Part shown: positions 1 to 64,000 of the stretch, piece by piece
Layout of the letters: the number at the start of each line of letters is the position of its first letter
Position numbering within the stretch: position 1 is the stretch's first letter
Assembly: GCA_028819575.1 (NCBI GenBank)
Contig: JAPPLB010000050.1
Location: forward strand, 1 to 64,000
DNA from: Bryobacterales bacterium
Lineage (GTDB): Bacteria; Acidobacteriota; Terriglobia; Bryobacterales; UBA6623
Direction of reading: 5' to 3'
DNA: 64,000 nt
Program-made: the position numbers and the translations under genes
The notes under the pieces: generated by a model
What the model was told of the DNA's origin: nothing
The model's input: only the letters and a program-made list of their open reading frames with translations
Databases searched by the model: none

Positions 1-53
1 TTGCTCCTTCCCTTCTACCTCTTGTCCCCCTTTTTCTGTGGGACAGGCTCCTA

Positions 54-255
54 GGAGTCCGTGGTGAAACTCCGCGTAGTACCGAGAGCGTCCCGCGTAG
101 CACCGAAAAAGGCCCGCGTTGCACCGAGAGCGGCGAGGCGCCCGGCTGACAAGGCGCGACGAGGAAGCATATTGGACATATTCGATCGAGGAGCAACACA
201 GTTCAGCCGGGATGCATCGCTGCTCGAATGCAGCGAGAGCTTCACCACGGACTGC
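54..255. repeat. Inverted-repeat-bounded intergenic element with internal 21-bp tandem repeats
   Basis: Perfect 13-bp inverted repeat agtccgtggtgaa (56-68) / ttcaccacggact (241-253), imperfect to about 20 bp; three 21-nt tandem units cgcgtagYaccgaRaRsGYc at about 73-135. Confidence 0.6.
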
Positions 256-313
256 TAGAATCTAGCTGACCGCCCGGCGGTTCCCCGTCGCGGCGGTTAA
301 ATATCTGTGTGAG

Positions 314-1105
314 GTGAAGCCCGTGCGAAGCGTTCTGACGGCTTTACTCGCCTTCGGGTTGCCCTTGCTGTTGCCCGCGCAAGAAGGCGATGTCGAGAAC
401 CCCTACACTTCCGCCGAGGACATTGCCGCCGGGAGCCGCATATTTCGTTCCCATTGCGCCGTTTGCCATGCGATCGATGGATCAGGCGGCCAGGGATCGG
501 ACTTGACATCCGGTGAATTTCGTCATGGTTCCAGTACGGAGGCGATCTACGAGAACATCGGAGAAGGCATACCGGGAACCGAAATGCCGGCCACCTTCTT
601 TCGCGGCAAGCAATTGTGGCAGTTGGTGGCGTACGTGCGCTCGCTGAGCGAGGCCCCCCAGAGCGTAGCGGACCTCGGCGACGCCTCCAGGGGACAGTCC
701 CTGTTCGAGGGCAAGGGCGGTTGCCGCAACTGTCACCAGGTCAACGGGGAAGGAGCCCGGTCGGGACCTGAGCTGACCTACATCGGTGGGCAGCGCTCGG
801 CAGCCGATCTGAGGGCGTCTCTGCTGCGTCCCAATGAACGCGTGCTTCCCAAAGACTACACAGTGAGCGCCGCCACGAACAGCGGGCAAAAGATCAGCGG
901 CAGGCGGCTCAACGAAGACAGCTTTTCGATCCAGTTGATCGACACGAACGAAAATCTCGTCTCTTTGTCGAAGCAGGACGTTTCCGACTTCAGCATCGAC
1001 AAGACTTCATCGATGCCGGCGATGGGCGGGATGTTCAACGAGCAGGAAATGGAAGACCTGCTGGCCTATCTTGTAACGCTGCAGCGGAAAGGGAACCTGC
1101 AATGA
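314..1105 (+). CDS. Diheme c-type cytochrome
   Basis: Signal peptide; two CXXCH motifs (CAVCH, CRNCH); overlaps start of the next gene. Confidence 0.9.
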   Translation: MKPVRSVLTALLAFGLPLLLPAQEGDVENPYTSAEDIAAGSRIFRSHCAVCHAIDGSGGQGSDLTSGEFRHGSSTEAIYENIGEGIPGTEMPATFFRGKQLWQLVAYVRSLSEAPQSVADLGDASRGQSLFEGKGGCRNCHQVNGEGARSGPELTYIGGQRSAADLRASLLRPNERVLPKDYTVSAATNSGQKISGRRLNEDSFSIQLIDTNENLVSLSKQDVSDFSIDKTSSMPAMGGMFNEQEMEDLLAYLVTLQRKGNLQ

Positions 1106-2712
1106 AAACGATTCGGATGGCGCTTGTTTCGGTGCTCGGCGCATCGCTTCTTGCCGCTCAGGTGACCTATGAACGCATCGTCGACGCCGACAACGAACCT
1201 GGCAACTGGCTGACCTATTCGCGCTCCTACGACAGTCAACACTACAGCCCGCTCGATCAGATCGACAAGAGCAATGTCAACGACCTGGAGTTGAAATGGG
1301 TGTTTCAGGCAGACGAGACGACGAAGTTCCAATCGACACCGTTGGTCGTAGACGGCGTTATTTACGTCACCCACTCGCCGAACGACATTGCCGCCATTGA
1401 CGCTGCTACCGGACGTGTGTTCTGGCGATATCGCCACACGATTCCTGAAGGCATCAGTGTTTGCTGCGGGCTGGTCAACCGCGGGCTCGCCATTCTGGGA
1501 GACAGCCTTTTCATGGCGACCATCGACGGGCGCTTGATGTCTTTCGACGCCAAGACCGGCTCGATTCGCTGGGATGTGAAGATCGTCGACAACAAGGACG
1601 GCTACGCACTCACGGTTTCGCCGTTGGTCGTTAAGGACAAGGTGGTCATCGGCACCGCCGGGGGCGAATACGGCATTCGTGGCTTCGTAGACGCCTACGA
1701 TGCGAAGACGGGCAAGCATGCCTGGCGCTTCTGGACGATCCCCGGGCCGGGAGAGCCGTATCACGAGACATGGGAAGGCGATTCCTGGAAACGCGGCGGG
1801 GGTTCCGTCTGGGTGACCGGCTCCTATGATCCCGAACTCAATCTGATGTATTGGGGCACCGGCAATCCCGCCCCCGATTGGAATGCCGATGTCCGGCCCG
1901 GCGACAACCTCTACACCGACTCGGTCATTGCTCTCAACCCCGATACCGGCAAACTCGAATGGCACTTCCAGTTCACGCCGCACGACTGGTGGGACTGGGA
2001 TTCGGTGCAGATCCCCGTGCTCGTCGACATGGAGTTCAAGGGCGAGCAGCGCAAGGTCATCCTATGGGGCAATCGCAACGCCTTCTTCTACGTGCTCGAC
2101 CGGGCAACGGGTGAATTCCTTCTCGGCAAGCCCTTCGCCTATCAGACCTGGGCGGTCGGCCTGGACGAATCCGGACGGCCGATCGTTCGCGACGGCATGC
2201 AACCCACCCCCGAAGGCACGAAAGTCTACCCCAGCGTTCAGGGCGCGACGAACTGGTACGCTCCCACCTGGCACCCGCGGACGAAACTGTTCTACTTGTC
2301 TGTCTGGGACCGCTATCCCAGCATCTATCACAAAGGCGATGCCACCTATGTTCGCGGGACGCGTTATCCGGGCAGTTTCCCCGAGGGGATCTATCCCGAT
2401 ATCGTCAAGGATGAGGAGATCGGCTTCGGCGCCATCCGCGCCATCGAACCCGCCACCGGGGAGCGCAAATGGGAGTTCAGGCTGACCGGCGTTTCCGAAA
2501 GCGGCTTGCTCTCGACCGCCGGTGACTTGATCTTCTCCGGCAGCAAGGAAGGTCACTTCCTGGCCGTGGATGTGGACGAAGGCAAGTTGCAGTGGCGTAT
2601 CAGCCTTGGCAGCCGCATGGCCAACTCGCCGATCACCTACCTGGCCGGCGGCAAGCAATTGATCTCCGTCGCTTCGGGCTTCGGCCTCTTCACGTTCGGA
2701 CTCCGCGAGTAG
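1102..2712 (+). CDS. PQQ-dependent alcohol/glucose-type dehydrogenase
   Basis: Quinoprotein beta-propeller repeats (WRYRHTIPEG, GTGNPAPDWN, TPHDWWDWD); adjacent cytochrome c. Confidence 0.9.
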   Translation: MKTIRMALVSVLGASLLAAQVTYERIVDADNEPGNWLTYSRSYDSQHYSPLDQIDKSNVNDLELKWVFQADETTKFQSTPLVVDGVIYVTHSPNDIAAIDAATGRVFWRYRHTIPEGISVCCGLVNRGLAILGDSLFMATIDGRLMSFDAKTGSIRWDVKIVDNKDGYALTVSPLVVKDKVVIGTAGGEYGIRGFVDAYDAKTGKHAWRFWTIPGPGEPYHETWEGDSWKRGGGSVWVTGSYDPELNLMYWGTGNPAPDWNADVRPGDNLYTDSVIALNPDTGKLEWHFQFTPHDWWDWDSVQIPVLVDMEFKGEQRKVILWGNRNAFFYVLDRATGEFLLGKPFAYQTWAVGLDESGRPIVRDGMQPTPEGTKVYPSVQGATNWYAPTWHPRTKLFYLSVWDRYPSIYHKGDATYVRGTRYPGSFPEGIYPDIVKDEEIGFGAIRAIEPATGERKWEFRLTGVSESGLLSTAGDLIFSGSKEGHFLAVDVDEGKLQWRISLGSRMANSPITYLAGGKQLISVASGFGLFTFGLRE

Positions 2713-2794
2713 GGAGTTCGGAAATCGTTCAGAAACCTCGATCGAGCGGTCCGGGAACGACTCGGGCCGTGGAACCACCCGGGAGAACCTGCTG

Positions 2795-3952
2795 TTGAAA
2801 ATCACTGACCTCAAAGTCCTTCACACGCAAGGCGGACATGCCAACTGGATCTTCGTCCAGCTCTTCACCGATCAGGGAATCATCGGCGTCGGCGAGTCGA
2901 CCATCGAACGCCACCAACTGCCGGTCATCAAGACCCTGGAGTCGTTCAAGGACTTCCTGGTCGGGAAAAATCCGTTCGAGATCGAGGCTATTTGGAACGC
3001 TCTGTACAAGCAGACCTTCTGGGAGGGGCAGCTCGTGGTGCTGACGGCGCTTTCCGGCGTCGAACAAGCTCTTTGGGACATTAAAGGTAAAGCTTTAGGA
3101 GTTCCCGTTTATGAGCTGCTCGGCGGCAAGTTGCGCGACGAGATTCGCGCCTACGCCAATGCCTGGGCATTCGAGGGTGTTATCACCGAACCGAGTGTGA
3201 AGGATACCGCCGACTTGATTGCCCGGAAAGCGGTGGACACGGTGGCTGCCGGCTTCACCGCACTCAAATGGGACCCCTTTCGCGAGGGCGGTCAAGTCAT
3301 TCCGAAAGCGGAAGAGAAATACGCCATTGAAACCGTGAAGGCCGTGCGCGAAGCCGTCGGACCCGATGTCGATCTGCTCATCGAGTGTCACGGCCGTTTC
3401 AACATGTGGAGCGCCATCCGCATGGCTCATAAGCTGGAGCCGTTCGACCCGTTCTTCTATGAAGAGCCGATCCCTCCCGACAACATCGATGCGCTGGCCG
3501 AGGTGCAGCGGTCGATCAACATCCCCGTGGCGACCGGCGAACGCCTCTATACGCGCTGGCACTTCCGTCCGCTCTTCGAGAAGCAGGCGGCGCGTATCAT
3601 TCAGCCCGATGTTTGCCACGCCGGCGGGATTCTCGAGTTGAAGAAGATCGCCGCGATGGCCGAATCGTACTATGTCTCGATTCAGCCGCACAATTCCAAC
3701 GGGCCGCTCTGCGTGCTGGCGAGCCTGCAAGTCGACGCCTGCGTGCCGAACGTCATTATTCAGGAGCTTTTCTACCCCTATCTCGAGCACTACAACGAGA
3801 TTCTCACCCAACCGATCGAGTATGCCGACGGGTTCCTCAAGATGCCGAAAGGCCCGGGGCTTGGGGCCGATCTCGACGAAGAGGCCATCCGGAAACGCCC
3901 GCCGGTTGACCTGCCCCACGAGGCCGGATGGATGGGCAAGTACTGGTTCTGA
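2795..3952 (+). CDS. Mandelate racemase/enolase superfamily (galactonate dehydratase-like)
   Basis: Full-length enolase-superfamily ORF with LLIECHGRFN, FYEEPIPPDN and TGERLYTRW motifs; TTG start. Confidence 0.9.
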   Translation: MKITDLKVLHTQGGHANWIFVQLFTDQGIIGVGESTIERHQLPVIKTLESFKDFLVGKNPFEIEAIWNALYKQTFWEGQLVVLTALSGVEQALWDIKGKALGVPVYELLGGKLRDEIRAYANAWAFEGVITEPSVKDTADLIARKAVDTVAAGFTALKWDPFREGGQVIPKAEEKYAIETVKAVREAVGPDVDLLIECHGRFNMWSAIRMAHKLEPFDPFFYEEPIPPDNIDALAEVQRSINIPVATGERLYTRWHFRPLFEKQAARIIQPDVCHAGGILELKKIAAMAESYYVSIQPHNSNGPLCVLASLQVDACVPNVIIQELFYPYLEHYNEILTQPIEYADGFLKMPKGPGLGADLDEEAIRKRPPVDLPHEAGWMGKYWF

Positions 3953-4081
3953 GACGGCCGGGTGAGGGCGCCGCGCATATCGATCGGACGCCCGTCAAGA
4001 TGGGCGGCCTGGGACATCTGGCCGACGGGACGATTCGGAGGCAGGACTTGAGGTTTCGGCTACATCCTAGCCGCCGCTCTC

Positions 4082-4558
4082 TCATTCCTCCACGCGCTCG
4101 ATCCGAAGCGCTTGCGTTCCCTGGGTTCGGATACGGCCGCAGGCTTGGGCAAAGTCGACCCAGTCGTACTTCCAGTCTCCGGGAATGCGCGCGAACAGGT
4201 TCCCGAAGCTGGGCACGCCTTCGGCTCCACGCAAGGTGACGCCGCGGCCGAAGGCCAGCAGGATCTCGGCTACAGGCCGGCCGTCGCTGGTGACCGGCGA
4301 TCCAGAGTCCGCCCAGTAGAGAATCTCTCCAGGCAACGGAAGTTGTGTCCGTTTTTCTTCCGGCGCAAGCTGATACTTGTCGAGCAGCACGAACGCCTCC
4401 ATCCCCGAGTAGCGCCCGTGGATGAGGTCATGCTGGACGGGCAGCATGTCCCAGACAAGCCGGCACGTGCGGGGAGCCTCGTCATCGAGCAGTTCGGCCA
4501 CGACCGATTCACCCGTTTCAACAAAGGTCAAACGTATATGGCGTCTTGACGATGGCAT
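4082..4558 (-). CDS. DUF3830-type (cyclophilin-like fold) protein
   Basis: 158 aa; resembles small DUF3830 proteins found next to sugar/amino-acid catabolic genes. Confidence 0.6.
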   Translation of the reverse strand: MPSSRRHIRLTFVETGESVVAELLDDEAPRTCRLVWDMLPVQHDLIHGRYSGMEAFVLLDKYQLAPEEKRTQLPLPGEILYWADSGSPVTSDGRPVAEILLAFGRGVTLRGAEGVPSFGNLFARIPGDWKYDWVDFAQACGRIRTQGTQALRIERVEE

Positions 4559-4922
4559 GAAGTTCTCCTTCCCCTCCTGGAGCTGGAATTGCCGAAGACG
4601 GCTATTCAGAATTCAATTGTAGGCTCTCCCGCCATATCGAGCCTCGCAAATTCGCTTTGCGGAACTGTGAGTCCACACCGCATCTTCGAGCGTCTCGTCG
4701 GAGGCGATGTTCTGGAAATCCGATCTTCCTGCCCTCGATTCCGGTTACCCTTTACTCGTTCAACTCCATCGTCCCCCAAGGAGCGGTCATCGGTAACTGC
4801 CTCGCGTTCATGTAATCGGCTGCCGTATCGGAAACATCTTCCCAATCCGCCTCTGCATGTTCACACCTGCCAACGGGCGAGCACCTCCTCCGATCAGCGT
4901 TCCAAGCTACAATCGTCTCGCT

Positions 4923-5621
4923 ATGGCCGTTGAATGGAAATCAGACGAGGAACTCTTCGAGATCGCCAGGCGCGAACTGTTTACGGCCGTGGTCGGCGAC
5001 GCCATGGACAAGCTGGGGCTCGTCCATCAGTTCCTGCCGCCGCAGGTTCGTCCCCTCGAACCGTCGATGCGAGCCATCGGCCGGGCGATGCCTCTTCTGG
5101 GCGCGGACTGCGTCGAGACGCCGCCCGAAGTCGAGCGGAACAGCAAAGTCCTCGAACAGCCCTTCGGCCTGATGCTGCGGGCGCTCGACGACCTCAAGCC
5201 CAACGAGATCTATTTCCCGGCCGGCGGGTCGCCCCGCTATGCGCTGTGGGGCGAGCTCATGGCGACGCGCGCGATGAAGCTGGGCGCCGCCGGAGCAGTG
5301 ATGAACGGATACTCGCGAGATACACCGGGCATCCTGGAACTGAAGTTCCCGACCTTTTCGTGGGGACCCTACGCGCAAGACTTCGCGGCTCGCGCCAAGG
5401 TGGTCGATTTCCGCTGTCCGATCGAGGTCGAGAGTGTCCGTGTCGATCCGGGCGACATCGTCTTTGGCGACATCGACGGCGTTTGCGTGATCCCTCGTGC
5501 ATCCGAAGAGGAAGTCTTCACGAAAGCGCTCGAGAAGGCTCGGGGCGAGAAACTCGTCGGCAAGGCGATCGAGGGCGGCATGTCGGCCACCGAAGCCTTC
5601 CGAAAGTTCGGGATCATGTAG
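4923..5621 (+). CDS. RraA family protein (HMG/CHA aldolase-like)
   Basis: DAMDKLG and GDIVFGDIDGVCVIPR motifs; start chosen at MAVEWKSDEELF. Confidence 0.85.
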   Translation: MAVEWKSDEELFEIARRELFTAVVGDAMDKLGLVHQFLPPQVRPLEPSMRAIGRAMPLLGADCVETPPEVERNSKVLEQPFGLMLRALDDLKPNEIYFPAGGSPRYALWGELMATRAMKLGAAGAVMNGYSRDTPGILELKFPTFSWGPYAQDFAARAKVVDFRCPIEVESVRVDPGDIVFGDIDGVCVIPRASEEEVFTKALEKARGEKLVGKAIEGGMSATEAFRKFGIM

Positions 5622-5743
5622 AGCCCCCTTTGCCCCTCACTTGGGGCCGGCCCTCCTTTCCGTCCCACTTGTCGGCGCAATGTGACAAGCTCTCCTGGTA
5701 AGCCAGGTAGATGGCAAGAAAATTTCCCTTTCGGAAAAAAGGT

Positions 5744-5766
5744 ACTGAAGCTCTTCAGTCTTTTTT
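5744..5766 (+). terminator. Rho-independent terminator
   Basis: actgaag-ct-cttcagt stem followed by ctttttt. Confidence 0.6.
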
Positions 5767-5800
5767 GCCTTCCTGTCCTGCATAACATGACGACCCCGTC

Positions 5801-5880
5801 GCCCTCCGGTTCGTTCCTCTGTGGCGAACGCAATATGAACCCATGCCGAGAAAGGGGAACGTTCTATATTGCGTTGACAC
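5801..5880 (+). repeat. Intergenic repeat upstream of selA-like paralog 1
   Basis: Contains aacgcaatat (5827-5836) / atattgcgtt (5866-5875); closely similar to 59371-59476. Confidence 0.6.
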
Positions 5881-5970
5881 TCTCTCTGCCGCCCTTTGCG
5901 TCTGTCCGAGGAAACCGGTAGGCTGAGAGCCACTCGTTCCACTCGCTTTTCTTTCCCCAGGAGGAATCCC

Positions 5971-7617
5971 ATGTCGATTCTCAAAGCTCTCCGACGCACG
6001 AAATCCAGCGGCCTCAGCCGCCGCGAACTTTTCCGCAACGGCGGCCTGTTGGCTGCCGCCGGCCTCGCACCTGCTGCCGTTTCCTCCGCTGCCGCCGCGC
6101 CCTCGATGAGCTTCGGGTCGGACATGTATCAGTCCATCGGCGTTCGTCCGGTCATCAACGCCAAGGGGACGTTCACGGTGATGAGCGGCTCGCTGATGTT
6201 GCCCGAATGCCGTCAGGCCATGCAGGAGGCATCGCAGAACTTCGTCCAATTGGACGAGCTGATGGCAGGCATCGGCAAGCGCATCGCCGAGATCACCGGC
6301 GCGGAATCCGCCATCGTCTCTTCGGGCTGCGCCGCGGCTCTCGTGCATGCCACCTCCGCCTGCATCGCGGGCGGCAACCCCGAGCGCATTGCCCGGCTGC
6401 CCGATCTGGAAGGCCTGAAGAGCGAAATCATCGCTCCCTCCTGGTCGCGCAACACCTACGACCAGGCTGTCCGCATGCTGGGGATCAAGTTCATCGAAGT
6501 CGAAAACGAGCAGGAGATGCGCCGCGCCATCAGCGCCAAGACGGCGATGGTCATGGTGCTCGCTACGACTCGCGACAAGGGACCCTTCGGACTCAAGGAG
6601 ATCGCATCGGTAGCCCACGAGTACGACGTGCCGGTTCTCGTCGACGCGGCCGCGGAGGGCCTGACCATCCCGAACGTGCATCTCGAACGAGGGGCTGATC
6701 TTGTCGCCTATTCGGGCGGCAAGGCGTTGCGGGGACCGCAGAGCGCCGGCCTGCTGATCGGGCGCAAGGATCTGATCGCCGCCGCTTGGCTCAACAGCGC
6801 GCCGCATCACGCCTTCGGACGCCCGATGAAAGTCGGCAAGGAAGACGCCATGGGCATGCTGGCCGCTGTCGAGATGTGGGTCAAGCGTGACCACGAGGCC
6901 GAGTGGAAGACCTGGGAAAGCTGGCTCGCCGAGATTGCCAACAGCGTCGAGCGCGTGTCGGGAGTGACCACCGAGGTCTCCCAGCCTCGGGGCTTGTCGA
7001 ATCACTCGCCTCGCCTCAGCGTGAAGTGGGACGGAGACAGGATCGGCATTTTCGGCGACGAGGTCGAGAAGCTCCTCTTCAAAGGGGACCCCCGCATCGT
7101 GCTTGCCGGCAGCCGCGGCCGACGGCGCAGTGGCGGTGAGACGTCGGTGACGATCATGCCGTGGCAGATGCAGCCCGGTAACGCGAAAGTCATCGCCGCC
7201 GAACTGCACCGCGTGCTCTCGAAACCTCCCGAAATGGACTCGAAGGGATCGCCGAGCGGCCCCAACGTCGATGTCGCGGGCCAGTGGGAGTTGCACATCG
7301 ACTACGTGCTGGGCAGCGCCGATAACGGGCTCTTCCTCGAGCAGTCGGGCGACGACCTCCACGGAACCCACGTCGGGGAGGCCACCGCGGCCGACATCCG
7401 CGGCTGGGTGGAAGGCAACCGGGTCCACTTCATGGCTCGCCATCGCTACGAAGGTTCCGGCTTCGGCTTCACTTTTTCCGGTCATTTGAACGGAGACACC
7501 ATGGAGGGCGAGGTCGACCTTGGCGAATACACGCCCTACGGTCCCGCCAAGTGGTCCGCCAAGCGGCACGAGTACGGTCGTCCCGGACCGGTGTTTCGGC
7601 CGCAAAAAAACGTCTAG
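5971..7617 (+). CDS. Tat-exported SelA-like PLP-dependent enzyme with C-terminal beta domain (paralog 1)
   Basis: SRRELFR twin-arginine signal; AYSGGKALRGPQSAGLLIGRKDLI PLP-lysine motif; C-terminal DVAGQWELHI...LHGTHVG...VDLGEY. Confidence 0.85.
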   Translation: MSILKALRRTKSSGLSRRELFRNGGLLAAAGLAPAAVSSAAAAPSMSFGSDMYQSIGVRPVINAKGTFTVMSGSLMLPECRQAMQEASQNFVQLDELMAGIGKRIAEITGAESAIVSSGCAAALVHATSACIAGGNPERIARLPDLEGLKSEIIAPSWSRNTYDQAVRMLGIKFIEVENEQEMRRAISAKTAMVMVLATTRDKGPFGLKEIASVAHEYDVPVLVDAAAEGLTIPNVHLERGADLVAYSGGKALRGPQSAGLLIGRKDLIAAAWLNSAPHHAFGRPMKVGKEDAMGMLAAVEMWVKRDHEAEWKTWESWLAEIANSVERVSGVTTEVSQPRGLSNHSPRLSVKWDGDRIGIFGDEVEKLLFKGDPRIVLAGSRGRRRSGGETSVTIMPWQMQPGNAKVIAAELHRVLSKPPEMDSKGSPSGPNVDVAGQWELHIDYVLGSADNGLFLEQSGDDLHGTHVGEATAADIRGWVEGNRVHFMARHRYEGSGFGFTFSGHLNGDTMEGEVDLGEYTPYGPAKWSAKRHEYGRPGPVFRPQKNV

Positions 7618-7638
7618 ACCGGGGGCGGCATACCGCCG

Positions 7639-8745
7639 CTAGCGGATAGTTTCTTCGCGTACGGTCAGTGCGTCGATGTAATCGCGGTCCAACTCGTACC
7701 CGAAGCCGGCTTCATCCCGAACGGCGATCGTCCCCCCGGGGCCGACTTCGACAGGGGGATCAATGATGTCTTGCTTCCAATATCGTTTGCTCGCTGAGAC
7801 ATCACCGGGCAGCGTGAAATTGTCCAGCGTCGACAGAGCGATGTTGTGAGCCCTGCCGATCCCGCTTTCGAGCATCCCGCCGCACCATACCGGGATGCCG
7901 TGGGCTCGTGCGACGTTGTGCACCAACAGGGCCTCGGAGAAACCGCCGACCCGACCCAGCTTGATATTGATGATTCGTCCCGCATTCATCTCGATCGCCT
8001 GCTCGGCATGACGCGCCGTGCGGATGCATTCATCGAGGCAGATCGGCGTATCCAGCCGCGCCTGAAGCTGAGCGTGGTCGATGATGTCGTCGTGCGGGAG
8101 AGGCTGTTCGATCATCATCAAGTCGAACTCGTCGAGTCGCCGAAGATGCGCAGCATCACTGAGCGCATAGGCGGAGTTGGCGTCGGCCATCAGCCGGATT
8201 GTCCGAAAGGCCGCGCGCACCTGACGCACCACCTCGACATCCCAACCCGGTTTGATCTTGATCTTGATGCGCTGGTAGCCTGCCCGCACCTCGCGCTCGA
8301 TCAGCTCGAGCAACTCTTCCACCGAGTCTTGAATGCCGATCGAGACGCCGCAGTCGATTTCGGTGCGGCTACCTCCGATATGCTGCCAAAGCGGCAAGCC
8401 GAGCTTGCGGGCTTCCAGGTCCCATGCCGCCGTCTCCAGTCCGCCGCGGGCCATGTGATGACCACGGATGTGAGAACTCCTCCCGCCTACATCGGCGGCG
8501 GATGCGATGTCGATGTCGAGTATCCGCGGCGCAACGAAATCGCGCAGGATCAACCACGCCGCGTCGACCCACTCCTCGTTATAGAAGGGGCGCTCTCCGC
8601 AGGTGACCTCGCCCCATCCCACCGCCCCATCCTCTTCAACCTCGACGAGCAGGATTCGCCGCTCGGTCGTGCGGCCGAAGCTTGTCTCGAATGGATGCAC
8701 CAACGGCATCCGGATTTCACGAAGGGTGATGCGGTCGATTCTCAT
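7639..8745 (-). CDS. menC: o-succinylbenzoate synthase / N-acylamino acid racemase family
   Basis: MRIDRITLREIRMPLVHPFETSFGRTTERR; KIKIKPGWD and MADANSAYALSD motifs. Confidence 0.85.
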   Translation of the reverse strand: MRIDRITLREIRMPLVHPFETSFGRTTERRILLVEVEEDGAVGWGEVTCGERPFYNEEWVDAAWLILRDFVAPRILDIDIASAADVGGRSSHIRGHHMARGGLETAAWDLEARKLGLPLWQHIGGSRTEIDCGVSIGIQDSVEELLELIEREVRAGYQRIKIKIKPGWDVEVVRQVRAAFRTIRLMADANSAYALSDAAHLRRLDEFDLMMIEQPLPHDDIIDHAQLQARLDTPICLDECIRTARHAEQAIEMNAGRIINIKLGRVGGFSEALLVHNVARAHGIPVWCGGMLESGIGRAHNIALSTLDNFTLPGDVSASKRYWKQDIIDPPVEVGPGGTIAVRDEAGFGYELDRDYIDALTVREETIR

Positions 8746-9497
8746 GCCGGACCCAACTGAAAAGCTCCGCCCGCCTCGGTCCGTTCATAGCCGATGACCG
8801 CCTGGCCCTTCCCGAAGCAGTGCTGGAACTCCCGGCGCACCCGGTCCTGCACGGCGCGGGCGCGTTCGGGATCGTTGGCCCGCCACTCATCGATCTCTCG
8901 CGGCACGGCAATCGTCGTTTCGACTTGCCGGTCGGATGGAGCGCCTCCTGAGACCGCCGTTTCCACGCGCTTGCTCATTACCTGCCATTCGGCGACAAGG
9001 CGGTCGGTCGGCAACCCTCCGTGCAGCGGCGACGAAGTGATGCCGTATTGGTTCGGCAAGAAGCGTTTCACCACGCAGCCGAGCTTCTCGATATTGAAGC
9101 GGGCATTGCGAATCTGCAGCGGATCGAACAGCCACTCGACCAACCCCACCCTGGAGGCGATCGCTTGCTCGCGCTGTTTCAGCTTGATCATGTAGCCGAT
9201 GCCCAGGTTCTGATAGCCGTCAAGCACCCCAGTCATGTGGCTATGCCAATAGCGCGACCCATCGCGCTTCATGCCCGGCAGCGAGAAGTTGAAGCCGATC
9301 ATCTGTTCGCCGTCGTAAGCGCCCAGGATCAGCCCGCCGATGTACCTGGCCACGCTCAGAATGCGCGGCGGAACCTGGTCGACCTCGGAGAATTTCCAAA
9401 CGCCCATCTGGACGCCGAGTGTCGCGCGGAACTCTTCATGCTCGGAGAGCACGCGTACCTCGATACCATCCGCTTTCGGCCCTGGGCCTACCGCCAT
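8742..9497 (-). CDS. GNAT-family acetyltransferase
   Basis: GIEVRVLSEHEEFRATLGVQMGVWKF... IGFNFSLPG; start trimmed to MAVGPGPK. Confidence 0.7.
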   Translation of the reverse strand: MAVGPGPKADGIEVRVLSEHEEFRATLGVQMGVWKFSEVDQVPPRILSVARYIGGLILGAYDGEQMIGFNFSLPGMKRDGSRYWHSHMTGVLDGYQNLGIGYMIKLKQREQAIASRVGLVEWLFDPLQIRNARFNIEKLGCVVKRFLPNQYGITSSPLHGGLPTDRLVAEWQVMSKRVETAVSGGAPSDRQVETTIAVPREIDEWRANDPERARAVQDRVRREFQHCFGKGQAVIGYERTEAGGAFQLGPA

Positions 9498-10276
9498 AGC
9501 TGCTCCATTTCCTCGACGCCGGCTTCTTCGATCGTGAGGCCCTTGTCGCGGAGCTGCTGTTCGATGCAGCCGAAACGCTCGCGGAACTTGCGGTTGGCCC
9601 GCCGCAGAGCCAGCTCCGGATCGACGCCGGCGCGGCCCGCCATGTTCACGAGCAGGAAGAGGAGATCGCCGATCTCGTCCTCGGCGTGGTCGGGGTCCCG
9701 GCAAGCTCGCGCGTCCCGAAACTGCCGCATTTCCGCTCCGGCCTTTTCGGCAAGCTCGTCCGCCTCGCGCCACTCGAAACCGGCTCGGGCAGCCCTCTTG
9801 CTGATCTCGTGCGCTTCGAGCATGGCGGGCTGCGCCCGCGTGACGTTTGTCAGCAACCCCGCTTTCTCCCGGTCCGATGGATCGTGGTTCCCTGCCCTGG
9901 AGCGCTTTTCTTCGGCCTTGATCTCTTCCCAGCGCTGCAGGACCTCGCCCGCCGTATCGGCCGACTCGGAGCCGAATACATGAGGATGCCGCCGGATCAG
10001 CTTGTCGTTGATGTGCCCGAGTACGTCATCGATGCCGAACCAGCCATTCTCCTTGGCGATCTGAGACTGAAAGACGATTTGCAACTGGATGTCGCCGAGC
10101 TCCTCGGCCAGACCGGCCCAGTCTCTTCGCTCGATGGCGTCGATGGCTTCGTAGGTCTCTTCGATCAGGTAGCGGCGCAATGATTCCAATGTTTGCTCGC
10201 GGTCCCAAGGGCAGCCGTCAGGAGCCCGCAGTCGCTCCATCAGTTCCAGCAGCGTCTCGAAACGAGCATCAGCCAT
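9488..10276 (-). CDS. mazG: MazG nucleoside triphosphate pyrophosphohydrolase
   Basis: LRAPDGCPWDREQTLESLRRYLIEETYE signature. Confidence 0.95.
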   Translation of the reverse strand: MADARFETLLELMERLRAPDGCPWDREQTLESLRRYLIEETYEAIDAIERRDWAGLAEELGDIQLQIVFQSQIAKENGWFGIDDVLGHINDKLIRRHPHVFGSESADTAGEVLQRWEEIKAEEKRSRAGNHDPSDREKAGLLTNVTRAQPAMLEAHEISKRAARAGFEWREADELAEKAGAEMRQFRDARACRDPDHAEDEIGDLLFLLVNMAGRAGVDPELALRRANRKFRERFGCIEQQLRDKGLTIEEAGVEEMEQLWR

Positions 10277-10347
10277 GGCACAATGAGCGAACCAGTAGCA
10301 CAATGTAGCACAGCGTTTTTTCGCTTCCCGAACCAACGATTGTTGCG

Positions 10348-11088
10348 ATGAAGGCCGTCGGCATCATCCCCGCGCGCTATGCTTCGAGCCGTTTTCCCGG
10401 CAAGGCTTTGGCGATGCTGGGGGACCGCACGCTGATCCAGCATGTCTACGATCGGGCCTCTGAAGCCGGGACATTGTCGCTCGTTGTGGTCGCCACCGAT
10501 GACAACCGCATCGCCTCGGCCGTGCGGGACTTCGGCGGGAAGGTCGTCATGACTTCGCCGCGTCATCCCTCCGGAACGGATCGCGTGGCGGAAGCGGCTC
10601 GGGACCTTGACGTGGGAGTCGTGGTTAATATTCAAGGCGACGAACCGTTCATCTCGCCGAAGGTGATCGATCAAGCGGTCGCACCGTTCGAGTCCCGGCC
10701 CGAGTTGGCCATATCGACCCTTAGCCATGCGATTGAGGATGAGGCTTCGCTTCACGACCCCAATGTCGTCAAGGTCGTATCGGATCTGCGGGGCTACGCT
10801 CTCTACTTCTCGCGGTCGCTGATTCCTCACCCGCGGCGAGGCCATCGGGAGAGGGCCTTTGCGCACATCGGGCTTTATGCGTATCGCAAGGATTTTCTGT
10901 TGCGATTCGCTTCCTTGCCGCCGGGCCGGTTGGAGCAGACGGAAGCTCTGGAGCAGCTTCGGGTTCTCGAAAACGGAGAACGGATCCTGGTGATTCCGAC
11001 CGACGGTTACGTGGGCATCGGCGTGGACGTTCCGGCCGACCTGGAGCGCGCCGAGAGTTTCCTGAAAGGCGGACGAGACGCGATCTGA
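10348..11088 (+). CDS. kdsB: 3-deoxy-manno-octulosonate cytidylyltransferase
   Basis: IIPARYASSRFPGKAL; NIQGDEPF; GHREGAF-like motif. Confidence 0.95.
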   Translation: MKAVGIIPARYASSRFPGKALAMLGDRTLIQHVYDRASEAGTLSLVVVATDDNRIASAVRDFGGKVVMTSPRHPSGTDRVAEAARDLDVGVVVNIQGDEPFISPKVIDQAVAPFESRPELAISTLSHAIEDEASLHDPNVVKVVSDLRGYALYFSRSLIPHPRRGHRERAFAHIGLYAYRKDFLLRFASLPPGRLEQTEALEQLRVLENGERILVIPTDGYVGIGVDVPADLERAESFLKGGRDAI

Positions 11089-11290
11089 AAGCGGCCAGCG
11101 AGGGAAATTTTTCCGGGTTGATATCGGTGGTATAATTTCCTGTTGTGCACGATTCGTTGCTGTTATACAGTAATTAGCAGGGGGTTCTTGACACCCCCCA
11201 TACCTAAGCGGCACGCTATGAGTTACTGCATTGCCGGTTGCTCCAGGGTGCCGGTACCGGCAATGTTTCTTGGGGACAGAAAAGAGATCG

Positions 11291-11884
11291 ATGGCTGACT
11301 CGAACGGGGGCCAAACCGGAGCGGAGCGGGAGGCTCCGGCAGAAGCTAAACCTTCCTTCCTCTCCCGCCTGATCGAAGGATTCAAGAAGACGGAAGCGGA
11401 CAAGGACGCGGTCCGAACGCGCCGTCTGTTCGTCGGTTTCGCCATCTCCGGCTTCCTGACGACCAACTTTCTGATGTTCCTGCGGTTTTTCTTCCCGCGG
11501 ACTATCTTCGAGCCGCGCACGGTGTTCCGCATCGGGACGCCGAACGATTTTGGCTTCGGCGTCGACACGAAGTTTCAAAAGTCACAACGGATCTGGGTGG
11601 TCAAGAATACCGAGCGGCTGTTCGTGATCAGCGCGATCTGCACCCACCTGGGCTGCACGCCGGATTGGAAGCAGTCTGAACAGAAGTTCAAATGTCCGTG
11701 TCACGGCAGCGGCTATGACCCGGAGGGGATCAACTACGAGGGCCCGGCGCCGCGGCCGATGGACCGCGCCCGGGTTGAGCTCAATGCTGAGGGGCAGATC
11801 GTCGTCGACACCAGCGTGCTGTTCAAAGAGGAAAAAGGCAAGCAGACGCAGTTCAATGACCCGGGGGCGTTCATACCGGTGTAA
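11291..11884 (+). CDS. Rieske 2Fe-2S protein
   Basis: CTHLGC and CPCHGSGY cluster motifs; N-terminal TM segment. Confidence 0.95.
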   Translation: MADSNGGQTGAEREAPAEAKPSFLSRLIEGFKKTEADKDAVRTRRLFVGFAISGFLTTNFLMFLRFFFPRTIFEPRTVFRIGTPNDFGFGVDTKFQKSQRIWVVKNTERLFVISAICTHLGCTPDWKQSEQKFKCPCHGSGYDPEGINYEGPAPRPMDRARVELNAEGQIVVDTSVLFKEEKGKQTQFNDPGAFIPV

Positions 11885-11993
11885 GCACTTTCGGGGCCGG
11901 GTCAGGCCGTTCGCCGGAGCAGTGCAGGACAGGCGTTGGAGTCACCTGTTGAAGATCGCGGCCGGACTCCCGGCCTGACAAGGGGTTTGCAGC

Positions 11994-12911
11994 ATGGCGG
12001 AACAGACAACGAAGACGACGGAACAAGCGCAATCGAGCAATGGCGCCTCCGGCAACGGGAAACGGCTGTTCGGCATCGATCCGGACGCCATCAAGGCAAA
12101 AGCGACTGAGGACATCAACGCCTTAAAGAAGCCGACCAGGACGGACCTCTACAAATCGATCTTTCGCGTCAAACACGACGATACGCCTCGGAGCCGCACA
12201 CTCGGTGTGCTGAGCAATGTCTTCTTGCATCTGCATCCGGCGAAGATCAACCGCGACGCAGTTGCCTACAACTACACCTGGGGGATGGGCGGCATCTCGT
12301 TCTACCTGTTCTGGGTGCTCACCTGGACCGGCGTCCTGCTGATGTTCTACTACCACCCGACAAAGGTTCAGGCGTTTCGCGACATTCTGTATCTCGAGCA
12401 CGACGTGCCCTTCGGCAAACTTCTGCGCAACATGCACCGCTGGGGCGCACACGCCATGGTCTTGACCGTGTGGCTTCACATGTATCGGGTTTTCCTGACC
12501 GGTTCCTACAAGAAGCCGCGCCAGTTCAACTGGATGATCGGCGTGATCCTGCTGGTGCTCACGCTGCTTCTTTCGTTCACGGGTTATCTTCTGCCGGATG
12601 ATCAGTTGGGGTTCTGGGCCGTCACCGTCGGAACGAACATGGCGCGGGCCACCCCCTTGCTGGGCCACGAAGGGCCGTTTGGCATTCAGTTGGGGATGAC
12701 GGCATACAACGACGTGCGGTTCGCGCTGCTCGGCGGGTCGATCGTTGATTCGAACGCTCTGTTGCGAGCCTACATCTGGCACTGCGTCGCAATACCGGGT
12801 TTCGCCGCGACGTTCATGATTGTTCACTTCTGGCGGATACGCAAGGACGGCGGCATCTCGGGCCCCGCTCCGATGATGCTCGAGAAAGAGATCAAGCCGC
12901 TCAGGAGATAG
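11994..12911 (+). CDS. Cytochrome b N-terminal domain protein
   Basis: RWGAHAMVLTVWLHMYRVFLTGSYKKPR; SFTGYLLPDDQLGFWAVTVG. Confidence 0.92.
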   Translation: MAEQTTKTTEQAQSSNGASGNGKRLFGIDPDAIKAKATEDINALKKPTRTDLYKSIFRVKHDDTPRSRTLGVLSNVFLHLHPAKINRDAVAYNYTWGMGGISFYLFWVLTWTGVLLMFYYHPTKVQAFRDILYLEHDVPFGKLLRNMHRWGAHAMVLTVWLHMYRVFLTGSYKKPRQFNWMIGVILLVLTLLLSFTGYLLPDDQLGFWAVTVGTNMARATPLLGHEGPFGIQLGMTAYNDVRFALLGGSIVDSNALLRAYIWHCVAIPGFAATFMIVHFWRIRKDGGISGPAPMMLEKEIKPLRR

Positions 12912-12927
12912 GGCTGGAGAACGACTA

Positions 12928-13863
12928 ATGGACTGGCATCAACTTTGGACGATCATCTCGCTCCCGGACAACATTCCGATTGTCGGTTTGATGTTCCTCA
13001 TCCCGTTCTACACTTGGTACGCGTTTCGCCAAGCCTTCGCGAACGACCGCCTGATCGATCAGCTCGATGCGGACCCCGAGATGGCCAAGACCCATCACCG
13101 CAAGACCCAGCCCTATCAGAAGGGCTGGGCTCGTGAAGTGCACGTTTGGCCCTATCTTCTGAGGATCGAGTTTCTGTCGGCAATCATCGTTACAGCCATC
13201 CTGATGGTCTGGTCGATTACCCTCGACGCTCCTCTGGAAGAGCCGGCCAACCCGACCCTCACGATGAACCCTTCGAAGGCGCCCTGGTACTTCCTGGGTC
13301 TGCAGGAAATGCTGGTCTACTTCGATCCGTGGATCGCCGGTGTGCTCATGCCGACTTTGATCATCATCGGCCTGATCGCGATTCCGTATATCGACACCAA
13401 CCCCCTGGGCAACGGTTACTACACCTACAAGCAAAGGCGTTTCGCGATTTGGACGTTCCTGTTCGGCTTCGTCATCCTGTGGTGCGTCATGGTCGTGATC
13501 GGAACGCTGATTCGAGGCCCGGGCTGGATGTGGTTCTGGCCGGGACAGACCTGGGATCACAACAAGCTGATCTTCGAGGTGAACCGCGACCTGCACGAGA
13601 TCCTCGGCATCACGGATCCCATCCTGTACGGCATCTTCGGTTTTCTGGTGGTCGGTGGGTTTTTCCTGATCACAGCCTTCGGCATCCACAAGCTGATGAC
13701 CTTGACCGAGTTCAACCGAAAGATTCTGGCCCGTATGACCTTGCTGCAGTACCTCACGATGCAGGTCTTGCTGATCACGATGATCGGTTTGCCCGCCAAA
13801 ATGGCGGCCCGTCTGCTTTTCCGGATCAAGTACGTCTGGGTGACTCCGTGGTTCAACGTTTGA
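12928..13863 (+). CDS. Cytochrome b C-terminal domain protein (subunit IV-like)
   Basis: Multi-TM; NPSKAPWYFLGLQEMLVYFDPWIAGV. Confidence 0.9.
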   Translation: MDWHQLWTIISLPDNIPIVGLMFLIPFYTWYAFRQAFANDRLIDQLDADPEMAKTHHRKTQPYQKGWAREVHVWPYLLRIEFLSAIIVTAILMVWSITLDAPLEEPANPTLTMNPSKAPWYFLGLQEMLVYFDPWIAGVLMPTLIIIGLIAIPYIDTNPLGNGYYTYKQRRFAIWTFLFGFVILWCVMVVIGTLIRGPGWMWFWPGQTWDHNKLIFEVNRDLHEILGITDPILYGIFGFLVVGGFFLITAFGIHKLMTLTEFNRKILARMTLLQYLTMQVLLITMIGLPAKMAARLLFRIKYVWVTPWFNV

Positions 13864-13914
13864 CGATCTCCGTGAACAAGCAAAGACTGCCCGAACAAGA
13901 AGACCTCCTACGAA

Positions 13915-16900
13915 ATGCAGAAACCTGTTGACACTGATGTCGATCCCGTCGTAACCAAGTCCCTGAGCGTCCCTCTGTTGATCTCGACGCTCATCCTGAC
14001 GTTCAGCCTCGTCTGGGCAATCTACGACGAGGTATACGTCATGCGGCCCTGGAAGAACTTCCAGGCTGACTTCATCGAGTTGTATTCGTCGTTTTTGACC
14101 AGGCTCAAGCCCCGGCAGGCCGCGGCGGAAGCGGCGGTAAGGGAATCACCCGAGTATCAGGCCTTGCAGCAGGAACTCGACGGAGCGGAAGAGCTGGCCG
14201 CTCAGCGCGTGCGGGAGATCGACACGGTCGTCAATCGCGGGGTGACTCCTCGATTGCTGACCGCGCGGCTGACTTTCCAGATACTGAAAAGCGAGATCGA
14301 CGCCGTTACGTATCAGATCGAGACCGAGACGAGCGAGTCAGCGAAGCAGCGCCTGCAGGAGGATATTGACGAGATCAAGGCCCGCGTCGTCGAAGTCGAT
14401 CTCGCCAGAGAAGACGGCTCGGGCGAAGTCGAGACGCTCGAGATGAAGTTCGAAGCACTGCAGGCCGAATTCCTGCGATTGCAAGAACGGCGGGTAGCCT
14501 TGCAGGCCGAGAGAGCGAAGGTACTGGAACCAGCGAGTGAAATCCGGGCGGAGCGCGACGCTCTGCTCGCCGACCGCCTCGCCGGCCTGACCGCGCAGCA
14601 GGTCGATGGCTTGGTCAACAGAATGGAGAACTTCAACATCGATATCAAGCAGATTCACCTGAACGATATCGACTGGGTTGACCGCTGCGAATCTTGCCAT
14701 CTGGGAACACGCGAGCCCGTCACCATCAATGCCGAAGATGTCGGCGGGCGGGCGGAATTCGTGAGCCATCCGTCTCTCGACCTGCTCCGGATTCACGACC
14801 CCGAGCAATTCGGCTGTTCGACTTGCCACAACGGTAACGGCCGGGCGACACGTTCGGTCGTCAAGGGCCACGGCCGGCATAAGTTCTGGCTCTGGCCCCT
14901 ATGGCACAAGGAAAACATGCAGGCGGGTTGTCACCAGTGTCATGCGAGGGAGGTCATCACCGAGCAGGCTGATGTACTCAACAGGGGGCGGACGCTGTTC
15001 CTGAACAAGGGCTGCTGGGGATGTCACCGCTTCGAAGGCTTCGACCGTGAATCGGACGAGCTCGCCGCAGTCCGGCAACAAATGAAGATCATTGACGACC
15101 GGCGCAACGCGAACCTCAAGGAACAACGCGAGAGCATTTCGGCCGGAGATGTCGTGGAGGACATGGATGAAGCCGATGCCCTGTATGCGCGGGCCGACTT
15201 GCTGAGCCTGCGCAACGCCAAGCTCGACGCCGAATACGACGCCCTGAATGTGGAAGAGAAGTCGCTTGTTCTGGAAACGCGGAAGTTCGGTCCGAACCTC
15301 AAGGAGATCAGGGTAAAGCTCCGCAAAGAGTGGATTCCGGTTTGGCTGACCAATCCGCACGAGTTCCGCCCCGGCACGAAGATGCCGGAGTTCCGTTTAC
15401 TGGAAGACGAGGTCCAAAAAATCTCGGCGTACCTTTGGCAGAACGGGATCGAAGGTGAATTGGCCTCACATCCGCCGGGAGACCCCGAGCGCGGAAAAGA
15501 GCTGTTCGGCATCCGAGGCTGTCTGGGTTGCCATTCGATGGGCGAAGGAGACGCAAGAGAAGGCGGCAACTTCGCGGCGAACCTGACACGGGTCGGTGAA
15601 AAAACGAACTACGACTTCCTGGTTCGCTGGATCAACGATCCGAGCGAGGTGACGCCTGATCCGGAAGCCGACGCGGATGCGCCGCACCCCATTCCGATCA
15701 TGCCCAGCCTGCGGCTGAGCGTCGATGAAGTTCGCGACGTCGCCAGCTACCTGATGACCAGGAAGACGGACGCAACCTACGAGCCGGCCGACTACATGGA
15801 CGACCCGGCGATGGCCGAAGAAGGCATGGCATTGATCCGTCATTACGGCTGCGCGGGATGTCATGAGATTCGCGGACTCGAACGGGAAGGCCGCATCGGC
15901 ACCGAACTCACCCTCGAAGGCAGCAAGCCTGTCGAGCGGCTCGACTTCGCTCTTCTGACGCACCAGGCCGAGATGGAGGGCTGGTACAACCACAAGGGCT
16001 TCTTCGAAAGAAAGCTCAAGGACCCGGCGATCTATGACCAGGGCAAGATGCGTGTGCATCTGGAGAAGTTGCGGATGCCGAACTTCCATCTCAGCGACGA
16101 CGAAATCACCGCCTTGACGACCTTCCTGCTGGGAGCCGTCGACACCAATCTACCGGCGCATTACCGCTATGAACCGGAAGACGATCGCCGCTACATCCAA
16201 GAGGGCTGGTGGATCGTGCGCCGCTATAACTGTGTGGGATGCCATCAGATTTCCTTCAGCGGACAAAGCGCTTTGATGAGTGTCCCGCTCTACGAAGATC
16301 CTGACTGGCAGGAGCAGTTGCCACCGCAGCTTTATACGCAAGGCGCACGCGTGCAGCCGGATTGGTTGATCCGCTTCCTCGATAATCCGGCTCTCCACGA
16401 GACCGACATCCACCGCAACGGCATGCGCACCTATTTGGAGGCGCGTATGCCTACCTTCCACTTTTCGGAACGGCAGGTGATGAAGCTCAGCCGGTTCTTC
16501 ATGGCGCGCTCGTCACAGTCGATGACACATGTCGATCCTGACCTCGAGCCTTTGACGGCGCAGGAGACCTCACTAGCGCGACGGCTGTTCCAAAGCCGCG
16601 GCGCCCCGTGCTTGAGGTGCCATATGACGGGCAACCCGTCGCATGACCGTGATGCCACCGCCCCGAACTTCTTGACCGCCAGCACGCGTCTCAAACCGGA
16701 CTGGACCTATCGCTGGATGTTGGAGCCGGCCAAGATCGCGCCCGGCACCGCGATGCCATCCGAACTGTTTCGCAAAGAAGGGGATCGCTGGGTCTTTGCA
16801 GGGCCTCTGCCGACGGCGTTCGAGGGCTATGAGAAGGATCATGCCGATCTGCTCGTTCGATATATGTTCCAACTCACGCCTGCGGAGTTGAGACGGCTGA

Positions 16901-16920
16901 CAGCGGCGGGAGTACAATGA
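13915..16920 (+). CDS. Octaheme c-type cytochrome with N-terminal TM anchor and coiled coil
   Basis: 1001 aa with eight CXXCH motifs (CESCH, CSTCH, CHQCH, CWGCH, CLGCH, CAGCH, CVGCH, CLRCH). Confidence 0.9.
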   Translation: MQKPVDTDVDPVVTKSLSVPLLISTLILTFSLVWAIYDEVYVMRPWKNFQADFIELYSSFLTRLKPRQAAAEAAVRESPEYQALQQELDGAEELAAQRVREIDTVVNRGVTPRLLTARLTFQILKSEIDAVTYQIETETSESAKQRLQEDIDEIKARVVEVDLAREDGSGEVETLEMKFEALQAEFLRLQERRVALQAERAKVLEPASEIRAERDALLADRLAGLTAQQVDGLVNRMENFNIDIKQIHLNDIDWVDRCESCHLGTREPVTINAEDVGGRAEFVSHPSLDLLRIHDPEQFGCSTCHNGNGRATRSVVKGHGRHKFWLWPLWHKENMQAGCHQCHAREVITEQADVLNRGRTLFLNKGCWGCHRFEGFDRESDELAAVRQQMKIIDDRRNANLKEQRESISAGDVVEDMDEADALYARADLLSLRNAKLDAEYDALNVEEKSLVLETRKFGPNLKEIRVKLRKEWIPVWLTNPHEFRPGTKMPEFRLLEDEVQKISAYLWQNGIEGELASHPPGDPERGKELFGIRGCLGCHSMGEGDAREGGNFAANLTRVGEKTNYDFLVRWINDPSEVTPDPEADADAPHPIPIMPSLRLSVDEVRDVASYLMTRKTDATYEPADYMDDPAMAEEGMALIRHYGCAGCHEIRGLEREGRIGTELTLEGSKPVERLDFALLTHQAEMEGWYNHKGFFERKLKDPAIYDQGKMRVHLEKLRMPNFHLSDDEITALTTFLLGAVDTNLPAHYRYEPEDDRRYIQEGWWIVRRYNCVGCHQISFSGQSALMSVPLYEDPDWQEQLPPQLYTQGARVQPDWLIRFLDNPALHETDIHRNGMRTYLEARMPTFHFSERQVMKLSRFFMARSSQSMTHVDPDLEPLTAQETSLARRLFQSRGAPCLRCHMTGNPSHDRDATAPNFLTASTRLKPDWTYRWMLEPAKIAPGTAMPSELFRKEGDRWVFAGPLPTAFEGYEKDHADLLVRYMFQLTPAELRRLTAAGVQ

Positions 16921-16994
16921 GGAACTCATCCGGCAGTGCCTGTCCACGCCGCATTTGATCGTAGTTGCAGCACTCAAACAAGGAAGGTGTTCAC

Positions 16995-17771
16995 ATGAGA
17001 TTTTCAAGATCGGTTTCCGGCTGGATGATGGCCGGCCTGTTGGCGCTATCGCTTGCCTGCGGCGGCGGAGACGACGCGGGCGAAGTAGCAGATGCCCCCG
17101 AGATGGAGGAAGCTGTAGTAACCGTCGATCCGGCGAAGGCCGCCACGATTACCGGCAAGGTCAAGCTCGATGGCGATCCGCCCAGGATGCCCGCCATCAA
17201 TATGAGTGCCGAACCGGATTGCAGAGGGCTGCATGAGGCGGCGCCTCCGGCGGAAGTCGTTGTGGCGTCTGACGGCATGCTGCAGAATGTTTTTGTCTGG
17301 GTCAAGAGCGGCCTTGACGGAAAATTCGCCGTTTCCGATACACCGGCCATGCTCGACCAGAAGGGTTGCATCTATAGCCCGCACGTCCTGGCGGTGCAGA
17401 CCGGGCAGTTGTTGAAGATCTCCAACAGCGATCCGACGACGCACAACGTGCATCCGCTTCCGAAGACAAACCGCGAGTGGAACAGGTCGCAGCCCGCAGA
17501 AGGAGCCGATATCGAGTACAAGTTCCCGCGCGAGGAAATCATGATCGCGGTGAAGTGCAACATCCATCCCTGGATGCGCTCTTACATCAGCGTGGTGAAC
17601 CACCCGTTCTTCGCCGTCTCGGGAGCCGATGGCAGCTTCGAGATCAAGGGCCTGCCGGCCGGCAGCTATACCGTCGAAGCCGTTCACGAGAGGTTCGGCT
17701 CCCAGGAAATGAGCGTGACTCTGGGTGACGCCGAGTCCAAGGACATTGAGTTCAGCTACAGCGCAAGCTGA
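16995..17771 (+). CDS. Cupredoxin/plastocyanin-like lipoprotein
   Basis: Lipobox LSLAC; THNVH ... CNIHPWM type-1 copper ligands; C-terminal carboxypeptidase-regulatory-like segment. Confidence 0.8.
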   Translation: MRFSRSVSGWMMAGLLALSLACGGGDDAGEVADAPEMEEAVVTVDPAKAATITGKVKLDGDPPRMPAINMSAEPDCRGLHEAAPPAEVVVASDGMLQNVFVWVKSGLDGKFAVSDTPAMLDQKGCIYSPHVLAVQTGQLLKISNSDPTTHNVHPLPKTNREWNRSQPAEGADIEYKFPREEIMIAVKCNIHPWMRSYISVVNHPFFAVSGADGSFEIKGLPAGSYTVEAVHERFGSQEMSVTLGDAESKDIEFSYSAS

Positions 17772-18696
17772 CCGGGAGCACCCGGCGACGCGCGGATTGC
17801 ATCTCTTCGCGGTCTTCACGGCCGGCGCGACGTTCCTGTTGATCGTCGCGGGGGCTCTGGTGACGAGCCGCGACGCCGGTCTTTCCGTGCCGGACTGGCC
17901 CCTGTCGTACGGCCGGCTCATGCCTGAAATGATCGGCGGTGTTTTCTACGAGCACGGCCACCGCATGATCGCCGCTTTTGTCGGCTTTCTGACGATCATC
18001 CTGGCCGTGTGGACCTGGCGGGCTGATCAGCGGCGTTGGGTGCGTCATCTTGGCTGGGCTGCGCTGGCCGCTGTGATCGTGCAAGGACTGCTTGGTGGAC
18101 TCACGGTATTGTTCCTGCTGCCCACCGCCGTGTCGGTGAGCCACGCTTGTCTGGCTCAGTTGTTCTTCTCGATCACCGTGGTGCTGGCGTTGGTCACGTC
18201 GCGGTCTTGGCGCGAGCAGGACCGGCGGCTCGCCGCGCCATGGCCGCCCTCCAGGCCGTCGCTGCCGGTGCTTTGCGTCACGACCAATTTCGTCACCTTC
18301 GGACAGCTTTTGTTGGGAGCCGCGTTGCGGCACAAGGGACTTGGTATCATTTTTCATCTCATCGGCGCCGCGGCGGTTGCGGCGATGGTCTTTTGGGTGC
18401 TGGCGCGTGCAGCTCGCGAGCACTCCGGTGACGCGGGGATTTTCCCCTGGGCGCTGGCTTTGAACGGACTGGTGATGCTGCAACTGCTCCTCGGAGCCGG
18501 CGCTTACTGGATTCGCGAAGTCACCCGCCATGCCGTGCAGCCGCTCTGGCCGATGGTCGTGATCACGGTCGGACATGTAGCGCTCGGAGCGCTCATCCTG
18601 GCCCTCGGCGTAGTGTTGACATTTCAAGTCCATCACCGATTCGGTCGTCAAACCTCGTCTTCGTTCGAGCGCGAGGGAGTGCCCGTAACCACATGA
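17725..18696 (+). CDS. ctaA: Heme A synthase (COX15/CtaA family)
   Basis: GALVTSRDAGLSVPDWPLSYG; EHGHRMIAAFVG; GTG start overlapping previous ORF. Confidence 0.9.
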   Translation: MTPSPRTLSSATAQADREHPATRGLHLFAVFTAGATFLLIVAGALVTSRDAGLSVPDWPLSYGRLMPEMIGGVFYEHGHRMIAAFVGFLTIILAVWTWRADQRRWVRHLGWAALAAVIVQGLLGGLTVLFLLPTAVSVSHACLAQLFFSITVVLALVTSRSWREQDRRLAAPWPPSRPSLPVLCVTTNFVTFGQLLLGAALRHKGLGIIFHLIGAAAVAAMVFWVLARAAREHSGDAGIFPWALALNGLVMLQLLLGAGAYWIREVTRHAVQPLWPMVVITVGHVALGALILALGVVLTFQVHHRFGRQTSSSFEREGVPVTT

Positions 18697-19592
18697 GACC
18701 GGACTCCTCAACCGCCCCCGCTGTTCTCGCCGGCGCACATGCGCTGCTGCTCGACTACTGGGAGCTCACCAAACCGAGCGTTGTCTGGCTGATTCTGATG
18801 TCGACGGCCGTCGGTTTCTACATGGGGACATCCGGATCTTTGCCGCTCATTCTCTTGGTCCACACCATCATCGGGACCGCCTTGCTGGCCGCAGGCACGG
18901 GCGCGCTCAACCAGTGGTGGGAGCGCGAAGCAGACGCCAAAATGCGTCGCACCGAGAATCGTCCGCTGCCGGCGGGCCGTTTGCGGCCCGGTCCTGCACT
19001 GGTTTTCGGCCTTTTCCTCGCCGCCGCCGGTACGATCTACCTGTTGGCGGCCGTGAATGTGCTTGCCGCCGTTCTCGGATTTCTGACACTGGCTTGCTAC
19101 CTGTGGATCTACACGCCGTTGAAGAGCCGCACGCCCGCCGCGACGTTCGTCGGCGCTTTCCCCGGCGCGATGCCTCCGTTGATCGGCTGGGTCGCTGCTC
19201 GCGCGAGTATCGGTATCGAGGGCTGGGTGCTCTTCGCGATGCTCTTCCTGTGGCAGTTCCCGCATTTCTACGCCATTGCATGGATGTACCGTGAAGACTA
19301 CCAACGTGCAGGCATCCAGATGCTTCCGGTCGTTGAGCCGGACGGCATCTCGACCGGCCGGCAGGTTGTCTGCTACACCCTCGCTTTGATTCCGGTGAGC
19401 CTCGCGCCGACGCTGTTGGGCATGGCCGGCTTTCTGTACGCCGCTGCGGCTCTCGCGTCTGGCATCATCTATCTCTACTTCGGGATTCTGATGGCTCGGG
19501 AAAAGACCCGGCCTCAGGCGCGCCGCCTGCTGCAAGCTTCGGTCTTCTACCTGCCGCTGTTGTACTTTTTCCTCATCGTCGATAAGCTGTAG
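18693..19592 (+). CDS. ctaB: Protoheme IX farnesyltransferase
   Basis: UbiA family; NQWWEREADAKMRRTENRPLPAGR. Confidence 0.95.
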   Translation: MRPDSSTAPAVLAGAHALLLDYWELTKPSVVWLILMSTAVGFYMGTSGSLPLILLVHTIIGTALLAAGTGALNQWWEREADAKMRRTENRPLPAGRLRPGPALVFGLFLAAAGTIYLLAAVNVLAAVLGFLTLACYLWIYTPLKSRTPAATFVGAFPGAMPPLIGWVAARASIGIEGWVLFAMLFLWQFPHFYAIAWMYREDYQRAGIQMLPVVEPDGISTGRQVVCYTLALIPVSLAPTLLGMAGFLYAAAALASGIIYLYFGILMAREKTRPQARRLLQASVFYLPLLYFFLIVDKL

Positions 19593-19638
19593 CACGTTGA
19601 CTTGGTCGGTCTTCCCGGCTTCCAATTCGATTCGTTGG

Positions 19639-19815
19639 CCTGCATTTCCCACCACGTGGCGAGGTGAAGTGCGTGAGAGACCCGTCAGCAGGAGGCGCGC
19701 GCCGCTTGGCGTGCGCAGGTGTTCATTGACCGTACATCGAGCACGGCAAGAAAGCGCAACGAAGTCATGGCGGTCGTGTCGCGTGCTTCGCACGTCAGGT
19801 GGTGGGAAATGCAGG
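19639..19815 (+). repeat. TIR element family B, complete short form (177 bp)
   Basis: cctgcatttcccaccac ... gtggtgggaaatgcagg perfect 17-bp inverted termini; interior matches inverted copies at 35249 and 39580. Confidence 0.85.
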
Positions 19816-20026
19816 CGAGCACTGGTATTGAAGCTGTTCCGCAGTTCGGCCCGCTGATGAATCTCGCCGAAATCGCCTTCATTGCACTGGCCTTCGTGAT
19901 GGCTGTGCTTCCGCTGCTTGGACGCGCCATTCAGATGGCGCGTAAAAACAGACGCCAACGCGGCTAGACTCCCGGGACACGCATCATCAGCGGCCTGCCG
20001 CCCTACTTTATCAAGGACCATTCACC

Positions 20027-21640
20027 ATGCCAAAAACGTCGTCGATCAAAAACCGTGCCCGGCTGAGCCGCCGCGACATGTTCCGGGGTGGAGGCCTTGC
20101 CGCTTCGGGCTTGCTGGCTGGGACGGCCTCGACGGCCGCCGCCGCAATGCCTGCGTCGCCCAGCGTCTACACGAGGGTCGGCGTCAAACCCTTCATCAAC
20201 CTGACAGCGGCCGTCACGATCAACGGCGGCCTGCTGACGCTGCCCAACGTGAAGCAAGCGATGGAGGAGGCATCCCATTTTTCCGTCAACTTGGACGAGC
20301 TGATGGAGGGCGTCGGCAAGCGCCTCGCTGAGATCTTCCAATGTGAGGCGGCCCTCGTTACTTCCGGAGCGGCAGGGTCATTGACGCATGCCACCTCGGC
20401 TTGCCTCGCCGGGGGCGATCCCGAGCGGATTCAGCAGTTACCTGACCTGACGGGGCTCCGAACGCAAGTCATCATGCCCCGCGAGTCGCGCAATACGTAT
20501 GACCATGCGATTCGAGCCCTCGGCGTGAAGATGATCACCGTCGACACCCGCGAGGAATTTTACCGCGCACTGAGCCGCAACACCGCGATGATTTCCGTGC
20601 TCGGCAACGCGGAATCGCGGGGGCCGATCCGACTCGAGGAGTTCGTCGAAGCCGGACGCAAGTACGGAGCGCCGGTGCTCGTCGACGCTTCGCCGGAGTG
20701 GCCGCAGTCGCCGGACCCCTATCTGGCGCGAGGCGCCGACCTGGTCGCCTATTCGGGCGGCAAGATCTGCGCCGGCCCACAGTGCAGCGGATTCCTGATT
20801 GGCCGAAAAGACCTCATCCACGCCGCTTGGATGAACAGTGCGCCTCATCATGCTTTCGGCCGCATGATGAAGGTCGGGAAGGAAGAGATCATGGGCGCGC
20901 TGGCCGCTGCCGAGTTCACCTTGAGCCGGCGCAACGTCGAGAACGAAGTCGACAAGTGGAACGGATGGATCCGGCGGATTGACGCCAAGCTCAGGAAGGT
21001 TACGGGAGTGCGGACGAAGCACAACCCGCCTCCGGGAAAGAATCCGCATCCCGTTCTCGAGATCGCCTGGGACCCCGAGCGCATCGGCTACACCGCTGGC
21101 GAGGTTCACGATGTCCTGATGGGCAGCGAGCCTCGGGTTCAGACGCACGCAGGGGGCGTGGGCCACCGTTTCGCCATTCGGGTCGGCAACTGCCGGGAGG
21201 ACCAGATCGATGTGGTGGCGGACCGCCTCGCGGAAGTATTCCGCAGCGCGCCCAAGCCGAAACCAGAACGCCAAATGCCTCCGGCAGCGGATGTCTCGGG
21301 CCGTTGGGATGTGGAGATCAGCTTTGTCCGCGGCTCAGCCCGTCACAGCCTGTACTTCGATGCCGAAGGCGGTCATCTGCGCGGGACGCACATCGGACAA
21401 CGTGGACAAGGCGAGCTGGCCGGCTCCATCAATGGCAACCGCGTCCGCTTCAGCAGTCGATTGACGTACGACGCCGAGCGCAGCGGCTATCTGTTCGACG
21501 GCGAGCTGAAGGGCGCCGAGATCGCCGGCGCTGTCGATCTCGGCGAATACGGCGAGGCCACCTTCAAGGCGTGGCGTCACGAATACGGAAAACCTCGCCG
21601 CAAGGATCCTTCCGTTTCTGGGAAGACAGAGAAAATCTAA
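20027..21640 (+). CDS. Tat-exported SelA-like PLP-dependent enzyme with C-terminal beta domain (paralog 2)
   Basis: LSRRDMFRGGG twin-arginine signal; AYSGGKICAGPQCSGFLIGRKDLI; DVSGRWDVEI...LRGTHIG...VDLGEY. Confidence 0.85.
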   Translation: MPKTSSIKNRARLSRRDMFRGGGLAASGLLAGTASTAAAAMPASPSVYTRVGVKPFINLTAAVTINGGLLTLPNVKQAMEEASHFSVNLDELMEGVGKRLAEIFQCEAALVTSGAAGSLTHATSACLAGGDPERIQQLPDLTGLRTQVIMPRESRNTYDHAIRALGVKMITVDTREEFYRALSRNTAMISVLGNAESRGPIRLEEFVEAGRKYGAPVLVDASPEWPQSPDPYLARGADLVAYSGGKICAGPQCSGFLIGRKDLIHAAWMNSAPHHAFGRMMKVGKEEIMGALAAAEFTLSRRNVENEVDKWNGWIRRIDAKLRKVTGVRTKHNPPPGKNPHPVLEIAWDPERIGYTAGEVHDVLMGSEPRVQTHAGGVGHRFAIRVGNCREDQIDVVADRLAEVFRSAPKPKPERQMPPAADVSGRWDVEISFVRGSARHSLYFDAEGGHLRGTHIGQRGQGELAGSINGNRVRFSSRLTYDAERSGYLFDGELKGAEIAGAVDLGEYGEATFKAWRHEYGKPRRKDPSVSGKTEKI

Positions 21641-21734
21641 ACCGCTTGGAGCATCTCCAGGAGCAGGGGTTGCACTCTGACGGCCTTGAACTCCTGCAAA
21701 CTTTTTTGAAAAGCACTTCGCTGCAATGCCGTAT

Positions 21735-23483
21735 TCAGCGTCTCTGTGACGGTTCCTGGCGAACAGTCCGGCGTGAAGATCCGGATTCCCGGACCTCGAT
21801 CATGCGATCGCATTCGATATCCGTAAGGGTTTGAACCGCGCCATGGGGCCAGATGACCTCGAGTTTGCGGATGGAAGTCTCTTCCCCAAGGCCGAAGTGG
21901 ACACGGATATCACTCGCAGAAAGATAGCTGCCCACCGAACCCACAAACGACTCCTGCATGCGGCCCGACCCGGTTTCGATGCGGATCCGGGCTCCGCGGC
22001 CCTCGTAACTGCCTTGCGCCGAGATCAACTGAACGCTGAGCCAATGGTTCGAAGACTCCGTAATATTTTTCAGGACCAGCGCCCGCTCGTTGTTGGCGTT
22101 GACGACGATGTCCATTCGTCCGTCGTTGTCGAGGTCGCCAAACGCGGCGCCGCGTCCCGCTGCCGGTTTGTGGAAAACAGAACCGGCATTCTTCGATATA
22201 TCGAAGAACCGCCCGAATACGTTCTTCAGCATCAGGAAAGGCTCGCGGAAAGCGAGCGCGGGATCGGACCACTCGATGTCATCCATGACGTGACCTTGCG
22301 CAACGAAGAGGTCCCGCCAACCATCGTTGTCGAAGTCGACGAGTCCAGCTCCCCAGCCGGAGTGCATATCGGTCAGCGGACCCAGCCCGCTTGATCCCGC
22401 TACGCTTCGGAACTCTCCGCCACGGTTGCGAAACAGCCAGTAACTCTGTCGTGCGAGGGCATTGACGAAGATGTCAGGCTGTCCGTCGTTGTCATAGTCG
22501 GCAAAGGCGACGCCCATTCCCGCGAAGTCGCGGCCGTCGGCGTCATAGGCAACCCCGGCAGCCACGCCGACCTCCTCGAAGCGCTTGCCGTCGAGGTTGC
22601 GGAAGAGCTGTTGCGGGTATGCATCGTTTGCAACGAAGATGTCGACCCAGCCGTCGCGGTCGTAGTCCCCGAGAGCCACGCCGAGGCCCTTGCCGGAGTA
22701 AGCACTGATACCGGTGGTGCGAGAGACATCCTCGAACTTTCCTTGGCCGGTGTTTCGGAAAAGCAGGTGTTCGATGGGCGCGAAACGTCGCGGATGGCAG
22801 TAGGAGCGCCGATCAGGCAGGCCGTTGCCGCACGGAATGTTCCTGGAAAAGTCCCAGTCCAGGTAGCGCGCCACGAAGAGATCGAGTTGGCCGTCGCGGT
22901 CGTAGTCGACGAAGGCGGCGCCCGACGACCATCCCCTTCCCCCTACTCCGGCTTCCGCAGTCACGTCAGTGAATAAGCCGGCTCCGTCGTTTTCCAGCAG
23001 GATGTTGCTGCCGAAGTTCGTGACGTAGAGGTCGGGGTCGCCGTCATTGTCGTAGTCTCCGACAGCCGCGCCCATGCCGTAGCCCCGGCCCGCTGCGCCG
23101 GCGGCTTCGGTGACGTCCTTGAAGCGCCAGTCTCCGAGGTTGCGATAGAGACGGTTCCAATAGGCCGGGTCGGTCTTGTCGGGCTCCGCACCGTCAAGCA
23201 TGGGGGCATCGAGCGCGGCTCCGTTCACGAGATAGATATCGAGCAGTCCGTCTCCGTCGTAGTCGAGGAGAGCCACTCCCGAGCCCATCGTCTCGATCAG
23301 ATATTTCTGCGATGTTCGGCCGGAACGATGCTCGAAAGAGACGCCGCCCGACACGGCTATGTCAACGAACCTTGGCGAAACGAGCCCCGGTTGCGCCTGA
23401 AGCAGGAGAGTGACTCCAAGCACGCCGGCGATCAGTACCGTGCGCAGGATGGGCATCGCGATCAGAACCCACCATAGCGGCAA
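21735..23483 (-). CDS. CRTAC1 / ASPIC-UnbV FG-GAP repeat protein
   Basis: Repeated DYDNDGDPDLYVTN / DYDRDGWVDIFVAND motifs; C-terminal UnbV-like region. Confidence 0.9.
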   Translation of the reverse strand: MPLWWVLIAMPILRTVLIAGVLGVTLLLQAQPGLVSPRFVDIAVSGGVSFEHRSGRTSQKYLIETMGSGVALLDYDGDGLLDIYLVNGAALDAPMLDGAEPDKTDPAYWNRLYRNLGDWRFKDVTEAAGAAGRGYGMGAAVGDYDNDGDPDLYVTNFGSNILLENDGAGLFTDVTAEAGVGGRGWSSGAAFVDYDRDGQLDLFVARYLDWDFSRNIPCGNGLPDRRSYCHPRRFAPIEHLLFRNTGQGKFEDVSRTTGISAYSGKGLGVALGDYDRDGWVDIFVANDAYPQQLFRNLDGKRFEEVGVAAGVAYDADGRDFAGMGVAFADYDNDGQPDIFVNALARQSYWLFRNRGGEFRSVAGSSGLGPLTDMHSGWGAGLVDFDNDGWRDLFVAQGHVMDDIEWSDPALAFREPFLMLKNVFGRFFDISKNAGSVFHKPAAGRGAAFGDLDNDGRMDIVVNANNERALVLKNITESSNHWLSVQLISAQGSYEGRGARIRIETGSGRMQESFVGSVGSYLSASDIRVHFGLGEETSIRKLEVIWPHGAVQTLTDIECDRMIEVRESGSSRRTVRQEPSQRR

Positions 23484-23597
23484 CGAGCATTACTGACAAT
23501 CGCCGGGGCGACGCTGGCGCCACGATCGACTTCGCATATTGACGCGAAAAGGATTCGACGCCGTCATGAAGATGATGGATAATAAGGTCCACGGCAA

Positions 23598-25508
23598 ATG
23601 ATCGACACGCTTCGAGCAATCGCCTGTCTGTTGCTCGCCTGTGGAATGACGAGCGGGCAGCAGTTGTCTCCCCAGGCACGCGAGCGCATGGAGCGTGCGC
23701 ACCAGATTCCTCAGAGAGCGCCGGCTTCGGAAGTTGCCCAGGAATTGACCCAGCAGGCAGCGGAGGTGCGACCGGGCGGGGCGGCCGTGAAAACGCCGGT
23801 TGAGCGGCGGAACTTCATCGACGAGCATATCTTCGGCCGGATCGAGCGAGACGGCATCCCTCACGCCGGGCCGGCGTCGGACCGTGAATTTGCGCGGCGT
23901 GCTTATTTGGACGCGACGGGCCGCATCCCGCCGATCGATGAGTTGCTGGCCTTCCTCGAGGATATCGACCCCGAGAAGCGCGACAATCTGGTGGATCGTC
24001 TGGTCGACAGCGATGAGTTCGTCGAGCGCTGGTCCTACTATTTCGAGGACTTGTTCCGGGCGGGCAACCGCATGGGGTTCGGAAAGAACCTCTTTCACTA
24101 TTGGATCGTGGAATGGCTGCGTCTCGACCGTTCGTACGCCGATGTGGCCACTGACTTGCTGACCCAGGGTGGAAAGAGCAGCCATTCGTCACCGGGAGCG
24201 CTATATTTCGCGCGTGATTTCGTCAAGGCAAAAGACGATCCGGAAGAACCGGACGCGCTCGATCTGGTGAACCGCGCCGACGCGATCGACGAATTCACGA
24301 TCACATACAGCAAGGTGCTGCTGGGCATGAATCCGGGTTGCATCTCCTGCCACGATGGAGCGGGGCATCTCGAGAAAGTGAACGTGTTCTTCTCACGCAA
24401 AACGCGCGAGGAGTTTTTTCAGCAGGCGTCTTTCTTCGGCAGGACGCGGATGGTGATGAACTGGGAGAACGGCTTCCAGGCAAATACCGAATACACGGTA
24501 GATGATGTCGAGCCCGGGTATCCGACCAGCAGCGAGAGTATCGTTCGCGTCCCGCGGACGGGCGGGTCGAACGAGCCGCGATTCATCCTGACGGGCGAGG
24601 CGGCCCGGCCCGAAGCCATGCCCCGGGACGAGTTGGCTCGGCTGCTGACGGGGCATATCCAGTTTTCACGTGCCATCACGAATCGCATCTGGGCGGAGTT
24701 GATGGGGTTCGGCATTGTCGAGCCGCTGGACGACTTTGACCTGGCACGGTACTACCCGGACCAGGAGCTGCCCGAAGGCTGGTCGATGCAGCCCTCGAAC
24801 CCGCAATTGCTGGATGCGATGGCGCGAGATTTTCAGGCGCACGATTACAGCTTCAAGCACTTGCTGCGGACGATCATGAAGTCCAACGCCTACCGGCTCT
24901 CTTCGAAGTTCGACGGAGAATGGAAGCCCGAGTATGCGAACTACTATCCGCGGAAGTTCGTGCGCATGTTGAGTGCGGCGGAACTGCACGACTCGATTGT
25001 CACGGCGACGGCGCGGCCAGGGTCTTATAAGAGCGGAGTGGATGATGTCGCCACGGCGATGGCGTTGCTGGACCCGGCGCACGTGAATCGCGAGGTAAAG
25101 GAGTTTCTGCGCGCTTTCGGACAGCAGAGCCGCGACTCGCTGCCGGCGAAGACGGCGAGGTCGTCGCTGCAGGCGATGCTGATGATGAATTCGCAGGTTG
25201 TGCTCGATCGCGTGAAGGCGGAAGGCAACAGCCGGGTCGATCAACTGCTCGGACGCCTCGAAGATGACCGTATCGTGATCGAGCAGAGTTTCCGCACGGC
25301 GATCGGACGCGAGCCGAGCGCGGCGGAACGGGAACGGGTTCTCGACCGCGGCCTGGTGGAGAAGGTCTACCTGGCGACGCTTTCGCGGCGCCCGTTGCCG
25401 GCGGAGATGGATATCGCGCTGAGCGCTCTGCACGAGGATCGCAAGCAGGGGATGGAGAACTTGCAGTGGGCACTGCTGAACAAACCTGAATTCCTGTTCA
25501 ACTATTAG
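23598..25508 (+). CDS. DUF1549/DUF1553 domain protein
   Basis: YLDATGRIPPIDELLAFLED; TGHIQFSRAITNRIWAELMGFGIVEP; CISCHDG. Confidence 0.88.
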   Translation: MIDTLRAIACLLLACGMTSGQQLSPQARERMERAHQIPQRAPASEVAQELTQQAAEVRPGGAAVKTPVERRNFIDEHIFGRIERDGIPHAGPASDREFARRAYLDATGRIPPIDELLAFLEDIDPEKRDNLVDRLVDSDEFVERWSYYFEDLFRAGNRMGFGKNLFHYWIVEWLRLDRSYADVATDLLTQGGKSSHSSPGALYFARDFVKAKDDPEEPDALDLVNRADAIDEFTITYSKVLLGMNPGCISCHDGAGHLEKVNVFFSRKTREEFFQQASFFGRTRMVMNWENGFQANTEYTVDDVEPGYPTSSESIVRVPRTGGSNEPRFILTGEAARPEAMPRDELARLLTGHIQFSRAITNRIWAELMGFGIVEPLDDFDLARYYPDQELPEGWSMQPSNPQLLDAMARDFQAHDYSFKHLLRTIMKSNAYRLSSKFDGEWKPEYANYYPRKFVRMLSAAELHDSIVTATARPGSYKSGVDDVATAMALLDPAHVNREVKEFLRAFGQQSRDSLPAKTARSSLQAMLMMNSQVVLDRVKAEGNSRVDQLLGRLEDDRIVIEQSFRTAIGREPSAAERERVLDRGLVEKVYLATLSRRPLPAEMDIALSALHEDRKQGMENLQWALLNKPEFLFNY

Positions 25509-25524
25509 CACCAGTGAGGATCAC

Positions 25525-26913
25525 ATGATCAAGACCGTTCGGGATACTCTCCCTTTCCGCCGGGACGTGCTGAAGTTGGGAACGCTGAGCCTGCTGAGCG
25601 GGTTTGTGGAGCAGGGCTTGTGGCCTCCGCGCGTGCGAGCGGCGGGTAAGTCGAACCCCCGAGGGACAGCGCGAAACTGCATCGTGGTCGAGGCGGCGGG
25701 AGCGATCAGCCACACTGACACCTTCGACTTCAAGGAGAACGCCGGAACTCAATCCGATTTCGACGTGCGGCAGATTCGGAACGACCTCTATCTCTCGCAC
25801 CGCTTGTTCCCCGAGCTGTCGTCGGAAATGGACAAGGTGGCGGTCGTGCGCTCGTTTTGGAGCCACGAGGTGGTTCACTTCCGTGGTGAGTACTACACAC
25901 GGGCCGGACGTCCCTTGAACCCGGCGCAGGTTTCCGAGATTTCGCCAGTGGGTTCCGTAGTGTCCTACGAACTTGAGCCGCAACGGCGTGAGACGGATAC
26001 GTTCCCGACGTTCGTGACTTGCAACCTCGGTTCGGCGGCGCTGCCGAGCGGATTCCTGCACCCGCGCTTTTCCGGACTGGATATCAATGCTCAGGCCGGC
26101 GTCGGAAGCGTGTCGGCTCAGGGCGAAGCGCTCGATCTTCTACAGGAACGATTTCGGTTGCTCAGCGAATTGGAGAAGGTCGTCGCCAAAGACTACCAAA
26201 GCCGCGGGCGCGATCTCACGGGCTTCAGCACATTCCAGCAGGATGCCTACCGGATCCTTGGAGATGGGCGTTGGCCGAGGGCGCTTGAACTCAAGGATGA
26301 AGATCGCAGGCGCTATGGAGAGAATGCGGTCGGGCTCGGTTGTCTGCTGGCACGGAATCTGATCCGGGCGGACGCGGGCACGCGGTACGTTCACGTGAAG
26401 CATCCGGGCTGGGACCATCACAAGAACATCTTCGACCACTCGAAGAAGAGCAATCACTACAATCACTGCACGTCTCTCGACAGAGCACTGGCGAACCTGC
26501 TGCGCGATCTCGGGAAAACTCCTTCCCCACACGATCCCGAGAAAACGCTGCTCGATGACACGATCGTCGCCGTGCCGACCGAGTTTGGGCGCGTGCCGGG
26601 GCCGCTCAACGGCGTGGCCGGGCGGCATCACTACAACAGGTGCTACATCGGTCTGTTTGCAGGTGGTGGCGTAATCGGCGGACGGATCATCGGGCGCACC
26701 GACGCCGCGGGCGAAAACGCCACCGAGACCGGCTGGAAATACGGCATGCAACCGAAGACGGAGAACATCTACGCCTCTGTGTACTCTGCCCTGGGTATCG
26801 ACTGGAGAAAAGAGATCACCAACACGCCTTCCAAACGCGTCTACCGTTACGTAGATCCTCTCGGCGCGACTGAGCCTTGTATCGACGACGAGATCGCAGA
26901 ACTCTTCGTCTAG
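25525..26913 (+). CDS. DUF1501 domain protein
   Basis: Paired with DUF1553 gene; VPTEFGRVPGPLNGVAGRHHYNRCYIGLFAGGGV. Confidence 0.88.
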   Translation: MIKTVRDTLPFRRDVLKLGTLSLLSGFVEQGLWPPRVRAAGKSNPRGTARNCIVVEAAGAISHTDTFDFKENAGTQSDFDVRQIRNDLYLSHRLFPELSSEMDKVAVVRSFWSHEVVHFRGEYYTRAGRPLNPAQVSEISPVGSVVSYELEPQRRETDTFPTFVTCNLGSAALPSGFLHPRFSGLDINAQAGVGSVSAQGEALDLLQERFRLLSELEKVVAKDYQSRGRDLTGFSTFQQDAYRILGDGRWPRALELKDEDRRRYGENAVGLGCLLARNLIRADAGTRYVHVKHPGWDHHKNIFDHSKKSNHYNHCTSLDRALANLLRDLGKTPSPHDPEKTLLDDTIVAVPTEFGRVPGPLNGVAGRHHYNRCYIGLFAGGGVIGGRIIGRTDAAGENATETGWKYGMQPKTENIYASVYSALGIDWRKEITNTPSKRVYRYVDPLGATEPCIDDEIAELFV

Positions 26914-26927
26914 GACCGATCGATCTG

Positions 26928-27731
26928 ATGTTGCTGTGTAGGGTCCTGCTGCTGTCTCTGATTGCATCGGGCGCGTTCGCAGACGAGGTGGGATCGCAGG
27001 ACGCTCCTGCCGGCATGGTGCTGATACCGGCGGGAGAGTTCACGATGGGCCGGACGTTCGAGACCACTGATGACAAGCGAGGGATGCGGCCCCTCGTGCT
27101 ACGCGATGATCGTCCGGCGCACGTGCTCCGGTTGGGTGCGTATTTCATGGACGCGCATGAGGTGACACAGGCTGAGTATGCGGAGTTCGTGCAAGCGACA
27201 GGTCACCGGACTCCCTATCACTGGGTGAATGGGGTGACGCCGGAAGGCAAGCAAAACCACCCTGTTCACAATGTCGATTGGCAAGACGCCGGTTCCTACT
27301 GCGCCTGGCGGGGCAAGCGGCTTCCGACAGAAGCAGAGTGGGAGCGTGCGGCGCGCGGCGGCGAAGAAGGCAAGCGCTATCCATGGGGTGACGACAAGCC
27401 GGACCGCCAACGGGCGCTTTTCAATACACCGTCAGGTCCTGGGCCGGTCGGTTCTTACCCCTCCAATCCATTCGGTCTGTATGACATGGCGGGGAGTGTT
27501 TCCGAGTGGTGTTCGGACTGGTTCGAGAGGACCTATTACGAGCGGAGCCCGAAGGACAATCCCCAGGGGCCCACAGAAGGAATGTACAAGATCATCCGGG
27601 GCGGCTCCTGGGCGGATGGGCCTCAGCGTATCAGTGTTTTCTTTCGGAACTGGGTGCGGACAAATCAACGAACGCCGAACCTGGGGTTCCGGTGCGTGCA
27701 GGATGCGCCGCAGACGAGCGCGGCGCAGTGA
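26928..27731 (+). CDS. Formylglycine-generating enzyme-like (SUMF1/EgtB-type) protein
   Basis: AGEFTMGRTFE; NPVHNVDWQDAGSYCAWRGKRLPTEAEWERAARGG; RGGSWADGP; NLGFRC. Confidence 0.92.
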   Translation: MLLCRVLLLSLIASGAFADEVGSQDAPAGMVLIPAGEFTMGRTFETTDDKRGMRPLVLRDDRPAHVLRLGAYFMDAHEVTQAEYAEFVQATGHRTPYHWVNGVTPEGKQNHPVHNVDWQDAGSYCAWRGKRLPTEAEWERAARGGEEGKRYPWGDDKPDRQRALFNTPSGPGPVGSYPSNPFGLYDMAGSVSEWCSDWFERTYYERSPKDNPQGPTEGMYKIIRGGSWADGPQRISVFFRNWVRTNQRTPNLGFRCVQDAPQTSAAQ

Positions 27732-27760
27732 GGAAGATGAAACGGCGGCGGTTCCTCGGC

Positions 27761-28087
27761 CTACAAACTCTTCTCCAGTGCCTGCATGATCCAACGGTTC
27801 AGGCTCAGGCCGCTCTCGGCGGCCGAGCGCGCAACGCGTTGATGCAAGTCCGGCCCTAGCCGAACGTTCAGCTTCCCGGAAAAAGGTTTCCGGGGCTCGA
27901 TGCCGTCTTCCTTGCAGGACTCGAGGTACTCGTCGATGGACCTCTGGAACTCGCGCCGAATCCCCTCGACGTCAGTTGCTTCAAAGGTGGCGATCGGATA
28001 GGAGCCGCTATTGACGACACGCCCGTGAAGACGGTCCACCGACTCGTCGAACTCGACTGCGGCGATGTACCCTTTGTATTCCATCAT
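27761..28087 (-). CDS. hicB: HicB-family antitoxin
   Basis: MEYKGYIAAVEFDESVDRLHGRVV ... SGKLNVRLGPDLHQRVARSAAESGLSLNRWI. Confidence 0.85.
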   Translation of the reverse strand: MMEYKGYIAAVEFDESVDRLHGRVVNSGSYPIATFEATDVEGIRREFQRSIDEYLESCKEDGIEPRKPFSGKLNVRLGPDLHQRVARSAAESGLSLNRWIMQALEKSL

Positions 28088-28305
28088 GGCTTGACTCCCA
28101 CGGCTTCGAGAAATACGGCAATGTCGCGGACCGTCGCTCTCCCGGTCTCCGGTCCTGGGTGGGTCCGGTGAACCACCATCCGCTCTCTTCCCTTCTTCAG
28201 TAGCACCCGCGATCCCGAACGCTGTGAGACCTCCACGTCTGCCGCCTTCAACAAGGCGGCGATGTCCACCCACCGGATGCCAGTCGGCGTCGGCCGCTTG
28301 AACAT
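28084..28305 (-). CDS. hicA: HicA-family toxin
   Basis: IAALLKAADVEVSQRSGSRVLLKKGRERMVVHRTH; 4-bp overlap with hicB; start trimmed to MFKRPTP. Confidence 0.8.
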   Translation of the reverse strand: MFKRPTPTGIRWVDIAALLKAADVEVSQRSGSRVLLKKGRERMVVHRTHPGPETGRATVRDIAVFLEAVGVKP

Positions 28306-28448
28306 GCTTTCCAAGGTACGCCGATGCTTCGTACGCACGACATTCCATACAGTACCAAATCAAGTACCATTCTACAGTCGGTCTTTCCCGGCTCCCGTTT
28401 CCCGTTTCATGAAGTCGAGATAAGCTGTGTCTTTAAGAACCCCGGGAA

Positions 28449-28598
28449 GGGATGTGCAAGATCATCCGGGGCGGCTCCTTGCGGTGAGCCTCGGCGGATC
28501 AGTGTTTTCTTTCGGAACTGGGTGCGGACAAATTAACGGACGCCGAATCTGGGGGCTGGTGCGTGCGGGATGCGCCGGAGACGAGCGCGTCGCAGTGA
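28449..28598 (+). pseudogene. Degenerate duplicate of the 3' end of the 26928-27731 SUMF1-like gene
   Basis: atcatccggggcggctcct...atcagtgttttctttcggaactgggtgcggacaaat repeated from 27580-27733 with a premature stop. Confidence 0.85.
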
Positions 28599-28720
28599 GG
28601 CCAATGATCATCCGGAGTTCCTGAAGCAATGGAGTGAACGGCTGCACGCGGGCCGCTGAGCTGCCTGTCAGGAAGGCGCATGAGTTGCGGCGAAGCATTG
28701 AATCGGGGTAAGGACAGATC

Positions 28721-30859
28721 ATGACGAAATCCGTGTGGTTGGCGCTCATCTTGATGGTTTGGTCCCCACTGGTCTCCGCCGAAGACCTCACTGTCCTGAC
28801 AACCGACAGCAAGGGTCTTGAGCCGGGCCAACAGCTCGAAGAGCATCTCAAACAGCAGTTCTACCGGCGGCTCGATGATCGCCGAGCAGCGTTCGAGCAG
28901 ATCAAGAGCCAAGCGGCCGCCCACGCCTGGCAGCGCGAACGGCGCGAGTTCATGGTTCGCCAATTAGGGGGCTTCCCGAAGCGCACGCCGCTCAACGCGA
29001 AGACCCTTGGACATCTCAGCGGTGAAGGCTTTCGTGTCGAAAAGGTGATGTTCGAAAGCCGCCCTCGTCACCACGTCACCGCTCTGCTCTACTTGCCGGA
29101 CGCCGCCACTCAGAGAGTCCCCGGCGTGCTCATCCCGTGCGGCCACAGCCACAACGGCAAGGCTTCCGGATGGTACCAGCGTGCCGGAATCCTCATGGCT
29201 CGCAACGGCATGGCGGCGCTTTGCTATGACCCGATCGGTCAAGGGGAGCGCTACCAATCGCTGGCGGCAAAAGACCATACCCATTTTCCAAGTGCTCCTC
29301 GATACCCCGTGCCGCACCCGAAGGTACGCTTCCTGCCGACGGTCGAGCACACCATGATGGGAATCGGCAGCATTCTGGTCGGTTCGAACGTTGCGCAGTA
29401 CCGCATCTGGGATGGCATGAGGGCGATCGATTACCTGCAAAGCCGCGATGAAATCGATGCAGCCCGAATCGGTTGTACGGGAAACTCCGGGGGCGGAACT
29501 CTGACCTCATATCTGATGGCCCTCGACGATCGGATCGGCGCGGCTGCTCCCGGCTGTTTCTTGACGACGTTTCGCCGGCTCATCGACACGAGGGGAGCAC
29601 AAGACGGTGAGCAGAACATCTTCGGCCAGATCGCTTTCGGTCTGGACGAGCCTGACTACGTCATGATGCGCGCCCCGGTGCCGACGTTGATTCTCGCCGC
29701 GACGAGGGACGTGACCTTCGACATCGCTGGAACTTGGGATCTTTTTCGCCAGGCGAAGCGCTTCTACACGCGTCTCGACTACCCCGAGCGGGTCGATCTG
29801 GTCGAGGCAGACGCTCCCCACGGATACTACATTCAGCACCGCACGGCCGCCGCCCGCTGGATGCGCCGCTGGCTTCTTGGCGAGGACGATGTCATCCCCG
29901 AGGTGGACCGCCTTCCCGACCCGCTGACGGATCAGGTACTGCGGGATCGGTTTCGAGAGGGAATGTGGCCCGACGACAAGCTGCTGGTTTCACCACAGGG
30001 TCAGGTGATGCTCATGCAGGGGGAGAAGTCGGTGTTCGACCTGAACACCGACACCGCTTCGCGGCTTGCCACGGAAAGACAGCGGCGCTGGAGCAGGGCA
30101 TCTGCCGATGAATGGCGCGAAGCGGTGAGAAGCGTTATTGGAACCCGCAAGTCGTCGGAACTCCCTGCCCCGCAAGTCGAGAGTAGAGGCGCCGTCCAGC
30201 GCGACGGTTACCGGATCGAGAAACTCGTTCTGCTCGGCTCCGATGGGGCGATCTCCTTGCCGGGTCTGCTGTTTGTTCCGGAACGCCGCGGTGGGGAACC
30301 GGTTCTCTACCTGCACGGGGAGAGCATGAAAACCGACGCTGCGGCAAAAGGGCCGATCGAACGGCTTGTCCGGGAGGGACACGTCGTCTTGGCAGCCGAG
30401 TTGAGCGGGATCGGAGAAACAGAGACCGGTCACCAGAAGCGTGATTATGGCCGGGGCCGCTTCGGACCGGATTCGCAAGAGATCTATCTCGCCTACCTGC
30501 TCGGCAAATCGTTCGTCGCAATGCGCACGGAGGACGCGCTTCGCTGGTCGAGTTATCTGGCCAGCCGGGTAACGGAGGACGAGGGCAGCATTCAACTGGT
30601 GGCGGTTGGCGAGGCTGCCATTCCCACTCTGCACGCAGCGGCTCTGGAACCGTCCCGGTTCAAATCGGCATCACTGCGAGGAATGATCCGCTCCTGGACG
30701 GAGTTGGTTGGCGCCAGGGAAAACCGGAACCAGCTTGTCAACGTGGTCCACGGCGCGTTGAAAACGTACGATCTACCCGACCTGATCCGGATTGCCGGGT
30801 CCGGCAAGGTCGAAGTCTACCAATCCGTCGCCCCCTCGGGACAGCCGCTGGCGCGTTGA
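28721..30859 (+). CDS. Alpha/beta hydrolase (acetyl xylan esterase-like), secreted
   Basis: Signal peptide; nucleophile elbow IGCTGNSGGGTLTSYLM; downstream second hydrolase-like half. Confidence 0.8.
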   Translation: MTKSVWLALILMVWSPLVSAEDLTVLTTDSKGLEPGQQLEEHLKQQFYRRLDDRRAAFEQIKSQAAAHAWQRERREFMVRQLGGFPKRTPLNAKTLGHLSGEGFRVEKVMFESRPRHHVTALLYLPDAATQRVPGVLIPCGHSHNGKASGWYQRAGILMARNGMAALCYDPIGQGERYQSLAAKDHTHFPSAPRYPVPHPKVRFLPTVEHTMMGIGSILVGSNVAQYRIWDGMRAIDYLQSRDEIDAARIGCTGNSGGGTLTSYLMALDDRIGAAAPGCFLTTFRRLIDTRGAQDGEQNIFGQIAFGLDEPDYVMMRAPVPTLILAATRDVTFDIAGTWDLFRQAKRFYTRLDYPERVDLVEADAPHGYYIQHRTAAARWMRRWLLGEDDVIPEVDRLPDPLTDQVLRDRFREGMWPDDKLLVSPQGQVMLMQGEKSVFDLNTDTASRLATERQRRWSRASADEWREAVRSVIGTRKSSELPAPQVESRGAVQRDGYRIEKLVLLGSDGAISLPGLLFVPERRGGEPVLYLHGESMKTDAAAKGPIERLVREGHVVLAAELSGIGETETGHQKRDYGRGRFGPDSQEIYLAYLLGKSFVAMRTEDALRWSSYLASRVTEDEGSIQLVAVGEAAIPTLHAAALEPSRFKSASLRGMIRSWTELVGARENRNQLVNVVHGALKTYDLPDLIRIAGSGKVEVYQSVAPSGQPLAR

Positions 30860-30957
30860 AAGGCATCCGGAGCCACTGTACATTGATACCGTTGTCAAGT
30901 TCGGGATCGTTCCGATGAAGATCGGAGGCAACCACTCTAAGCGATTGTGAAGATTGG

Positions 30958-31031
30958 TCGGGCCGCCGAGATTTGAACTCGGGACCTCTTCCACCCCAAG
31001 GAAGCGCGCTACCAGGCTGCGCCACGGCCCG
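30958..31031 (-). tRNA. tRNA-Pro(GGG)
   Basis: Reverse complement CGGGCCGTGGCGCAGCCTGGTAGCGCGCTTCCTTGGGGTGGAAGAGGTCCCGAGTTCAAATCTCGGCGGCCCGA folds as cloverleaf with anticodon GGG. Confidence 0.95.
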
Positions 31032-31163
31032 AATGCAGAAGGTATCCACATTTTATCGTTTGTGACCGATGTGTCGTGAGAGTCGACCTGCGATCGTCTC
31101 AAGAGCAACTTTGCCGGGTCAGGCAGTGGCGCTTTACGATCACCGTTGGAATACTTGGCTCGG

Positions 31164-33101
31164 TTATTCCCGCAACAGCCGCAGAGCTTCCAGCAGGCCG
31201 CTGCGGTCAGGGTCCTCGTCCGGTTCGTGGCCGTCGTCCGAGTCGCCTTCGCCCGGCGCCAGGAAGAGGTTCTGCTCGAGCCCATGCTGCCGCATGTACA
31301 ACTCGTGGTAAAGTCCCCCCTGCGCGAGCAGCTCGTCGTGCCGGCCGCGTTCGACGATGCGCCCTTCGTCGATCACGAGAATCTGATCCGCCCGGCGAAT
31401 CGTCGAGAGCCTGTGAGCAATCACGAAGGTCGTTCGGCCGCGCATCAGATACGACAGCCCCTCTTGAATCATCGCTTCGGATTCGGAATCGAGGCTCGAC
31501 GTGGCTTCGTCAAGAATGAGGATTCGCGGGTCGGCCAGGATCGCCCGTGCGATCGACACCCGCTGCCGCTGCCCCCCGGAAAGCTTGACACCGCGTTCGC
31601 CGACAATCGTTTCGTACCTGTCCTCGAACACTTCCGCGAATTCATCGACACGGGCGATGCGGCCGGCGGCGATGATCTCCTCCTCGCTTGCCTCCGGCCG
31701 GGAGAAAGCGATGTTTTCGCGGATCGTGCCGTCAAACAGGAATGTGTCCTGCAAGACGACGCCAAGCTGAGATCGATAGGACGCCAGGCGCGTGGTTGAG
31801 AGGTCCGAGCCGTCGACGGTGATGGCCCCCGACAACGGTTTATAGAACGCGGCCACCAGGCCGATGAGCGTTGACTTGCCGGAACCCGAGGGGCCGACCA
31901 ATGCCGTGACCGTGCCGGGCTTGGCCTCGAACGATACCTCGTGGAGAACGGATTTGCCCTCTTCGTACGCGAACGAGACGTTCTCGAAGCGAACTTTTCC
32001 GCGTATCTTCCCGATGTCCACGGTCCGAGCCGGATCTTTGTCTTCGGGACGCTCGTCGAGGACCTCGCGGGTACGCTCGAGTCCGGCGAGCGCTTCGGTC
32101 ACTTGCGTTCCGATGTTGACCATCTGGTACAACGGCGAAACCAGGAACGCCACGAAGGCCGTAAAGGTGACGAAGCTGCCAAGAGTCATCGCCCCGGCGA
32201 AGATTTGCTGGGTGCCCACGTACATCACGACCGCGCCCACCAAGCCCAACAGCAACACTGCCGAGAGACTGACGAGCGCAGTGCTCGTCATGGTCTTGAG
32301 AATGTTCTCGAGCAGCCGCTGAACACCGCGTGAGAACACCGCGGCCTCCCGTTCCTCGGCGTGGTAGCCCTTCACCACTCTCACGCCGCTCAATGATTCC
32401 GAGAGGCGCCCGGTCACTTCAGCGCGAATTCTTCCCCGCTCCCGAAAGATCGGCCGGATATGCTTGAATGCATACCAGAAAACGGTCACGAAACAGATCA
32501 CGATCGTCAACGCCATGCCGGCCAACAGCGGGCTGATCCAGAAAAGCACTCCCAGCGCGATCACGGCCGTCAGCAGCCCACCCGCCAGCTCGACAAGCCC
32601 GGTGCCTACCAGGTTTCGAACACCCTCGACATCGCTCATGATGCGGGAGATCAGAGACCCCGTCTTGGTCATGTCGTAGTAAGCGACCGGGAGCCGCCCG
32701 ACGTGCTCCTGGACCTGGCGCCGGAGGTCGGCGATCATTCGCTGGGCTTCTTTCGAAAGCAGTTGAGTCAGTGAGAACGCTGTAGCGCCCTGTACCGCTG
32801 TCGCGGCCAGGACAGCCAGGACGAGCGGAATCAGCAGCTCTTCTCTTCCCTGCCCGATGACATCGTCGATCAGAAACTTCGTCGATGCCGGGAGCACCAT
32901 GCTTGCCGCGCGGCTGATAGCGATCAATACGAGGCCCACGGCCATGGCTCTGCGGCGCGGTTTTACCAGCGCCCAAACCTCGGTGGCAAGCGACTTGGCG
33001 CGCTCCTTGGTGAGAGGTTTCCTGGCGACTTCGCTGTCGGGCCGGGCCCTTCCGCCGCTGGCGCGTTCATAGCGCCCTAAAGATGCGCCCTGTGATCTCA
33101 T
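31164..33101 (-). CDS. ABC transporter, fused TM-ATPase (MsbA/exporter type)
   Basis: Walker A GPSGSGKST; LSGGQRQRVSIARAIL; ILDEATSSLD; 6-TM N-terminus. Confidence 0.93.
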   Translation of the reverse strand: MRSQGASLGRYERASGGRARPDSEVARKPLTKERAKSLATEVWALVKPRRRAMAVGLVLIAISRAASMVLPASTKFLIDDVIGQGREELLIPLVLAVLAATAVQGATAFSLTQLLSKEAQRMIADLRRQVQEHVGRLPVAYYDMTKTGSLISRIMSDVEGVRNLVGTGLVELAGGLLTAVIALGVLFWISPLLAGMALTIVICFVTVFWYAFKHIRPIFRERGRIRAEVTGRLSESLSGVRVVKGYHAEEREAAVFSRGVQRLLENILKTMTSTALVSLSAVLLLGLVGAVVMYVGTQQIFAGAMTLGSFVTFTAFVAFLVSPLYQMVNIGTQVTEALAGLERTREVLDERPEDKDPARTVDIGKIRGKVRFENVSFAYEEGKSVLHEVSFEAKPGTVTALVGPSGSGKSTLIGLVAAFYKPLSGAITVDGSDLSTTRLASYRSQLGVVLQDTFLFDGTIRENIAFSRPEASEEEIIAAGRIARVDEFAEVFEDRYETIVGERGVKLSGGQRQRVSIARAILADPRILILDEATSSLDSESEAMIQEGLSYLMRGRTTFVIAHRLSTIRRADQILVIDEGRIVERGRHDELLAQGGLYHELYMRQHGLEQNLFLAPGEGDSDDGHEPDEDPDRSGLLEALRLLRE

Positions 33102-33369
33102 TGCATTAGCACAGGCACTCCATTCTCGCAGGCGGACGCTCGACAGTGATTCCACACATCAGTCCCGAGTCAAGTCATCCGCCTCCAGGCAGTCTCCGCG
33201 CAATGCGCGTACGGCGCGAGGCTCAATGCTTGCAACAGTAGACACCGTCGTTTTTTGACATCGCCGGATGGGACCGCTACACTGCCGTAGCTTTCGAGGC
33301 CGCCGCTCAAGATGGCAGACGCCTCGTCCTTTTCGCTCTTCCGACTCTCGAACACAGGGGCTTTACCGA

Positions 33370-34635
33370 ATGAATCCCGGCCGACTGTTCTTCGCCAGTT
33401 GCCTTGCGCTGGTTACGACCTCGATGGTCTTCTCGATTCGCGCGGACATTCTCGACGCGCTGGCCGCCGACTTTCAGCTCACCAAGGAGCAGGTCGGCTG
33501 GGCCATCAGCCCTGCGTTCTGGGGCTTCACCATTTCGATCCTGATCGGCGGTTCGCTCGTCGATTTCTTCGGCATGCGCAACCTCTTGCTGTTTTCGAGC
33601 GGAGGTTACATCGTTGCCGTCACCGCGGTCCTGTTCGCGCCGCTACCGGCAGGCCCGGCCGATCCCTACTATTCGGAGCCCGGCTTCGTGACGCTGTTCG
33701 GAGCGATGCTGCTGATCGGACTCTCGCAGGGTCTCGTGGAAGGCGTCATCAATCCCTTGTGCGCGACACTCTATCCCCAGGAGAAAACCCATCGCATGAA
33801 CGTGCTGCACGCCTGGTGGCCGGGAGGATTGATCGTCGGCGGACTGTTGGCTTTCGGAATCACCAAGCTGATGGCGCTCGACTCGGGAAGCGTCTCCGCG
33901 GCGACCGCGACCCTGGGTTGGAAAATCAAGCTGGGCACGATTCTGCTGCCTGGAGCTCTCTACGGTGTTCTGTCGCTCGGCCAGAAGTTCCCGCCCACAG
34001 AAAGGGTGGCCGCCGGCGTATCGGCCGGCGAAATGTTCCGGGAGTTGTTGCGGCCGCTGTTCATCCTTCTTTGGCTGTGCATGTGGATGACCGCCATCAC
34101 CGAACTCGGCACGGACCAGTGGGTGGGCTCCCTCATTACCAACCTCACCGGCATGCAGGGCATTCTGATTCTCGTCTACACGGCCGGCATCATGTTCGTC
34201 CTGCGGTTCTTCGGAGGACCGCTGGCGCATTTCTTTTCGCCGATGGGCTTGCTCACCGGCTCCGCGGTCCTCTCCGCGATCGGGCTATACGGACTCGGTG
34301 CGGCCTCCACACCGTTCTCGGCTTTCGCGGCGGCGACCGTCTTCGGGGTTGGCAAGACCTACTTCTGGCCGACAATGCTCGGCGTCACATCGGAGTTGTT
34401 CCCGAAGGGCGGCGCGGCGACCCTGGCCATCATGGGCGGCACCGGCAATCTGGCCGTGGCCTTCATCCTGCCGGTCATGGGCGGTTGGTATCAGGATTAC
34501 GGAGCGGCCGCCGCCTTCCAGTACGTGGGTGTGTTGCCGATTATCCTCACCGTGATCTTCGGCGCCCTGTTTTTCTACTTCAAATCCCAGGGGGGCTATC
34601 AGGTCGTCCGGCTCGAATCGAAAGAGACCTCTTAA
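33370..34635 (+). CDS. MFS transporter
   Basis: 12-TM-like hydrophobic ORF; start MNPGRLFFASCLAL. Confidence 0.85.
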   Translation: MNPGRLFFASCLALVTTSMVFSIRADILDALAADFQLTKEQVGWAISPAFWGFTISILIGGSLVDFFGMRNLLLFSSGGYIVAVTAVLFAPLPAGPADPYYSEPGFVTLFGAMLLIGLSQGLVEGVINPLCATLYPQEKTHRMNVLHAWWPGGLIVGGLLAFGITKLMALDSGSVSAATATLGWKIKLGTILLPGALYGVLSLGQKFPPTERVAAGVSAGEMFRELLRPLFILLWLCMWMTAITELGTDQWVGSLITNLTGMQGILILVYTAGIMFVLRFFGGPLAHFFSPMGLLTGSAVLSAIGLYGLGAASTPFSAFAAATVFGVGKTYFWPTMLGVTSELFPKGGAATLAIMGGTGNLAVAFILPVMGGWYQDYGAAAAFQYVGVLPIILTVIFGALFFYFKSQGGYQVVRLESKETS

Positions 34636-34668
34636 TGAACCAGGACCCGATGCGCGACCGGACGCCAT

Positions 34669-35238
34669 TCAGGCTTCAGCCGGCGCTTCCCTGTCCATGA
34701 AGTAGTAGCAGATCATGTGCATGATCACCATGTGGGCGTCTTCGACGCGGCCCATATGATGATCGTCGACGTGCAGGCTGAGGTCGACGAGTGGACGCAG
34801 TTTGCCGCCGGTCATTCCGCTGAGGCCGATGGTGTAGCAGCCGGCGGATCGGGCGTACTCGATCGCGCGGATGACGTTGGCTGAGTTGCCGCTGCCGCTG
34901 ATCGCCACCGCCACGTCACGGGGCCGCGCGAAGTTCTTGAGCTGCTCCACGAAAACGGCGTCGTAACCGACGTCGTTGGCGTAGGCGGTCATGGTGGGAA
35001 TCTGCTCGCTGAGCGCCATGATCCGGAAGCGCTGATTCCGGCCGTAGCTCGCTCCTTTGACGATGTCGCAAGCGAAGTGATTGGCGGTAGCGGCGCTGCC
35101 CCCGTTGCCGAAGACGAAAATCTGGCGGTCTTCTTCGCGCGCCCGGGCGAAAACGCGGATGGCTTGATCGACTTTGGCGGCATCGATCGTTTGCAAGGCC
35201 CCAAGCAGTTTCGTTCGATAGCCGCTGGGGAAGCTCAT
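34669..35238 (-). CDS. gmhA: SIS-domain phosphoheptose isomerase-like protein
   Basis: FGNGGSAATANHFACDIVKGA; AISGSGNSANVIRAIEYA. Confidence 0.85.
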   Translation of the reverse strand: MSFPSGYRTKLLGALQTIDAAKVDQAIRVFARAREEDRQIFVFGNGGSAATANHFACDIVKGASYGRNQRFRIMALSEQIPTMTAYANDVGYDAVFVEQLKNFARPRDVAVAISGSGNSANVIRAIEYARSAGCYTIGLSGMTGGKLRPLVDLSLHVDDHHMGRVEDAHMVIMHMICYYFMDREAPAEA

Positions 35239-35248
35239 GACACGCTAG

Positions 35249-35449
35249 CCTGCATTTCTCACCACCCGACGGTCGAAGCACGCCATATGGCCGCCATGAC
35301 TTCGTTACGCTTGCTTGCCGTGCTCAACGTACTGTTCAAGTACGCCTGCGCGCGCCAAGCGGCTCGCGCCTTTTTCCTCCGCCCGGCTTGCGCCTCGTCC
35401 TGACAGCCCTCTCACGCACTTCGCCTCGCCACGTGGTGAGAAATGCAGG
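35249..35449 (-). repeat. TIR element family B, complete long form (201 bp)
   Basis: cctgcatttctcaccac ... gtggtgagaaatgcagg; inverted relative to 19639 copy; carries an extra about 24-bp internal block (caagccgggcggaggaaaaaggcg). Confidence 0.88.
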
Positions 35450-35547
35450 CTTGGGCCGCGCTGTGACAGGCCGAATAAAAAGTGATGCCGCCGTACACTT
35501 TCAGCGTAGCAGCCCGTGGAAAAAGTCAGGTGTCAGGCCCGGCGGCG

Positions 35548-36546
35548 TCACGCCGCTCCGTTGCCGGCCTCGACAGCCCGCGCGACGACTTCCTGGGGCG
35601 TTGCGGCTCCCGTCCCCGGCTTCTCGATCGTCAGGCTGGCGACGACGCTTGCAAACTCGGCGGCCGCATCCAGGTCACCCGATGCCTTGAGCGCCAGCAC
35701 GAGCCCGGCCGTAAAGCTGTCGCCGGCGCCGCAATCGTCAACGACCCGGGCGGGCCGAACCGCCGGGACGGTCCGGCGGCGTCCGTCGTCAAAAAGGAGA
35801 GTTCCTTGGGCCCCCCGCGTGACGATCAACGGCGCGCCGCCGATCGCCTCCCGCAACCGCGGAAAGTCGATTCGTCCGAAGAGTTTCCTGCATGCCGTAG
35901 TCGCTTCCTGATGGTTCGTCTTGGCCATGACGTTGCGGAAACGCTCGATGCGCGTGCGCGAGTCGGCGAGGACGATCTTGTCGGGGCAGCGTTCGGCGAT
36001 GCCGGCGATGATCTCGCGAAAAGCGCTGGATACGACGCCGCCGTGCTCGGTTTCGGATTGGTCGGAGACGACAATGACATCAAAATCCTGAAAAGCCGAA
36101 TGGAGGTTGACGATGAGCTGGTCTTCGACAACGCCCGGCAGCGGGCGATGGTTGATGAAGTCGATACGAGGCTTGTCTTCTCTGCCGCTGTTCGCGTTGA
36201 TCAGCTTGCTGTAGGTGAATGTCTGGATCTCGCTCGATGCAACCAGAAGACGGCTATCGATATTGCGCGCCGCGAGGACTTGTTGAAGCTCGAAGCCGAA
36301 GCCGTCCTGGCCGATCGCGCCCAGCACGGCGACACGGCCCGCACCGAGAGCGGTGAGATTGTTGGCGACCGTCCCCCCCGCGCCCGGCGTCACCTCGGTG
36401 CTCACGATTCCCACGCGCGGAATCCCGGTCTCGCGAGACGGGTCCGATTCGCCGGGATCGTACCGGCACCAGCGGTCGAGGCAAATGTCGCCCGCCACCA
36501 GCACGCGGATGTCCTTGAACTTTTCGACCAGCGACTCCGGTTTCAT
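35548..36546 (-). CDS. PfkB-family sugar kinase (HldE/RfaE N-domain-like)
   Basis: VLVAGDICLDRWCRYDP...GGTVANNLTALGA; DDCGAGDSFTAGL. Confidence 0.88.
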   Translation of the reverse strand: MKPESLVEKFKDIRVLVAGDICLDRWCRYDPGESDPSRETGIPRVGIVSTEVTPGAGGTVANNLTALGAGRVAVLGAIGQDGFGFELQQVLAARNIDSRLLVASSEIQTFTYSKLINANSGREDKPRIDFINHRPLPGVVEDQLIVNLHSAFQDFDVIVVSDQSETEHGGVVSSAFREIIAGIAERCPDKIVLADSRTRIERFRNVMAKTNHQEATTACRKLFGRIDFPRLREAIGGAPLIVTRGAQGTLLFDDGRRRTVPAVRPARVVDDCGAGDSFTAGLVLALKASGDLDAAAEFASVVASLTIEKPGTGAATPQEVVARAVEAGNGAA

Positions 36547-37517
36547 GAGGCTTCGCCCGCCGACAAGACCTGCCGAAGAGCGGGAATGGTAGCGCGGTGG
36601 TCACCGCAAATGTAGTAGCTGCGCCCGCCGTCGGCGACGGTGCGAACCAGGATCGTCTTGTGAGGCCGGAAATAGTAACCCGGGTCGGTCTTGGGCAATT
36701 CCTTGTGATAGTCGCCCTCGATCGGGATGAGATCGAAGACTGCGGTGGTGAAGTCGGCGATGCGACGCCCTTGCTGATGCGCCACGTTGCGGGCCATCGA
36801 GAGAGCCTTGAGGTAAACCTCCGGCCCCATGATCGCGGACCCGAAGCTCAGCATGACGCCTCCTTCGAGACGCTCGACCGCATGGGTGTAGATGAGAAAA
36901 TCGCGATAGCTCGTTTCGCCCAGTGCCGCTCCGTTGCAGTTGGGGTGCTCGTGGGTGATATCGTAACCGACTCCGATGTGGACCGAAACCGGAACCGAGG
37001 CCTCGTAGGCCGCCGCCAGGATGCTGACGTCGCGATGCGGATAATCGCTTTCGAGAATCCGGCGGCCGATGTATTCGCCGAGTCCGAGCCCCGCGCTTGC
37101 GGCCTCGCAAGCCCAGTCGTTGATCAGCCCCGTCTCTTCCCACAAGCCGAACTCGCCGCTGCGAATGTAGCGCGCGACGCTCTCCGTCGTCGCTCCGATG
37201 CGCGCGAGTTCATAATCGTGAATGGTGCAGGCGCCGTTCACGGCGAGATGGCTGATCCAGCCGTTGCGTAACAGGTCGATGATGTGGCGCGACGCGCCCA
37301 TCTTGATCACGTGCGCGCCCATCATCCAAAGGCGGGCGGTGTTGCTCTCGCGGGCGGCTCGCAGCGCGGAAGCGATCACCGGAAGATCGGGGTGCCCGAA
37401 GGCCGGCGATTCGCCGACGAGCGGGAGCACGTAGCCGAGATCCATGTCATGCGCTCTTTCGGCCAGTGGCCGCAGGCGCAGTCGGGTACGGTCGAAAACA
37501 GGGTATTTCGATGTCAT
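36543..37517 (-). CDS. Conserved protein, possibly deoxyhypusine synthase-like fold
   Basis: MGAHVIKMGASRHIIDLLRNGWISHLAVNGACTIHDYELARIGATTESV; VPVSVHIGVGYDITHEHPN; overlaps PfkB gene by 4 bp. Confidence 0.5.
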   Translation of the reverse strand: MTSKYPVFDRTRLRLRPLAERAHDMDLGYVLPLVGESPAFGHPDLPVIASALRAARESNTARLWMMGAHVIKMGASRHIIDLLRNGWISHLAVNGACTIHDYELARIGATTESVARYIRSGEFGLWEETGLINDWACEAASAGLGLGEYIGRRILESDYPHRDVSILAAAYEASVPVSVHIGVGYDITHEHPNCNGAALGETSYRDFLIYTHAVERLEGGVMLSFGSAIMGPEVYLKALSMARNVAHQQGRRIADFTTAVFDLIPIEGDYHKELPKTDPGYYFRPHKTILVRTVADGGRSYYICGDHRATIPALRQVLSAGEAS

Positions 37518-37578
37518 GAAGTAGATGAAGATTCCAGGATATACATTCCAGCGCGGGCAAGGCTGAGACTTCTGGCCT

Positions 37579-38745
37579 TTACGGAGTCGCCGGCGACAAT
37601 TCGCGGAGGCGTGTGACGACGCTTGCGACCTTCTCGACAACGTAATCGACTTCCTCCTCGGTATTCCAGCGGCCGAGACCGAATCGCAGTGAACTCTGAG
37701 CGAGAGAACGGCTCACTCCGAGAGCCCTCAGGACATGACTAGGCCGGGCCGTTGCCGTCGTGCAGGCCGAGCCGCTCGACACGGCAATGTCATCGAGACG
37801 CATGAGCAACGACTCGCCGTCCACCGCGCTGAAGCTGACATTGAGGTTGTGCGGGAGCCGGGCGTCGAGATCGCCGTTGACCGAGAGGTCATCCAGCCGG
37901 CTCCGCAAACCGTCGAGCAATCGATCGCGGAGGCCCGCGAGCCGTTTGGACTCTCCCCCCATTTCGGATCCTGCGATTTCGCAGGCCTTGCCGAGTCCCA
38001 CGATACCCGGAACGTTCAACGTACCTGATCGAAAACCGCGCTCGTGCCCGCCGCCGTCGATCAATGCCGGAAGATCGATGCGGGGGGCTTTCCGGCGCAC
38101 GTAGAGCGCGCCCACACCCTTGGGACCGTAGAATTTGTGAGCGGTCAGCGATAGCAGGTCGATCTCGTCCCGCTCGACCGAAACGGGAATTTTGCCCACG
38201 GCCTGCGCAGCGTCAACATGGAAAACGATACCGCGTCTCCGGGCGATCCGGCCGATCTCGCCGACCGGTTGAATGACGCCGATCTCGTTGTTGGCCAGTA
38301 AGACCGAAATGAGAATCGTCTCGTCGCTGATCGTGCGTTCCAGCCGCTCCAGTTCGAGCAGGCCCCCGGGGGCGACCGGCAAATAGCTGACGCGGAAATC
38401 CCCTTCCTCAAGGCGGTTGAGCGAATCAAGAACGGCCCGGTGCTCCGTCTGCAGCGTGATGATGTGGTTGCCGCGCGTCCTCCGGGCGGCGGCGGCCCCT
38501 TTGAGCGCCGTGTTGATCGATTCCGTCGCGCCGCTCGTGAAGACGATCTCCCGCGAACGTGCGCCGATCAGCCCCGCCACCTGAGCACGAGCGGCCTCGA
38601 CTGCCTCCTCGGCGCGCCAGCCGAATAGGTGATTGCGGCTCGCCGGGTTGCCGAAAGTCTCGGTGAAATACGGCGTCATCGTCTCGACGACACGTGGGTC
38701 GACCGGAGTAGTGGCGTGGTGGTCCATGTATACAGGCCGCTTCAT
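37579..38745 (-). CDS. Cysteine desulfurase (NifS/IscS family)
   Basis: [61 protein letters not shown]. Confidence 0.93.
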
Positions 38746-38827
38746 CGGAAGAAATTCGGTCCGCCCCCCGAACACCTTCATCCTAGCCTGCATGTCTCCT
38801 CGCATGGGCAGGCGCAGCGCGCCCTCG

Positions 38828-38932
38828 GGTCAAGAATCACAGCCTTTACGATTCACCGGCCGTCAGACATTTCTTCTGGAGCGAACCAACCTCCCGCCGA
38901 TGTTTTTCACGAGACACGAATCACGGCTTTTC
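38828..38932 (+). repeat. Composite heptamer element (short form)
   Basis: caagaatcacagccttt - about 65-bp spacer - gtttttcacgagacacgaatcacggctttt; same layout as 57792-57917. Confidence 0.8.
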
Positions 38933-39530
38933 AGCTTTTCTCCCGGTGCAAGCCCAGCGCCATGCGGCCAAGCCGCATCAGGTGAGCGTGAACCGCATAG
39001 CCAAGGAGATAGACGAACACGAACGGAAAGGCGACAAACCGGGCCAGGGTGCGCGGCGCGGATTCATCGAGCAGCCCCGCCCGATGCATCCATAGGCGGA
39101 CCAGTTGGCCAAAATTGCCGCGGTCGAGCCAGAAGAAGTCGGCGTTCTCGTTTGCAATGAGGAACTTCGCCGGGATGAGCAGCAAGCTCGCCGCGCGCCA
39201 GCGCGCCATGATGGGCCCGCCCGCGTACAGCACCGCGGCGATGCCGTGCCGGCGGTTGCGGACCTCATGCAGCAGACGCCAGCGGGCGTGGTCGTCGGTG
39301 TATTCGGTGACTCGCCAGACCTGGCGTTCCGTATCCGGCGCGAGTTGCGAAGGCAGCCCCGGCCAGCAAGTAAGCAGGTCGATAACGACGTTCTCGCCGA
39401 AGAACCTCTTCAAGTGCGGGATCAGCTTTTCCGTAACGTCGCGCTTGCCGCTCTCGACGAGCAGAATGCGCTCCGTCTCCGGAACGCGTCGGCTGAGAAC
39501 CCAGCGCATCCCGTTCATTCTATTCCGCAT
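38931..39530 (-). CDS. Hypothetical protein with C-terminal hydrophobic segment
   Basis: 199-aa ORF, RILLVESGKRDVTEKLIPHLKRFFGENVVIDLLTCWPG; stop abuts heptamer element. Confidence 0.55.
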   Translation of the reverse strand: MRNRMNGMRWVLSRRVPETERILLVESGKRDVTEKLIPHLKRFFGENVVIDLLTCWPGLPSQLAPDTERQVWRVTEYTDDHARWRLLHEVRNRRHGIAAVLYAGGPIMARWRAASLLLIPAKFLIANENADFFWLDRGNFGQLVRLWMHRAGLLDESAPRTLARFVAFPFVFVYLLGYAVHAHLMRLGRMALGLHREKS

Positions 39531-39581
39531 GTCTCGCTACGTGACGAGGCGACGTGCGTCAGAGGACCGTCAGGACTAGCC
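39527..39581 (+). repeat. TIR element family B, degenerate left-end fragment
   Basis: cgcatgtctcgctacgtgacgaggcgacgtgcgtcagaggaccgtcaggac resembles the left half of 19639/55550 copies. Confidence 0.55.
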
Positions 39582-39756
39582 CGAATTTCTCACCACCCGA
39601 CGGTCGAAGCACGCGATACGACCGCCAGGACTTCGTTGCGCTTGCTGGCCGTGCTCAACGTACTGTTCAAGTACGCCTGCGCACGCCAAGCGGCGCGCGC
39701 CTCGTCCTGACAGCCCTCTCACCCACTTCGCCTCGCCATGTGGTGAGAAATGCAGG
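39580..39756 (-). repeat. TIR element family B, short form (177 bp)
   Basis: cccgaatttctcaccac ... gtggtgagaaatgcagg; lacks the 24-bp block, which occurs immediately outside at 39757-39809. Confidence 0.8.
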
Positions 39757-39844
39757 CCAGGCGCAAGCCGGACGGAGGAAAAAGGCGCGAGCCGCTTGGC
39801 GTGCGCAGATGCAGCGGCTTGATCGCTTCCTTGGGCTCTCGGGT

Positions 39845-39875
39845 CACAAGGCACGAATCACGAATCACGGCCTTT
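39845..39875 (+). repeat. Heptamer array
   Basis: cacaagg-cacgaat-cacgaat-cacgg ccttt. Confidence 0.75.
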
Positions 39876-39908
39876 ACACACCCCCGGGGTGCGCATTTCT
39901 GGCTTTTT

Positions 39909-39961
39909 GTTTTTGAATCACGAGACACGAATCACGGCTTTTTGACACCAATCACGGCCTT
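39909..39961 (+). repeat. Heptamer array plus second terminus
   Basis: gtttttgaatcacgagacacgaatcacggctttttgacaccaatcacggcctt. Confidence 0.75.
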
Positions 39962-40200
39962 CCTGTCGTGTGCTTGCCCCGCCACGCGGGGAGGCCGCCG
40001 CTACCTGCTTGATATAATCGGAACCATACGGCGCGATTGTCTGGTTTGCGGCATGCCGGGCGCGAAGCTGGAACCGCCGGTTTCGCTTCAGGCAAGCAGC
40101 CCGGCCGAACCGCATGGCCCGCCCGAAGCCGTTCGCTTTCAGAACGGCTCATCGAACTCCCGCACGGGCCTGCTTCCCGTTGATCGGCCCCGAACACCGA

Positions 40201-40640
40201 TGGCAAGGTTTTTCACATTGCAGGAAGCCGAGGACTGCATTCCAGGACTGGAGGACTTGCTGCGAACAGCCATCGACTCCAAGAAGGGGGCGGCTCAGAT
40301 GGAACGCGAGCTCCAGGCGATCGGAGAGCGCATCCATCTGCTCGGCGGCGCCGAGATCAACCCCGTCAAAGTCGCCGAAAAGAGGGCCATGCAGCGCGTT
40401 TGCATGCAACGCCTCAAGTCTTCGGTAGAGACCATCGAGCAAACGGGCTGCCTGGTGAAGGACCTCGAAATGGGCTTGCTGGACTTCCCGGCTCAGCTCG
40501 AGGGCGACGAAGTATACCTCTGCTGGAAGCTGGGCGAACCCCGCATCCAGTTCTGGCATCGCCCCGAGGAGGGCTTTGCCGGGCGCAAACGCATCGGTTC
40601 GCAGTTCGGTGAATCCCGCGGCCCTTCAAGAACGCATTAA
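40201..40640 (+). CDS. DUF2203-type protein
   Basis: MARFFTLQEAEDCIPGLEDLL; LDFPAQLEGDEVYLCWKLGEPRIQFWHRPEEGFAGRKRI. Confidence 0.8.
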
Positions 40641-40686
40641 ACTGCCCTTCTTCCCCCTGGCGTCGTATCACGTGCTCCAGCCCGGG

Positions 40687-40715
40687 GTCACGAATCACGG
40701 CCTTTCAAATCACGG
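40687..40715 (+). repeat. Heptamer element, minimal
   Basis: tcacgaatcacggcctttcaaatcacgg. Confidence 0.6.
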
Positions 40716-40795
40716 GCTCACTCCCCGCCAAACCGTAGGACTTTCGCCGAAAGCCGCAGCCGCCTGCGCCACGCATCACGAAACACGGACCTTGG

Positions 40796-40844
40796 GGTTT
40801 TCGCATCACGAATCACGAGACACGAATCACGAGACACGGCTTTT
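40796..40844 (+). repeat. Heptamer array
   Basis: ggttttcg-catcacg-aatcacg-agacacg-aatcacg-agacacg-gctttt. Confidence 0.88.
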
Positions 40845-41684
40845 CTACAGCTTGTCCAGGCCTTCGGTAAGCTCGATGTTCGTGCCCCAGGGGTCCGTCA
40901 AGAAGGCGATCGAGAAACCCAGGCTCTTTACGTGCTCGTAGGGACGGTCGAACTTGATGCCTCGACTTTCAAGCTTCCGGCAGAAGCTTTCCAGATCATC
41001 GATTTCGAAACCGATGTGGTCGAGCACGCGGCCCTTGATGGGCTCTTGCGGCGTGTCGGTGCGAGTATAGGTGAGGTTGACTCCGGGCAGGTCGGCCGCC
41101 TCGAAGATCCCGCGCCGCATGGGCTTCGCGCCGAAGATTTCGGCGTACCAGGCCTGCATTTTCTTGTCATCCTGACCCGCGAAGTGGATGTGATGATTCG
41201 CCAACGGCGTCTTCAGGGCGCGGTTTTCGAACATTTCGATCTTCAGTTCGTCGGGTCCCATGATGAACGCGAGATAGCGGAACTGGCTGGGGCTGAAGAA
41301 AATGTCGCCCTTGGCGCGATTGCGGCTGATTTCCGCCTTCGTCACCACCGGCACCCCGGCGGCGCGCACCTTCGACACCATCGCCGGTACATCGGGAAAC
41401 TGGATGCCGATGTGATTCACCGAGCTGCCCTTGGTGCCGTCGGTCGGCTTCTGCTCGTGGAGGAAGATGAGTGCGTTGGGATACTTGACGTACTCCATCG
41501 TGTCGAGCTTCCCTGCCTCGGCGCCGATCACGTCGACCCAGAAGCGCTTGTGCTCGTCGATGTCGCTTACGTTCAGGTGCATGTGGCCCATCGCGACGGG
41601 CGCTTCGCGGGCCGCAATGAGCTGTGCCTGGACGGGCATCGAGAGCACCGATGCAAGCAGAGAGATGGCGAACAGTCTTTTCAT
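40845..41684 (-). CDS. VOC/glyoxalase family protein, secreted
   Basis: Signal peptide MKRLFAISLLASVLSMPVQA; two VOC repeats (MGHMHLNVSDID; NHHIHFAG). Confidence 0.8.
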   Translation of the reverse strand: MKRLFAISLLASVLSMPVQAQLIAAREAPVAMGHMHLNVSDIDEHKRFWVDVIGAEAGKLDTMEYVKYPNALIFLHEQKPTDGTKGSSVNHIGIQFPDVPAMVSKVRAAGVPVVTKAEISRNRAKGDIFFSPSQFRYLAFIMGPDELKIEMFENRALKTPLANHHIHFAGQDDKKMQAWYAEIFGAKPMRRGIFEAADLPGVNLTYTRTDTPQEPIKGRVLDHIGFEIDDLESFCRKLESRGIKFDRPYEHVKSLGFSIAFLTDPWGTNIELTEGLDKL

Positions 41685-41819
41685 CATTCGTTCCTGCTTT
41701 CCGCCCTCGGCGCGGGACGGGAAATCGAACCGTGATTGTAACAACCGGCGGCGGGGCCGTCTTGCGGTTTCGGCCCGCGGCCGATCCGTATAGAATGAAT
41801 ACGACATTGAAGGAGGTCA

Positions 41820-42041
41820 ATGGCGAAAGAAGAAGGCATCGAAGTTCAGGGCACCATCATCGAGAAACATCCGGGCGGTACGTTTGAAGTGCGGCTGGAC
41901 GACAAGCACGTCGTTCTGGCGCAAATCGCTGGCAAACTGCGCAAGCATCGCATCCGCATCCTCACTGGTGATCGCGTGACGGTCGAACTCTCACCCTACG
42001 ACCTGACGCGCGGGCGCATCACCTACCGTTTTCGTTCGTAG
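41820..42041 (+). CDS. infA: Translation initiation factor IF-1
   Basis: 73 aa; [18 protein letters not shown] ... [33 protein letters not shown]. Confidence 0.95.
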
Positions 42042-42124
42042 CCATTCACAGTTACCGGCGTCTCGCGGGCCGGCCCCCGTTCGCCCGTTCGCGGACGAGC
42101 AGCGTCCCGTCGCGGCGTCAGCGG

Positions 42125-42185
42125 CGCAACGAAGCCCTGGCGGTCGTATCGTGTGCTTCGACCGTCGCGTAGTGAGAAATACAGG
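42125..42185 (+). repeat. TIR element family B, right-end fragment
   Basis: gcaacgaagccctggcggtcgtatcgtgtgcttcgaccgtcgcgtagtgagaaatacagg. Confidence 0.7.
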
Positions 42186-42233
42186 ATAGTACCGCCTGCG
42201 TGGGTATTCGGCTCACGAATCAAGGCTCCGGGG

Positions 42234-42281
42234 TTTTTGGGGTCACGAATCACGAAACACGAATCACGAGACACGGCCTTT
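42234..42281 (+). repeat. Heptamer array overlapping 3' end of permease gene
   Basis: tttttggggtcacgaatcacgaaacacgaatcacgagacacggccttt. Confidence 0.85.
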
Positions 42282-42905
42282 CACGAGCTTCTTCTCAATC
42301 AGCCCGAGGCAGAAGTCCGCGCCGAGCGCCATCAGCGCGGCCGGCACGGCTCCCAGCAGGATGAGGTTCGAGTTGACCGTTTGCAGGCCCCGGTAGATGA
42401 AATCCCCCAGCCCCCCGGCGCCGATCAGCGTCGCCACCGTGGCCACCCCGACTCCGGTCACCGTGGCCACCCGAAGCCCCGCCATGATCGTGCGCGCCGC
42501 CAGCGGCAACTCGACCATGCGCAGGATCTGCCCGTCCGTCATGCCCATGGCCAGAGCGGCCTCCCGGACGGCGGGGTCCACCTCCTTGATGCCCGTGTAG
42601 GTGTTCCGCACGATCGGCAGCAGCGCGTACAGCACCAGGGCGACGATGGCCGAACGCGGCCCGATCCCGCCGATGACGGGCAGGGGGATCAGGAAGCCGA
42701 ACAGCGCCAGGCTGGGAATGGTCTGCACGGCGTTGGTGAAACCAAGCACCCAGCGCTCGATCTTCGGCTGCCGGGTGAGCAGGATGCCCGCCGGAACGGC
42801 GATCGCCGCAGCGATGAACATCGCGGCCCCCACCAGCCAGAAGTGCTCGCCGATGCGGGCGATAAGCTGCGGTTGGTATTGATCGATGATTTCGGAAAAG
42901 GTCAT
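42264..42905 (-). CDS. Osmoprotectant/glycine betaine-type ABC transporter permease
   Basis: ATVTGVGVATVATLIGAGGLGDFIYRGLQTVN; adjacent ATPase. Confidence 0.85.
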   Translation of the reverse strand: MTFSEIIDQYQPQLIARIGEHFWLVGAAMFIAAAIAVPAGILLTRQPKIERWVLGFTNAVQTIPSLALFGFLIPLPVIGGIGPRSAIVALVLYALLPIVRNTYTGIKEVDPAVREAALAMGMTDGQILRMVELPLAARTIMAGLRVATVTGVGVATVATLIGAGGLGDFIYRGLQTVNSNLILLGAVPAALMALGADFCLGLIEKKLVKGRVS

Positions 42906-43633
42906 GACAGGCTCTCCCGGAAGGCGGCGATGCGCGGGTCGGACCCGGTTCGGAACTCCTGAGGCGTCCCCATCCAGACCAGCCGGCCTCCGTCCATGAA
43001 ACCGATCCGGTCGCCCAGCAGCAGCGCCTCGCGCAGGTCGTGCGTGACGAACAGGATCGACTTGCCGAGGGTTTTCTGTATGGCGAGAAACTCGCGCTGG
43101 ATCTCCGCCCGCGTGATCGGATCGAGCGCCCCGAAAGGCTCGTCCATCAGCAGGATCGGCGGGTCGGCGGCAAGTGCCCGCGCGACCCCGACCCTCTGGC
43201 GCTGCCCCCCGGAAAGCTGCTGCGGGTAGCGCGAAAGAACGTCGGCCGGCAGCCCCACCTTGTCGAGCAGCTCGCGCGTCCGGGCTTCGACCCGGTCGGC
43301 TTCCCAGCCCTCCAGCGACGGCAGCAGCGCGATGTTGCGCGCCACCGTGAAGTGCGGAAACAGCCCGACCTCCTGGATGACGTATCCGATCCGCCGCCGC
43401 AGCCGGATCGGATCCCAGTCCGCGGTGCAGCGGCCCTCGACGAAGACCTCGCCGGCCGTCGGCATCAGGACATGGTTGACCAGACGCAGCGCCGTCGTCT
43501 TGCCCGAGCCGCTGCGGCCCAGCAGAACCACCGTCTCCGCCTTCCCCACTTCGAACGAGAGAGCGCGAACCAGCGTCGCGCTCCCCACCCGGTACGTCAC
43601 TTCCGACAGACGGATGGGCGCCTCGCTCGACAT
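42902..43633 (-). CDS. Osmoprotectant-type ABC transporter ATP-binding protein
   Basis: LLGRSGSGKTTALRLVN; LSGGQRQRVGVARALA; LLMDEPFGALD. Confidence 0.9.
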   Translation of the reverse strand: MSSEAPIRLSEVTYRVGSATLVRALSFEVGKAETVVLLGRSGSGKTTALRLVNHVLMPTAGEVFVEGRCTADWDPIRLRRRIGYVIQEVGLFPHFTVARNIALLPSLEGWEADRVEARTRELLDKVGLPADVLSRYPQQLSGGQRQRVGVARALAADPPILLMDEPFGALDPITRAEIQREFLAIQKTLGKSILFVTHDLREALLLGDRIGFMDGGRLVWMGTPQEFRTGSDPRIAAFRESLS

Positions 43634-43843
43634 CTCAACGCGGGTTGCCAGTCTATCACGCGGTCCACGGCTTCATGCCGCGTCCCGCCGCCAACGACCT
43701 GGGACGGCTGGGGCCGCTTACTCAACCTGCGAAAAACCGAATGGCCCGCGCCCGTCGCTGTTAGCTGGCGGCAGCTATGGACCAGCGACAATGAACGGAC
43801 ATGAAGCACTCCGGAAGATAGTCGTAGGTTTCCGCGCCACGGA

Positions 43844-44059
43844 TCAACTGACCCTGGCGGAGCGTACGGGCAGCGCCTCGGTCTCCAGCGTGGTCAGGTC
43901 AAAGCGCTGGGACGCGTGGTCGATGTCGAAACCGATCACGTCTCCGGCTGCGTCGAGATCGACGTTCAGCCCGTCCGAGACCTCGCGTGTCTCCGCGCCC
44001 GGTCCAGCCTTGAGTTCGACATAGAGACTGTCGGTTTCGGGATAGTAATGAAGCTTCAT
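43844..44059 (-). CDS. DUF2283 family protein
   Basis: MKLHYYPETDSLYVELKAGPGAETREVSDGLNVDLDAAGDVIGFDIDHAS. Confidence 0.85.
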   Translation of the reverse strand: MKLHYYPETDSLYVELKAGPGAETREVSDGLNVDLDAAGDVIGFDIDHASQRFDLTTLETEALPVRSARVS

Positions 44060-44307
44060 GGCTGGTCCTTTCGAAATCTCCGATCGAAGAAGGCATTGTG
44101 GATCGTCTCACCGTCGGTCAGCGTCACAACGCGGAGAATGCGGGGCTTGGCTTCACCGGGGCGTGTGACCTCGCCCCAGAAGCGAACACGCCCGTCAGGC
44201 TGCTCCTCGCGATGGAGCGGAGCGGCGATGATCTCAGCACACCAAGCCCGATCGATATAGGGACGCTTGGGGAGCACCCGCTCCTCGAAGTATCGCGTCG
44301 TCTTCAT
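44056..44307 (-). CDS. Small protein paired with DUF2283, DUF4258-like
   Basis: 83 aa; 4-bp overlap with DUF2283; RILRVVTLTDGETIHNAFFDRRF. Confidence 0.6.
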   Translation of the reverse strand: MKTTRYFEERVLPKRPYIDRAWCAEIIAAPLHREEQPDGRVRFWGEVTRPGEAKPRILRVVTLTDGETIHNAFFDRRFRKDQP

Positions 44308-44447
44308 GCTATCGCATCACGGACGATAAGTGCTTCGTAAACTCCAGAAACAAGATAACTTATAAAGGTAATCTCTGGAAAAACCACAAGGAGAGGAAAC
44401 CTTAACGGCTGGGGACACTACCCGGCGGAGGCTGTCGACCAGCGACA

Positions 44448-44771
44448 ATGAACATGAACAGAGAGGCACAGATAGCCATGCCGATGAAGAATCCGCCGCA
44501 TCCGGGCCGCATCGTCCGGCAGGATTGCATCGAGGCTCTGAATCTGACCGTGACGAAGACAGCCGAACTTCTCGGCGTGACGCATCGGGCTCTGAACAAT
44601 CTGGTCAACGAAAAGGCAGTTATTCCCGCCGAAATGGCCATCCTCCTGGAAAAGCTCGGATGGTCCACCGCCGACCAGTGGATGAGATTGCAGGTCGCCT
44701 ACAACCTCGCCCAGGCGCGCCTTACGCAGGACCGGATCGAGGTTGAGCGCTTCGAGCCGCATCCTGTCTGA
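44448..44771 (+). CDS. higA: HigA-family antitoxin (orphan)
   Basis: NPPHPGRIVRQDCIEALNLTVTKTAELLGVTHRALNNLVNEKAVIPAEMAILLEKLGWSTADQWMRLQVAYNLAQAR. Confidence 0.92.
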   Translation: MNMNREAQIAMPMKNPPHPGRIVRQDCIEALNLTVTKTAELLGVTHRALNNLVNEKAVIPAEMAILLEKLGWSTADQWMRLQVAYNLAQARLTQDRIEVERFEPHPV

Positions 44772-44790
44772 GGAAGAAGAGGACCCTGAC

Positions 44791-44863
44791 TTTCTCAACA
44801 CCTGGGAAGCACGGGATAAGGCCGCCATCACTTCGTTGCGCTTACATACCGTACTCGCTGCCC
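44791..44863 (-). repeat. TIR element family B fragment
   Basis: tttctcaacacctgggaagcacgggataaggccgccatcacttcgttgcgcttac aligns with the left end of 35249 copy. Confidence 0.55.
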
Positions 44864-44957
44864 TCAACTGAAGACAGACGTTTCAATGTACGCGCTGGGT
44901 CCCGTCACGTGAGCCATTTCGGGAGCGATGAATTACTGTCGCAGATCTCGATCAGAA

Positions 44958-45755
44958 TCATAATTCGTAAGACCAATCAATATTATTCGAACTTATGATG
45001 ACGATCCGAGACCAAAAGTCCCTATCTTGAATGCTTTCAAGAAGGGCTTGTAATTCAGACTCTTCAAGAATTGAAATCGGCATGTGACAAACATGATCGA
45101 CTAATAGCAACCACCATTCTTTGTAGGCGGTAATCCTGTTTCCCTTTCTGATTTTGGTTGATTTCTCTGTAACATAGTGCTGAATACTATTGATCAATTC
45201 ATGTGCCACACCAATACCTTCCCTTCCGGAAACATTCCAGAGTGAGAATCCGGGGGATGGCATGGAGGTTTCATGCAACTCAAGACATATCCCACACCGT
45301 AGGCAGAGGTGCGGGTGGTTGAGAAGATCGAGTTCATCGGCGTGCTTATCGTAGTTCAGATATTTTGCGTTGAGTTGGTTAATAGTATTGGTATTGTAAG
45401 GCCATGTGAGTAGTGAAATCGCCTCACGGATTTGGCTTTCGACAACCTTCTTGCTTGGCAATGCTCTTGTGAAATCATATTCACAATTGACAACCCAATC
45501 CCTCTCACCGCCAGATGGGCCAATTTTCGCAAGTGTTCCTTTAATAGTTTGGCGCAAGGGTATTCGAGAATTTTCCTCGCCTTTGATTCGGCCATCGATC
45601 TCGATTCTCTGATTCAATCGCCGCACCTCAACAGCGAAGTCGCTGTCAACAACATAGTCCGGTGGATCTTTCTTCGCTCGTTCAACGCTTGAGTAGCCTT
45701 GAGAATAAAGCCATGTCTTGGCCAAGCTTTCGTCGTCGTTCTCGTGATTGCTCAC
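44958..45755 (-). CDS. Hypothetical protein, low-GC, possible PD-(D/E)xK-like nuclease
   Basis: 265-aa intact ORF; PPDYVVDSDFAVEVRRLNQR; locally AT-rich relative to surroundings. Confidence 0.6.
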   Translation of the reverse strand: MSNHENDDESLAKTWLYSQGYSSVERAKKDPPDYVVDSDFAVEVRRLNQRIEIDGRIKGEENSRIPLRQTIKGTLAKIGPSGGERDWVVNCEYDFTRALPSKKVVESQIREAISLLTWPYNTNTINQLNAKYLNYDKHADELDLLNHPHLCLRCGICLELHETSMPSPGFSLWNVSGREGIGVAHELINSIQHYVTEKSTKIRKGNRITAYKEWWLLLVDHVCHMPISILEESELQALLESIQDRDFWSRIVIISSNNIDWSYEL

Positions 45756-46370
45756 TATGTGAATATCGTCTCACATTCCGATACATCGGTAGAGAGCAAT
45801 ATCGCCCCAATCCTTCTCGCGGTATCCGTAAAGTGCTGGACTTCTTCAGACTTGTACAGACGGCCGAGGATGCCGCGCTCACGGTAAGAGAGCCATTTCT
45901 TCAGAACCTGATAACCGCCGAGCTTATAGCGCCAGACGCCGGCAGGGACATTGAGCTAGAAGGCGTTTCCGTTGAGATACACGTCGAATGTGGTCTCGCC
46001 GAGTGCGGACAAGACGCCCATCGGAGCGCTCGTCAGGCGTGAAGGTACTTTAGGCGATGCGGACCTGGCCGGGTATCACGATATCTCCCGACCTGTAATG
46101 TCCCAGCCGGCGGTGACCGCGAAGTCTCCGCCGGCCATGTTGCGCCCGTGAATCGTGGTGGGTACGGTGATGGCGACGATCTCGGGTCGCAATACTCCCG
46201 TCGTCACGCCCGGCACGGGGATTTCAGCGTTGAGCAGGTTCCCGAGCGGTCCGTAGCTCGACAGCTCGCCGGTCGAGCCGCCCGAGGCCCGCACCTTCCC
46301 GAGATCGGCGAAGTACGCCTCCGCCGCCGCCCTCAGCCTGCTGTTCGTCCACGCCCTCGCCGTCCTTGAA
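45750..46370 (-). pseudogene. Remnant of Type ISP-like restriction/methylase gene
   Basis: N-terminal-like AYFADLGKVRASGGSTGELSSYGPLGNLLNA joined to C-terminal-like MAGGDFAVTAGW; then another frame VLSALGETTFDVYLNGNAF*LNVPAGVWRYKLGGYQVLKKWLSYRERGILGRLY with an in-frame TAG. Confidence 0.65.
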
Positions 46371-46500
46371 GCGGAACACAACGCGCCAGTTGCCCGAAAC
46401 GTGCACGCTCCACTGTCCTGCTCGCTCGTCGTTGCGCATCATTCTCGCGAGCATTGCTTTGTTATCCGTGCTTCTTATAATGACACTCGGAGGCCGCGCG
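46350..46500 (-). pseudogene. HigB-like toxin fragment
   Basis: GQWSVHVSGNWRVVFRFKDGEG matches the HigB C-terminal core; frame continues into unrelated sequence. Confidence 0.65.
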
Positions 46501-46693
46501 GCAGGTCGAAGAACCGTTTTCACAGACGTGCGGCGGTCGCCGCCGCACAAGCATAGCTCAGGTCAACCTCTGAGTACAGAACGGCTTACACGTCCCGGCC
46601 CGTGAGCGGACTGGCAGGGAGACGGGATCGCCGGATTCCGAGCCTCAGCCCACAACGCAGCGGCTCAACTCACGGAACGATCCCATCGCGAGC

Positions 46694-47731
46694 ATGTCCA
46701 CGACCTACGATGCGTTGTTGATCCTCTCGTTCGGGGGGCCGGAACGGCGGGAGGACGTGATCCCCTTCCTGGAGAACGTGCTGCGGGGTCGCAACGTCCC
46801 GCGCGAGCGCATGCTGGCCGTCGCCGAGCACTACTACCTCTTCGGCGGCAGGAGTCCGATCAACGACAACAACCGCGCGCTCATCGCCGCCCTGAAAACC
46901 GAGTTCGCCGCCCACCGGATCGACCTGCCGATCTATTGGGGCAATCGGAACTGGCATCCGCTGCTGGCCGATACTTTGCGCGCGATGGCTCGTGACGGCG
47001 TCCGCCGCGCGCTGGCGTTCGTCACGTCCGCCTACAGCTCGTACTCGAGTTGCCGCCAATATCTCGACGACATCGTTCGCGCCCGCGCCGAGATCGGCCC
47101 CGCAGCGCCGCAGGTCCACAAGCTGCGCGTCTTCTACAACCATCCCGGCTTCATCGAACCGATGATCGAGAACGTGGGGAAGGCTCTGGCGCGGTTCCCC
47201 GCCGAGGAACGCGCCGCCGTGCCGCTGGTCTTCACCGCGCACAGCATCCCCGTCTCGATGGCGCGGACGTCCCGTTATGTCGAGCAGCTCGAGGAAGCCT
47301 GCCGCCTGGTCGCCGCCGGCGTGGGGCGCAGCGGCGGAACCCTGGTCTACCAGAGCCGGAGCGGGCCGCCGTCGCAGCCCTGGCTCGAACCGGATATCTG
47401 CGACCACCTCCGATCCATCCACCAGGACGGAGTCCGCCAAGTCGTGGTCATGCCGGTCGGCTTCGTTTCCGATCACATGGAAACGTTGTACGACCTCGAC
47501 ACCGAAGCGAAGGAGCTGTGTGACCGGCTCGGCCTGCGGATGGAACGCGCCCCGGCTGTCGGAAACCACCCGAAGTTCGTCTCCATGATCCGCGAACTGG
47601 TGCTCGAGAGATTCGACGAGAAACGGGAGAGGCGCTTCCTGGGGGAACTCGGCCCGAGGCCCGATGTCTGCGCCGAGGACTGCTGCCCCCGGCCCCAGCG
47701 ACCCGGCGCTGGACCGCCGGGCCGCCAATGA
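46694..47731 (+). CDS. hemH: Ferrochelatase
   Basis: YDALLILSFGGPERREDVIPFLENVLRGRNVP; VFTAHSIPVSMA; PVGFVSDHMETLYDLDTEAKEL. Confidence 0.93.
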   Translation: MSTTYDALLILSFGGPERREDVIPFLENVLRGRNVPRERMLAVAEHYYLFGGRSPINDNNRALIAALKTEFAAHRIDLPIYWGNRNWHPLLADTLRAMARDGVRRALAFVTSAYSSYSSCRQYLDDIVRARAEIGPAAPQVHKLRVFYNHPGFIEPMIENVGKALARFPAEERAAVPLVFTAHSIPVSMARTSRYVEQLEEACRLVAAGVGRSGGTLVYQSRSGPPSQPWLEPDICDHLRSIHQDGVRQVVVMPVGFVSDHMETLYDLDTEAKELCDRLGLRMERAPAVGNHPKFVSMIRELVLERFDEKRERRFLGELGPRPDVCAEDCCPRPQRPGAGPPGRQ

Positions 47732-47827
47732 TCGAGGGTTTTCTGTGGGTGACAGCCGCCCTGCTGACTCTCGCGCACCAATGGTGGCACAAGAACTCGA
47801 TATGGCGATGCCAACAGATGCGTTAAA

Positions 47828-48097
47828 GTGAGGCCGCATCGCAGGGGCATCGTGAGCGCGGAACTGATCGGCATCCTGAGTGTCGGAGTAGCCTTGGTTG
47901 GATTGGTGCTTGCCTTGGGCTGTCTGGTATTCAATCTGCAATCCCGGACAGACAAACGTCTGGATGAATTTGGTAGCGAACTGCGGCGGCTATCGGATCG
48001 CCTTTCGCGTCTCGAGGGTCGCGTTTCACGTATCGAGGGCCTGATCGAGGGGCTGCTCTTCCAGGAGCGCAAAGCTCCTGAACCGGCGGGAGACTGA
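47828..48097 (+). CDS. Small TM/coiled-coil protein
   Basis: 89 aa; one hydrophobic segment followed by heptad-like LSDRLSRLEGRVSRIEGLIEGLL. Confidence 0.6.
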   Translation: MRPHRRGIVSAELIGILSVGVALVGLVLALGCLVFNLQSRTDKRLDEFGSELRRLSDRLSRLEGRVSRIEGLIEGLLFQERKAPEPAGD

Positions 48098-48214
48098 GCC
48101 AACGATCTACGAAAACCCAAGAACAAGCCCAAGAGGCCTTGAGCGGCTCTCCTGACCACGCCGGTACCGCCGGCTCGGAGCGGCCCTCCGCCAAGGCGAA
48201 GGGCCGCCGGGTTG

Positions 48215-48334
48215 CTACACGATCGGATGGACCACCACGTAGCCGACCACCATCAACATCGTGAAGGCGACGGCTCCGCCAATCACGCCCCAGGGCGTTC
48301 CCGCATTCTCGGCTTGCAGCGAATTCTTGAACAT
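48215..48334 (-). CDS. Unlisted 39-aa single-TM small protein
   Basis: MFKNSLQAENAGTPWGVIGGAVAFTMLMVVGYVVVHPIV; ggag-type RBS upstream; absent from ORF track because below its length cutoff. Confidence 0.6.
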   Translation of the reverse strand: MFKNSLQAENAGTPWGVIGGAVAFTMLMVVGYVVVHPIV

Positions 48335-48384
48335 GGCTCATTCTCCTTTTTTGTGCGCGGCTCTTGAAAGTCAGTACGATGAAC

Positions 48385-48513
48385 CTACGTCCGGTGTTCC
48401 CCGGCGGCGGCCCGGTCCTTCTGCGCCTCAGCGAGGTCGACGCTGAGCGACCACAGGGCGCCGCTCAAACTCAACATCGCCGAGAAAAACAAGACCAGAA
48501 TCACCGTCTCCAT
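48385..48513 (-). CDS. Unlisted 42-aa single-TM small protein
   Basis: METVILVLFFSAMLSLSGALWSLSVDLAEAQKDRAAAGEHRT; ggaagGAGAA RBS immediately upstream. Confidence 0.6.
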   Translation of the reverse strand: METVILVLFFSAMLSLSGALWSLSVDLAEAQKDRAAAGEHRT

Positions 48514-48763
48514 GGGTTCTCCTTCCGCCGGGTTTCCTGACTAGCCGTTCCGGCTTTCGGCTTCTGTTTCAACCAACACTGATAAGACGCACAGGGTTGC
48601 TGGGACGTTAGCAGAAAGACGGTTAAATCGAAGTAAAAGCAGGCTTTACATCGTCTTTACAAGAGAGAGAACAGGGCGGGTTTACCTGAATCATCCCCCA
48701 GGTCAAGCGGCATTGACACCAGTCCGGCGGTTTCCCGCTCGTATGATCCGCACGCGGGCGGCG

Positions 48764-48792
48764 AAAAACTAAAAACTAGAAACTAAAAACTG
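48764..48792 (+). repeat. Heptamer array, AAAAACT type
   Basis: aaaaact-aaaaact-agaaact-aaaaact-g. Confidence 0.85.
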
Positions 48793-48805
48793 ATGTGAAT
48801 GCATC

Positions 48806-49384
48806 TCAGCGAAGCCGTTCGTACTGCTCGGGAAGGTCGACGTCGCAGAGAACGCCCGCGTCGTCCACGTCCACGAACAACGTCCGGTCGCGATGCGACC
48901 GAATCACGTCTTTCGCCGACGACTCGGGACCGAGTGCGAGGATCTCGTCAAGCACCTGGCGATTTACGATCACCGGATGACCGCGCCGGCCGCCGTGGAG
49001 GGGAATGGCGATGAGCGGTCTTGCCTTCTCCCACTCGCCGATGAGGATCTCGACGGTCTCCTCCGCCACGGCCGGGTGATCGACCAGCGTAAACAGCGTC
49101 GCTTCCGTGTCCGGCGGCAACTCACGGATTCCCGTCTGGAGCGAAGTCAGCATCCCGGCCTGGTAGTTCGTGTTCACGACCACCCGGGGGCCGCTCGGAA
49201 CCGCTTGCCGAATGGCGTCCGCGTGATGCCCGAGGACGACAACGAGAGGTTCCACTCGCGGCTCCAGCAGCGTGATGATGCGTCCCAGGAAGGTCGTCCG
49301 GCGGTACTCCAGCAAGGCCTTGTCTCGGCCCATGCGTCGAGACTCGCCGGCGGAGAGGATGATGCCGGCGGGCTTGCGGCTCAA
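48806..49384 (-). CDS. MobA-like NTP transferase (molybdenum cofactor cytidylyl/guanylyltransferase)
   Basis: GIILSAGESRRMGRDKALLEYR; VDHPAVAEETVEILI. Confidence 0.88.
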   Translation of the reverse strand: MSRKPAGIILSAGESRRMGRDKALLEYRRTTFLGRIITLLEPRVEPLVVVLGHHADAIRQAVPSGPRVVVNTNYQAGMLTSLQTGIRELPPDTEATLFTLVDHPAVAEETVEILIGEWEKARPLIAIPLHGGRRGHPVIVNRQVLDEILALGPESSAKDVIRSHRDRTLFVDVDDAGVLCDVDLPEQYERLR

Positions 49385-49387
49385 AGG

Positions 49388-50317
49388 TCAGCTTTTGCGC
49401 AGCGACGGGAGTTTCGCCGGCAGCGGCTCAGCGGAATCGCCTGAAGGAGTTGCGGATTCCTGGGGCGCGTGGATTTGCAGCGCCTTCGGAATGCCTTCGG
49501 CGAAGATCGACTTCGAGTTGGGGTTCCACTCGTGGCCGGGATTGCGGCGGCGTTCGATCATTTCGCTCACCACCGCGACGGCAATCTCCTCCGGCGTGAT
49601 CGCTCCGATGTCGAAGCCCATCGGCGCGTGCAGGCGGGAGAGCTGCTCGACGGGAATGCCTTCCTTGATGAGATGCTTGGCCACTTCGAGGGTCTTGCGC
49701 TTGCTGCCGATCATCCCGAGGTAACGGGCCGGAGTCGTCACCGCCCAGCGCAGCACTCGCATGTCATCGCGGTGACCTCGAGTAACGATGATGATGTAGC
49801 TCGCCTCGTTCACTTCCAGTTTCGGGAAGATGGTCTCGTATTCGTCGGCATGCACTTCCGCCGCTTCGGGGAACCGCTCTCGGTTCGCGTACGTTTCGCG
49901 GTCGTCGACGATCACCGTCCGGAAGCCGGCCAGCGTGGCGACTTTCGACAGGCTCTTCGAGATGTGGCCGGCGCCGCAGATGTAACAGGTGGGAATGGGG
50001 AGTATCGGTTCCACGTATACGTTCAATTGCCCCCCGCAGATGAGCCCCTGGTCGTAGGCGGCCTGCTGGCCGAGGTTGAAGTTCAGCATGCGAGGTTTCT
50101 CGGTCTCCATCACCTCGCGCGCGGCGTTCCACACTTCGGCTTCGGTGCATCCCCCGCCGATCGTGCCGACCATCGAGCCATCCTCGCGGACCAGCAGCTT
50201 CGCGCTCTGAAAACTGGGTATCGATCCGGCTACCTCGACGATTGTCGCCATGGCGGCTTTCTTGCCGGAACGCCGCAGGTGCACAAGCTCTTCGTAGACG
50301 TCTGTCGGACGGCCCAT
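49388..50317 (-). CDS. XdhC/CoxI family protein
   Basis: ATIVEVAGSIPSFQSAKLLVREDGSMVGTIGGGCTEAEVW; ICGAGHISKSLSKVATLAGF; GSKRKTLE. Confidence 0.92.
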   Translation of the reverse strand: MGRPTDVYEELVHLRRSGKKAAMATIVEVAGSIPSFQSAKLLVREDGSMVGTIGGGCTEAEVWNAAREVMETEKPRMLNFNLGQQAAYDQGLICGGQLNVYVEPILPIPTCYICGAGHISKSLSKVATLAGFRTVIVDDRETYANRERFPEAAEVHADEYETIFPKLEVNEASYIIIVTRGHRDDMRVLRWAVTTPARYLGMIGSKRKTLEVAKHLIKEGIPVEQLSRLHAPMGFDIGAITPEEIAVAVVSEMIERRRNPGHEWNPNSKSIFAEGIPKALQIHAPQESATPSGDSAEPLPAKLPSLRKS

Positions 50318-50405
50318 AACGTTGTCGCTCGATGGCTCATTATAATACGGGGCTGTTTTCGACCCGTCCGACCCGTCGTTTCCTCCGACAGCCGAGGTGA
50401 GTCCC

Positions 50406-51440
50406 ATGAAGGCCGTTCGCATCCATGAGCATGGTGGTCCGGAAGTTCTCCGCTACGAGGACGCCCCCGAGCCCGCCTTGCGCGCCGATGAGGTGCTCAT
50501 CAAGGTGGGAGCCTGCGGGCTGAATCACCTCGACCTGTTCGTTCGCGGCGGCCTGCCCGGACTGAAGCTCGACATGCCCCACATCCTCGGCAGCGACGCG
50601 GCCGGAGAAATCGTCGAAGTCGGAGCCGCCTGCGATTCCGCCAAGGTCGGGGACCGCGTGCTCATCGCGCCGGGCAAAAGCTCGCGCCGCGGGGCGATGG
50701 CGGCCGCCGGACTCGACAACCTCAGCCGCGACTACGGGCTCTTCGGCTACCAGTACACCGGGCTGAACTCGGAATACATCGCCGTACCCGAAGTGAACGC
50801 GCTTCCCATTCCCGGCGGACTGAACTACGCGGAAGCGGCCTCGGTCCCGCTCGTCTTCCTCACCGCGTGGCACATGCTGGTCGGCATTGCGAAGATCAGG
50901 ATGCTCGAAGACGTGCTGGTCGTCGGCGCAAGCTCCGGTGTCGGAATCGCCGCCGTGCAGATCGCCAAGCTGTTCCACTGCCGTGTGATCGCGACGGCCG
51001 GCGGCGAAGAAAAGATGGCGAAAGCGCAAGAGCTGGGCGCCGACCACGTCATCGACCACTATCGGCAGGACATCCGCGCCGAGGTGAGGGCAATCACCCG
51101 GAAACGCGGCGTCGATATCGTCTTCGAGCACGTCGGCCAGGCTACCTGGAAGCATTCCGCAGCCAGCCTGGCGCATAACGGACGCCTGGTGACCTGCGGC
51201 GCCACCACCGGCGGTGAAGTCGGCCTGAGCGTGCACCATCTCTTTTTCCGCCAATTGTCGCTGCACGGCTCGTTCATGGGGACCATGGGCGAGCTGTACG
51301 AGGTCCTTCGGTTTTTCGATCGGGGTTTGCTGAAGCCCGTCGTCGACAAGGTCTTCCCGCTCTCCGAACTCCGCGCCGCCCACGAGCACCTCGAAAACAA
51401 GCGCCAGTTCGGCAAGGTGGTAGCAGCCCCCTCCGTCTGA
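50406..51440 (+). CDS. Zinc-type alcohol dehydrogenase/quinone reductase family (MDR)
   Basis: MKAVRIHEHGGPEVLRYEDAPEP; VVGASSGVGIAAVQIAKL. Confidence 0.9.
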   Translation: MKAVRIHEHGGPEVLRYEDAPEPALRADEVLIKVGACGLNHLDLFVRGGLPGLKLDMPHILGSDAAGEIVEVGAACDSAKVGDRVLIAPGKSSRRGAMAAAGLDNLSRDYGLFGYQYTGLNSEYIAVPEVNALPIPGGLNYAEAASVPLVFLTAWHMLVGIAKIRMLEDVLVVGASSGVGIAAVQIAKLFHCRVIATAGGEEKMAKAQELGADHVIDHYRQDIRAEVRAITRKRGVDIVFEHVGQATWKHSAASLAHNGRLVTCGATTGGEVGLSVHHLFFRQLSLHGSFMGTMGELYEVLRFFDRGLLKPVVDKVFPLSELRAAHEHLENKRQFGKVVAAPSV

Positions 51441-51509
51441 TCCGGCCTGCACGTCTCGCCAGCTCGCGAGACAAAGTGCAAGCGGATCACAAATCAGGGC
51501 TTTAACTAG

Positions 51510-51540
51510 CCACTATCCACTAACCACTAACCACTGCTTT
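51510..51540 (+). repeat. Heptamer array, CCACTAA type
   Basis: ccactat-ccactaa-ccactaa-ccactg-ctttt. Confidence 0.88.
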
Positions 51541-51583
51541 TAAGGTTTTTCACGAGACACGAATCACGAATCACGGCTTTTTC
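51541..51583 (+). repeat. Heptamer array, CACGAAT type
   Basis: taaggttttt-cacgaga-cacgaat-cacgaat-cacgg-cttttt. Confidence 0.88.
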
Positions 51584-51764
51584 GTGTTCACCGGTCTTGG
51601 GCTGGTTAAGCCACCCTCGGCGCGCGAGCGCGGTTGCCGAGTGCGCATCTGGTACATCGTCCTGTTCCGCTCGAAGTCACGACGATTCAGTCCGTTCATT
51701 GTCCAATTGCGCCCGCCCACGTGATATTCCTGGTTCGGGGCGCCGGTTCACTCCTAAACTTTAG

Positions 51765-51949
51765 CCTTCATTTCTCACCACGCGGCGAGGTGAAGTGCGT
51801 GAGAGGGCCGCCAGGACCAGGCGCAAGCCGGGCGGAGGAAAAAGGCGCGCAACATGGCTTTTAAGGTTTTTCACGAATCACGAGACACGAATCACGAATC
51901 ACGGCTTTTTTATCGCGTGTTTCGGCCGTCGGGTGATGAGAAAGGCAGG
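51765..51949 (+). repeat. TIR element family B with heptamer array as its centre
   Basis: ccttcatttctcaccacgcggcgagg... left half; array 51854-51911; right half atcgcgtgtttcggccgtcgggtgatgagaaaggcagg. Confidence 0.85.
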
Positions 51950-51977
51950 TTAGAGGCCGCAGGGGGATCGAAGGTTC

Positions 51978-52682
51978 ATGCTGGAAGCTAAAGGGCTCAC
52001 CAAGTTCTACGGCTCGTTCAAGGCGCTCGACTCTCTCAATCTGTCGATCGAGCCCGGTCAAGTCTTCTGCTTGCTCGGGGCGAACGGGGCAGGCAAGACG
52101 ACGACGATCAATCTCTTCCTCAATTTCATCGAGGCCAGTTCCGGCGAAGCGCGCATTCACGGACTACAGGTAACCCAGCATCCGCTTGAGACCAAGAAGC
52201 ATGTTGCGTACATCCCGGAGCAGGTGATGCTCTACCGCAACCTCACCGGCCTCGAGAACCTGGAATTCTTCACTGCCTTGGCAGGGCACGAGGAGTATTC
52301 GCAAGACCAGCTCCGCGAGTTCTTGACCGAGGCTGGACTTTCCGCGGAGGCGATTGACCGGCGAGTCTCCGCCTACAGCAAGGGCATGCGACAGAAGGTC
52401 GGCATCGCGATAGCCGTGGCCAAGCAGGCCAAAGCCCTGCTGCTCGACGAGCCCACTTCGGGCCTCGACCCGAAGGCGTCGACCGAGTTCTCGGAGTTGC
52501 TGAAGCGCTTGAGCGGCGAAGGTGTGGCTGTGCTCATGGCGACGCACGATCTGTTCCGAGCCAAGGAGACCGGAACCCACGTCGGGATCATGAACCACGG
52601 ACGCCTCGTTGCACGCCTGACCACCGAGGAGATCGGCCACGCTGATCTCGAACGGCTCTATCTCGATCACATGCGCGGCTGA
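51978..52682 (+). CDS. ABC transporter ATP-binding protein
   Basis: LLGANGAGKTTTINLFLNF; YSKGMRQKVGIAIAVAKQAKALLLDEPTSGLDP. Confidence 0.93.
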   Translation: MLEAKGLTKFYGSFKALDSLNLSIEPGQVFCLLGANGAGKTTTINLFLNFIEASSGEARIHGLQVTQHPLETKKHVAYIPEQVMLYRNLTGLENLEFFTALAGHEEYSQDQLREFLTEAGLSAEAIDRRVSAYSKGMRQKVGIAIAVAKQAKALLLDEPTSGLDPKASTEFSELLKRLSGEGVAVLMATHDLFRAKETGTHVGIMNHGRLVARLTTEEIGHADLERLYLDHMRG

Positions 52683-52694
52683 GGAGGCGGACTT

Positions 52695-54110
52695 ATGGTG
52701 ATGCGAATCGCTCGCAAGGAGCTGCTGGAGATGACGCGTGACGGCCGTTTCCGAGTCGCAGGCGGAATCATTCTATTGTTGCTGCTCACTGTTCTCGGAC
52801 TCGGTTGGCGCAGACATGCGGATGTGACCAACGCGCATGAGATCGCAATGGCCCAGGAACGCGAGATCTGGGAATCCCAAGGAGAAAAGAGTCCCCACTC
52901 GGCCGCCCACTACGGTGTCTACGCCTTCAAACCGACAGGACGGCTGGCTTTTTTCGATCCTGGAACCGAAGCTTATACCGGTGTCACCGTCTGGTTGGAG
53001 GCGCACAAGCAGAATCAGTTCCTCTACCGTCCCGCGCGCGACGGCAATACTCTACAGCGCTTCGGCGAGTTGACCGCGGCGGCTGTTCTGCAGTTGTTGC
53101 TGCCGCTCTTGATCATCCTGCTTGCCTTCTCCGCATTTGCGGGCGAACGCGAATCCGGTACGTTGCGGCAAGTTCTCAGTCTGGGCGTGCGCCGGAGAGA
53201 CCTGGCTGTCGGCAAGGCGTTGGGCATTGCCGGCGCCTTGGCTTTGCTCTTGGTTCCGGCCGTCCTGCTCGGCTCGGCGATTCTGACGGCGGCCACGGCC
53301 GATTCGGCGTCCGGCGGACTCATGCGGATGCTCCTCCTCGCCGGCGTCTACCTGCTCTACCTCGGCGCCTTCGTCGGCGTGACTCTGGCGGTCTCGGCGA
53401 AGGCGCCCTCAGCCCGATTTGCTCTGGTCGCTTTGCTCGGGTTCTGGGTCTTCGTTTGCCTGGGGGCCCCGCGCGCGGCGACGGACCTCGCCAAGGCCTT
53501 GCATCCGACGCCGTCCGCCCAGGAGTTTGCCGCTGCCCTGGCTGATGAGAAGGAAGTTGGAATCGACGGCGTCGACTACGAAGACTTCCTGGAGGCGCGC
53601 AAGCAAGAGTTGTTGGCCGAGCACGGCGTGGAAGACGTCGAAGCGCTGCCGATCAACTACGCCGGTTGGCGCTTCAATGTCAGCGAAGAGTACAGCAACC
53701 AATTCTTCGACAGCCATTACGCTCGGCTTTGGGACCAGTACGAGGCGCAGGACGGATTTCGACAGAAGCTCGGCTTCGTGGCACCGTTGTTGGCGGTGCG
53801 CTCCCTGTCGATGTCGCTCGCCGGCTCGGATTTCGCACACTTCCGGTGGTTCGCCGAGCAGGCCGAGCAGTATCGCCGGAAGCTCATCGCCTTCTTGAAT
53901 GACGACATGCGCGACAACGCCGGCGTAGCGGGGTTCTCCTACCGAGGGGACCAGCGGCTTTGGAGCGAGGCGCCGGTCTTCGTCCATGAAGCGCCGAACC
54001 CGCTCTGGGCGATGTCGCGGCAATTCGCGGCCCTCGTCGCCCTGCTGCTGTGGCTCCTCATCTCCGCCTTCCTGGCATGGGGAGCGGCAGCGCGTTTGGA
54101 GGCCTATTAG
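52695..54110 (+). CDS. ABC-2 type permease (DUF3526-like)
   Basis: AGERESGTLRQVLSLGVRRRDLAVGKALG; multi-TM. Confidence 0.85.
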   Translation: MVMRIARKELLEMTRDGRFRVAGGIILLLLLTVLGLGWRRHADVTNAHEIAMAQEREIWESQGEKSPHSAAHYGVYAFKPTGRLAFFDPGTEAYTGVTVWLEAHKQNQFLYRPARDGNTLQRFGELTAAAVLQLLLPLLIILLAFSAFAGERESGTLRQVLSLGVRRRDLAVGKALGIAGALALLLVPAVLLGSAILTAATADSASGGLMRMLLLAGVYLLYLGAFVGVTLAVSAKAPSARFALVALLGFWVFVCLGAPRAATDLAKALHPTPSAQEFAAALADEKEVGIDGVDYEDFLEARKQELLAEHGVEDVEALPINYAGWRFNVSEEYSNQFFDSHYARLWDQYEAQDGFRQKLGFVAPLLAVRSLSMSLAGSDFAHFRWFAEQAEQYRRKLIAFLNDDMRDNAGVAGFSYRGDQRLWSEAPVFVHEAPNPLWAMSRQFAALVALLLWLLISAFLAWGAAARLEAY

Positions 54111-54112
54111 GA

Positions 54113-55549
54113 ATGCTCTTCCGAGTCGTGCGCAATGAGTGGCGCGGTCTGGCTGCGGACCGCACTCTTTGGGCCGTGACGGTCGTGCTCGCTGCGGTGA
54201 TGCTCTTCGCCGCCTCGAACGGCGCCCGCTGGTCCGCCCTGCAGCAAGAGCGGCATGGCAAGCTGGTCGCCGACGAGAGCGAGCGGCGCGAAGACACGCG
54301 TGCCGAACTGCTCAGGATCGCCGACGGCGGCTCGCCCCGAAGTCGCTTCTTCGATCCCCGCAACCCCGCGCAAGTCGGGCAGAGCTTCGCCGCCGGATAC
54401 GCATTACTGCCCCCTGCGGCGCTTGCGCCGCTGTCGGTCGGCCAGAGCGACCTCCTGCCCGCCCACTACAAGGTCACCCTGGCGAGCCGGGAGGCGCTGT
54501 TCGCAGGAGACGAACTCGATAACCCGACGAACCTTCTCGCTGGCAGTTTCGACGTTGCGTTCGTCATCGTCTTCCTCTATCCGCTGTTGATCCTTGCGCT
54601 GGGCTACAACCTGCTCTCTGGCGAGAAGGAGAGCGGCATACTGGCGTTGACGCTCTCGCAGCCGATTTCGCTTACGCGGTTTGCCGCGGCCAAAATCCTT
54701 GCTCGCGGCGGCGTCGTGCTGGGCGTGACAGCAGTGCTGACGCTGGCGGCGGCCGTCGCTGCTGGCGTCGATCTGAGCGCCCCCGGCGCACGTTCGTCCC
54801 TTGCCGCGTACTTCGGGGTCACCGCTGTGTACGGCCTGTTTTGGTTCTCCTTGGCGCTGTTGGTCAACGCTTTCGGCCGAGCCTCGGCCACCAACGCCGT
54901 GATCCTCGCCGGTGCTTGGCTCGCGCTCGCGCTGATTGTGCCGTCGGTGACGGCGCTGGTCGCCGCAACTCTCTACCCGGTTCCGTCACGCGTGGAGATG
55001 ATTCAGGCCGTCCGCGTGGCTGCCCAGGAAGCGTCCGAGCGAGGCAGCCAACTGCTCGACGCTTACTATGCCGACCACCCGGAAATGGCCCCTGAAGGCG
55101 AAGTCGACCCCAGAGACTACTACTCCCGCAAATTCGTCGTCGAGGATGAGGTCTCAAAACAGGTCTCCCCGCTGACCGAGCGGTTCGAAGCGCAGATTCG
55201 CGGGCAGCAATCCGTCGTCGAGAAGTTTCGCTTCTTGTCCCCGGCCGTGCTCGCGCAGCAGGCTTTGAACGATCTTTCCGGAACAGGCTACTCTCGGTTC
55301 GACCATTTTCGCAGCGAGGTCGGGCGCTTTGCCGACGAGTGGAAGGACCATTTCCTTCCGCAGGTCTTCCGTAAGACCGCCTTCACCGCCGAGGCGTTGG
55401 GGGAGCTCCCCCGTTTTTCCTATCGGCCTGAACGGCCTGGAGCGATCGCCGAGCGAGTCGGGGGCGCCACCCTCATCATCGCGCTGAGCACTGTGCTGTT
55501 GCTCGGCGCCGCTTCATGGGGATTGAAACGCTACCCCCTGACAAGCTGA
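54113..55549 (+). CDS. ABC-2 type permease (DUF3526-like)
   Basis: MLFRVVRNEWRGLAADRTLW; SGEKESGILALTLSQPISLTRFAAAKI. Confidence 0.85.
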   Translation: MLFRVVRNEWRGLAADRTLWAVTVVLAAVMLFAASNGARWSALQQERHGKLVADESERREDTRAELLRIADGGSPRSRFFDPRNPAQVGQSFAAGYALLPPAALAPLSVGQSDLLPAHYKVTLASREALFAGDELDNPTNLLAGSFDVAFVIVFLYPLLILALGYNLLSGEKESGILALTLSQPISLTRFAAAKILARGGVVLGVTAVLTLAAAVAAGVDLSAPGARSSLAAYFGVTAVYGLFWFSLALLVNAFGRASATNAVILAGAWLALALIVPSVTALVAATLYPVPSRVEMIQAVRVAAQEASERGSQLLDAYYADHPEMAPEGEVDPRDYYSRKFVVEDEVSKQVSPLTERFEAQIRGQQSVVEKFRFLSPAVLAQQALNDLSGTGYSRFDHFRSEVGRFADEWKDHFLPQVFRKTAFTAEALGELPRFSYRPERPGAIAERVGGATLIIALSTVLLLGAASWGLKRYPLTS

Positions 55550-55690
55550 CCTGCATTTCTCACCACGCGGCGAGGCGAAGTGCGTGAGAGGGCCGTCAGG
55601 ACTAGGCGCAAGCTGGGCGGAGGAAAAAGGCGCACGGCGCAAGCCAGCGCGAATTCCGAGGTTTTCACGAAACACGAATCACGGCTTTTA
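55550..55690 (+). repeat. TIR element family B left half followed by heptamer array
   Basis: cctgcatttctcaccacgcggcgaggcgaagtgcgtgagagggccgtcagg...ggaggaaaaaggcgc then gttttcacgaaacacgaatcacggctttt. Confidence 0.85.
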
Positions 55691-55702
55691 TCCTGCCAAA
55701 GG

Positions 55703-56566
55703 CTAAAACCCCGGCGGGTCCAGCGCGCCCTTGACGCGGGCGACGCCGATAATCAGCAGCTCCAGGTCTTCCGAACCATCGTTCGCGAACGACTGCTCGT
55801 CACCGAGCAGCATCGGGATTGCGTCGCCCTTGCGGATCGCCGCGGTCTCCTGGTTCACGCGGACCGACCCCGAGCCGGCCATCACGTAGTGCACCTCCTC
55901 GACCCCCTGATGGACCCGTTTCCCCGTCGATGAGCCCGGCGGGATCAACAAGTGGTCGATGTACGACCAGTCCGTTCTGAAAACCTCGGGCTGTATCGCC
56001 CTCCGGTAGTGGACCGTACCCTTGCCGCCATAATAATTCTCGACCGGCCTGAGCAGGGTGCGGTCAAAACGCGTATTGACGAAGACCGGTTTGGGGTCTT
56101 TCGGGACGCCGACGCGGTCGTCGTTGGTGTCGAAGTTGTCGTACTTGCCCTTGACGCTGCTCACGGCGATGTTCATCCACTCGACGGGCTTGTCGCTCGC
56201 GTTGTAGATGGCGTGCGCCTGGCCCATCTTGCAAGGCGCGGCGGCCGGCCCCTTCAGGGTGGAGGTGCGTCCGTCGATCGTGAACTCCGCCTCGCCGTTG
56301 AAGATGACGTACATCTCCTCGATCGTGTGGTGGAAGTGATTGCCGATGCCGCCCCCCGGCTGAAGCTGGCCGCGGTGCAGGAACAGGAACTTCGTGTTCA
56401 GTGCACTCGCATCGAGCAGCCCCATGTAATGCAGCTCGCCGGCGCCCTTGTGTACGTTCCTGCCCTGGTTGTACTTCGCCGGATCGGTATGCGCGATGCG
56501 CTGGGCCAGCGGATCGCCGGCGAAGAGCGGAAGCGCGATCAGCAGAAGCGGAAACAGGATTCGCAT
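55703..56566 (-). CDS. Secreted cupin-domain protein
   Basis: Signal peptide; HHTIEEMYVIFNGEAEFTIDGRTS and GVEEVHYVMAGSGSVRVNQE bicupin motifs. Confidence 0.8.
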   Translation of the reverse strand: MRILFPLLLIALPLFAGDPLAQRIAHTDPAKYNQGRNVHKGAGELHYMGLLDASALNTKFLFLHRGQLQPGGGIGNHFHHTIEEMYVIFNGEAEFTIDGRTSTLKGPAAAPCKMGQAHAIYNASDKPVEWMNIAVSSVKGKYDNFDTNDDRVGVPKDPKPVFVNTRFDRTLLRPVENYYGGKGTVHYRRAIQPEVFRTDWSYIDHLLIPPGSSTGKRVHQGVEEVHYVMAGSGSVRVNQETAAIRKGDAIPMLLGDEQSFANDGSEDLELLIIGVARVKGALDPPGF

Positions 56567-56576
56567 GGTTCACCTC

Positions 56577-57725
56577 TCAAGGGGCAAGGTCGCGACAGGA
56601 AGGATCGCCGGACAGTTCGGCGACGTCGTCGAGATCGATCTCGACGCCCAGGCCGGGGCCGTCCGGAATCGGCAACATGCCGTCGGCGTCGAGCTTCCAC
56701 CCGCCGGCGGCGATCTCGTCGATGAACGGCGAGCCGACGAGATATTCCACCAGGTCGGTATCGGCGAACGCCGAAGCGAGATGCAGATCGGCCGCCAGGC
56801 CCAGGGCGGTGTTCCAGCCATGCGGAATGAAACGGATGCCGTGATCCCTCGCCATCTGCGCGATCCGGCGCTCTTCGCTGATCCCGCCTACTTTCGTCAC
56901 GTCGGGCTGCACGATGTCGAATGCTCCGGCGCGCAGCCAGGGCTCGAAGGATTGGCGGCGCGTGAGCACTTCGCCGCCGCTGATGGGCACTTTCGAAGCC
57001 CGGCGCAGGGCAACGAAGTCGTCGAGCGCATCGGGATGCAACGCCTCTTCGAACCACGCTACATCGTAATCCTGAAGCATGTCCGCCGTATTGAGAGCCC
57101 ATTTGTAGTTGCCGGACCAGAAGGGGTCGCTGCCCCCGGCATCCACCATGAGCATCGACTCAGGACCGACGGCCTCGCGGGCCGCGCGCACGATCGCCTC
57201 GTCGGTCTGCCGGTCGCGGCGTCCGAACGGACCCCATCCGATCTTGAACGCGCGAAAGCCTTGCGCCTTGGCCGGCAGAAGCTCGTCGGCCATGCGGTCC
57301 GGCTCTTGCATCAGCAGCGAAGCGTACGGCCGCACCCGCTCGCGGTAACGCCCCCCCAGAAAGCGCCCCACCGGCTGGCCGGTGGCCTTGCCGAGAATGT
57401 CCCACAGCGCGATGTCGATGCCGCTGATCGTGTGCGTGACCGAGCCGCCTCGCCCAAACCAGAAAGTGCTCTGGTGGAGCTTCTCGCAGACGCGCTCCGG
57501 TTCGAGCGCGTTCTCGCCTTCGTACAACGGTTTCAGCACACTGAGCGAAGCCCGGACCAGCTCATCCGTCGTGAACACGCTGCCCCACCCGATGGGTCCG
57601 TCATCGGTTCGCACCGCAATCAGGGTGTGGACGCAGTCATCGGGTTGCAGTTCGTTCGACCAACCTCCTTCCGGAGTGCGCCCGCGAAGCCCGAAAGCAA
57701 GGATTTCAGTGATCTTCATGACCAT
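56577..57725 (-). CDS. Mandelate racemase/enolase superfamily
   Basis: MLMVDAGGSDPFWSG; WFEEALHPDALDDF; SGGEVLTRR; DVTKVGGISEERRI. Confidence 0.9.
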   Translation of the reverse strand: MVMKITEILAFGLRGRTPEGGWSNELQPDDCVHTLIAVRTDDGPIGWGSVFTTDELVRASLSVLKPLYEGENALEPERVCEKLHQSTFWFGRGGSVTHTISGIDIALWDILGKATGQPVGRFLGGRYRERVRPYASLLMQEPDRMADELLPAKAQGFRAFKIGWGPFGRRDRQTDEAIVRAAREAVGPESMLMVDAGGSDPFWSGNYKWALNTADMLQDYDVAWFEEALHPDALDDFVALRRASKVPISGGEVLTRRQSFEPWLRAGAFDIVQPDVTKVGGISEERRIAQMARDHGIRFIPHGWNTALGLAADLHLASAFADTDLVEYLVGSPFIDEIAAGGWKLDADGMLPIPDGPGLGVEIDLDDVAELSGDPSCRDLAP

Positions 57726-57791
57726 TCAAAGATCCGTCACAGTGGATTATAAGCGCCGGACCGTCACGCAAGACGCCGCCGTCGGCCTCGG

Positions 57792-57917
57792 CTCAAGAAT
57801 CACGAAACACGGCCTTTAAGGTTCACTGGCCGTCAGGCATTTCTTCTGGAGCGAACCAAGCCCCCCGCCAATGGTTTTCACGAAACACGAATCACGAGAC
57901 ACGAATCACGGCTTTTT
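57792..57917 (+). repeat. Composite heptamer element (long form)
   Basis: caagaatcacgaaacacggccttt - spacer - ggttttcacgaaacacgaatcacgagacacgaatcacggcttttt. Confidence 0.88.
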
Positions 57918-57919
57918 CG

Positions 57920-58909
57920 CTACGTCCTCAGATACGGCTTCAGCAGCTCGAAGTCGTGCTCGATCTGGGCGGCGGCTTCCTTCGAGAACGTGTACCCGCC
58001 GCGCCGGGAGACGGTGGTCTTGAAAACGCCGCGCTTCTTCATCAGGTAGTACTTGAGGCCGGGGATGTGCCGTTCGAGGTTGGTCATGACCAGCAGCTTC
58101 GAGAACACGTCGCGAACCTCGTCGTGGTGGCCCGCAAGGTGCAGTTCCCAAATGTGGGCATAGACATCTGCGTACATCGGACCGCCGGTGAGCGTCCCGT
58201 CCATGCCGAGGCGCATCTCGTACGCCCAGCCGAGCGCCCGTTGCGCGCCGAGAATGCTCTTGATGGGGCCGGGGCGGTATTTCCGCAGCTCCTTCATCCG
58301 CGAAATCGCATCCTTGTACTCTTCCTTCAGGTACCCGAAGTTGTCGAACTTGCGCCCCATTTCGACGATGAACTCGACGGTCGGCTCCACCTCGGGAGCC
58401 CCGCCGGCCGTCTGGCAGAAAACCGGGCGCCGCACGAGGCGGCAAAGCGCCGAGTAGTACTCGCGGTAATCGTCGAGCGACTTCGCCTCGGTGGGCGGGA
58501 TGGCGATGACGGCGTCGGGTTCGAGTTCCTCCGCGCGGCGAGCGTATTCCAGCATCTTTTCCGTGTTCTCGGCCTGCACGCCCAGCACGAGGGTCGGCTT
58601 GGTTCCCCGGGCCGCCTCGGCGAGAACCTCCATGCCGCGCATGCGCTCTTCGTGAGTGAGGAACTTGAGGTCGCTCGCGTGCTGTGGCCACACCATGCCC
58701 TGCACCCCGCAGCGGTCCAGGAACTTGACCTCCTCCGCAAGGTCCTCGTAGTCGATGGCTTTGCTCTCGGTGTAGGGCGTGGCAATGATCATGAAAGCGC
58801 CGCGCATGGACTTGCGGGGAGCAGCGGCGGCGGACGCGGCGCACGGAACCAGGGCGGCTCCGAGCGTCGTGAGCCACTGGCGGCGGCTGTAACGGCTTCC
58901 TGTCGGCAT
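57920..58909 (-). CDS. Dihydrodipicolinate synthase/N-acetylneuraminate lyase family with Tat signal
   Basis: YSRRQWLTTLGAALVPCAASAAAA; PTLVLGVQAENTEKMLEYARRAEELEPDAVIAIPP. Confidence 0.82.
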   Translation of the reverse strand: MPTGSRYSRRQWLTTLGAALVPCAASAAAAPRKSMRGAFMIIATPYTESKAIDYEDLAEEVKFLDRCGVQGMVWPQHASDLKFLTHEERMRGMEVLAEAARGTKPTLVLGVQAENTEKMLEYARRAEELEPDAVIAIPPTEAKSLDDYREYYSALCRLVRRPVFCQTAGGAPEVEPTVEFIVEMGRKFDNFGYLKEEYKDAISRMKELRKYRPGPIKSILGAQRALGWAYEMRLGMDGTLTGGPMYADVYAHIWELHLAGHHDEVRDVFSKLLVMTNLERHIPGLKYYLMKKRGVFKTTVSRRGGYTFSKEAAAQIEHDFELLKPYLRT

Positions 58910-59148
58910 GAGCGAGTCTCCTTTGATGCTGTGCGGGGATCACTGCCTCCCCGTCGAACCCGGACCGGCGGCCAAGCCGGCCTGACTGCTAACCATGTTA
59001 GCGAGCCGATCGGCGAGCCGCATCCCGGATCCAACAGGTGTCGGCGCAATCGGAGACGTTCCCCTGGGGAGCGAAGCAGGACGTTCCCATTCAGCTCGAG
59101 GTGCTAAAGCCCTACGAGCCACAAGCCGCCCGCCCCAGCAACACGGAC

Positions 59149-59196
59149 TGTAAGGTTTTTTTTACGAATCACGAGTCACGAAACACGAATCACGGA
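59149..59196 (+). repeat. Heptamer array
   Basis: gtaaggttttttttacgaatcacgagtcacgaaacacgaatcacgg. Confidence 0.8.
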
Positions 59197-59370
59197 ATTC
59201 TTGTTGCCCCGTCACGGCTTCCCTGCCGGCTATTTCCCACTATGGCCTGCTCGCTTCTATCCCCTATTTGCCCGGTATTGCTCTGGTGCGCCCCACCCGA
59301 TCAAGAGTCCGTGCTTCGTCCGCTGTTCTCGGTCGGTCTCACGACGATCTCCGTTGGCCGCAGTTCCCGT

Positions 59371-59476
59371 CGCTCTCCGGGCTCGTTCCGCTGCGGCGAA
59401 CGCCAAATGAACCCATGCCGAGAAAGGCGAATGTTCTGGATTACGCAAACGCGGCAACTTTCTATATGGCGTTCAC
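59371..59476 (+). repeat. Intergenic repeat upstream of selA-like paralog 3 (copy of 5801-5880)
   Basis: gcggcgaacgccaaatgaacccatgccgagaaaggcgaatgttct...tatatggcgttcaca. Confidence 0.65.
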
Positions 59477-59527
59477 ACCGGATCGAAGAGGTCGAAGAGC
59501 CGTGCTCGTGAACAGGTACAATCGGTT

Positions 59528-59600
59528 AGCCTGGACATCTCACCACGCGGCGCGGCATGGAGAGGCTGTGCGCGGCAAGACCGTCAGGACGAGGAGCGAG
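59528..59600 (+). repeat. TIR element family B, degenerate left half
   Basis: cctggacatctcaccacgcggcgcggcatggagaggctgtgcgcggcaagaccgtcaggacgagg. Confidence 0.5.
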
Positions 59601-59749
59601 CCTCCCGGCGCCCTTCTTCCCTGCCCCTCGACCAGCGGTCACTGCCGGCCGGCCGGGACGCCGGGCGGTCTGATCGTGTGCTTAAGCGTCAGCCCGGAAG
59701 ATGGCCAGGCCTTGGGCATGACCGCTTGCACGACGCGAAGGAGACCTCA

Positions 59750-61327
59750 ATGACGCTCTTGAAGAAAACATCGACATCCACCTGGAGCCGCCGCGACTGG
59801 TTCCGAATCAGCGGCACATTGGCAGCCGCGAACTTCGCCGCGGCTCTTCCGGGGACGGCCGCCGCGAGACTTCCCGTTCGCGGCCAGGGGCCGGATATCT
59901 ATTCGCGGATCGGCGTGCGCCCTTTCATCAGTTGCACCGCCACGACCACGATCAACGGCGGGTCGTCCCAACCGCCGGAAGTGCTGGATGCCGTCTTCCG
60001 GGCCGGACACTACCACGTCAATCTCGACGAGTTGATGGCCAAGGTGGGGCCGCGCATCGCGGAACTGCTGCAGGTGGACGCGGCCATGGTCAGCTCGGGC
60101 GCGGCGGCGGCCGTGACCTGCGGCACGCTGGCCTGCGTCGCGGGAGGCGACCCGGAAAAGATCCAGCAACTGCCCGATACGACCGGCCTGCGGGACGAAG
60201 TGATCGTTCCGAAATGGTCCCGCAGCATCTACGATCACGCCGTGAGATCGACGGGAGTGAAGATGATCGAGGTCGAGACGCTCGATGACCTCAAGAGCGC
60301 GTTCGGACCCAAGACCGCAATGGCCACCGCTCAATCGAGCATCCTGTGGCGCAAAGGGCCGTTCTCCCTCGACCAACTGATCGCCGAAGCCCACCGGAGG
60401 AACATCCCGGTTCTGATTGACGACGCCGGCGGGCTGCCCGTGCCGCCGCACCCGGTGCTGAAGCACGGCGCCGACCTGTGCGCCCACAGCGGGGGCAAAG
60501 TGATTCGTGGTCCGCAGAGCGCCGGCTTGCTCCTGGGCCGGGAGGATCTGATTCGCGCAGCCTTCATCAACAGCGCTCCGCATCATGCCTTTGCTCGCCC
60601 CATGAAGGTGACCAAGGAAGAGATCATGGGCATGCTCGCGGCAGTCGAATACCTGGTGACGACACGCGACCCGGAGGCGGAAGATCGCGAGTGGATGAGC
60701 TGGTACCGTCACATCAAGGACCGTGTCTCCGGGATCAGCGGCGTCTCGGGCGAGATCGAGGACTTCGCATGGAATCGCTTCGGATACCACCCGAGGCTGA
60801 TCGTGCGCTGGGACCCGGAACAGATCGGCCTGTCGGCGGGAGATGTCGAACAGATGCTGCTCGACGGCGAACCGCGCATTCGGATCCCGCCTTCGGGTGA
60901 GGGCCACTCGTTCGTCATTCGCGGCGCCGCGATGTATGCCGGTGAATACAAGCTCGTGGCGGATCGGCTGGTCGAGATCTTCCGATCGGCGCCGCCGGCG
61001 AAGCCGCGGCCGAAGCCCGCGCCGCCGGTTTCCGACCTGAGCGGCCACTGGGACGCGGAGCTGGAGTTTGTCGTCGGCTCCACGGAACATGAGTTCCACT
61101 TCGACGCGCAAGACCACCGGCTGACGGGCATGCACGTGGGACGCGTCACGCATGGCTCGCTGGAAGGGACGATCGACGGCGCGGCCGTCGAGTTTCGGTC
61201 CTCCGGACGTTACGAGGGCGCATCGATCCGCTACCGGTTCAGTGGAACGGTGCGCGGCAACGAGATGAGCGGAGCGGTTGACCTGGGGGAGTATGGAAAG
61301 GGAACCTGGAAGGCGCGCCGGAGCTAG
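59750..61327 (+). CDS. Tat-exported SelA-like PLP-dependent enzyme with C-terminal beta domain (paralog 3)
   Basis: WSRRDWFRISG; AHSGGKVIRGPQSAGLLLGREDLI; DLSGHWDAELEFVVGS...LTGMHVG...VDLGEYGKGTWKA. Confidence 0.85.
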   Translation: MTLLKKTSTSTWSRRDWFRISGTLAAANFAAALPGTAAARLPVRGQGPDIYSRIGVRPFISCTATTTINGGSSQPPEVLDAVFRAGHYHVNLDELMAKVGPRIAELLQVDAAMVSSGAAAAVTCGTLACVAGGDPEKIQQLPDTTGLRDEVIVPKWSRSIYDHAVRSTGVKMIEVETLDDLKSAFGPKTAMATAQSSILWRKGPFSLDQLIAEAHRRNIPVLIDDAGGLPVPPHPVLKHGADLCAHSGGKVIRGPQSAGLLLGREDLIRAAFINSAPHHAFARPMKVTKEEIMGMLAAVEYLVTTRDPEAEDREWMSWYRHIKDRVSGISGVSGEIEDFAWNRFGYHPRLIVRWDPEQIGLSAGDVEQMLLDGEPRIRIPPSGEGHSFVIRGAAMYAGEYKLVADRLVEIFRSAPPAKPRPKPAPPVSDLSGHWDAELEFVVGSTEHEFHFDAQDHRLTGMHVGRVTHGSLEGTIDGAAVEFRSSGRYEGASIRYRFSGTVRGNEMSGAVDLGEYGKGTWKARRS

Positions 61328-61460
61328 CAGCTAACGGATCATGTCGATCAGGTGCGACGAAGTGATGACGACAGACCCTCGACCTATCGAGAAAACGCAT
61401 GTCTCGGCCCGGACGTACTGCCAGTGATTTCCGAACCGCCGGCAGGCCGCAGGTGAACCT

Positions 61461-62123
61461 ATGATGACGGAAAAACGGAGCACAGGCTCCAAACGGAAGA
61501 CGCAGCCAGTCGCAAAAGCCATGGCGGCGTTGGTTATAGCGGTGTTTGTCGCAAACGGGGCGAGCGCCGCCGAGGGCATCTGCGCCGCAGGAGAAATCGA
61601 AACCACCGTTCTGGTCGTCCGGCATGCGGAGAAGACCTGCCGGCGTTGCGACGAGATCTCCGAAGAAGGATTGCATCGAGCCAGATCTCTTCCCGCAGCC
61701 GTCGGGAAAATCACGGACCGGCTCACCGCCGTCTACCACAGCGATACGAAACGAACCCGGCAGACCGTGGCGCATCTCGATCCGAAACCGCACATCGAGT
61801 ATGCCAGGAACAGCACGGAAGGCGATCTCGTCGCCGGGATCTTCGAAGATCGTTGCGGACAGGACGTCCTGGTGGCCGGCCACAGCAATACGGTCCCGAA
61901 GATCCTGGAGCTTCTCGGCGTTTCGCCGGGGCAAATCGACACCGACGCTTGGTTCCCGACAACGAAGCCTGACGGCTTGAGGGAGATCGATCACGAGGAC
62001 CACGACGACCTGTTCGTCGTGAAGATATGCGGTCCCTGCGGCAAGGGCGGGCGCAGTATTCTGATGCACCGCAACTACGGGGCAACGACAACAGCCCACG
62101 TGAAGGCTCCGAGGGTTCCCTGA
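61461..62123 (+). CDS. Histidine phosphatase family protein, secreted/anchored
   Basis: VLVVRHAEKTCRRCDEISEEGLHRA; VAGHSNTVPKIL. Confidence 0.8.
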   Translation: MMTEKRSTGSKRKTQPVAKAMAALVIAVFVANGASAAEGICAAGEIETTVLVVRHAEKTCRRCDEISEEGLHRARSLPAAVGKITDRLTAVYHSDTKRTRQTVAHLDPKPHIEYARNSTEGDLVAGIFEDRCGQDVLVAGHSNTVPKILELLGVSPGQIDTDAWFPTTKPDGLREIDHEDHDDLFVVKICGPCGKGGRSILMHRNYGATTTAHVKAPRVP

Positions 62124-62303
62124 GAACGGCAGGCATCCTTCACGCGACGCTCATGGCTACGTTACGGACTGATGATATGAAACCTAAAAAAGTTGATGCT
62201 GGCGCGATGGGATCGTGTCGCCGTCCACACTGCGAAGTTGCCCGCCTTTTGTGCATGACGGGGGTTCGAAACCGCCGTGGTCTGTGATAGGGTTTAACTA
62301 GTC

Positions 62304-64000
62304 ATGCGGGCATCGAGCTTCGTCAGGGCTGCGCTTTTTCTCATCTGCGGCGCACTCCCCCTTGCCGCGCAGCAAGGGGATGCTAAAGCGTTCTCAGCCG
62401 ACGCACTCCGTTTTTTCGAGAACGAGATACGGCCTCTTCTCTCAACCAAGTGCGCAGCCTGCCATAACGACAAGCTGCTAACCAGTGGCTTATCGGTAAA
62501 GAGCCGTGAATCCATACTGATGGGCGGTAATCGAGGACAAGCGGCGTTTCCGGGGTCCCCGGAAGACAGTCTGCTGATCCATGCCGTCCGCCACAGCGAC
62601 GAGCTCAAAATGCCTCCCGGCGGCAAGTTGGCCCCCGGGGAACTAGCCGCTCTTGTCCGCTGGGTCGAGTTGGGACTCCCGTGGCCCACTGCGGCGCGTG
62701 CGAAGGGACCCTCTGACGATTCGTCGACGCATTGGTCTTTTCAACCGATTCGCCGTCCCCGCCCGCCGGATGTTTCCAAGGTGTCGTGGGTGCGCAATCC
62801 GATCGACCGCTTCATCCTGGCGCGTATCGAGAACAAAGGTTTGACCCCTTCACCGGAAGCCGAGCGGACCACCTTGATCCGGAGGTTGTACATTGACTTG
62901 GTCGGCCTGTTGCCGACGCCGGACGAGGTCGATGCTTTCGTGAACGACGACCGTCCTGACGCTTACGAACAGCTTGTCGATCAGGTGCTCGATTCTCCCC
63001 ACTACGGCGAACGGTGGGGACGTCACTGGCTCGATCTGGCGCGCTACGCCGACTCGAACGGATACAACAATGACGGCGAACGCAAGATCTGGATGTACCG
63101 CGAATGGGCGATCCGAGCCTTGAACCGAGACCTTCCTTTCGACCAATTCGTGATCGAGCAGATCGCCGGAGATCTGCTGCCGAACCCAACCAGCCAGCAG
63201 ATCGTAGCAACCGGCTTTCATCGCAACACCCTGTTGAATCTGGAAGGCGGCGTGGACTTCGAGCAATATCGCGTCGAAGCCGTAGTTGATCGTGTCGACA
63301 CGACGGGCATGGCTTTCCTGGGGCTGACGCTCGGCTGCGCGCGCTGCCACGACCACAAGTTCGACCCGATCACGCAGCAGGAGTTCTATCGATTCTTCGC
63401 TTTTTTCAACAGCATCGACGAGTTGAGCGGAGAGTTCAAAGATCGAGAAGGCCGCAAACGGGCTTTCGAGCCGGTTCTGGAGTTCGGCACTCCCGAGCAG
63501 CATACGCGGCGTGGGGCGATCCGGGCCCAGCTCAAGGTCATGGAGGAGGAGTTGGAGAGCTACAAGGACCAACTCCTGGAGAAGCAATCCGGGTGGGAGG
63601 CGTCTCTCGATGGCGATGCTCTCGAGAAGTTGACGCCGGGGCAGCGCGCCATCCTCGATATCCCGATGGAGGAACGCCACGAGGCGCAGCACGAGGCCAT
63701 CCGAAACGCCTACTTCGAGCAGGATTTCGGACATCAAGAGCGCAACAAGGCGATCGCGGCGGTACGCAAGATCGAGCCCGATATACCCAGCACGCTCGTG
63801 ATGAGGGAATTGCCGAAGCCTCGACCGACGCACGTATTGTTGGGCGGAGAGTTTCTGAACAAGGGCATCCAAGTCGAGCCCGGAACACCAGCGGCATTGC
63901 CTCCGCTTCCACGCCAGGAAGCCTATGACCGTGTCGATCTCGCTCGCTGGCTGGTGAGCGAGAAGAATCCACTGACGCCTCGCGTCACCATGAACCGCAT
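62304..64000 (+). CDS. PSCyt1/DUF1549/DUF1553 protein (truncated by window end)
   Basis: MRASSFVRAALFLICGALPLAAQQ; LLSTKCAACHNDKL; RRLYIDLVGLLPTPDEVDAFV; GLTLGCARCHDHKFDPITQQEFY; no stop before 64000. Confidence 0.9.
   Translation, partial: MRASSFVRAALFLICGALPLAAQQGDAKAFSADALRFFENEIRPLLSTKCAACHNDKLLTSGLSVKSRESILMGGNRGQAAFPGSPEDSLLIHAVRHSDELKMPPGGKLAPGELAALVRWVELGLPWPTAARAKGPSDDSSTHWSFQPIRRPRPPDVSKVSWVRNPIDRFILARIENKGLTPSPEAERTTLIRRLYIDLVGLLPTPDEVDAFVNDDRPDAYEQLVDQVLDSPHYGERWGRHWLDLARYADSNGYNNDGERKIWMYREWAIRALNRDLPFDQFVIEQIAGDLLPNPTSQQIVATGFHRNTLLNLEGGVDFEQYRVEAVVDRVDTTGMAFLGLTLGCARCHDHKFDPITQQEFYRFFAFFNSIDELSGEFKDREGRKRAFEPVLEFGTPEQHTRRGAIRAQLKVMEEELESYKDQLLEKQSGWEASLDGDALEKLTPGQRAILDIPMEERHEAQHEAIRNAYFEQDFGHQERNKAIAAVRKIEPDIPSTLVMRELPKPRPTHVLLGGEFLNKGIQVEPGTPAALPPLPRQEAYDRVDLARWLVSEKNPLTPRVTMNR

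Follow-up and report, generated by a model that had tools for sequence, protein, structure and literature searches.

The locus at positions 48,764 to 51,583 of the window, that is, of the whole 64,000-nucleotide stretch of DNA analyzed here, raises the question of why three different heptamers (CACGAAT, CCACTAA, and AAAAACT) are repeated in tandem with one exact 7-bp period and, in part, within the same edges. An earlier note on this DNA regarded the three heptamers as unrelated and attributed the period and the boundaries to a copying machinery able to change its template. All quoted strings of the three arrays are present in place and lie far above chance: at a strict threshold, the window contains five segments of period-7 or period-14 arrays, against approximately 0.03 or fewer per period in 30 Markov simulations, and CACGAATCACGA is matched 40 times with at most two mismatches, against 8.2 expected, a number reached in 0 of 100 shuffles. 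The draft genome holding the window (G000, 5.37 Mb) was compared with two sister genomes of the same genus, G001 and G002, with G000 and G002 representing array-rich sister species of ~94% identity. Statistics for G000 were drawn from 0.8–1.9 Mb of stretches, picked in part for array content, and genes in this sample were called by a simple in-house caller.

The features of the window are listed in Table 1 and include 13 CACGARW-type arrays, every one of which lies on the plus strand. The CCACTAA array was described as running directly into a CACGAAT array with a shared terminus, which is borne out by the linker GCTTTTAAGGTTTTT joining both. The claim of constant edges holds for the CACTANY and CACGARW arrays but fails for the AAAAACT array, which ends in CTGATG, belongs to another module, and has no GCTTTT. 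The genes adjoining the three arrays are ordinary and encode a MobA-like transferase, XdhC, a zinc dehydrogenase, and an ABC transporter.

Table 1. Heptad arrays and associated features in the window, and loci of mixed-class arrays
Feature	Position or locus	Strand	Remark
REP-like module (ggtcaagcggcattgacacc...atgatccgcacgcgggcggcg)	48701..48763	+	precedes AAAAACT array; similar modules elsewhere
AAAAACT-class array	48764..48791	+	AAAAACT AAAAACT AGAAACT AAAAACT, then G
CACTANY-class array	51505..51535	+	terminus CACT-G
Linker GCTTTTAAGGTTTTT	51536..51550	+	combines the right edge of the CACTANY array with the left edge of the CACGARW array
CACGARW array	51551..51576	+	3 units + CACGG
IS1380-type MITE with array inside	51765..51949	+	target duplication TTAG/TTAG
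GCTTTTAAGGTTTTT, second copy of 15-nt linker	51857..51871	+	within MITE, precedes another CACGARW array
CACGARW array	51872..51904	+	within MITE; 4 units + CACGG
CACGARW array	40807..40839	+	4 units + CACGG
CACGARW array	42244..42276	+	4 units + CACGG
CACGARW array	57879..57911	+	4 units + CACGG; G002 orthologue with differing units
4-unit array	59163..59195	+	TACGAAT as first unit
CACGARW array	38908..38926	+	2 units
CACGARW array	39852..39870	+	2 units
CACGARW array	39919..39937	+	2 units
CACGAAT unit	40689..40700	+	one unit + CACGG
2-unit array	40770..40788	+	CACGCAT as first unit
CACGARW array	55666..55684	+	2 units; next to MITE arm beginning at 55550
2-unit array	57794..57812	+	G002 orthologue has 3 units
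Mixed-class arrays	L168, L182, L192, L208, L210		

The dominance of the 7-bp period extends well beyond the window. A census of intergenic arrays in 776 kb of G000, with Markov shuffles as control, yielded 28 arrays of period 7, eight of period 14, five of period 24, and at most two of any other period, such that period 7 or 14 accounts for 36 of the 52 intergenic tandem arrays, whereas the shuffled sequences contained none. Other periods are thus not equally common. The five loci with the 24-bp intergenic repeat GCGCCTTTTTCCTCCGCCCGGCTT, a module present inside MITEs as well, are L041 5710-5763, L061 80-125, L063 1914-1967, L069 1345-1398, and L073 5930-5983; period-10 intergenic arrays are rare in G000 and were observed at L071 16420-16474 and L077 14865-14910 (CCACGATTTC; GAACAATGGC). 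The exact pattern CACGARWCACGARWCACGG is matched 333 times in G000 and 339 times in G002, not at all in G001, and zero to one time in 38 other relatives. Intergenic location applies to 106 of 112 arrays and the CACGG terminus to 101 of 112. Being tandem 7-nt units that are mostly intergenic, overrepresented, and dispersed genome-wide, the arrays belong to the bacterial intergenic heptanucleotide tandem repeats. Arrays are usually preceded by GGTTTT and followed by CCTTT or CTTTT, and the recurrent cassette GGTTTT-(CACGARW)1-4-CACGG-CCTTT, to which the GCTTTTAAGGTTTTT edge belongs, occurs alone, within other repeat modules, or inside an IS1380-type MITE of ~177 bp. The shared flanks are accordingly found at many sites across the genome rather than at two.

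The three heptamers are classes of one unit, because mixed arrays of AAAAACT, CACTAAC, and CACGAAT units exist and keep frame inside GGTTTT...CACGGCCTTTT edges; these mixed arrays rule out the treatment of the classes as unrelated sequences. Each unit comprises a 4-nt core (ACGA, ACTA, or ACTG) and three variable nucleotides, in the register ACGA+NNN, ACTA+NNN, and ACTG+AAA, and all three heptamers fit this 4+3 family. CACTANY or RRAAACN units would form sister classes in an identical 7-nt register. Overlapping matches to CACTANY arrays number 31 in G000 and 20 in G002, those to AAAAACT arrays 21 and 22, respectively, and neither pattern occurs in G001. In both G000 and G002, the AAAAACT arrays mostly occupy a REP-like module of their own, as does that of the window, and the G002 orthologue of the module in the window carries one AAAAACC unit only.

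The composition of the arrays is narrowly constrained. CACG cores are spaced by 7 nt in 787 pairs and by 14 nt in 559, with 48–128 pairs at other spacings, and the trinucleotides between cores are AAT (299), AAA (214), AGA (181), and AGT (26), with these four types making up 720 of 787. Arrays with the right edge CACGGC?CTTT contain one unit in 36 cases, two in 36, three in 26, and four in 84, as against only two arrays with more than four, one of five units and one of seven, the latter arising from an internal duplication of three units. Among 64 four-unit arrays with the TTT edge, 28 different unit orders are found. Furthermore, in ten orthologous arrays of G000 and G002, the core diverges by 0.8% (1/120), the flanks by 13.9% (73/524), and the two variable bases by 29% (14/48), the differences from the flanks being significant for the core (p = 4e-6) and for the variable bases (p = 0.01), although the core value is biased downward since the G002 arrays were chosen for intact cores, and only ten orthologues could be aligned. 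Copy number between orthologues shifts by whole units. The idea of a period and edges imposed while the template changes is therefore upheld insofar as both are constant and unit content changes within them, also at the same site between sister species, but not insofar as it involves a dedicated copying enzyme.

The MITE that carries part of the cassettes is ~177 bp long (mode 177), has CCTGCATTTCTCACC as its ends, and is flanked by YTAR target duplications; 1263 end matches occur genome-wide, and 114 complete paired elements in 1.5 Mb. An IS1380-family element (C121:8857-10580), singled out by a Pfam search, has the same left end as the MITE, CTAG/CTAG duplications, and a transposase matching NF033539 (E 3e-115), and it likely mobilizes the MITE. 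A local paired-end scan for an autonomous parent returned many false pairs spanning genes and was set aside. With inverted ends common to the IS1380 element, short length, and target duplication, the MITE is IS1380-derived; it resembles other IS1380-family MITEs in its terminal inverted repeats and 4-bp YTAR duplications and differs in that a heptad cassette is present in a minority of copies and also occurs outside MITEs. Arrays lie inside 43 of the 114 complete MITEs, and many arrays lie outside complete MITEs. A complete MITE of 201 bp without heptamers is found at 35249-35449 of the window. In G001, the MITE is present without heptamers, and one MITE-free array immediately precedes a start codon; therefore, the cassette and the MITE are separate things. 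Much of the identity of the shared edges is nevertheless inherited along with repeat modules, the IS1380-type MITE among them.

Array orientation follows the chromosome. Neighboring arrays in different intergenic regions of G000 have the same orientation in 98 of 116 cases (18 opposite), as do 43 of 50 in G002 (seven opposite), and neighboring MITE arms in G000 are co-oriented in 80 of 95 cases (15 opposite), these counts being based on neighboring pairs that are not fully independent. Orientation has no link with the strand of the adjacent gene (++52, +-44, --42, -+41), its relation to GC skew is uninformative (p 0.11), and a weak co-direction is found with genes within 15 kb on each side (p 0.035). 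None of four housekeeping genes sought as leading-strand markers was matched in 1.9 Mb of G000 with approximate query sequences. A replication-linked process possibly causes the co-orientation. MITEs without arrays are also co-oriented with their neighbors (26 same, 6 different in a 1.5–1.9 Mb sample of G000), which is unexpected for a derivative of a DDE transposon.

Given the anatomy, unit set, ceiling, core conservation, and orientation of the arrays, the three arrays are interpreted here as one heptad cassette family, made up of recombining cassettes with a selected core that may act as a binding platform, an interpretation to which we give an approximately even chance. The cassettes would be carried by the IS1380-type MITE as well as by several further modules, and would also stand alone; their unit content would be rewritten via recombination or template switching among the numerous copies in the genome, and 7-nt units would be gained or lost locally, within a fixed unit set and with at most four units per array. 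The strict core, the fast variable letters, and the chromosomal orientation suggest selection on a motif at the DNA level, most probably a platform offering several protein-binding sites at a pitch of 7 nt. Against the recombining cassettes, spread within one genome leaves the shared unit classes of distant phyla unexplained, and for the GGGNATC arrays of Xanthomonas, Rehm et al. (PMC4692102) report no leading/lagging preference. Ordinary polymerase slippage, by which 7-bp microsatellites grow and shrink, a mechanism put forward for long simple sequence repeats, would account for the whole-unit changes between orthologues, for the single AAAAACC of G002 opposite four units in G000, and for the duplication within the seven-unit array, and it agrees with the general heptamer excess in prokaryotes. 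However, under slippage the units should be identical and array lengths should trail off in a tail, whereas the arrays are mostly heterogeneous, with three to four unit types, and stop at four, and their core resists mutation. The small alphabet, length limit, conserved core, and orientation weigh against an account by plain slippage alone, which we consider unlikely.

A passive role, in which the arrays only fill MITEs and other modules and owe their spread to transposition alone, would fit the presence of arrays in 43 of the 114 complete MITEs and the greater number of units in common among arrays with a common left module (36% of units differ vs. 52%); this is quite unlikely, considering the many arrays outside complete MITEs, the separation of the two elements in G001, and a core conservation far exceeding that of the flanks. 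A dedicated machine (a reverse transcriptase, RAYT, or terminal-transferase-like enzyme) writing heptads from an exchangeable template would explain the interchangeable units within a fixed period and edges and their replacement at orthologous sites. The searches advised by the earlier note nevertheless speak against it: the Y1 transposase (Y1_Tnp, PF01797) is absent from G000 and G002, which separates the arrays from REP/RAYT systems, and is present nine times in the nearly array-less G001; the sole reverse transcriptase of G000 is the maturase of a group II intron, and no heptamers lie beside it; and no candidate template RNA was found, with Rfam returning only a tRNA on the window. Such a machine is very unlikely, and the broader proposal of a widespread dedicated system that writes and rewrites intergenic heptad arrays, drawing on few permitted units and keeping array length limited and chromosomal orientation constant, is equally hard to credit. 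An RNA-level signal controlling translation or transcript ends, a role suggested for the TAACTGA repeats of Beggiatoaceae, is extremely improbable: some arrays in other taxa, and the one in G001, directly precede start codons, but the G000 arrays have no orientation bias to neighboring genes. With slippage inadequate and a writing enzyme unsupported, recombining cassettes with a selected core are therefore favored.

Exact CACGARW arrays also occur in Xanthomonadaceae, other Proteobacteria, Bacteroidales, Chloroflexota, and further groups, and in Xanthomonadaceae and Gastranaerophilales the arrays often form inverted pairs around intergenic filler. A Caldilineaceae genome (Chloroflexota) contains all three classes, with CACGAAT arrays, 67 CACTANY matches (control 0), and 75 RRAAACT matches (control 0); a long heptad array in the same family (L310, from 1778) keeps ACTG constant while the other three positions of each unit vary strongly (ACTGNNN). 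Very similar MITE or cassette modules in bins of other phyla (L151, Rhodothermales; L088, Chloroflexi APA_bin_2; L099, Latescibacterota) reflect either transfer among community members or mis-binned contigs.

Heptamers outnumber all other tandem repeats in the intergenic DNA of many different prokaryotes, and a survey covering 7006 genomes states that there is no clear indication of what they do (PMC6344855). The GGGNATC and GGGGA(Y)T repeats of Xanthomonas and Nostoc (Rehm et al., 2015; PMC4692102) are likewise 7-nt and intergenic, with four units commonest, degenerate units conserved at positions 1–4 and 6, and some inverted pairs; by contrast, they have a G-rich quadruplex-forming core and reach 26 units, no leading/lagging preference was reported for them, and the consulted passages describe no cassette or MITE. 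No G-tract of at least three occurs on either strand of CACGARW, CACTANY, or RRAAACN, which sets these units apart from quadruplex-forming GGGNATC. The Xanthomonas consensus GGGANTN given by Rehm et al. fits the 4+3 scheme, a comparison made in the present analysis. The TAACTGA repeats of Beggiatoaceae (MacGregor, 2015; PMC4679880) are also intergenic heptads shared with unrelated phyla, in the register ACTG+ATA, but their units are nearly invariant and mostly lie just upstream of start codons; the present arrays have other units and no gene-orientation bias. The STRRs of cyanobacteria and the long simple sequence repeats of Mrazek et al. (2007), as excerpted in PMC4679880 and PMC4692102, share the intergenic period-7 excess and differ in being defined by period only, with no ceiling, alphabet, or edges in those excerpts. 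The Geobacter metallireducens elements are multicopy and comprise four tandem heptads, but have the consensus GGACCGG and occur within genes too (PMC2700814). The four-unit ceiling, the small unit set, the contrast between core and variable divergence, and the chromosomal co-orientation were not found in published accounts. The repeat class is thus already known, and the G000 arrays are an unusually ordered variant of it, present in hundreds of copies, built from few unit types, sharply limited in length, and oriented by the chromosome, constraints that make binding and rewriting testable in sister species close enough for direct comparison.

Follow-up and report, generated by a model that had tools for sequence, protein, structure and literature searches.

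A heptamer array lying inside a short inverted-repeat element raises the question of whether the array belongs to the element, inserted into it, or was captured by it once and then spread with it. In this work, we have addressed this question for the element at positions 51765-51949 of a 64,000-nucleotide stretch of DNA from a Bryobacterales bacterium (the window), comparing it with its copies elsewhere in the same genome (G000), in a sister species (G001) and in a further related species (G002). Our results show that a 185-bp element begins and ends exactly at these coordinates, with terminal inverted repeats (TIRs) of 17 bp and a perfect TTAG target duplication around it (Table 1), which confirms the boundaries and sequence quoted in the earlier note. 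The note had placed the array at the exact centre; this is wrong, since 107 bp of the element precede the array and 46 bp follow it. In folding energy, the element falls among its shuffles (z of -1.3 as RNA and -0.96 as DNA), and an Rfam search with it gave no family match.

Table 1. Features of the MITE copy at 51765-51949 and of related sequences in the window
Feature	Position	Strand	Remark
Target duplication TTAG, left copy	51761..51764	.	From sequence; within the family, YTAR flanks are the most frequent
Whole MITE, array-bearing form, 185 bp	51765..51949	+	
Left terminal inverted repeat, CCTTCATTTCTCACCAC	51765..51781	+	
MITE left arm, including GGAGGAAAAAGGCGCG	51782..51849	+	Common to array-free forms
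Joint segment CAACATGGCTTTTAAGGTTTTT, running into the array	51850..51871	+	Missing in array-free forms
Heptamer array CACGAAT-CACGAGA-CACGAAT-CACGAAT-CACG	51872..51903	+	Four units
GCTTTTTT	51904..51911	+	Corresponds to (G)GCCTTT, with which arrays outside the MITE end sharply on the right
Right arm and right TIR	51912..51949	+	TIR at 51933-51949, minus-strand orientation
Target duplication TTAG, right copy	51950..51953	.	From sequence
Array-free 201-bp form of the MITE	35249..35449	-	Flanks CTAG / CTTG
Array-free 177-bp form of the MITE	19639..19815	+	
One-ended relative, in which a different module and an array follow the left TIR and left arm	55550..55690	+	Right arm absent
Array outside the MITE: CACTAAC-type array, GCTTTTAAGGTTTTT, CACGAAT-type array, GCTTTTT	51511..51582	+	Same intergenic gap as the MITE
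Arrays cited for stop-codon proximity	40807-40838, 42244-42275, 57879-57910		Together with sample arrays

The element belongs to an abundant family. The window contains 12 TIR-like 17-mers with at most three mismatches, where a dinucleotide shuffle predicts 0.2, and a 23-position end pattern has 618 + 642 = 1,260 matches across the 5.4-Mb genome, where the reversed control pattern has none; several hundred such mini-transposons are present in this genome. Some 30 further copies are alike over nearly the full 185 bp, arms and array together, with 79-92% identity, so that the right half of the element, for which chance similarity had been considered, is genuine. The same copies, at loci with distinct flanks, together with those in the separate sister genome, refute a chance resemblance or a misassembly of two unrelated repeats, a reading to which we give practically no credit in spite of an assembly in 200 contigs, several of which end at TIRs. 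Since MITE ends are found no more than some 30-150 bp from many contig ends of G000 (C2, C3, C4, C5, C6, C8, C10 and others), it is probably the MITE repeat itself that breaks the assembly. The 103 distinct paired copies that we collected comprise 66 without an array, mostly of the 201- or 177-bp form, and 37 with one, a ratio that does not stand for a genome census as the set was partly retrieved by similarity to the window copy and by array patterns. In stretches read whole, array-like matches were carried by 13 of 38 pairs in G000, 4 of 16 in G001 and none of 3 in G002; known hits had guided the choice of some G000 stretches and of all those from G002.

Which transposition system does the MITE use? 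Two intact ORFs in G000 match PF13701 with 489-494 bits, and the one covered by the NCBIfam scan, on L122, is an IS1380 transposase by NF033539 (385 bits, cut-off 180). Both insertion sequences measure 1,723 bp from TIR to TIR, with duplications CTAA or CTAG and boundaries CCYGCATTTCTCACCAG / CCCGGATATCTCACCAG. Their left ends, CCTGCATTTCTCACCAG and CCCGCATTTCTCACCAG, read CCYGCATTTCTCACCAG, the MITE consensus end is CCTGCATTTCTCACCAC, and the MITE TIRs match the ends of the IS1380 elements. Many IS1380 relatives of several phyla have CTAG|CCYG[CG]ATTTCTCAC-like ends, with both ends above threshold at part of the loci inspected. The target site is also that of IS1380: CTAG, TTAG, TTAA and CTAA are all among the five commonest MITE flanks, fitting the motif YTAR, and the 4-bp flanks are identical in 27 of the 103 copies, a partly selected set, whereas 2,000 rounds of re-dealing the flanks gave 11.9 on average and 23 at most. 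An earlier, smaller set had given 8 of 39 pairs, with 4.8 expected and a maximum of 10. The duplications are imperfect in most copies, identical ones being present in 6 of the 37 array copies and in 21 of the 66 array-free copies.

Since the ends match, the target duplications follow YTAR and an IS1380 transposase is encoded in the same genome, the element is, judged by its sequence, a non-autonomous MITE using IS1380-type ends, and we infer that the IS1380 transposase moves it in trans. With the IS1380 family and the MITEs mobilised by insertion sequences it shares the end sequence, the YTAR target, the 4-bp duplication, a non-coding nature, a high copy number and the presence of the family transposase. 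It differs in that the ends alone match, while its interior looks unrelated to the insertion sequence. No clear similarity was seen past the TIR where the ends were inspected, which rules out an origin as a simple internal deletion of the insertion sequence. Many MITEs have just their ends in common with an insertion sequence, and an internal-deletion origin is not essential to the class. In the papers searched we found no IS1380-linked MITE of this type. As a separate observation, a 2.3-kb contig labelled Gammaproteobacteria (L178, JAPOWV010000036.1) carries a 93%-identical IS1380 transposase adjoining copies of the MITE ends, a possible case of misbinning or of transfer.

How did the array come to be in the MITE? 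In the window-type array copies, the arms are those of the 201-bp form and its centre of about 61 bp is exchanged for about 66 bp, consisting of ACATGGCCTTTAAGGTTTTT, the array and GGCCTTT, in this order; the proposal that the array replaces part of the element is thus true for this lineage. The earlier note had called for an alignment of the copies to see where the array lies. From its last CAC to the right end there are 46 bp in 20 copies, 47 in 15, 48 in one and 76 in one, so that in 36 of the 37 array copies the right junction varies by no more than the length of a T run, while the distance from the left end to the array falls in several classes between 90 and 203 bp. The array copies also have the preceding segment CAACATGGCCTTTAAGG in common. 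The array is therefore enclosed by the MITE ends and amplified with the MITE. Other forms of the family differ by deletions or by additional parts: a 24-bp deletion between short direct repeats separates the 177-bp from the 201-bp form, and in a 270-bp copy (L147, 3588-3857) two arrays flank a module, C, where a deletion between the two arrays would yield the common form.

It could be argued that the arrays are mobile in their own right and have repeatedly entered MITE copies at a hot spot, since they occur at many sites beyond the MITE and are sharply delimited on the right, as a mobile cassette might be. However, a right junction that is fixed while the left distance varies, and that is the same in the sister species, makes repeated insertion unlikely, as does the common segment preceding the array; moreover, informal inspection of the alignments revealed no target duplication around it. 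We regard this explanation, which takes up the suggestion in the earlier note that the arrays insert into the element, as improbable, and a single joining followed by amplification as the most likely course of events.

The comparison among species bears on the order of events. The array copies of G001 have the same junctions as those of G000, whereas in G002 the array-free 177-bp form is the only form of the MITE found, with no full-length match to the array form; array-pattern matches number 666 in G000, 606 in G001 and 16 in G002. Since all three species have the array-free centre, and in G002 the MITE is array-free only, this centre should be older than the array form, or at least independent of it. 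This speaks against the array being the original core of the element and the array-free forms its deletion or replacement derivatives, even though array forms are present in two species and deletion between direct repeats is clearly at work in the family; we hold this order of descent to be about as improbable as repeated insertion. The simplest reading, under an assumed branching order of the three species, is that the array was gained before G000 and G001 split. A search for an orthologous empty site by means of the ABC-transporter gene beside the element gave just short matches in G001 and G002.

The arrays are not confined to the MITE. Among 67 arrays in 864 kb of G000, 10 are enclosed by paired ends, 13 have a single end nearby and 44 lie elsewhere, the last figure being an overcount as the pairing rule skipped some MITE copies, the window's own included. 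We sorted 170 arrays by motifs defined post hoc, after inspection of the flanks, single-linkage clustering having merged most modules. In these classes the right arm, which is short (about 46 bp), follows five left modules (B in 33 cases, C in 10, D in 2, E in 1 and H in 1, with 9 unassigned), and all five occur without the right arm too. In the 60 arrays lacking this arm conservation is at background six bases past the last CACG, and the right edge, GGCCTTT, is sharp. Several modules are thus joined through one short repeat, in classes drawn after the fact, and the fact that arrays outside the MITE follow several left modules and break off sharply on the right suggests a mosaic in which the array may serve as the exchange point. 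The shared right arm, the mixture of modules and the two-array copies support such exchange but do not prove it. The notion that array and element form one composite system is right in part: the same arrays are also joined to other modules outside the MITE.

The arrays themselves are built from few unit variants and are short. The unit consensus is CACGARW, and 277 of 289 units in G000 (96%) are CACGAAT, CACGAGA, CACGAAA or CACGAGT; the same four variants dominate in G001. Arrays of two, three and four units number 25, 21 and 44 in G000, with 54 different orders among these 90 arrays, and all 33 arrays of G001 have 2-4 units; a lone five-unit array, at L105, comes from outside these samples. 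Among 27 MITE copies, several of which have lost whole units, departure from the consensus amounts to 1.0% of cells in the CACGA core, 6.2% in the arms and 11.7% at the two variable positions, where the choice of copies by array-like sequence, homogenisation between units, or both, could contribute to the low core value; we make no claim of purifying selection.

These features raise the possibility that the arrays are functional regulatory sites, either binding sites or transcript elements, carried by the MITE as cargo, which would be compatible with a single capture. The restricted set of variants, the limit of 2-4 units in the samples and the conserved core point in this direction, and so does the position of 98 of 101 arrays outside predicted genes (3 inside) in DNA called 81% coding. 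However, location is a weak argument, since MITEs are intergenic too and the gene calls come from a home-made predictor; copy selection or homogenisation could lower the divergence of the core; and gene orientation around the 101 arrays shows no consistent preference. A regulatory role is therefore a tentative proposal, which we find less likely than its absence. More speculative still is the idea that a dedicated protein recognises the arrays, which would form a hub for recombination or a regulatory code with four variants (CACGA plus AT, GA, AA or GT) and about four units at most, and that mobile elements took them up to disperse and reshuffle intergenic modules. When the right-hand gene points toward the array, the array is often 5-50 bp from its stop codon.

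We propose that an IS1380-family transposase recognises the ends of about 16 bp and inserts the MITE in trans at YTAR with a 4-bp duplication. In the ancestor of G000 and its sister species, a repeat piece bearing the array, with GGCCTTT as its right edge, would have become attached, in a single event, to an array-free MITE at its right arm, and the hybrid would then have been amplified by ordinary transposition of the IS1380 type. The left side would have been remodelled later through loss of whole units and exchange or deletion of left modules, with the arrays or other short direct repeats as homology blocks. We consider this explanation as a whole probable.

The element is real, and it is largely explained as a MITE bearing a tandem repeat, a kind that is already known. 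The BrickBuilt MITE of Porphyromonas gingivalis, whose description cites animal examples of array-bearing MITEs, encloses a tandem array in a bacterial MITE (PMC4596501). Both are intergenic MITEs with IS-like ends around the array, but BrickBuilt has 23-nt units in 19 copies, whereas here the units are of 7 nt, the copies are many more and arrays occur outside the MITE too (PMC4596501). In the intergenic mosaic elements of Neisseria (dRS3/RS), several modules are likewise joined through one short shared repeat, and recombination has been proposed to take place at these joints; dRS3, however, is a 20-bp inverted repeat and a phage-integrase target, while the array here consists of direct heptamer repeats, for which no recombinase is known (PMC3898611). 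Intergenic heptamer arrays have been described in Beggiatoaceae (TAACTGA; PMC4679880) and in Xanthomonas, where GGGAATC arrays have degenerate unit positions and four units are commonest (PMC4692102). The Xanthomonas units are G-rich, quadruplex-capable, present in up to 26 per array and reportedly not associated, in general, with mobile elements, in contrast to CACGARW, which has no G-runs, comes in 2-4 units and lies partly inside a MITE (PMC4692102). The combination of a heptamer array in an IS1380-type MITE with a mosaic was absent from the papers searched, among which there were few from subscription journals. In this family, the capture of a tandem array by a bacterial MITE and their joint spread can be followed in countable copies, and array-free and two-array forms and three related species can be compared. 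Heptamer arrays, known from several phyla, are limited here both in their unit variants and in their length, for which ordinary slippage is no obvious explanation.

Some further observations concern the surroundings of the element and other arrays. An ABC-transporter ATPase gene and the two large ORFs after it (51978-55549) are bracketed by MITEs on both sides: a complete copy lies 28 bp upstream of the ATPase gene, and the one-ended relative begins immediately behind the final stop codon of the block. The window also encodes proteins with PSD1, PSCyt2 and DUF1501 domains, a set compatible with Planctomycetota as well as with some Acidobacteriota. PF07596, regarded as a marker of planctomycetes, had no match here, nor in any of the control genomes. 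A CACTAAC-type heptamer array directly precedes the CACGAAT-type array at 51511-51582, and at a locus of G001 (L262) a CACTAAC-type array lies between GGTTTTT and CACGGCCTTT, the usual position of CACGAAT arrays. The reversed control pattern, in effect a CACTAAG heptamer array, is abundant in some genomes of the phylum sample (291 matches in G237 and 112 in G232), and CAC-led heptamer arrays may be widespread in the phylum.
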